From a virus: DNA of 25,584 bases. Each line of letters begins with the position of its first letter. The stretch's first letter is position 1. The notes beneath the pieces were generated by a model, which had not been told where the DNA came from, did no database searches, and worked only from the letters and a program-made list of their open reading frames with translations. The translations under genes and the position numbers were made by a program. Positions 1-25,584 of this stretch are shown piece by piece. The DNA is taken from positions 1-25,584 of IMG/VR virus record IMGVR_UViG_3300006789_000136. One strand, 5' to 3'.

Positions 1-1083
1 TATAGAATGGCTAAACAGATTGTGTGGGAAGACTTAAAGAGTATGTTGCGTGACAAGAACTGGATAAAGAAGATCAATGAATCAGAACTAACCATAACAT
101 TGGTTAATAGTAGTATCATAATGTTGCGTAGTGTGGACAATCCAGACTCAATTCGTGGACTAGGTTTAGATCACATAGTAATAGATGAAGCCGCAGATGT
201 ATCACAGTTAGATGAAGTGTGGAATGCAGTACTTAGACCTACACTATCAGATAGACAAGGCACAGCACTTATTATTAGTTCACCAAAAGGCAGAGGTTCA
301 TTATACGATCTATATCAAAATGAAAAGCGACTAGAAGATTGGAAGAGTTGGCAATATACCACTATACAAGGTGGTAATGTAAGTGCAGAAGAAATAGAAG
401 CCGCCAAAAGAGATATGGATGAACGCACATTCAAACAAGAATACTTAGCACAATGGGTAGACTACTCAGGACTTATATACTATGCATATGGCGATCATAA
501 CATACTACAACGACCTGATATGCTCAAAGATCCAGGCACAATGCTACACATAGGCATTGACTTCAACATAGATCCTGGATGTGCTGTAATAGCCGTTAAG
601 ACACAATTAGGCTTACACATCATAGATGAACTAGAAATATACGGTACTAACACACAAGAGATGTGTGCAGAAATACAACGCAAATACAAGAACAGGCGTG
701 CCATAGTGTATCCAGATGCCTCAGGTGCACAACGCAGAACAAGTGCAGGAGGTATTACGGATCATATAATACTATCTAACGCAGGCTTTCAACTTAAAGT
801 AGGTGCAGTTAACCCTGCTGTAAAGGATAGAATAGCCGCAGTAAATAGTGTGCTAAAAGAAGACAATATTCGGTTGACAATTGATCCCAATTGTGTTAAA
901 GTAATAAACGGACTTAGCAAACATGTGTACAAAGAAGGCACTAGGCAACCAGAGAAAGATTCAGGACTAGATCACTTCAATGATGCACTAGGATATATGG
1001 TCAATCACCTATTCCCATTAAACATCAAACCCATAACTAATCATCAAAGTCCAGTAGGACAAAGAATAAGGAGAAAAATATGA
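1..1083 (+). CDS. terL: Terminase large subunit (5' truncated by window edge)
   Basis: This is the ATPase/nuclease motor subunit that translocates and cuts phage DNA during head filling. The frame is open back to base 1 (the first two codons read Tyr-Arg), so the ATG at 7 is probably internal and the Walker A part lies upstream. Counting from that Met, a Walker B motif IVIDEA is at residues 57-62 (Glu61 the likely catalytic carboxylate) and a coupling motif SSPKG at 91-95. The C-terminal RNase H-like nuclease shows acidic residues in HIGIDFN (Asp185), YPDASG (Asp237) and DHFNDALGY (Asp322/Asp326). The stop overlaps the next ATG as ATGA. No small terminase subunit is visible in the window. Confidence 0.93.
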   Translation, partial: YRMAKQIVWEDLKSMLRDKNWIKKINESELTITLVNSSIIMLRSVDNPDSIRGLGLDHIVIDEAADVSQLDEVWNAVLRPTLSDRQGTALIISSPKGRGSLYDLYQNEKRLEDWKSWQYTTIQGGNVSAEEIEAAKRDMDERTFKQEYLAQWVDYSGLIYYAYGDHNILQRPDMLKDPGTMLHIGIDFNIDPGCAVIAVKTQLGLHIIDELEIYGTNTQEMCAEIQRKYKNRRAIVYPDASGAQRRTSAGGITDHIILSNAGFQLKVGAVNPAVKDRIAAVNSVLKEDNIRLTIDPNCVKVINGLSKHVYKEGTRQPEKDSGLDHFNDALGYMVNHLFPLNIKPITNHQSPVGQRIRRKI

Positions 1084-1268
1084 AAATACCAGATAATTGG
1101 AAAACAGAAAGCACTCACAAAACAAACACATTGAACACATTGGCACTTATAGGTATAAGTCTTATGTGGGGTCATATGTTAGATCTAATATCATTATGGT
1201 GGATGCCATTAACTGTGCTAACACTTATAGCCGCATATGGTAGTGAGATCAATAAAAGGAATTCATAA
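1080..1268 (+). CDS. Small membrane protein, unknown function
   Basis: A 62-aa protein not recognised as a named family. The N-terminus is polar (about 17 residues rich in Lys, Thr and Asn). It is followed by two hydrophobic stretches, roughly residues 19-36 and 38-53, separated by little more than a Trp-Trp pair, so a helical hairpin in the membrane is plausible. The start has a strong AGGAGA ribosome-binding site 5 bases upstream and overlaps the terminase stop (ATGA), which implies translational coupling. The end overlaps the next start (TAATG). A role in lysis is possible for a two-span phage protein, but nothing here shows it. Confidence 0.75.
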   Translation: MKIPDNWKTESTHKTNTLNTLALIGISLMWGHMLDLISLWWMPLTVLTLIAAYGSEINKRNS

Positions 1269-1576
1269 TGAGTACTAGAAAAGGATTTGAAAAGTTAAGT
1301 GAGCAGAAAGCACACAACAAAGAAACACATCCTGAACGAGGCACTAGGCGTTATGCACAGAATGAAAAGATTATAAACAATAACCCTGTGTTGAAGAAAG
1401 CCAGAGATATATCACAAGGCTTCTCTCCTAGTAGTACTATAAGCACAGGTGCTGATGTTAGTCAACAATACAAAGACAACTATGATAAAATAGATTTCAA
1501 AGGTGTTAGACTAGAAAAGAAAGGATACCGTGTTAAAGTAAACGGCGTGTATCAAGACGAGCAAGACAATGACTAA
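1268..1576 (+). CDS. Hypothetical hydrophilic protein
   Basis: A 102-aa, highly charged protein with no transmembrane segment and no recognised domain. The first two thirds (rich in Lys, Glu, Asn and Ser) look disordered. The C-terminal 30 residues (KIDFKGVRLEKKGYRVKVNG region) alternate in a beta-like pattern. The start shares one base with the preceding stop (TAATG) and a GGA lies upstream. The end overlaps the following small gene by 8 bases. Its place between terminase and portal suggests a late-expressed small protein, but no function can be assigned. Confidence 0.7.
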   Translation: MSTRKGFEKLSEQKAHNKETHPERGTRRYAQNEKIINNNPVLKKARDISQGFSPSSTISTGADVSQQYKDNYDKIDFKGVRLEKKGYRVKVNGVYQDEQDND

Positions 1577-1736
1577 TCAATGGCACGGAGGCAAAGGCTC
1601 TGCTCCACGCAAGTCAAATGATCAACAAGCATATGAAGATAATTGGGAAAAGATATTTGGCAAAAAGAAGAAACAGCCAGATCACCCTGATTATGACCCT
1701 GCTGACACAGAATGGGAAGACTTAGCAGATGACTAA
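1569..1736 (+). CDS. Small conserved-type phage protein (55 aa)
   Basis: A 55-aa reading frame that starts ATG at 1569 inside the end of the previous gene and stops TAA at 1736 inside the start of the SET-domain gene, overlapping 8 bases on each side. The protein begins MTNQWHGGKGSAPRKSND, has an Asn-Trp-x-x-Ile-Phe-Gly motif followed by a run of lysines (residues 25-35), and ends acidic (ADTEWEDLADD). The pattern of xxWHGGKGSxPR followed by NWxxIFGKK is one I have seen in small proteins of several tailed phages; the function is unknown. Its perfect fit in the overlap chain supports it as real although it is short. Confidence 0.72.
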   Translation: MTNQWHGGKGSAPRKSNDQQAYEDNWEKIFGKKKKQPDHPDYDPADTEWEDLADD

Positions 1737-2019
1737 GTTCACTTACAAGCCTTTACCTGCAGGTGTTACTATAGGAAATAGCAACATAGAAGGCTTAGGT
1801 TTGTTTGCAACTGATCTGTTTCCTCCTCACACCATACTAGGTATAAGTCACCACATAGTAGACTATCAAATTATTAGAACACCATTAGGTGGCTTTGTTA
1901 ATCACGCAAACAAGCCTAACTGTGAACTTGTAGAGAATGGAAACACATACATATTGCGTACTATTAGAAACATATTACCCAGAGAAGAACTAACAGTTAA
2001 GTATAGTATAGAACAATGA
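1729..2019 (+). CDS. SET-domain protein, putative protein-lysine methyltransferase
   Basis: A 96-aa compact SET domain with no other domain. Visible hallmarks in order are: the N-terminal G-x-G-L-F-A motif (GLGLFA, residues 22-27), the NH...PNC motif (Asn58-His59, Pro63-Asn64-Cys65) that binds S-adenosylmethionine and forms the pseudoknot, and the terminal EELTVKY (86-92) matching the usual GEELTxDY with Lys in place of Asp. Known SET proteins transfer methyl groups from SAM to lysine side chains. Stand-alone SET proteins of this size occur in phages, where the target is generally unknown. It sits in the small-gene cluster between terminase and portal and overlaps both neighbours. It could be inactive or modify a virion or host protein. 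Confidence 0.85.
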   Translation: MTKFTYKPLPAGVTIGNSNIEGLGLFATDLFPPHTILGISHHIVDYQIIRTPLGGFVNHANKPNCELVENGNTYILRTIRNILPREELTVKYSIEQ

Positions 2020-2240
2020 TAACATCAACATACAGAATATATTGGTATCCTTCACTGCCGCGTGAACAATGGACTTATGAATTTGAACTAAGCACTGAAG
2101 AACAGTACAAAGATCGCACATGGACCATGCGTACCAGAGAAGAATTAGAACTGTATGCAAAGTATTATGCAGAACATATAGGTGGTCATAGATATGAAAA
2201 AACATTAGAAATAAACAGGAATAGAAATGAAAACAATTAA
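2016..2240 (+). CDS. Hypothetical protein (74 aa)
   Basis: A 74-aa soluble protein of unknown function. It starts in an ATGA overlap with the SET-domain stop. The sequence is rich in Tyr, Glu and Arg: an N-terminal beta-like segment (TYRIYWYPSLPREQW) is followed by a charged helix (TREELELYAKYYAEHIGG, residues about 40-57). The C-terminus, NRNRNENN, is probably a disordered tail that overlaps the next gene by 14 bases. No family recognised. Confidence 0.65.
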   Translation: MITSTYRIYWYPSLPREQWTYEFELSTEEQYKDRTWTMRTREELELYAKYYAEHIGGHRYEKTLEINRNRNENN

Positions 2241-2520
2241 AACATTGCAAGACCTAGACAGAGAAGATGGTATAACCACATTCACTGAAGAGTTAGGCAA
2301 TCATCCTGGACATGTGTTGTTTGAGCAATACATAAGTGCATACAAAGATCTAGATGATGTTGAAAAAGCACAACACAAATTAAGTGATAGTCAAGTGTAC
2401 AGAGACTACATAGACGCACAAAAGTATGGCATTCAAATATATAATGTGCGTACTAGCCAAGGAATACACCCGGCAGCCGATGTATATAGCGTGGACAATG
2501 CCATATTTGTCCAAAAATAA
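2227..2520 (+). CDS. Hypothetical protein (97 aa)
   Basis: A 97-aa acidic protein, mostly helical in its first two thirds (DLDREDGITTFTEEL, then KDLDDVEKAQHKL), with a possible C-terminal beta segment. An AGGA ribosome-binding site lies upstream, inside the end of the previous gene. It is the last gene before the 82-base gap that precedes the portal gene, so it closes the small-gene operon segment. No known domain recognised and no membrane segment. Confidence 0.68.
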   Translation: MKTIKTLQDLDREDGITTFTEELGNHPGHVLFEQYISAYKDLDDVEKAQHKLSDSQVYRDYIDAQKYGIQIYNVRTSQGIHPAADVYSVDNAIFVQK

Positions 2521-2522
2521 TC

Positions 2523-2576
2523 TATAATAGATAAATATACTTGTTATAACATAACTTGATACTCACACAGTGAGTA
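2523..2576 (+). promoter_or_regulatory. Portal upstream region: late-promoter-like box and hairpin
   Basis: The gap 2521-2602 holds GATAAATA at 2530-2537, one base off the T4-type late-promoter box TATAAATA, and an overlapping TATAAT at 2523-2528 without a clear -35. A perfect 7-bp inverted repeat TACTCAC-ACA-GTGAGTA (2560-2566 / 2570-2576) lies between the box and the portal start. There is no T-run after it, so it looks more like a leader hairpin or operator than an intrinsic terminator. The AT-rich background makes the box a weak call on its own. Confidence 0.4.
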
Positions 2577-2602
2577 GTTATTATTCACTATAGGAATATT
2601 AT

Positions 2603-4318
2603 ATGGCCGCACCCTTCAACTATTACGATTATATCACAGGTTCCCATGAACTCTATCAACGATACGCAGACGACTGGAGACTTGCAGTACGATCCTTTTG
2701 GGGTGGTGTAGAGTACAGAGATGCACAATACTTAAGATCATATGCAATTGATCAAAGCACAGCAAGTGACACAATCAGAACTTATGATGAACAAGACGGT
2801 GTAGTAACAGGTAGTTACATCACAGAACTAGTTCGTCCAACAAATTCGCAACAAGAAGCAGACACAGGCAGTAGTGGTTATGTTGGTTCTTTCTATGATG
2901 AGAAAGTAAACAATGTACCAGTATTACCTTATACTAGACTGTATGTAAGCGAATACAACGCAATCTTATTTAGATCGCCTCCAGTTAGAAACCTCCCAGA
3001 TGAAGCAGACATAAAAGAATTTATGCGTAACTGTGATGGCGAAGGCAATTCAATAAACGAATTCATGAGCATGGTAGACACATACTCAACAGTATACGGT
3101 GTTGTGTGGGTAAGTTGTTTGAAATTAGCAGGTGCAGATTATCCTAAGTGGAGAATGCATTCACCATTAGATGTACTTAATTGGAAGTATGGTTATGATG
3201 CTAATGGTGATCTACAATTAAAGAGTATTGTACTTAGAATAAGTCAAGAACCTGGAGTACAAATACTACAACACATAACCGCAGACACAATCGAAACAAT
3301 CTTTATGCCATTAGGAGAAGATGATATAGATGTACCAGAAGGTGCTGAATATATTGTTGATCCAGAAGCAGAAGATGAAGACAAAGGATTTTACAGAACA
3401 ATTCAAGAGAATCCTCTTGGATATCCTCCTGTAAGTCCCATATATCAAAGCACGAAGATCTACAATGGGATAGGTCATACACCTGTTTTTGATATTGCAC
3501 AAATCCAACGCTCCATATACGGAGACTACGGGGAAATATACAGTAGCATATCGTACGGTGCTCATCCTGTAACAGTTGTAGATGAAACAACATTGACACA
3601 AAATGATTTCAATGTTGGTGCTGAGCCTGGATCTGTTATACAAGTACAGAACAGCCTCAATGGGCAACCTAACTTTACTTTTGAATTTAGGTCACCACCT
3701 CTAGACAGTATCAAAGAGTTGCGTGAACTTATCGATCAAAAGATAAGCAAAATGAACGAGTTAGCAATGATTAGATCAGAAGAACTAATCAAAGCAAGTC
3801 GATCAGGTGTACAACTTGAACAGTACGACAGCAAGTTAGAAGCAATGATACGCAAGAAAGCAACATCATTAGAGAATGCAGAAGCCAATGTGTTATGGCC
3901 TATGTGGTTTGATTGGCAAGGACTTGCAATGCCAGATGATTTAACAGTATCATATAATAGACTGTATAACCAAAAAGGTTTAGAAAACGAATTACAAGAG
4001 CTGGACAAATTACTACTCACTTATGAAAGATTTGAAAAAGTATTTGGTCCAGATAACTATGAAGATGAACCTGCAGAATTTGCCACAGTAGAAGAAGCAG
4101 AAGCAATGGCAAATGTCCTAGGCGGCTCAGGAACTCATAGTCATACCAGTGAGGAGGGCATAACTATATACATGCCATTTGAGACTCACGAAGAATACGA
4201 ATTAAGAGTAGCAATGGCAAGGTCAGAAGATGCTGACTTTGGTCCAGGGCTCAAACAAAAGATACAAGAGCGTTTAACACAATTAGTTGAAGGTTCTTAC
4301 ACGAACAATAGTCTTTAA
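2603..4318 (+). CDS. Portal protein
   Basis: A 571-aa protein in the portal position (after terminase, before scaffold and capsid). Portals form the dodecameric ring at one head vertex through which DNA enters and leaves. The length fits. The central part carries the pattern typical of SPP1/HK97-like portals: the stem/crown region with DxxxELRELIDQKISKMNELAMIRSEE and LEAMIRKKATSLENAEANVLWPMWFDWQG (roughly residues 372-440), i.e. the long helix segments that follow the clip. The C-terminal ~100 residues are acidic and end in the GFxxxx-poor disordered tail SYTNNSL. The start is ATG at 2603 with a weak AGGA 12 bases upstream. The assignment comes from position and helix pattern, not from a search. 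Confidence 0.85.
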   Translation: MAAPFNYYDYITGSHELYQRYADDWRLAVRSFWGGVEYRDAQYLRSYAIDQSTASDTIRTYDEQDGVVTGSYITELVRPTNSQQEADTGSSGYVGSFYDEKVNNVPVLPYTRLYVSEYNAILFRSPPVRNLPDEADIKEFMRNCDGEGNSINEFMSMVDTYSTVYGVVWVSCLKLAGADYPKWRMHSPLDVLNWKYGYDANGDLQLKSIVLRISQEPGVQILQHITADTIETIFMPLGEDDIDVPEGAEYIVDPEAEDEDKGFYRTIQENPLGYPPVSPIYQSTKIYNGIGHTPVFDIAQIQRSIYGDYGEIYSSISYGAHPVTVVDETTLTQNDFNVGAEPGSVIQVQNSLNGQPNFTFEFRSPPLDSIKELRELIDQKISKMNELAMIRSEELIKASRSGVQLEQYDSKLEAMIRKKATSLENAEANVLWPMWFDWQGLAMPDDLTVSYNRLYNQKGLENELQELDKLLLTYERFEKVFGPDNYEDEPAEFATVEEAEAMANVLGGSGTHSHTSEEGITIYMPFETHEEYELRVAMARSEDADFGPGLKQKIQERLTQLVEGSYTNNSL

Positions 4319-4403
4319 ACGGACAAGTTGTATAGGTAGGAGTACCATAGTAGGTGCCCTTAAGAAAAATACGCTCACTCAAGCGATAACTAGGAGATAG
4401 AAA

Positions 4404-5264
4404 ATGGAAGCAGATTCCACAAATACAGTTGAACATACTGAACAAAGTGTTCCGGTAACAGATTCCGCAAATAGCGTCGACAATATGGAAACGGTTAAAT
4501 CTGAAAATAATACAACGCCAAGCGTTGAACAAAGAGACGGTAAGTTATATGTTGATGGAACTCGTGTGTATACTCGAGATGATGTTAACAAAATAGGTGC
4601 TAATGCTAAAAGAGAAGTTGAGTCTAGATTAATTCAAGACTTAAATGTTGATAGCATTGATAGTGTTAAAGGTGTTGTTAAAGCACTTCAAGAAAGTAGC
4701 CCAAGCGAAGAAGGCGCATCATTAAATGTTGAATCATTGCGTGATGCAGTTAAGAAGCGTGAAGCAACTGTAGAAGAACTTAAACATCAAGTAACCAGCC
4801 TCAAAACAGACTTATTGTTAAAGGACCATATGGGTCAACTTAATAGTGCTATGCCAGGTAACTGGACAGCAGAACAGAAGTCAGCAGTAGTTAAATTAAT
4901 GAAAGCAGACAATATGTTAGCAGTAGAAGGTGATACTTTTGCAATTAGAAGTGGAGATAGTTATCTCACTACTGATGGTGAAACACCAGATTATAAGAGT
5001 GCTGTAGAATTAGTTGGCAAGAATTTAGGTCTTAACTTTGGAAAGCAAGGTGTTGACATGCCATTAGGTGAAACAAGTAGTGTGAAAGCAGATAAGACAG
5101 CAGTCAAACCTGCAGATCAAAATCGTGTTAAATCCGATCCGGCATACAGAGCGGCGTACTTAGACTTACGCCTAAATCGTAAGGGAGGAGTTAGTGCTTC
5201 AGAGATCACAGATAATATGATCAAAACAAGAGCTAGTGAAATCTCTAAAAAGAAAATTGCTTAA
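4404..5264 (+). CDS. Probable capsid scaffolding protein
   Basis: A 286-aa hydrophilic protein between portal and major capsid genes, the usual place for the scaffold that shapes the procapsid and then leaves or is digested. The N-terminal ~45 residues are low-complexity (Ser, Thr, Asn, Val, Glu) and probably disordered. A short conserved-looking segment, DGKLYVDGTRVYTRDDVN, follows at about 46-63. A coiled-coil-like helix (SLRDAVKKREATVEELKHQVTSLKTDLLLKD) lies at about 110-140. The C-terminus is basic (SEISKKKIA), as expected for a capsid-binding scaffold tail. The ribosome-binding site is AGGAGA. No protease motif is visible, so a separate prohead protease is either absent from this region or not needed. 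Confidence 0.75.
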   Translation: MEADSTNTVEHTEQSVPVTDSANSVDNMETVKSENNTTPSVEQRDGKLYVDGTRVYTRDDVNKIGANAKREVESRLIQDLNVDSIDSVKGVVKALQESSPSEEGASLNVESLRDAVKKREATVEELKHQVTSLKTDLLLKDHMGQLNSAMPGNWTAEQKSAVVKLMKADNMLAVEGDTFAIRSGDSYLTTDGETPDYKSAVELVGKNLGLNFGKQGVDMPLGETSSVKADKTAVKPADQNRVKSDPAYRAAYLDLRLNRKGGVSASEITDNMIKTRASEISKKKIA

Positions 5265-5312
5265 TCAAAGTATTAAGTAAACACAATAAATTGTCAATTA
5301 TAGGAGACAAAT

Positions 5313-6224
5313 ATGACAACTTCAACAAATGTTGCACAGTTATATACTGACCTAGTTGCAGATCTAGTACCATACTTCATGAACTCTACTCTGCTTCCTA
5401 ACAGTGAACTAGTACGCAACTCAATCAATATGGTTGGTGAAAGTGGTGGCGTCGCAAGATTCCCAGTAACTAACCAATACACAAATGCATCCGATGTCGC
5501 AGAAGGCGGCTCAATCGGTAATGCATCTAACTTAATTCCAACAGCGGCAAGCATTACTTTGCAAAAGCGTGGTGTTGGTTCAGATGTAACACTCGAAGCA
5601 TTAAGCGACGGTGGATATGACTTAGTATACAGATCTACATTACAAAGAATCGGTGGTGGCTTAGCACAAGCAACTGACATCGCAGGTTTCTTAGTAGCGG
5701 CTACAGCCTTTACTACTGAAGTAGGAACAGCATCAACAGCCGATACTTCAACTAACAATGTAATCATGTCACCAGACGCATTAGGTTATGCAGTAAAAGA
5801 CGAAGGTCCTATGGTAGAAACATGGTATGATGTTGACACTCAGACTCACCAGTTCAGAGGTTCAATCAGAGACGGTTATGTTGCAATTAGACCTAACTTC
5901 GGTGTTAGAATGACTGGCTTAAACGCAGTTGGTACAGCCGCAGGTTCAGGTAACATTGGTTTTGATATCTCAAGCGTTGCTTTAGGTACATCACAATTAA
6001 GAGTACAAAATGCTCCAACATTAGATAACGGTAACTACATCGCAGTAATCGACCCAGCGGCAGAATATGCTATTAATGAGCAGGTTGCACTAGCAGGTGG
6101 AACAGCGGCAATTGGTTCTTTATCTGATATCGGTAACAAAGCGTTTTACGACGGACTAGTTGGTCAAGCAGTAGGATGTGCTTTCTTTAGAAGTAACAAC
6201 TTACCAGCAGCGGACTTAACTTAA
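5313..6224 (+). CDS. Major capsid protein
   Basis: A 303-aa protein with a strong TAGGAGA ribosome-binding site, located directly after the scaffold candidate. Length, the Ala/Gly/Val-rich composition, and the start (short helix, then ESGGVARFPVTNQ with VAEGGSI at about residues 47-70) fit an HK97-fold coat protein: an N-arm and extended loop, then a P-domain with many small residues. The C-terminal part, FYDGLVGQAVGCAFFRSNNLP (about 277-297), resembles the strand near the end of many coat proteins. Codon choice includes more GC-ending codons than neighbours, as is common in highly expressed genes. Coat proteins form the icosahedral shell around the DNA. Confidence 0.88.
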   Translation: MTTSTNVAQLYTDLVADLVPYFMNSTLLPNSELVRNSINMVGESGGVARFPVTNQYTNASDVAEGGSIGNASNLIPTAASITLQKRGVGSDVTLEALSDGGYDLVYRSTLQRIGGGLAQATDIAGFLVAATAFTTEVGTASTADTSTNNVIMSPDALGYAVKDEGPMVETWYDVDTQTHQFRGSIRDGYVAIRPNFGVRMTGLNAVGTAAGSGNIGFDISSVALGTSQLRVQNAPTLDNGNYIAVIDPAAEYAINEQVALAGGTAAIGSLSDIGNKAFYDGLVGQAVGCAFFRSNNLPAADLT

Positions 6225-6238
6225 TTTAGGATAATATT

Positions 6239-6805
6239 ATGGCATTTGTAACAGACGGCGCAGGAAATGTAACATCATACGCAGAATACACCGATGTGTT
6301 GCAGAAGGATCAACGAATATTAGAAGCAAATGTTATCAAAGTACCAGATGAGTCTGGCTTTGTTGATGTTACTGACTTCATTGAAGACATGCTTACTAAA
6401 AGTACAGATCGCATAAACATTAAATTTAAGGCAAGTTCTTGGTACCAAGGATATTTGAATTACACAGGTCAATCAGTGTCGAATCCGGCACTGATGCCTG
6501 ACTTTAATCCAAATTACATTCTTAGTAGACAACAAGAATTTACTGATTTAGCGGTGTTTTACTGTATGTATTATTATATCTGTCCACTTATTGCAGACTT
6601 TTCCGATGAGGATAATGGGTCAGCAGAAGTACAGAAAATAAAGTATTATGAGGACAAGTTCCAAGGTTTGTTTAACGAACTTATTGCACTTGCTGATTGG
6701 TACGATGCAGACGGCGATGGTACAATTGAAAATTCTGAAAAAGTCTGGACTAACCAGACTGTAAGGCGTAGCAGGCGTAGATCAACAGTAGTGAGAGTTA
6801 ACTAA
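6239..6805 (+). CDS. Head-tail connector / adaptor with EF-hand-like loop
   Basis: A 188-aa protein following the capsid gene, the position of the head-completion adaptor that docks under the portal. The middle is helical with an aromatic cluster (AVFYCMYYYICPLIADF, about 104-121), which could be mistaken for a membrane segment but is more likely a buried helix. Residues 156-167 read DADGDGTIENSE, an exact match to the EF-hand calcium-loop rule (acidic at 1, 3, 5; Gly at 6; Ile at 8; Glu at 12), preceded by an amphipathic helix. The C-terminus is very basic (RRSRRRSTVVRVN), suggesting contact with DNA or the portal. Its stop shares a base with the next start (TAATG). Confidence 0.72.
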   Translation: MAFVTDGAGNVTSYAEYTDVLQKDQRILEANVIKVPDESGFVDVTDFIEDMLTKSTDRINIKFKASSWYQGYLNYTGQSVSNPALMPDFNPNYILSRQQEFTDLAVFYCMYYYICPLIADFSDEDNGSAEVQKIKYYEDKFQGLFNELIALADWYDADGDGTIENSEKVWTNQTVRRSRRRSTVVRVN

Positions 6806-7230
6806 TGTCAATTAGAACTCTTATACTACAACAACTGGCTAACACACTAGCAAATGGTGGTGTTGTTTCAAGTGATTATTCATTAGAAGCAAACGAACTA
6901 CCATGGAATGCTAGTGGACAGCCATTGTATGTTAAAAACATGCGTGTGGTATATGTTAGCGAGGAAGAAGAAGCAAAAGTTCAACTTTATCGCACACTGG
7001 ATCAAGGCGATGTCTATCAGACAGAAACCTTAGTCCAAGCCTTCTTAAGCGAAGATGCTAAAAATATTAATGCAAATAACCCAACCGTTATAGAAAACAT
7101 GCTCAATGCCAAGGACATAGTTAACACAGCAAATGGATTTAATGTCCAAGTTGCTGACAGTGGCTATGAACAAGAAATTGAAGGTGATACTATAACATAT
7201 ACTTTCGAGTATACATTTACAACCATATAG
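6805..7230 (+). CDS. Probable tail terminator / tail completion protein
   Basis: A 141-aa soluble protein located between the adaptor and the major tail protein, the usual slot of the lambda gpU-like tail terminator that caps the tube and joins it to the head. The C-terminal strand pattern (DTITYTFEYTFTTI) fits the beta sandwich of that family, and the central EEEEAKVQLYRTLDQGDVYQTET forms alternating strands. There is no direct motif, so the call rests on position and size. It is translationally coupled to the preceding gene by a TAATG overlap. Confidence 0.6.
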   Translation: MSIRTLILQQLANTLANGGVVSSDYSLEANELPWNASGQPLYVKNMRVVYVSEEEEAKVQLYRTLDQGDVYQTETLVQAFLSEDAKNINANNPTVIENMLNAKDIVNTANGFNVQVADSGYEQEIEGDTITYTFEYTFTTI

Positions 7231-7240
7231 GAGAAATACA

Positions 7241-7717
7241 ATGGCAGTAATGAACATAACAGCGGGTAGTCAAGCAATCCTAACACTAGGTAACACCGAA
7301 GCTCTATCTTTACCAGGCGCGGCAGACGGAATGGTTATTCCTTTCGTCCAAGATGTAACAGTCAATGCGGCACCAGGTATTGTTAGATATTCAGTACTTG
7401 ATAGTTCAAGTAGTAAAGCATTTACAACAGTTAACGAGAACTCTGTTTCTGGTAACATGTTAGTAGACGAAGATTCATTCTTCGGACTAAGCGGAGCAAC
7501 TAACACAGTTGCACTTAATGGTTTGTTTGCTACATCAACAGCGAAAACAAAAGTATTCTTTACAGTGGCCTTTGAAGGCGCTGATAGTGGTGATCACTAT
7601 ATTAAAGGATCAGGTTTTATCGGTGGATTAGCACCAACGGCATCAATGGATGCGGCTGTGTGGTTAAGCCCAGTTGAAATCATCGTTGACGGTGAACTAA
7701 CAGCGGCAACTGTTTAA
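7241..7717 (+). CDS. Major tail (tube) protein
   Basis: A 158-aa beta-rich protein with a strong AGGAGA ribosome-binding site, directly before a hairpin that may limit read-through. Such abundantly expressed small proteins in this position form stacked hexameric rings of the siphoviral tail tube. The sequence is rich in Ala, Val, Ser, Thr and Gly with alternating strands. An SGDHYIKGSGFIGGLAPTAS segment (about 111-130) looks like the last strands of the tube fold. The C-terminal segment is SPVEIIVDGELTAATV. There is no extra Ig-like domain, so this is the minimal form. Confidence 0.78.
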   Translation: MAVMNITAGSQAILTLGNTEALSLPGAADGMVIPFVQDVTVNAAPGIVRYSVLDSSSSKAFTTVNENSVSGNMLVDEDSFFGLSGATNTVALNGLFATSTAKTKVFFTVAFEGADSGDHYIKGSGFIGGLAPTASMDAAVWLSPVEIIVDGELTAATV

Positions 7718-7735
7718 CGACCCAAAACATATATG

Positions 7736-7757
7736 ACTCCTCTCATTCGAGGGGAGT
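7736..7757 (+). terminator. Hairpin after major tail gene, possible attenuator/terminator
   Basis: ACTCCTCT (7736-7743) pairs with AGGGGAGT (7750-7757): an 8-bp stem with one G-U pair and a 6-base loop. It is followed by TATATTATTAT rather than a pure T-run, so termination may be only partial. Its place just after the most abundant tail protein suggests it adjusts the amount of downstream tail mRNA or stabilises the upstream 3' end. Confidence 0.55.
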
Positions 7758-7779
7758 TATATTATTATAGGACAAAGAT

Positions 7780-8028
7780 ATGAAACATAAATTCTTAAGA
7801 AATTTTGATGCAGAAGGTAACTGGACTAAACCTTCTAGAATTATTCGTGTAGATGGCGTAGAACACGACATGGACGAGTATGCAAAAGAGCATGGTATAG
7901 AACTACCTGACTCTAAGTCTAAAAAACATAAAGATATAAAGAAAGAGGTAAATACACATGCAGATATGGAAAGAAAAGACCATTCCGGAGATCATACAGT
8001 CGATGGAGATGGAGATAGCGAAGGCTAA
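7780..8028 (+). CDS. Small protein with FDAEGN...VDGVxxDxDEYA module
   Basis: An 82-aa protein of unknown function. Residues 7-44 contain a recognisable module (R-x-F-D-A-E-G-N-W, P-S, VDGV, D-M-D-E-Y-A, ending E-L-P-D) that recurs in the 52-aa gene at 16269, so the two are paralogues. The C-terminal ~38 residues are a hydrophilic tail (Lys then Asp/Gly rich: DGDGDSEG) absent from the paralogue. The ribosome-binding site is AGGACA. The gene follows the major tail protein and its 3' end is overlapped by another small reading frame. Its place among tail genes suggests a tail-assembly or minor virion role, which is inference. Confidence 0.72.
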   Translation: MKHKFLRNFDAEGNWTKPSRIIRVDGVEHDMDEYAKEHGIELPDSKSKKHKDIKKEVNTHADMERKDHSGDHTVDGDGDSEG

Positions 8029-8134
8029 AAATGAACTTCGTTGTGCTGAGAAAGATATGAGCAAAGCACAAAACAGGATAGCATTTACATTAAGTGCTAT
8101 ACATAATTTAAAAGATAGAGATATAAAGGAGTAA
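7958..8134 (+). CDS. Small coiled-coil protein (58 aa), overlapping frame
   Basis: ATG at 7958 opens a 58-codon frame that overlaps the end of the previous gene by 71 bases in another frame and stops at 8132-8134, four bases before the next ATG. A GAGG ribosome-binding core lies about 9 bases upstream. The protein is almost entirely helical with heptad-like charge (EIIQSMEMEIAKAKNEL, CAEKDMSKAQNRI), suggesting a small coiled coil. No family recognised. Evidence for its reality is the ribosome-binding site, the filling of an otherwise empty 105-base gap, and a sensible composition. Confidence 0.6.
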   Translation: MQIWKEKTIPEIIQSMEMEIAKAKNELRCAEKDMSKAQNRIAFTLSAIHNLKDRDIKE

Positions 8135-8138
8135 AGAT

Positions 8139-8435
8139 ATGAAATTAGCAGAATTATCACAAAAACCCAAATTACTTAAAGTAATGATCGACAGAGAAGA
8201 CATCGTAGAAAAATACGGTGAAGAACTAGAATTCTTTGTTTATGACAGACAACCCCTAGATGTATTCTCCAAATTAGCAAATGCTGAGAGTGGAGATCTT
8301 GGTGGCACAACTATGCTACTAAAAGACTTAATACTTGACGAAGAAGCAAATTGCATCATGAACGATGACAATATTCTTCCTATGGATGTCATGATCGAAG
8401 CAATCAAGTTGATTGGCGACAGATTGGGAAAGTAA
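8139..8435 (+). CDS. Tail assembly chaperone, short form (lambda gpG analogue)
   Basis: A 98-aa acidic helical protein with a strong AAGGAGT ribosome-binding site. It lies between the tail tube and tape-measure genes, the conserved place of the chaperone that coats the tape-measure protein before the tube polymerises. The segment VEKYGEELEFFVYDRQPLDVFSKLA (about 24-48) has the pattern seen in siphoviral chaperones (E-x-x-F-x-x-x-D-R-Q-P-x-D). The last sense codons are Gly-Lys inside the slippery sequence GGGAAAG. Most ribosomes should stop here and a minority shift to make the G-T fusion. Confidence 0.85.
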   Translation: MKLAELSQKPKLLKVMIDREDIVEKYGEELEFFVYDRQPLDVFSKLANAESGDLGGTTMLLKDLILDEEANCIMNDDNILPMDVMIEAIKLIGDRLGK

Positions 8436-8689
8436 CAAGCCATACTATAGTAGAAGGCTCGCCCGAAACAAACATAATACTACTGTTTGATTCAATGGGA
8501 AGACGATATAGCAAGTTACCAAGTGAAATATTGCGTGAAGCAGATTCGTTTGATATAATGGTCATGGATGTAGCACACACATATGAAAAGTATATGGACG
8601 CAAAGAAAAACAATAAAGGTATGGATCAATTCTATAGTCAAGAAGATTTAGAAGCATACCACAAACAGGTAACTGGTAAGGAAAAATAA
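8139..8689 (+). CDS. Tail assembly chaperone G-T fusion, -1 frameshift product
   Basis: A -1 shift at 8426-8432 joins the 98 codons of the short form to the overlapping frame 8432-8689 with no stop between. It adds 85 residues for about 183 in total. The added part starts VTSHTIVEGSPETN and contains GRRYSKLPSEILREADSFDIMVMDVA, the pattern of the T domain of such chaperones that recruits tail tube subunits. The T part has an internal ATG at 8495 but no ribosome-binding site before it, which argues for frameshift expression. The stop TAA abuts the next ATG (8690). In lambda the same heptamer yields G-T at a few percent; the rate here is unknown. Confidence 0.85.
8426..8459 (+). promoter_or_regulatory. 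Programmed -1 ribosomal frameshift site with stem-loop
   Basis: The zero-frame codons read TTG GGA AAG TAA, placing the heptamer G-GGA-AAG (8426-8432) in the exact phase for tandem -1 slippage to GGG/AAA. It is the same heptamer as in lambda G-T. Five bases downstream, AGCC (8438-8441) pairs with GGCT (8456-8459), and TAC/GTA inside extends the stem around a TATA loop: a modest stimulatory hairpin. The zero-frame stop directly follows the heptamer. Confidence 0.85.
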
Positions 8690-8983
8690 ATGGGAATAAA
8701 GGTAGATACAAAACAAGTTGACAAGTTACTCGACATGCTAGGCGATTTACCTGCAGACGCAATGAACAAAGCATATCCCTATCTCAAAAGCGAAACACCT
8801 AAAAAGACTGGTAATGCAAGGCGTAACACATCTCATACAAATAATAGTCTTAAAATTAAGAGTAAGTACGGTTATGCCGGAAGACTAGACGAGGGTTGGA
8901 GCAGGCAAGCACCAGATGGCTTCACAGATCCTACTATAGACTTTATTCAAGATTATTTTGATAATCAGGTAAGGAAATTATAA
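8690..8983 (+). CDS. HK97 gp10-like tail completion protein
   Basis: A 97-aa protein with an N-terminal helical segment (VDKLLDMLGDLP), then TPKKTGNARRNTSHTNN and IKSKYGYAGRLDEGWSRQAPDGFTDPT. The order 'TPxxTGxaRxnt ... I.s..gYa.rLdeGws.qap.Gf' is the recognisable signature of the HK97 gp10 family, small proteins near the head-tail joint. Here it sits between the chaperone and tape-measure genes instead of next to the adaptor genes. Stop and start are coupled on both sides (ATG abuts the previous stop, TAATG with the tape measure). Confidence 0.75.
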   Translation: MGIKVDTKQVDKLLDMLGDLPADAMNKAYPYLKSETPKKTGNARRNTSHTNNSLKIKSKYGYAGRLDEGWSRQAPDGFTDPTIDFIQDYFDNQVRKL

Positions 8984-11418
8984 TGGCCAAAAGTATAGAA
9001 GTCACATTAGAGTTAAACAATAAACAATATAGCAGAGCGTTAAACCAAAGTAAAACGCAAACAGATTCCTTTGGTAAATCAGCCAAAGTATCAATGGCTG
9101 GTGTTGCTAGTGCTTTTGCGGCACTTGGCGGTGCGGCAGTAATCAAGAGCATTGTAGATGTTGGTCAAAGATTCCAAGATTTAAGAACAAGTCTTGCATT
9201 TGTCGAAGGTAGTGCTGAAGCCGGTGCCACTGCATTCAAAAATATATCAGCGTTAGCAACTACTACACAATTTGGTGTAGAAGAACTTGCAAAAAGTTAT
9301 ATAAGATTACAATCAGAAGGTCTCGAACCAACAAATGAATTACTATTGTCATTTGCCGGTGCCGCATCTATTACTCAAGACCAATTAGGCTCATTAACAG
9401 CACTAACAGAACTATTTGCAAGAGCGGCTGGTAAAGGTAAATTAGAACTCACAGACTTTGACAAGATTGCTGAAAGAGGTATTCCAATATACAGTCTGTT
9501 GCAAGAGAAATTTGGTATGACTGTTGACCAAATTAAGAAATTAGCCACAACAGCAAAAGGTCAAAAACAATTATTTAAAGGTATCCAAGAAGCACTGGAA
9601 GACACCTACGGTGAAGCCTTACCAGCAAAATTAAAAGATTCAAGTATTGCATTTAGTAACTTAAACATTGCAGTAAACAATTTAAAAGACAGCCTATTCA
9701 CAGAGATGGGACTTGATGCTACTGCAGGAATAGAATCATTAACAGCGGCAATACAATCCTTAGCAGATAACACAGAAGGTCTAGGTAGAGGTCTAGCAGC
9801 CGCGGCTGGTGTATTAGAAACATTGGCTGCCGCATTTGTCTTTAGCAAAGTGGTTTCTAAAAACGCACTTGACCAATTTGTCAAATTTGGAGACAAAATA
9901 AAAGGTCTATTTGCCAAAGGAGGTGTATTTGCAGGTGCAATAAAAATATTCAAAGACTTTGCATTCTCCATTAGATTAGCAGGTTCAACTATAGCAGGCT
10001 TTGTTGGTAAAAGAGTAGGTCTCGGAGCACTTGCAGTTGCATTGGCAGCCGTTGCACCAGCAGGCGCCGGAGTTGCAATATTAATTGGCTCAATTGGATT
10101 AGCCATCGATGGTTTGGCTAGAATATTCACTGGTAAAGGCATCATTCAGCACCTTAAGGACTTTGCATACTATGTAGGTATACTCACAAAAGATGCTGAT
10201 GAAAGTACCGAATCAATTAAAAATAACGCACATGTGTTAGCCCACGAGGCAGAACAAGCCAGACTAGCAGGAATAGAGTCTAAAAAATTAGCCGATCGAA
10301 TCAAAGAACTTTCAAGTGCCGCAAAAGGATTCACCGAAACCGATTATAGAACAGAATTAGAAAAGTTAACAGATAGACAACAAGAAGCCAGAAGAGCACT
10401 AGGTGATTTATTAGTTGCATACGAAATGAGTAATGGCGCCCTCGCCGATTACGAAAAATTACTTGCCGCTGTTAATAATGAAATAGTAGCGGCTGATAAA
10501 GCAGTAAGTGATTACAAACAAAGTCAACAAGATGCTACATTCCAATTGCAAAGTTATGTAGAGTTCATGAAGCAACTCAAGGAAGAAACAGCATCAACTA
10601 TAAATCAACAAAGACATGCCACTGATGCATTAAAGTTCTTTACTCAAGCATATGAAGATGGCTTTATCAGTGCTGAAGCATTTGCAATCATGCAAGAAAG
10701 ACTTAACAGTATACTTGGTATTACAAAAGACGAGGCTGATGAAGTTGCTACTGGTATGGAAACATACAAAGACGCACTAGCAGAGGCTGGTTCTGCATTA
10801 ACTGATTATACTTTATTACAAGAATTACTCAATGAGTTATTCACAACTGGCCAAATAACCTTAACAGAATATAATGACGCAATCAGAGATCTAGATGAAC
10901 AATTTAGTCAAAATGAAGGACTAAACAATTTCCTTGATGTGTTAGGCTCAGCACAAGTAGCCTTAAGTCAAGATTTAGCACAAGCATTTATGGATGGCGA
11001 AAGTGCAGGTGATTCATTCCAGAAGTTCTTTAAGAAAATGGTTAAACAAATAATTGCAGATATTCTTAGATTACAAATTATACAACCTATACTAAGTTCT
11101 ATTATGGCACCATTTGGCTTCGGCTTCGGCAGTGGTGGTAGTGTTGTCAAATTACCTTCAGGTGATGGAGGTGGTTACACAGGATCAGGTGCTAGAGCAG
11201 GTGGTGTAGACGGTAGAGGTGGATTCCCTGCTATATTACACCCTAATGAAACAGTTATAGATCATACCAAAGGACAAGGTATGGGTGCTGTACAAAACAC
11301 AGCAGTAACATACAACATCAATGCCGTAGATGCTCGTTCATTTAAAGAACTAGTAGCAAGTGATCCAGAATACTTATACAATGTCACCCAAGTAGGTGCA
11401 AGGAGACAACCACGATGA
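8983..11418 (+). CDS. Tail tape-measure protein
   Basis: An 811-aa protein that sets tail length and is ejected ahead of the DNA. The N-terminal ~210 residues hold the conserved tape-measure domain (QRFQDLRTSLAFVEGSAEAG, ALATTTQFGVEELAKSYIRLQ, GKLELTDFDKIAERGIPIY). Two hydrophobic segments lie at about 267-292 and 345-377 and could enter the host membrane. A long helical middle with coiled-coil character follows (about 400-690). The Gly-rich C-terminus contains GRGGFPAILHPNETVIDHTKG, as in lambda gpH-like proteins. At 0.15 nm per residue the expected tail is about 120 nm. The start overlaps the previous stop and the end overlaps the next start (ATGA). Confidence 0.93.
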   Translation: MAKSIEVTLELNNKQYSRALNQSKTQTDSFGKSAKVSMAGVASAFAALGGAAVIKSIVDVGQRFQDLRTSLAFVEGSAEAGATAFKNISALATTTQFGVEELAKSYIRLQSEGLEPTNELLLSFAGAASITQDQLGSLTALTELFARAAGKGKLELTDFDKIAERGIPIYSLLQEKFGMTVDQIKKLATTAKGQKQLFKGIQEALEDTYGEALPAKLKDSSIAFSNLNIAVNNLKDSLFTEMGLDATAGIESLTAAIQSLADNTEGLGRGLAAAAGVLETLAAAFVFSKVVSKNALDQFVKFGDKIKGLFAKGGVFAGAIKIFKDFAFSIRLAGSTIAGFVGKRVGLGALAVALAAVAPAGAGVAILIGSIGLAIDGLARIFTGKGIIQHLKDFAYYVGILTKDADESTESIKNNAHVLAHEAEQARLAGIESKKLADRIKELSSAAKGFTETDYRTELEKLTDRQQEARRALGDLLVAYEMSNGALADYEKLLAAVNNEIVAADKAVSDYKQSQQDATFQLQSYVEFMKQLKEETASTINQQRHATDALKFFTQAYEDGFISAEAFAIMQERLNSILGITKDEADEVATGMETYKDALAEAGSALTDYTLLQELLNELFTTGQITLTEYNDAIRDLDEQFSQNEGLNNFLDVLGSAQVALSQDLAQAFMDGESAGDSFQKFFKKMVKQIIADILRLQIIQPILSSIMAPFGFGFGSGGSVVKLPSGDGGGYTGSGARAGGVDGRGGFPAILHPNETVIDHTKGQGMGAVQNTAVTYNINAVDARSFKELVASDPEYLYNVTQVGARRQPR

Positions 11419-12071
11419 GCCTACAAACAATAGTAGATAATGCAACTTATGTTACAATATACAGAAAGAAAATTGCAGGGCAATCAATATCAAGATCAGG
11501 TAGATTACTTACTTCTGAAGTAGTAAGTGCTGTACCATATCAGTTCACTAGCGGCATGCACGGTGGCTTACAATACAGTACTAACAGAGGACTTACAGAA
11601 GACTTAAATGCATTAGATGTAACAGAAGAAGCAACAATAGACATAGGTACGACTAATACTAGCCTTGCTTACATCACAGCATATCAAGGAGATAGTACAG
11701 GTATAGGAAGTGTTACTTGCGTATCAGCAAGTGGTTCAACACTAACAGTAAATGCCAGTAGTGCAGGTAGTGGCACATTCTTGTTTAAGAAAGGTGACTA
11801 CATACAACCAGCATCAGGATATAGATACCCATATCAAGTAACAGCAGATGTAGCCCATACTACTTCAAGTAGTGTTGCTATACCACTAAGCAGACCATTC
11901 ATACCTCAAGACAGTTATACACTAAGTGGTAAAGGAATTGTAGTAGGTTCAGCGTGTACATGGAAAGTTAAAATGGTAAGCAAGCCTAAGTATAGTGTTA
12001 TACCTGGAGATTTATTACAATTTGACTCTGAATTCGAATATTTAGAGTTCATTAGAAAAGAGGACGGTTAA
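11415..12071 (+). CDS. Minor tail protein (distal tail / tip), 218 aa
   Basis: A 218-aa beta-rich protein following the tape measure, in the place of lambda gpM/gpL-type distal tail proteins. A Ser/Thr/Gly-rich central part (about 85-150, e.g. SVTCVSASGSTLTVNASSAGSG) reads like an inserted beta domain. The end, PKYSVIPGDLLQFDSEFEYLEFIRKEDG, looks like the close of a beta sandwich. The ribosome-binding site is AGGAGA and the start overlaps the tape-measure stop (ATGA). There is no catalytic motif and the exact tail position is inferred from gene order only. Confidence 0.62.
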   Translation: MSLQTIVDNATYVTIYRKKIAGQSISRSGRLLTSEVVSAVPYQFTSGMHGGLQYSTNRGLTEDLNALDVTEEATIDIGTTNTSLAYITAYQGDSTGIGSVTCVSASGSTLTVNASSAGSGTFLFKKGDYIQPASGYRYPYQVTADVAHTTSSSVAIPLSRPFIPQDSYTLSGKGIVVGSACTWKVKMVSKPKYSVIPGDLLQFDSEFEYLEFIRKEDG

Positions 12072-12721
12072 TGGCTACCACAATCACTGAAGTAACTGCA
12101 AATAACATCAAACATTGTTTGCTTATACAACTACAAATAGGTAGTACAACTTATTATGTGTCAAATAGTTGGAAAACAATCACATATGATGGTAATGATT
12201 ACACTGAATTAGGTGCATTTCTGAATATAGGTCAATTTCAAGAAGATATTAAGACAACAAACGGCGATTTAAACATGGTTTTGACAGGAATACCTGCGGG
12301 TAATGTGCAAACAGTCCTAACAAATCAGGTTAAAGGTGGTGCTGTAAGTATATTTAGAGCATTTTTTGACGATAACTATGCAGTTACTAATGTATATCCT
12401 CGTTACAAAGGTGTTATTACTAACTATAGCATCACAGAAGATGTTAATATTGAAAATGGTGACATAACTAACTCAGTTGGTATAAGTGTAGCAAGTATTA
12501 ACACTATATTAGAGAACAGAATAAATGGACAGCGTACAGCACCAGCAGATAGAAAGCGTTTATTCCCTGGAGACAATACTTTTGATAGAGTGCCTGTGAT
12601 TAACAACACATCTTTTGACTTTGGTAAAGAATACACAGGTGGTGGCGGCTACGGAGGTGGCGGCGGAGGCGGTGGCCGAGGCCGTGGTGGCGGCGGAGGT
12701 CGTAACCAACAACAAAGATAA
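12071..12721 (+). CDS. Minor tail protein with Gly-rich C-terminal tail
   Basis: A 216-aa protein. Residues 1-185 form a beta-rich domain typical of tail-tip proteins encoded before J, with a conserved-looking end INGQRTAPADRKRLFPGDNTFDRVP (about 155-180). From residue 190 the chain becomes almost pure glycine with Tyr and Arg (RGRGGGGG), then RNQQQR. The coding stretch 12638-12703 is very GC-rich in an AT-rich genome. Only one cysteine is seen (residue 16), so a lambda gpL-type iron-sulphur site is not supported. It overlaps the previous gene by one base (TAATG). Confidence 0.65.
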   Translation: MATTITEVTANNIKHCLLIQLQIGSTTYYVSNSWKTITYDGNDYTELGAFLNIGQFQEDIKTTNGDLNMVLTGIPAGNVQTVLTNQVKGGAVSIFRAFFDDNYAVTNVYPRYKGVITNYSITEDVNIENGDITNSVGISVASINTILENRINGQRTAPADRKRLFPGDNTFDRVPVINNTSFDFGKEYTGGGGYGGGGGGGGRGRGGGGGRNQQQR

Positions 12722-12741
12722 AGATATAAAGGTTTGAAGAT

Positions 12742-13197
12742 ATGAAGATAAGAAACGCAACAATACAAGATTTTGATAGAATAATGGAAATGATGATAGA
12801 CTTCGCAAACAGTAGCCCATATGAAGCACATCACAATCCACAGTACGGAGATACATGGGTTAGACGCTTGTTATGTAAATTTATGCAAAGCGGATGTATA
12901 CTGTTAGCAGAGCATGAAGAACAAACAATAGGCATGTTGATTGGAGATATATCATCCGATCCATGGTTACCAGAGATTAAAACACTTCGCGAAGTAGCGT
13001 GGTGGGTAGATGAAGAACATAGAATGACTAGTGCAGGATATAAATTATTATTAAAGTATATCAAGATAGGAAAAGCACTACAAGAAGCAGGTGAAATACA
13101 AGGCTTCACATTAACAAACATGGAACAGTCGCCAGACTTTGACTTAGAAAGCAGAGGTTGGCGTCCTATAGAAAAGAATTATATTTACGAAGGATAA
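12742..13197 (+). CDS. GNAT-like acetyltransferase encoded among tail genes
   Basis: A 151-aa protein starting MKIRNATIQDFDRIMEMM, the usual first strand and helix of GNAT N-acetyltransferases. It continues with a strand pair (GCILLAEHEEQTIGMLIGDI), the acetyl-CoA motif A region VAWWVDEEHRMTSAGYKLLLKYIK (about 84-107), and a C-terminal FxLxxxxxxPxFDLESRGWRPIEKNYI typical of GNAT ends. The pyrophosphate-binding loop is degenerate (RMTSAG in place of Q/RxxGxG/A), so activity is uncertain. Many phages encode such proteins next to J-like genes; the substrate is unknown. Confidence 0.75.
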   Translation: MKIRNATIQDFDRIMEMMIDFANSSPYEAHHNPQYGDTWVRRLLCKFMQSGCILLAEHEEQTIGMLIGDISSDPWLPEIKTLREVAWWVDEEHRMTSAGYKLLLKYIKIGKALQEAGEIQGFTLTNMEQSPDFDLESRGWRPIEKNYIYEG

Positions 13198-13200
13198 CAT

Positions 13201-15840
13201 ATGGCAGTCTTTACAGCAATAGCAACAGCAATAGTAAGTGCGATCGGTATAAGTACCGCAACTATCTTTGGTACATTAACTTGGGCAGGTTTAGCCACAT
13301 CTGTTATAGCAGGTGGATTAGCAATGGGCACAGCAAAAGTATTAGGTGTGTTCAAACCACCTAATGTAGCAAGTGCAAAAGACCCAGGCGTTAAAGTACA
13401 AGTATCGCCAAGCACAGACAACAAAGTGCCTGTGTTCTATGGCAGTAACTTGACTGGTGGTATTATTGTAGATGCTGGTATTAGCAATCAAAACGATACA
13501 ATGACTTATGTTATAGTGCTAGGTGAGAAAACAGACACCGGTACATACACAATAGGTAAACAATACAGAGGCGACCAACAACTTAACTTCGGTGTTGGTT
13601 CACAAAGTCATGTGGTTACATCAGTAACAGATGCTAACGGTACAGCCGCAAACAAAGTTAATGGTAAAATGCGTTCAAGAATATATGCTGGTGGTACTGC
13701 CGCTAGTGATCAAATATTCCCAGCAAGTGGTAACCAAGTTGCCGCAACCACTATGTTAAGTACAATCAATGCAAACACCAGTTACGAAGGTCTAGTATAT
13801 GTTGTATTCCAAATAGACTATGATGCTGAAGAAGGATTAACAGGCTTAGGACAATACACAACAGAAATAACAAACAGTCTAAGCGAGCCTGGTGCAGTAC
13901 TAGATGATTATCTCACAAATAGCCGTTATGGAGCAGGGTTAAGCACTTCAGACATAGACTTAACTTCAATTGCCGCACTTACAAGTTATGCAACTGAGCA
14001 AGTAGATTATACTACTAGTGTAGGTGCAACAGCACAACACAATAGATGGGCAATCAATGGTATGATGGGCACATATTCAGATGTGTTTACAAACATTGAT
14101 TTGATATGTCAAGCATGTAGTACCTTCTTTACTTACAATCCTAAAGTGGGTAAATTCGAAGTAGTTCCTAACAGAGAGGCAACAACCGCAGAAAAGAGTG
14201 CGGCTTATGTTTTTGATGATGACAATATTTTAGGTGCTATAGATGTATCAAGTACAGAATTGTATTCACAGTATAATTCATTAGAAGCAGAATTTCCCGA
14301 TGGTTCAGAACGAGATCAAACAAGTACAGTATTAGTTACTACACCTAGTGGTGAACTTAACCCTAACGAACCTGAAAACAAATTAACAACACGATATCCT
14401 ATAGTTAATGACGCACCGCGGGCAACTAACCTTGCACAAATAGACTTGCGTCAAAGCAGAAAAGACTTAGTAGTACAATTAAAAGCAGACTATGCCGCTA
14501 TACAAAGTGATGTAGGAGACATAGTTAAGTTAACAAACGCAACATATGGCTTTACAGAAAAGTTATTCCGTGTTATGCGTGTAACAGAAACGGAAGCCGA
14601 AGACGGTATGTTAAGTGTGAGCTTGGTATTATTAGAATATGATGATAGTGTGTACACTCATGTAGTAGTACAAGATTCAGGTGCATTAGACTTAACTGGT
14701 ATACCAGGATGGTGGACAGGCATATGGGGCAATATTGATTATTCAAACATAGCAAACATTATTGGTAATATAACCATTGTGGATGATCCACTAGGTAATG
14801 TAGCAAATGTTATAGATCCTCCAACAGGTAATGTCACAGGCAATGTTGACATTGGTAATGTTATATACGGTCCAGGAGCAGGTGGTCCTGATATACCAAG
14901 TATCAACTTCCCTATCACAATACCAGACATACCTGACATTGACAAAATTATAGCAAACATCAACATAATGGGTGGTGCAACAAGTATTGAGCCTGAAATG
15001 GCTACTATATTCCCAACAGTGGGTGCAACCTTTACACCTGGTGAAACAGTTAATGTGTCATTGCCACAACCTAAACCAGTGCCCAAAGACCCGGCATTCC
15101 CAGCAGGTCCATTAACAGATGAACTGTTAGCAGAATTAAGATTAGAGTTCGGTGGCACATTTGACAACAGATCAATAGTGGCAAGTACTGCCAACATAGC
15201 ATTGAATAACCAAGGTGCTATCAGTAGATCAGACTTAGGTAGTGTACAGGCTGGATTACAGTATGAAGAAGATGTATCAAATAACTCAGTGGCAAATGCC
15301 GCGGTAGTAAGTGCTCCTATAGGTTCAAATGCAAGTATTATAGCACCCATCGACATTGTAGACCTAGGTGCTATTGACTATGGAGAATTTAGTGCTGTTA
15401 ACAGTCTAGTATCATATGGTGCACTCAATGGACTAAACACTAACGAAATAGCATACAAACCAGCAAGAGAAATCTTCTACAAAGAATTTGATGTTGATCC
15501 TGTTACAGGCGCATATACACCAAATGCAAATGCAGACATTGGCGAAATAGCACAAGGTAGTGGTATTATATCTGGTAACTTACCTGTAATACCTACACTA
15601 AGTGATAACTTTAAATATGAAATATCAGAGTCTAGAGGTTCTACCATTGCAGTTAACGATTTTGGTAGACCACCAGCAAGTGCAACCAAGGCTTATGTAC
15701 CATCACACATGAATGTGGTTAACTATGCAAACAGTGATTTAAATGTTAATGCTAGTGGTGTGCGAGGATTCGATGTGACTAACCTAGACAAACGAATAAG
15801 TAAATCAGATGCTTACTTAGATATCGGAGGATTCTTCTAA
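13201..15840 (+). CDS. Tail tip / host-specificity protein (lambda J-like)
   Basis: An 879-aa protein. Residues 1-50 are hydrophobic and small-residue rich (TAIATAIVSAIGISTATIFG, then GLATSVIAGGLAMGTAKVLGV), resembling the N-terminal segments of I/J-type tip proteins. A J-like hub follows (KVPVFYGSNLTGGIIVDAG at about 77-95; LSEPGAVLDDYLTNSRYGAGL at about 230-250; RKDLVVQLKADYAAIQSDVGDIVKLTN at about 420-446). After about residue 500 the protein is low-complexity with repeated Gly-Asn (GNVxNVIDPPTGNVTGNVDIGN) and Pro-Ile (IPDIPDID) motifs, then a long Ala/Asn-rich part. The C-terminal half has no recognised domain and is probably the variable host-range region. Confidence 0.82.
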   Translation: MAVFTAIATAIVSAIGISTATIFGTLTWAGLATSVIAGGLAMGTAKVLGVFKPPNVASAKDPGVKVQVSPSTDNKVPVFYGSNLTGGIIVDAGISNQNDTMTYVIVLGEKTDTGTYTIGKQYRGDQQLNFGVGSQSHVVTSVTDANGTAANKVNGKMRSRIYAGGTAASDQIFPASGNQVAATTMLSTINANTSYEGLVYVVFQIDYDAEEGLTGLGQYTTEITNSLSEPGAVLDDYLTNSRYGAGLSTSDIDLTSIAALTSYATEQVDYTTSVGATAQHNRWAINGMMGTYSDVFTNIDLICQACSTFFTYNPKVGKFEVVPNREATTAEKSAAYVFDDDNILGAIDVSSTELYSQYNSLEAEFPDGSERDQTSTVLVTTPSGELNPNEPENKLTTRYPIVNDAPRATNLAQIDLRQSRKDLVVQLKADYAAIQSDVGDIVKLTNATYGFTEKLFRVMRVTETEAEDGMLSVSLVLLEYDDSVYTHVVVQDSGALDLTGIPGWWTGIWGNIDYSNIANIIGNITIVDDPLGNVANVIDPPTGNVTGNVDIGNVIYGPGAGGPDIPSINFPITIPDIPDIDKIIANINIMGGATSIEPEMATIFPTVGATFTPGETVNVSLPQPKPVPKDPAFPAGPLTDELLAELRLEFGGTFDNRSIVASTANIALNNQGAISRSDLGSVQAGLQYEEDVSNNSVANAAVVSAPIGSNASIIAPIDIVDLGAIDYGEFSAVNSLVSYGALNGLNTNEIAYKPAREIFYKEFDVDPVTGAYTPNANADIGEIAQGSGIISGNLPVIPTLSDNFKYEISESRGSTIAVNDFGRPPASATKAYVPSHMNVVNYANSDLNVNASGVRGFDVTNLDKRISKSDAYLDIGGFF

Positions 15841-16256
15841 TGCAAAAATATGTGTTTTACAACAATGTTAGCGGCGATATCTATTATGTAAGAGATATCA
15901 CTGAAGCAAAAGCAACTAGGTTATGTAATGCAAACACAGGTATGAACATGAGTTACATACTAGAAAGTGAAATAAATGGTACTGTGTACAATGCAAAGCA
16001 TGTAGAATTAGATTTAACTACTACACCTTTTAGTACTAGATCTGTTCCTGCTGTATATGATGATGATTTAGCAAACAAAATAAAGAGTCAACGAAACAAT
16101 ATGCTAACAACATGTGATTGGACGCAAGGTGCTGACTCACCGCTAAGTGATGCCAAAAAAGCAGAGTGGCAAACATATAGACAAGCATTACGAGATTTCG
16201 ATTATGCAGGAATAACTGAAGATATAAACATACCGTGGCCTACACGCCCGGAATAA
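15840..16256 (+). CDS. Tail (fibre) assembly chaperone-like protein
   Basis: A 138-aa protein starting directly at the J-like stop (TAATG) with a strong GGAGGA ribosome-binding site. Its C-terminal ~60 residues carry the pattern R-x-x-x-L-x-x-x-D-W-x-x-x-x-D-S-P-L ... W-x-x-Y-R-Q-A-L-R-D (residues about 86-118), ending in WPTRPE. This matches the phage tail assembly chaperone/tail-fibre assembly family often found next to fibre genes. The N-terminal half (about 1-75) is specific and likely contacts the partner. It probably helps fold or attach the J-like or fibre protein nearby. Confidence 0.8.
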   Translation: MQKYVFYNNVSGDIYYVRDITEAKATRLCNANTGMNMSYILESEINGTVYNAKHVELDLTTTPFSTRSVPAVYDDDLANKIKSQRNNMLTTCDWTQGADSPLSDAKKAEWQTYRQALRDFDYAGITEDINIPWPTRPE

Positions 16257-16268
16257 GGAAATATAGAT

Positions 16269-16427
16269 ATGATAGAAGTATACGACTCGGTAATATTAAG
16301 AATGTATGACGCAGATGGCAACTATATAGGACCATCAGAGCGTTGTATAGTAGTAGATGGTGTAAGAATTGACATAGACGAGTATGCCGCGGCATCAAAT
16401 GGTCGATTAGTACTACCAGACGCTTAG
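16269..16427 (+). CDS. 52-aa paralogue of the 7780 gene product
   Basis: ATG at 16269 with AAGGA upstream opens a 52-codon frame ending TAG at 16425-16427. Residues 11-51 align with residues 7-44 of the protein encoded at 7780: R-x-[FY]-D-A-[DE]-G-N, then P-S, VDGV, D-[IM]-D-E-Y-A and a final L-x-P-D, with a two-residue insertion. It lacks the Lys/Asp-rich tail of the longer copy. Each copy follows a virion gene block (tail tube; tail fibre chaperone). The function is unknown; a duplicated small fold that binds tail proteins is a guess. Confidence 0.72.
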   Translation: MIEVYDSVILRMYDADGNYIGPSERCIVVDGVRIDIDEYAAASNGRLVLPDA

Positions 16428-16477
16428 TAAATACCAACAAAATTACTATTTAAGGTAAATAGTATTATTAAAATATT

Positions 16478-16499
16478 CTGTTATACCTCAGTATAACAG
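16478..16499 (+). promoter_or_regulatory. Perfect 9-bp hairpin in the 16428-16520 gap
   Basis: CTGTTATAC (16478-16486) and GTATAACAG (16491-16499) are exact reverse complements with a CTCA loop. No T-run follows, so a classical intrinsic terminator is unlikely. It is immediately followed by a small CTGA-TCCC-TCAG hairpin that ends against the AGGAG ribosome-binding site of the next gene. The region may regulate translation of the 16521 gene, act as an RNA processing site, or be a leader element. Confidence 0.5.
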
Positions 16500-16520
16500 T
16501 CTGATCCCTCAGGAGTAAAC

Positions 16521-17291
16521 ATGTCAGGTAGATTATTAGATTTCAAAAGTTATGTAGGTGGTGCAGACAATGTGGTTGTCGAAGAAGTATTCCCATCAAC
16601 AGCAAAACAATATCAATACAATTATGGTTCAGATGTAAGCACATTTACATTTGCCGCAACATATCAAACATTAATAGCAGATGTCGTAGCATACGACAGA
16701 AACACTGGCTTGCCTAACTTTACAGATACTAAAATAATTGGTTTCTTTGGCTCACCAGGTGCATCAATACCAGGTGCTAACATTGATGATTCGGATGCCC
16801 TAAACGGTATAATAAATTTTAACATACCTGCAGACCTATATACAGGTCCTATTACTCCAAGTGCAAGAACAAATGTACCACTAACAATAGTAACATTTAC
16901 ATGGACTAATCCAAATGGAGCAAATCCAGACATAGTAGAATCACACAGATGGTGCTTGATGCAACGCTGGGAAAGTTCAGTATCACCAGCAGATCCTACA
17001 TTAGATGCAAATTACATTCCATTAGGAACAGGCGGTTTATTAACATTCACTGACAATAGTGCAACTGACGCCGATAGAGCAATTGGTGCATACACAGTAA
17101 CTGGACTAAGCAACAAAGAAGGTACTGGTGCAACATTTAGCGTACAAGTAACAACAGGTGGTGTAACAAACATAGATATTGTATCTAGAGGTACAGGATA
17201 CAATGTTGGTGACACTATACAACTACTAGATGTAGACATGGGCGGTGGCGGAGCCGCAGACATAACAGTAACAGTATCTACAGTAGCATAA
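16521..17291 (+). CDS. Virion structural protein (256 aa), probable fibre-associated
   Basis: A 256-aa beta-rich protein with an AGGAG ribosome-binding site. The N-terminal part (VSTFTFAATYQTLIADVVAYDRNTG, then FTDTKIIGFFGSPG) resembles small structural proteins encoded next to tail fibres in marine myo- and siphophages. The C-terminal ~55 residues (GTGATFSVQVTTGGVTNIDIVSRGTGYNVGDTI) form the beta repeat found in many phage fibre proteins (ATFxVxVxxGxVTxVxIxxxGxGYxxGDTI). There is no catalytic motif. Placed between the assembly chaperone and the giant fibre, it may link fibre and tail tip. Confidence 0.68.
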   Translation: MSGRLLDFKSYVGGADNVVVEEVFPSTAKQYQYNYGSDVSTFTFAATYQTLIADVVAYDRNTGLPNFTDTKIIGFFGSPGASIPGANIDDSDALNGIINFNIPADLYTGPITPSARTNVPLTIVTFTWTNPNGANPDIVESHRWCLMQRWESSVSPADPTLDANYIPLGTGGLLTFTDNSATDADRAIGAYTVTGLSNKEGTGATFSVQVTTGGVTNIDIVSRGTGYNVGDTIQLLDVDMGGGGAADITVTVSTVA

Positions 17292-17301
17292 GGAGACTAA
17301 C

Positions 17302-20300
17302 ATGGCAAATGTAACAGTTAGCGTCCCAACTAGCAACATAACAGTTGATACTACCAATAGCATAGTAAATGTAGCAAGTACTACTTCTAATGTAACACTA
17401 AGTTCTACAGCGGCAGTTAGTAACGCAGATGTTAGACAAGCAATAAGTGTAAGTAATGAAAGTGGCTTTGGTAACTTAGCATACGATACTTCATCAACAT
17501 CAAATGGTATAATTCAATACACAGGTGTAAGCACCTCAGACATTAGAACTCAAATAACTGGTGCATCACCTATTATATACAGTAGTGCCAGTGGTGAAAT
17601 CAGTCTATCCAGTGCCGCATCATTCATAGGCAAGACCACAGATGATTTACCTGAAGGTACTACAAACAAATATTTTACAACAGATAATGCAAATGCCGCC
17701 ATACTAGATTATGAAGGTGCATTGCCAGGTATCACAACATTAGACGCCAGTGGTAATATCAGCCTAGGCGGTAATTTAAATATTACTAGGGCTTCAGCAG
17801 AACAGGTCTTTGTTAACGGTAACAGTAACGATTTATTCCAGGTATCAAATTTTGACGAAATTAAATTACGATCCGGTGGTCCTTTTGAAATCTTAGGTAG
17901 TAACATCAATTTATGGGCAGATAGTACCAGTAGTGGTGCTAGTACTGTTATATTGGGTAACCCAACTTTCTTAGATCCAAGTAGCGTACTCATTGACCAT
18001 AATATTAGATCCGGTGGACCATTAGTCTTGCAAGGTGGTTATGCTAAGACCATGAACCAGGACACGCAGTACTTAAGAATAGAAACAGTAGAAGCAGTTG
18101 GTATTAACCCAGTTGTTAGAAAATACGCTGATTTTAATCAAAGAGGAAATGCAAACATTTATCTAGACCCTGCAGGCAGAGCTGTTACCAGTGGTGGTTT
18201 TAAATTAATGAACAATGCAAATACTTCAGTGTTTAGCGTTAATCATTTAGGTGCAACTACTATAGGTGGTTCACTCACAGTTGACGGTACTGTAGATATC
18301 GAAGCAATGGATGTCACTACATTAGGTGGTAATGCTACTACCGGTAATATTAACATTGCGGCCGGTACCAACAACTTAGTTATGCCGAGTGGTTCTAATA
18401 TTAGATTCTTAGACAACAGCGTTGACAATATAACAGCAAACATATCCCAAAGTACATTTACTGACAGTGGGCTATTTGGTAGTAATTTAAATTCATTCTT
18501 ACTCAACAAGGATGTAACATTTAACGACATGGAAGTCAATGGTTCTGTTCGATTTGACCTAACAGATTCAGACTCACAAGTAAGATTCCTCTCGCCAATA
18601 GAAATTGGCACAGATGCAGTAGTAGGACCTGTGTTCGTAAGCGGAACTAGAGTTAATGATACCATCAATTTTGGTTTAGCAGATTGGGTAGTACTAAAAG
18701 ACCAAGATGCAACAACAGCTCAAGATTGGTTCTTAAATGTTGATAACAGTTATAGTGGTTCATTAAGTAATGCATACATCAAGTATGATGCTAGTAGCGG
18801 TGATTGGTTCGTAGGAAGGAGTAACGGTACTGGTGGTGATATTATCACAGATACCAAATTAGAAAGTTACACTAAGCAGATATCATCAACTGCAAACATA
18901 TCAACAACATCAAATACAAGTGCCGCACATGGTACATTTACTGGTGCTACTAGTATTACAGCAACAGGTAATGTTAGTATTGGCGGTAATTTAAATGTTA
19001 CTGGTAACATCAACTCAGAAACAGTAGTTGATCTACTAGTAGAAGATAGAAATGTTACATTACAGTACGGACAAGTAGGTGCTCCAAGTGCCAACTCTCA
19101 GATATTCGTCGACAGAGGTTCAAGTTCAAATACATATTTACTATGGGACGAAGGCGCTGACAAATGGAAAGCCAGTAATGACGGTACTACAGAATTTGTC
19201 TTACCAGAAACCACAACAGATTTAATAGAAGGTACAAATTTATACTACACAGATGCTAGATTTAACACAGCATTCTCAAGTAAAACAACAAATGACTTAG
19301 CAGAAGGCACTAACTTATACTACACAACTGATAGAGCAAATGCCGCTATTGGTGCATATCAAGGTGATATCAATACACCTGGACTTTTAAGTGCAGGAAA
19401 TATAACTACTTCAGGAACTACTAAAGTTAACAGCGCCGGTAATGGTTATTTTCAGGCTGTAGGCAATGTTTATCTACATAATTCTGATACTTCTGTAGAA
19501 CCTAGCACAACCCAAGGTGTAAATATTACACAAAATGCAGGCGATAACTTCGGAAACATTGATATCAATAGTGGTTTTAGAATAAATCAAGATGCATTCG
19601 CAGTTGTAGGTCACAAAAATATAATTCAAAAAACAGACTTTGCAGATGACATTAATATTAAAAGTCTAACCCAGAGTCCTGGTGAAACAGCAACTTTCAG
19701 CGGCAATGTTACAATTGACAATTCTGGGAATTTAAACATAACAGGCGGTGACATAACTGTCGCAGATGGTGACATAACTGCCACAACTGGAAAATTGATA
19801 GGAAATACACTAAAATCTACAGATAGCAGTAATAATGTTAGTGTAGTAGAAGAATTTTCTAGTAGCAGTACTGAAGTAGATGTATTCAAAGTAGATGGTG
19901 ATGGTTATGCACTATTTGGTGGTAACAAATTACCAGCAAATTCATCTATAATAACATATTCAGGTACTGCAGACCTCAAGTTCTTCGAATTTGAAGGTTC
20001 TGTAACCTCTGGTGATGCAAACATCACAGTAACAGCAATTAGACAAGGCGATGATGATTCAGCCGCAACAGTAAGTGACTTAGCAGTAGGTTATGTATTA
20101 ACAGGTGGCACAATTATATTTGATGATGATGCTTATGTAACAGCAATTGATGCCGCTACAGGTAATGTCACAATGAGTTCAACCGCTCTAGGTGATGCTA
20201 CATTAACTTTTAGTTCAGGTAACACATTCTCTCCAGGTTTAGTTGACACAGATACTGGCTTGGTAATGAGTGTACAAAGTACATTACAATCCACAGGTTC

Positions 20301-21876
20301 AGGCAGTTACACAACTGTTGCTACTCAAAGAAGACGAAACATCAAATATGGTTATCCACAAAGAGGACCGCAAGGCGCAGACTTTGATATTGCGGCAGTA
20401 GGCAGTGGTTCAGAATATTCTTTTGCTGATCTCAGTGACTTCACTGTAGCAAGAACTAATTTAACACCGGCAAATACTGTAATTAAAGCAAATCAAGGTA
20501 TTGTAGTAGGTGAAAACACTGACTTAACCAACAGAGGTGAAAACGACATATTCCCTTCATTTGGTGTAAACATTATGTGGGATGGTTTAACTGACACAGG
20601 CACAGAACCTGTACAGCCTGCTATGTTGTTCAAGAGTTACACAGATAACGCCGCACAAAGTAATTCGGGAACTTTAGGTTCTGGTGCACCTAGAATGTTC
20701 TTCACAACTGCTAACGGTAAATCCACAGACAATGACTTTGACTCATATCCTAGACTGAACCAAGAATTAGGAAGACTCACATTCTGGGGTACAAATGGTC
20801 AATTGGTAAATCCAAGTTCATATAATGTTCCTGCATACATGAGTGTGGCAGCCGCAGATAATTGGGACACATGGGGCGGTGGTGTTGGAGGTAACACAAA
20901 TGTTTACTTTGCTTCCACAGGAAATGGTGTAACTGCTGATACATATCTTTCTTACAAAGAAGGTGAATTATTCATAGGTAGTAACAGCACTAACAGAAAG
21001 CCTATAACATTCTTGCCAGCGGCACAAGTAACAGGTACTAGACCACAAGAAGCATACATTGGTGGTGATACTCGTTGGGCAGAAATAAATTATGCAGATA
21101 CAAGTGCCCCAAGTGGTGCTAAATTTACTGTAAACAACGGTGGTTCAGTGAATGCAGGCACAGTAGGTGATATGCAAATGTCACTGAAACGAATAGACAA
21201 CAGTTCTAACTTAGTCACTAACATTGCATCTATACTAGATGGTGTTGTTGTTAATTCAGCATTTTTCAATCAACCATTCGTGATGCTGGATGCATCTTTG
21301 TCACCAGGTAACACACTAGATGGTGTTGTAGCAACAATGAGTGCAAGTGGTACATTCACTGACTCTTCAACTGGTAATGAAAGTGCATTAGGCGGTAATC
21401 AATACACATTGAACTATATATTCACATCAGGAACAACCGGTAATCATGCTTATAGACTTAGCACAGGCGGTGCCGCACCTATAAGTGGTGGTGGTAGCGG
21501 AACAGTTGTTACTTACACATCATTGGGTGGACAATCACCGTTTGTATCTGGATCAGGTGACTTCAATACTATACAAACAGTACCAAGTACTGTAACAACA
21601 GTGGTTAGTTCAGGTGTTACTGCTAAAGAATGGAAGTTCAACTTAGCAGAACAGTCAGACAATTTAACATTACAAAGTGAAGCAGTTACCAAAGTTGAAT
21701 TCAGTGATGATGTATCTATGTTTAGTAATAGAATCAGATTCCTGAACTTAACAACTACAGAAATAAACGCATTGACAGGTATGGGATCAGGTGATACTGT
21801 GTACAACACCACAGAAGCAACATTATGTTTCTATAATGGTAGTTCATGGCAAAAAGTTAACCATGCTAACTTGTAA
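17302..21876 (+). CDS. Large tail fibre protein
   Basis: A 1524-aa, low-charge, Thr/Ser/Asn/Gly-rich beta protein, the largest in the window. It carries three copies of a D-L-x-E-G-T-N-x-Y-[FY]-T module (Asp115, Asp640, Asp665), several SGNxSLGGNLNxT / TGNVSIGGNLNVTGNI strands typical of trimeric beta-helical fibres, and a C-terminal NLTTTEINALTGMGSGDTVYNTTEATLCFYNGSSWQKV (about 1480-1518), a common end of marine phage fibres. Residues about 1070-1280 (KYGYPQRGPQGADFDIAA onwards) look like a distinct domain. It probably contacts the host surface. The ribosome-binding site is AGGAGA. No chaperone protease motif is visible at the C-terminus. Confidence 0.88.
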   Translation: MANVTVSVPTSNITVDTTNSIVNVASTTSNVTLSSTAAVSNADVRQAISVSNESGFGNLAYDTSSTSNGIIQYTGVSTSDIRTQITGASPIIYSSASGEISLSSAASFIGKTTDDLPEGTTNKYFTTDNANAAILDYEGALPGITTLDASGNISLGGNLNITRASAEQVFVNGNSNDLFQVSNFDEIKLRSGGPFEILGSNINLWADSTSSGASTVILGNPTFLDPSSVLIDHNIRSGGPLVLQGGYAKTMNQDTQYLRIETVEAVGINPVVRKYADFNQRGNANIYLDPAGRAVTSGGFKLMNNANTSVFSVNHLGATTIGGSLTVDGTVDIEAMDVTTLGGNATTGNINIAAGTNNLVMPSGSNIRFLDNSVDNITANISQSTFTDSGLFGSNLNSFLLNKDVTFNDMEVNGSVRFDLTDSDSQVRFLSPIEIGTDAVVGPVFVSGTRVNDTINFGLADWVVLKDQDATTAQDWFLNVDNSYSGSLSNAYIKYDASSGDWFVGRSNGTGGDIITDTKLESYTKQISSTANISTTSNTSAAHGTFTGATSITATGNVSIGGNLNVTGNINSETVVDLLVEDRNVTLQYGQVGAPSANSQIFVDRGSSSNTYLLWDEGADKWKASNDGTTEFVLPETTTDLIEGTNLYYTDARFNTAFSSKTTNDLAEGTNLYYTTDRANAAIGAYQGDINTPGLLSAGNITTSGTTKVNSAGNGYFQAVGNVYLHNSDTSVEPSTTQGVNITQNAGDNFGNIDINSGFRINQDAFAVVGHKNIIQKTDFADDINIKSLTQSPGETATFSGNVTIDNSGNLNITGGDITVADGDITATTGKLIGNTLKSTDSSNNVSVVEEFSSSSTEVDVFKVDGDGYALFGGNKLPANSSIITYSGTADLKFFEFEGSVTSGDANITVTAIRQGDDDSAATVSDLAVGYVLTGGTIIFDDDAYVTAIDAATGNVTMSSTALGDATLTFSSGNTFSPGLVDTDTGLVMSVQSTLQSTGSGSYTTVATQRRRNIKYGYPQRGPQGADFDIAAVGSGSEYSFADLSDFTVARTNLTPANTVIKANQGIVVGENTDLTNRGENDIFPSFGVNIMWDGLTDTGTEPVQPAMLFKSYTDNAAQSNSGTLGSGAPRMFFTTANGKSTDNDFDSYPRLNQELGRLTFWGTNGQLVNPSSYNVPAYMSVAAADNWDTWGGGVGGNTNVYFASTGNGVTADTYLSYKEGELFIGSNSTNRKPITFLPAAQVTGTRPQEAYIGGDTRWAEINYADTSAPSGAKFTVNNGGSVNAGTVGDMQMSLKRIDNSSNLVTNIASILDGVVVNSAFFNQPFVMLDASLSPGNTLDGVVATMSASGTFTDSSTGNESALGGNQYTLNYIFTSGTTGNHAYRLSTGGAAPISGGGSGTVVTYTSLGGQSPFVSGSGDFNTIQTVPSTVTTVVSSGVTAKEWKFNLAEQSDNLTLQSEAVTKVEFSDDVSMFSNRIRFLNLTTTEINALTGMGSGDTVYNTTEATLCFYNGSSWQKVNHANL
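19219..19353 (+). repeat. Tandem D-L-x-E-G-T-N-L-Y-Y-T repeat in the fibre gene
   Basis: Two copies start at 19219 (Asp640, followed by LIEGTNLYYTDARFNTAF) and 19294 (Asp665, LAEGTNLYYTTDRANAAI), 25 codons apart. A third, diverged copy is at 17644 (Asp115, LPEGTTNKYFTTDNANAAI). The repeats are conserved in protein more than in DNA, so they are old duplications and not recent slippage. Confidence 0.8.
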
Positions 21877-21885
21877 GGAGATATA

Positions 21886-22032
21886 ATGGAACAAATATTA
21901 CCAGAAGATATAAGAGATTACATAGCAACATTGTCAGGCGATAAAATAACATTCGCAATACAATTTGCTATGGATAACCCAGATTGTGGTTTAGAAACAG
22001 TTAAACAAGCAGTAATAGATGGCAACGACTAG
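21886..22032 (+). CDS. Small hypothetical protein (48 aa)
   Basis: ATG at 21886 with a near-perfect AAGGAGAT ribosome-binding site five bases upstream. It encodes 48 residues (starts MEQILPEDIRDYIATLSG, ends ETVKQAVIDGND) and stops at 22030-22032. Helical and acidic, with no recognised domain. The strong ribosome-binding site and exact placement ten bases after the fibre stop support a real gene although it is short. It begins a series of very small genes. Confidence 0.7.
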   Translation: MEQILPEDIRDYIATLSGDKITFAIQFAMDNPDCGLETVKQAVIDGND

Positions 22033-22066
22033 TAAAACAGTTGCGCCAGCAATCAAAAGGAGAAAA

Positions 22067-22264
22067 ATGATGGCTAAGAAATGGAAAGGACAAGGCTATA
22101 ACGACAGAATGGACGAAAGTCTAGGTATGCGTCATAGAGGTGTCAAAATGACTCAAAGTCTTAAGGACAGAAGAGACGAAGCAAAAGGAATGAACAAGTT
22201 AGTAGACGGAATGGCATACAGTTCTGTAACTACTATGGATCATTCTTCACATAAAAAGGTATAA
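22067..22264 (+). CDS. Small basic protein (65 aa), unknown function
   Basis: The frame is open from an ATG at 22019, but that start lies in the end of the previous gene without a good ribosome-binding site. The double ATG at 22067/22070 follows AAAAGGAGA with good spacing, so 22067 is preferred. The 65-aa protein is basic and hydrophilic: MMAKKWKGQGYNDRMDESLG, then MTQSLKDRRDEAKGMNK. The pattern 'MAKKWKG..YNDRMDESLGMRHRG' resembles small proteins of T4-like and pelagic phages. Function unknown. Confidence 0.65.
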   Translation: MMAKKWKGQGYNDRMDESLGMRHRGVKMTQSLKDRRDEAKGMNKLVDGMAYSSVTTMDHSSHKKV

Positions 22265-22266
22265 TC

Positions 22267-22329
22267 ATGGCAAAGTACATGAAAACCAAAAAGAAAAAGA
22301 AAAAAGGTAACAAAAGTAAAAGAGGTTAA
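22267..22329 (+). CDS. Tiny lysine-rich peptide (20 aa)
   Basis: ATG at 22267, two bases after the previous stop, opens a 20-codon frame that is almost entirely Lys, Gly, Ser and Arg (MAKYMKTKKKKKKGNKSKRG) and stops at 22327-22329, three bases before the next ATG. AAAGG lies upstream. It fills an otherwise empty gap in a tightly packed series, which argues for translation, but the size and composition make the call weak. Confidence 0.45.
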   Translation: MAKYMKTKKKKKKGNKSKRG

Positions 22330-22332
22330 GTA

Positions 22333-22455
22333 ATGCCAGTAATGAAAGCAAAAAGCGGTGGTTACAAGTGGGGCAAAACAGGTAAAGTGTTTAAGACTCG
22401 CAAAGAAGCCGAAGCATATGGCAAAAGAAAGAGCAGATCATCCAAAAGAGGTTGA
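22333..22455 (+). CDS. Small basic phage protein (40 aa)
   Basis: ATG at 22333, stop TGA at 22453-22455. The sequence MPVMKAKSGGYKWGKTGKVF, then KTRKEAEAYGKRKS, has the pattern of short basic proteins common in marine phages ('..KWGxxGKxFxTRxEAExxGxA'). No known function. It overlaps the start of the next gene by 38 bases. No strong ribosome-binding site is seen (AGAGG 8 bases upstream within the previous stop region). Confidence 0.62.
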   Translation: MPVMKAKSGGYKWGKTGKVFKTRKEAEAYGKRKSRSSKRG

Positions 22456-22846
22456 TTGGCTAGCATACTACAAGAGTATACGATCAGTATGCCCTTGGAG
22501 TTATAGGAGTTATATTATGGGCGGCATTATAACTATACCTTATAACAGCAGTACCTTTAACACTTTTGCAAGTGCATTTGAATCATGCAAGAGTAGAGAT
22601 GGAGTTCTCACAGATTGTTTTGTTTATGTATGCAGGGACAAAACACCTAAATGGTTAGAAACAACAGTAGAAGAACTCAACAGAGAAGAAAAATACACAG
22701 ATTCTGAGTGGTTATACAGTACACCAGATGATGATGAGGGCGATGCAACACCTGTTCCTGTAATAATACAGCAACGCAAAGCACAATTAGAAAAATTAAG
22801 GGAACAAGTTGGATACAATGAAACCACAGAGAGCGAAAGTAACTAA
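22418..22846 (+). CDS. Hypothetical protein (142 aa)
   Basis: The frame is open from an upstream non-ATG codon; the first sensible start is ATG at 22418, within the previous gene. The N-terminus, MAKERADHPKEVDWLAYYKS, then IRSVCPWSYRSYIMGGI, contains the DWLAYYKSIRxVCPWS segment that I associate with small conserved proteins of large marine phages. The C-terminal half is acidic (TPDDDEGD) and ends in a helical VIIQQRKAQLEKLREQV. No catalytic motif. It overlaps the next gene by 29 bases. Confidence 0.65.
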   Translation: MAKERADHPKEVDWLAYYKSIRSVCPWSYRSYIMGGIITIPYNSSTFNTFASAFESCKSRDGVLTDCFVYVCRDKTPKWLETTVEELNREEKYTDSEWLYSTPDDDEGDATPVPVIIQQRKAQLEKLREQVGYNETTESESN

Positions 22847-23081
22847 AATGCCAAAAACAACAACACTAGAGCTCAGTAACAAGATTGAGCAACTCGAAAA
22901 AAGCAACGATCTACAACACGGACATTTGTCAGACAGAGTAGACGACCTTAAAGAAGCAGTTAAGGATAACAGAGCCTTCTTTACTACTGCGATCGAGAGC
23001 CTAGACAAAAAAATATGGGCTTTAGTGTTATTAACAATAAGTACATTACTAGCAACAGTAGCCAGTATGTTGGTGTCTTAG
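22818..23081 (+). CDS. Coiled-coil protein with C-terminal membrane anchor, holin-like candidate
   Basis: Starting at ATG 22818 (alternative ATG 22848, two bases after the previous stop; neither has a strong ribosome-binding site) the protein is 87 residues. A coiled-coil segment (LELSNKIEQLEKSNDLQ, then RVDDLKEAVKDN, about 16-45) is followed by an amphipathic helix and one hydrophobic segment, IWALVLLTISTLLATVASMLV (about 66-86), at the very C-terminus. This layout matches XhlA/haemolysin-like phage membrane proteins that work with lysis proteins. No endolysin is present in the window, so a lysis role is only a suggestion. Confidence 0.68.
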   Translation: MKPQRAKVTKMPKTTTLELSNKIEQLEKSNDLQHGHLSDRVDDLKEAVKDNRAFFTTAIESLDKKIWALVLLTISTLLATVASMLVS

Positions 23082-23120
23082 ACAGCATATAAGCGTGTGT
23101 AAGCAAAGGAAATATATAAT

Positions 23121-23432
23121 ATGCCAGTAGCACCCAAACCAGTTAGAGAAGCCGCTAAAAAGGCGTTAGAAGCAAGAGAAAATGTTGCTCCTAGCAGGCG
23201 TGCTGGCACTAGAGTTGGTTTAGCAAGAGCAAATCAACTAGCAAATGGTGATAACATATCATATGCTACACTAAGGCGTATGCGTAGTTACTTGTTAAGA
23301 GCAAAAGAGAACTATGACAACGCAAGAGATCAAGGCTTAGACTTAGAAACATCAAAAGCCATACAAGCATACTACCTATGGGGCGGTCCAAGAGCCTTAA
23401 GTTGGGTAGAAAGCGAATTATCAAGTAGATAA
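23121..23432 (+). CDS. Conserved small phage protein, 'APKxVREAAKxxLExR...GxARAxxL' type
   Basis: A 103-aa basic helical protein. The order VREAAKKALEARE, RAGTRVGLARANQLANGDNIS, ATLRRMRSYLLRAKENYD and YYLWGGPRALSWVE (about 8-98) is a pattern I have met in many tailed phages (AAxxGLxxRxxxGxGGTxVGxARAxxLxNGxxLSxxTIRRMxSY...WGG), sometimes as part of larger proteins. The biochemical role is unknown to me. The ribosome-binding site is AAGGAAAT. It is followed by a 125-base gap that ends the operon segment. Confidence 0.72.
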   Translation: MPVAPKPVREAAKKALEARENVAPSRRAGTRVGLARANQLANGDNISYATLRRMRSYLLRAKENYDNARDQGLDLETSKAIQAYYLWGGPRALSWVESELSSR

Positions 23433-23557
23433 ATAAAACCAAGGTTACCAAACCAACCAAACACCTTATTTGAACCGTATTTTACCGGTATTTTTACTTA
23501 AAGTCATAAATAACTTATGTGCAAAGCAATAAAGCATTGCATTATTTGGAGCATAAA
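23433..23557 (+). promoter_or_regulatory. Gap with T4-late-type box CATAAATA and weak hairpins
   Basis: CATAAATA (23505-23512) lies 45 bases before the ATG at 23558. A second box, GATAAATA, overlaps the preceding stop (23428-23435). A weak ACCG/CGGT stem followed by ATTTTT (around 23474-23495) could be a poor terminator. GCAAT-AAAGC-ATTGC (23526-23540) forms a 5-bp leader hairpin before the GGAG ribosome-binding site. This looks like an operon boundary with a new transcription start. Confidence 0.45.
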
Positions 23558-23740
23558 ATGGCAAAAGTAAGAAAAAAGGCAACCCATCCGCCTAGAACAA
23601 AGGATTGGAAAAACAAACCTCAACAACCTCAACCTAAATCATTAGAAGATATCATAGTAAACAGTGATACTGCTAATTTAATTGCTATGAAAACAGTTAT
23701 AGACACTGAACTAGCAAGGAGACAAGCAGATGCCAACTAA
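23558..23740 (+). CDS. Small basic protein (60 aa), unknown function
   Basis: The frame is open from a GTG at 23519, but ATG 23558 follows a clear TTTGGAGC ribosome-binding site with six-base spacing and is preferred, placing the promoter box upstream. The protein has a basic, Pro/Gln-rich N-terminal part (KVRKKATHPPRTKDWKNKPQQ) and a short helical C-terminal half (LEDIIVNSDTANLIAMKTVIDTELARRQADAN). It overlaps the next gene by 11 bases. No family recognised; the basic arm suggests nucleic-acid contact. Confidence 0.65.
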   Translation: MAKVRKKATHPPRTKDWKNKPQQPQPKSLEDIIVNSDTANLIAMKTVIDTELARRQADAN

Positions 23741-24248
23741 AGGACACGGAAAGAAAGTAATTGATCCTGTAACAGGTAAAAAGATAACACAATTTGAAGC
23801 CAAGTGGGGCATACATGTCAAAGAACTAGCACAACAAGAAATGGTTACCCCAGATGCTATACACATGAGAGTGCGTAACTTTGGTTCACCTTACCAGCGT
23901 AAGCCACAACCTTCACTCAGTGAAATAATGTATAACAAAACACTTGTAGAACTAGCAAAAGAAATAGGAGCACATCCTACTGCTATAGATCAACGCATAA
24001 GACTCAGAGGTAGTGCATACCTTACTACTGCATATGGTCAACACATGTTGGGTAGAAAAATACCTGGCTGTATTGATTGGGAAAAACAAAAGAAAGCATT
24101 GAAACCACAAGGTTGGTTACATCAAGATCATCCATGGTATCCACAGTGGAGAATGGTACTGATTAGAATGTTACTTGACGGCTACACGATCGAAGAAGCA
24201 ATTCACAAGATGTTAAGTGGGGAGGCACCTGTTTATGAAAGGCCATAA
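23730..24248 (+). CDS. Putative DNA-binding protein with two HTH-like repeats
   Basis: A 172-aa protein. Two segments of 26 residues, 30-55 (starting VKELAQQEMVTPDAI) and 72-97 (LVELAKEIGAHPTAI), align with 11 identities, each fitting a helix-turn-helix followed by R-[VI]-R-x-x-G-S-x-Y. This suggests a tandem pair of small winged-helix/HTH units. The C-terminal ~60 residues (GWLHQDHPWYPQWRMVLIRMLLDGYTIEEAIHKMLSG) are a separate helical region. It could be a regulator of late/early switching or a terminase-like DNA recognition protein. No catalytic motif. It overlaps both neighbours (11 and 14 bases). Confidence 0.6.
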   Translation: MPTKGHGKKVIDPVTGKKITQFEAKWGIHVKELAQQEMVTPDAIHMRVRNFGSPYQRKPQPSLSEIMYNKTLVELAKEIGAHPTAIDQRIRLRGSAYLTTAYGQHMLGRKIPGCIDWEKQKKALKPQGWLHQDHPWYPQWRMVLIRMLLDGYTIEEAIHKMLSGEAPVYERP

Positions 24249-24714
24249 AGCAAATTACTACATTATACCTCAATCCACTGTTAACAACAATGTGCTTACC
24301 ATATGGTATGAAGTAAAAGCAAACAACGAAAAGAAACATTTGAACATGCATGATGAAGATATTGCATACATACACCATTGGTTAAGCAGATTTGTAATGG
24401 ATGTATCACAAAAACAGTTCTTAGACAAAAGTCTATATAACATGTGTACTGTGCCTAGCAAAGAGATGCCTAAAAGCACTTATGCAGGCTCATACAATAG
24501 TGTGTTAAGTTATGCATCAGGTATAGTGGGCAATAGATTGCGTAATCCATCTGAGGACTACACAAAGAAACAGTTGAGATATATTAAGAAGTTATTCGAT
24601 ATCATATGTGTTGCTTATGATTACAACTTTAGCAAACAAGACTTGGGTTATGATTTACACACTAAACAGTATAATGAAAAACCGTTTGAGATTAAATTTA
24701 AGGAAGTGAAATAG
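24235..24714 (+). CDS. Hypothetical protein (159 aa), last late gene
   Basis: A GTG at 24217 is in frame, but ATG 24235 follows GGGGAGG at nine-base spacing and is preferred. The 159-aa protein has an N-terminal beta part (NYYIIPQSTVNNNVLTIWYEVKANNEKKHL) and a helical, basic rest (YTKKQLRYIKKLFDIICVAYDYN, about 117-139). No recognised family. Basic overall, without membrane segments. It ends the gene series; the sequence after its stop is non-coding. Confidence 0.62.
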   Translation: MKGHKANYYIIPQSTVNNNVLTIWYEVKANNEKKHLNMHDEDIAYIHHWLSRFVMDVSQKQFLDKSLYNMCTVPSKEMPKSTYAGSYNSVLSYASGIVGNRLRNPSEDYTKKQLRYIKKLFDIICVAYDYNFSKQDLGYDLHTKQYNEKPFEIKFKEVK

Positions 24715-24723
24715 TTAAAGGGG

Positions 24724-24861
24724 GAGTTGGCTGTGTAATAACTTCGAAGGCCACTTGTCTGTTATTATGAGCTCTATTTTAGCATGGCAACGCATTATAG
24801 AATTTTATGGATTGTTTGATTGAATCATTAGTCCGGAACTTTCAACTCCACAGTCCAACTC
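24724..24861 (+). ncRNA. Putative structured RNA between last late gene and early promoter
   Basis: No gene fits between 24715 and 24979. GAGTTGGCTGTG (24724-24735) pairs with CACAG-T-CCAACTC (24849-24861): 12 pairs with one bulged T. Inside, TAATAAC (24736-24742) pairs exactly with GTTATTA (24761-24767), and GGATT (24809-24813) pairs with AGTCC (24830-24834; one G-U), enclosing TGAT/ATCA. All helices are mutually compatible and the outer two stack. An alternative GGAGTTG/CAACTCC pairing (24723-24729 / 24843-24849) competes with the outer helix. The role is unknown: an independent RNA, a 3' UTR structure, or a terminator-like end of the late operon. Confidence 0.5.
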
Positions 24862-24890
24862 AATATTTATTTATCTAAATAACATATTTC

Positions 24891-24919
24891 TTGACATTAG
24901 AATGGGTGTATAGTATAAT
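24891..24919 (+). promoter_or_regulatory. Perfect sigma70 consensus promoter
   Basis: TTGACA (24891-24896) and TATAAT (24914-24919) are separated by exactly 17 bases, the full bacterial housekeeping consensus. It reads into the 65-aa gene and the structured region behind it. An early phage promoter used by unmodified host RNA polymerase is the natural reading. Confidence 0.85.
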
Positions 24920-24952
24920 AAATCAAGAACTTTACAAAAAAACACAAAAAAG

Positions 24953-24960
24953 TATAAATA
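24953..24960 (+). promoter_or_regulatory. T4-late-type promoter box TATAAATA
   Basis: An exact TATAAATA, the -10 box of T4-type late promoters, lies 19 bases before the ATG at 24980 and 34 bases after the sigma70 -10. In T4 this box is read by the phage sigma gp55. It may give late transcription of the same gene, but no gp55 homologue is in the window. Confidence 0.5.
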
Positions 24961-24979
24961 GAATTACATTAAGGCAAAC

Positions 24980-25177
24980 ATGGCAACTATCACAAGGCAA
25001 GAAATACTCAAGGCAAAGCATACTAAGGCTCAATTGCAAAAATGGGGCATACCATGGCCACCACCTAAAGGTTGGCGCAAAGAGTTATTAGAACTAGCAC
25101 TAGAACAAGAAACACAGAACCCTTTACAAACAGAACATAAGGCTGATCACCGGAAAGAATTTTTTGATTGGGGATAA
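24980..25177 (+). CDS. Small conserved-type protein with GIPWPPPKGW motif (65 aa)
   Basis: A 65-aa protein with AAGG upstream. The pattern RQEILKAKHTKAQLQKWGIPWPPPKGWRKELLELAL (about 6-41) is one I recognise from small marine phage proteins of unknown function. The first half is a basic helix ending at a Trp/Pro-rich turn, then a second helix. The end, HRKEFFDWG, lies next to a six-T run. A one-base change there would extend the protein by ~24 residues (GDKGGDFGTRTRKIEL onwards), so the 3' end is not beyond doubt. It is the first gene after the strong promoter. Confidence 0.68.
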   Translation: MATITRQEILKAKHTKAQLQKWGIPWPPPKGWRKELLELALEQETQNPLQTEHKADHRKEFFDWG

Positions 25178-25213
25178 AGGCGGCGATTTTGGTACCCGCA
25201 CCCGTAAAATAGA

Positions 25214-25584
25214 ACTACAAGCACACTCCTGCTCAATGTAGTAATATAGACTTTATTCTGTTAGGTCGCAAACACCATATGTGCATAAAAAGATATGCAA
25301 GTGAGGAACGAGGCATATCCTAGAGTCGTCGCAGGTTGGGAAAGGTCAGAGCCCATTGCACGGTGTATAAACAAAATACCTGTTTCCAAATGTCTATGGC
25401 TGTATAGTATACACTCACAGAAAGAGGATGGAACCGTAATAGGTTCCGTCTGACTGAAGTTCCATCTACAGAAAGTAATAATAATTCTTTTTTAAATACT
25501 TAACTTCAAAGGTTCGAGCGAACGAAAGTGAGTGTAGAACATGCAGAGGTTATCGCCTTTAGGTGATGTATGTAACCACATAAA
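25214..25584 (+). ncRNA. Putative large structured non-coding RNA, truncated at window end
   Basis: No plausible gene exists here. Helices found by eye include: ACTACA-AGCA / TGCT-TGTAGT (25214-25242, 10 pairs, 3-base bulge); ACACC plus GTGC (25272-25284) with GCAC-GGTGT (25358-25366), enclosing GATATGC/GCATATC (25292-25298 / 25313-25319) and TGGG/CCCA; AAACA/TGTTT (25369-25385); TACACTCAC (25410-25418) with GTGAGTGTA (25528-25536), enclosing GATGGAACC/GGTTCCGTC (25427-25450), GAAGTT/AACTTC (25456-25507) and GTTC/GAAC (25512-25523); and GGTT-ATCGCC / GGTGAT...AACC (25548-25577). All of these can form together. It does not match tRNA, tmRNA, RNase P or group I/II cores that I know. A GOLLD/ROOL-type phage RNA is possible but unproven. 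Confidence 0.6.

Follow-up and report, generated by a model that had tools for sequence, protein, structure and literature searches.

Comparison with related sequences indicates that the end of the window, the 25,584-base IMG/VR record (G000) analysed here, carries part of a large, folded RNA that is non-coding and about 460 to 560 letters long. The evidence supports a two-domain, pseudoknotted RNA that starts near position 25118 and reaches at least 25573. A family profile built for nhmmer matched the window over 25108–25573 (profile positions 22–527, E = 1.9e-70), and the column map placed the RNA at 25118–25573 on the plus strand, with an approximate 5′ end. The dense structured RNA that a preliminary description had located at 25214–25584 is real, but its limits differ, with a start near 25118 rather than 25214. 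The same description had called the region free of genes. This holds for most of the stretch, but the RNA start lies inside a 65-aa ORF (24980–25177, plus strand, from alignment coordinates), the 3′ third of which overlaps the 5′ end of the RNA and which has no family match. A 52-aa ORF at 25295–25453 is not conserved among homologues. No open frame persists across the homologues, and just 2 RNAs have a frame without stops along the RNA body.

Overlapping contigs were reached through the proteins adjoining the RNA region. Two of them, L002 and L003, bridge the end and the start of the window with another 1,085 bases, giving a circularly permuted small-phage genome of ~26.67 kb (window 1–25584 plus L002 6897–7981). 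As anticipated from the window alone, the RNA runs beyond the edge, and its continuation is seen in L002. The perfect consensus sigma-70 promoter described upstream was recovered by pattern scan at 24891–24919 on the plus strand (TTGACA at 24891–24896, a 17-nt spacer, and TATAAT at 24914–24919). It serves the slot between a second structured stretch, element A, and TerS; L006 and L007 have a similar promoter at the same place, though there the slot is filled by other genes. The pattern scan also identified a T4-type late-promoter box, TATAAATA, at 24953–24960 on the plus strand upstream of the RNA, the sole copy in the window. Five small phages (L023, L028, L005, L150, and L147) likewise have [TC]ATAAATA 43–58 nt before the RNA.

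Element A itself follows the last late ORF (window 24715–24870) and has relatives at L005 10455–10600, L006 10475–10600, and L007 745–885. Its GGCCACU and AUGGC motifs are conserved, while the closing stem differs per phage yet still pairs (GAGTTGG.., GAGCATG.., and GAGTTCGG..). Element A is not in Rfam.

Related gene-free stretches were noticed in two loci, L005 and L017, and more loci came from three DNA-pattern scans. Using a nucleotide profile, we detected the RNA in at least 132 loci, at least 102 of which are non-redundant (collapsed at 96%); the family is larger. Each record carries a single copy. Covariation across the 102 non-redundant relatives was strong, and the strongest covarying column pairs in their alignment mostly fall into helices. 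Columns 185–317/374 were rejected as a helix; adjacent positions do not pair, and the signal was judged to be lineage noise. In a recount on separate alignments, with the same sequences used both to select and to count the helices and with a shuffle control that removes relatedness only partly, the core (86 sequences, MAFFT) was 97.3% paired with 126 both-side-changed cells compared with 19.4 after shuffling (0/500), and the 5′ domain (66 sequences, MAFFT) was 95.3% paired with 268 such cells compared with 76 (0/500). When the partner was slid by one column, pairing fell to 25–46% and the signal was lost in both the core and the 5′ domain. P1, P2, P3, and the long-range helix are re-formed in the window with bases that differ from the consensus. 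The region also folds beyond shuffles, with z = −2.48 for 25214–25584 (1/100 shuffles as good) and z = −3.75 for 25178–25584 (0/100). Strong covariation, no conserved protein-coding frame, and folding better than shuffles all agree with the earlier suggestion of a large, possibly new phage RNA, and the covariation-supported multi-helix fold is that of a large structured phage RNA.

In the predicted fold, all elements of which lie on the plus strand, the 5′ strand of P1 (CAGA, 25131–25134) pairs with TCTG at 25257–25260 in the loop of hairpin P5 (25249–25267), forming pseudoknot 1. Three of the four P1 pairs are altered on both sides, and the helix is 99.6% paired. Covariation also points to P5, to hairpin P2 (25145–25149 with 25165–25169), and to the GGG/CCC stem of P3 (25170–25172 with 25195–25197). 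The P4 stem region (25203–25247) covaries strongly in relatives, and the alignment of the window copy is uncertain there. The first of two long-range helices proposed previously (25272–25284 with 25358–25366) covaries and is retained, with pairing of 25273–25285 with 25357–25368; in the window it consists of GTGCA/TGCAC plus CACC/GGTG. It corresponds to columns 167–178/261–272 of the 102-sequence alignment, with covariation scores of 31–48 at columns 174–178/261–265.

Further along, the hairpin GATATGC/GCATATC (25291–25317) carries the conserved loop motif GGAACGA (25305–25311) on a recurring stem (at least 5 bp in 77/96 RNAs, with 36 distinct stems; shuffled mean, 19), and the near-identical L002 shows a compensatory change in it (GATATGT/ACATATC). 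Helix b joins GCAGGT at 25331–25336 to ACCTGT at 25378–25383 (98.8% paired), and helix c, supported by covariation, joins TGGG at 25337–25340 to CCCA at 25352–25355. The strand immediately before helix b (25326–25330) is predicted to pair with the loop of helix c (25345–25350), forming pseudoknot 2. All five of its pairs are altered on both sides, and it is 97.4% paired; the window has one T-T mismatch, which is paired in L002. A single-sequence fold misses both covariation-supported pseudoknots.

The 3′ part of the RNA contains two copies of a short element, ACAGAAAG, at 25417–25424 and 25468–25475 on the plus strand. They share the 7-mer ACAGAAA (25417–25423 and 25468–25474), and flank a covarying GGAACC/GGTTCC hairpin, GATGGAACC/GGTTCCGTC (25427–25450), which is followed by a conserved TGACTGA. 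Downstream lies a 3′ hairpin, GGTTC...GAAC (25508–25541), with the loop GAGCGA...GTGAG. As in the GGAACGA hairpin, the loop of the GAGCGA..AGCGA hairpin is kept while stems vary. The second long-range helix proposed previously (25410–25418 with 25528–25536) would pair the first repeat with the loop of this hairpin. We dropped it as not conserved, because it is impossible in homologues whose repeats read ACATGAAG or ACATCAAG and because the 3′ element makes its own hairpin in 74/79 relatives with the motif (stem of at least 4 bp, 26 distinct stems).

A reading of the sequence downstream of SegE revealed a diverged RNA with the same layout. A SegE protein search yielded 80 loci, of which the window-branch profile matched 5, while a sister-branch profile found the RNA in 73. 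Where at least 400 nt were available after SegE, both profiles together place the RNA there in 70/71 loci, L237 being the exception. A profile of the sister branch alone matches 99 window-branch loci over the 3′ domain, with E-values to 4.5e-20, but not the window, which is matched only by a profile that also includes its own branch (E = 4.8e-6). These matches indicate that the 3′ domain of the sister branch is homologous to that of the window's branch.

The 5′ domain of the sister branch is the Polynucleobacter-1 RNA (RF01718), recognised in 9/16 scanned loci with up to 120 bits (gathering score, 37 bits). Polynucleobacter-1 was listed in 2010 from Burkholderiales and from fresh water or estuary (PMC2864571). 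RF01718 did not match the window, either at the gathering score or in the list to E = 10. Across Rfam, nothing matched the window at gathering scores and matches to E = 10 were all at chance level, among them a weak C/D-box-like match (E = 8.8). Closer relatives of the window RNA had no Rfam match, and Rfam has no entry for the shared 3′ domain. The earlier remark that no motif could be matched to a named class stands for the window and its closer relatives but not for the 5′ domain of the sister branch. Other members of the family carry different 5′ regions, so the 5′ domain looks exchangeable. The 2010 Polynucleobacter-1 RNA would then be one interchangeable head of a far larger phage RNA that occurs in at least about 200 viral contigs; the Rfam model spans just 141 nt, and the twin elements and pseudoknotted 3′ domain are not described there. 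The family is widespread, aquatic, and mostly undescribed, though not wholly unknown given RF01718.

When RNAs of both branches were compared with INPHARED phages and plasmids by blastn, nothing real was found, and no named phage provided a homologue; a 39-nt match in LR756500 is not a homologue. An exact 24-mer was absent from GTDB genome contigs. The core pattern occurred in two GTDB contigs (L158 and L159), both from a single Red Sea MAG, in which T4-like phage genes surround the RNA. The MAG is labelled Candidatus Neomarinimicrobiota (RS350), and the contigs are probably misbinned T4-like phage DNA.

The twin 7-mers change in concert. They are identical to each other in 99/99 scorable window-branch RNAs, which represent 14 types: ACATGAA in most T4-like carriers, ACAGAAA in the window, and twelve others. 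In the sister branch, the twins are identical in 64/68 RNAs. By covariation, no column inside the RNA acts as their base-pairing partner. Carrier DNA shows no enrichment of their complements (46 found compared with 48.3 expected), and TTTCTGT is absent from the plus strand of the window. With no pairing partner in the RNA and no excess of complements in the carriers, a protein or a host molecule is left as the partner, and the simplest reading of the pattern is that a single outside partner would bind both copies. We considered a CsrA sponge and rejected it; GGA falls within the twin in just one type of the window's branch.

The function we favour, with about an even chance of being correct, is that of a large phage RNA that acts in trans and would dock on one partner through both elements. 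The phage would transcribe the RNA as a product of its own, using the sigma-70 promoter early, the TATAAATA box late, or both. Once folded, the RNA would expose both 7-nt elements to one partner, which would bind the two copies and is most likely a protein or, failing that, a host RNA. In this way the RNA could act as a scaffold or decoy with two sites and redirect the partner during infection. However, the concert of the twins could also stem from gene conversion between short repeats, or the twins could be binding sites at the DNA level. If the trans-acting reading is right, the paired elements offer a direct handle on their common partner, and naturally occurring variants allow the matching partners to be predicted.

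The distribution of the RNA also bears on this reading. Its carriers include giant T4-like phages and small tailed phages, with some records of up to about 350 kb. Among the 102 window-branch carriers, 71 have T4-like neighbours (the late sigma factor gp55, gp47, gp46, and SegE), and 16 are small phages with the TerS/TerL of the window. The T4-like carriers are mostly uncultured, and in them the RNA follows the SegE GIY-YIG gene (PF19835). In a shallow tree of the core, built on 150 columns, the small-phage label switches at least five times compared with 14 times when shuffled. This pattern suggests that the RNA probably moved repeatedly between T4-like and small phages. The presence of the RNA in two kinds of phage, at least five exchanges, and differing neighbour genes fit a trans-acting product rather than the leader of one gene.

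We nevertheless weighed whether the RNA is a cis-acting leader, controlling downstream genes as a very long 5′ untranslated region, in the manner of a riboswitch or by antitermination. The position of the RNA in small phages, between the promoter and TerS/TerL and upstream of the TerS operon, would suit such a leader. In the motif listing that includes Polynucleobacter-1, a second 'y' presumably means likely cis-regulatory. Weinberg 2010 gives this related motif a second 'y' (PMC2864571), which we counted in favour of a leader. However, the downstream genes are not of one kind and do not all share one orientation. The downstream neighbour in T4-like carriers is a baseplate gene that runs opposite to the RNA (cluster 4, 49/49 on the minus strand), and L005 has an inverted ORF as its next one. 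TerS moreover has its own conserved late box (GATAAATA or TATAAATA) 58–68 nt upstream, as seen in L005, L007, L010, L011, L017, and L018. We therefore consider a leader rather unlikely and retain the trans-acting RNA as the preferred reading.

The late boxes, together with the gene content of the small phages, raise the question of a helper. A TATAAATA-type box precedes TerS in 11/11 small phages (at 7222–7230 in L002). In T4-like carriers, the box occurs before late genes (34/46 baseplate genes and 18/37 genes of cluster 6) and before 0/242 early genes. The small-phage records, which span 7–29 kb with several of 21–29 kb, carry virion genes, and had no match to DNA_pol_A, DnaB_C, DNA_pol_B, D5_N, phage integrase, or Helicase_C. 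Nor did they match the late sigma factor, which was detected in two T4-like control records. The lack of recognisable genes for replication, integration, or a sigma factor, which extends to the ~26.67-kb genome of the window phage, combined with T4-type late boxes, suggests dependence on a T4-like helper. The small phage may depend on such a helper, although the absence of a family in uncultured phages weighs little. The recurrence of the RNA in these phages points to a possible helper-satellite relation. More specifically, and only as a tentative possibility, the window phage could be a small tailed satellite of T4-like phages, whose late boxes, driving the packaging operon and the RNA, would be read only by gp55 of the helper and whose RNA, repeatedly exchanged, would be a shared tool for capturing the same machinery in a co-infected cell.

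The same missing replication families could instead favour a transcript-primed replication origin of the ColE1 RNA II or T4 R-loop type, in which the RNA would prime synthesis at a nearby AT-rich stretch. Like those origins, the RNA would be a long structured transcript behind a sigma-70 promoter, which could suit a phage without replication genes. It adjoins the gp46/gp47 recombination genes in T4-like phages, and AT content climbs to 0.77 right after the second twin. However, the AT rise is small, and the GC skew of the window has no sign change. Neither the RNA nor the replication families occur in the relatives L018 and L006, which means that the RNA is not required as a replacement. The trans-acting pattern and the sharing between unlike phages also differ from the known origins, and we regard this explanation as improbable.

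We assign a similarly low probability to a homo-oligomeric RNA particle, a cage or scaffold made mainly of RNA. GOLLD, ROOL, and OLE form homo-oligomers (PMC12286853), which we counted toward this possibility, and the RNA resembles them in size, pseudoknots, conserved loops, and phage setting. All are large and gene-free with an elaborate fold, and GOLLD is phage-linked. In contrast, the conserved sequences are others, the window RNA has concerted twin 7-nt elements, and no GOLLD, ROOL, or OLE covariance model in Rfam scored above its gathering threshold. The twins are complementary neither to each other nor to another part of the RNA. Compared with tmRNA, of which marine phages such as Melnitz have a two-piece form (PMC9004378), the RNA is likewise pseudoknotted and phage-encoded, with a similar length. 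However, ARAGORN and Rfam detected no tmRNA in the window or its relatives, and the window contains no tRNA.

Least probable of all is a ribozyme or mobile-element RNA tied to the SegE GIY-YIG endonuclease: the RNA follows SegE_GIY-YIG (PF19835) in nearly every locus with room (70/71) and often starts close to the end of the SegE gene, but small phages have the RNA without SegE, only a short gap follows SegE in Melnitz, S-SRM01, and B23, and the RNA lies between genes with no match to a group I or group II intron in Rfam.

Some observations concern the genes around the RNA. Annotations of the SegE GIY-YIG protein (Pfam PF19835) widely read NAD synthetase, as in PHROG phrog_447 and many cyanophage records, which is apparently a naming error. 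A DNA polymerase replacing the RNA in L006 was considered and rejected; the 479-aa protein there matches no family. An ORF of ~95 aa lies beside the RNA and TerS in either orientation (L002 6932–7231, plus strand; L005 11187–11468 and L011 1471–1752, minus strand). Finally, the window encodes a SET-domain protein (PF00856) at 1729–2019, in a small tailed phage.
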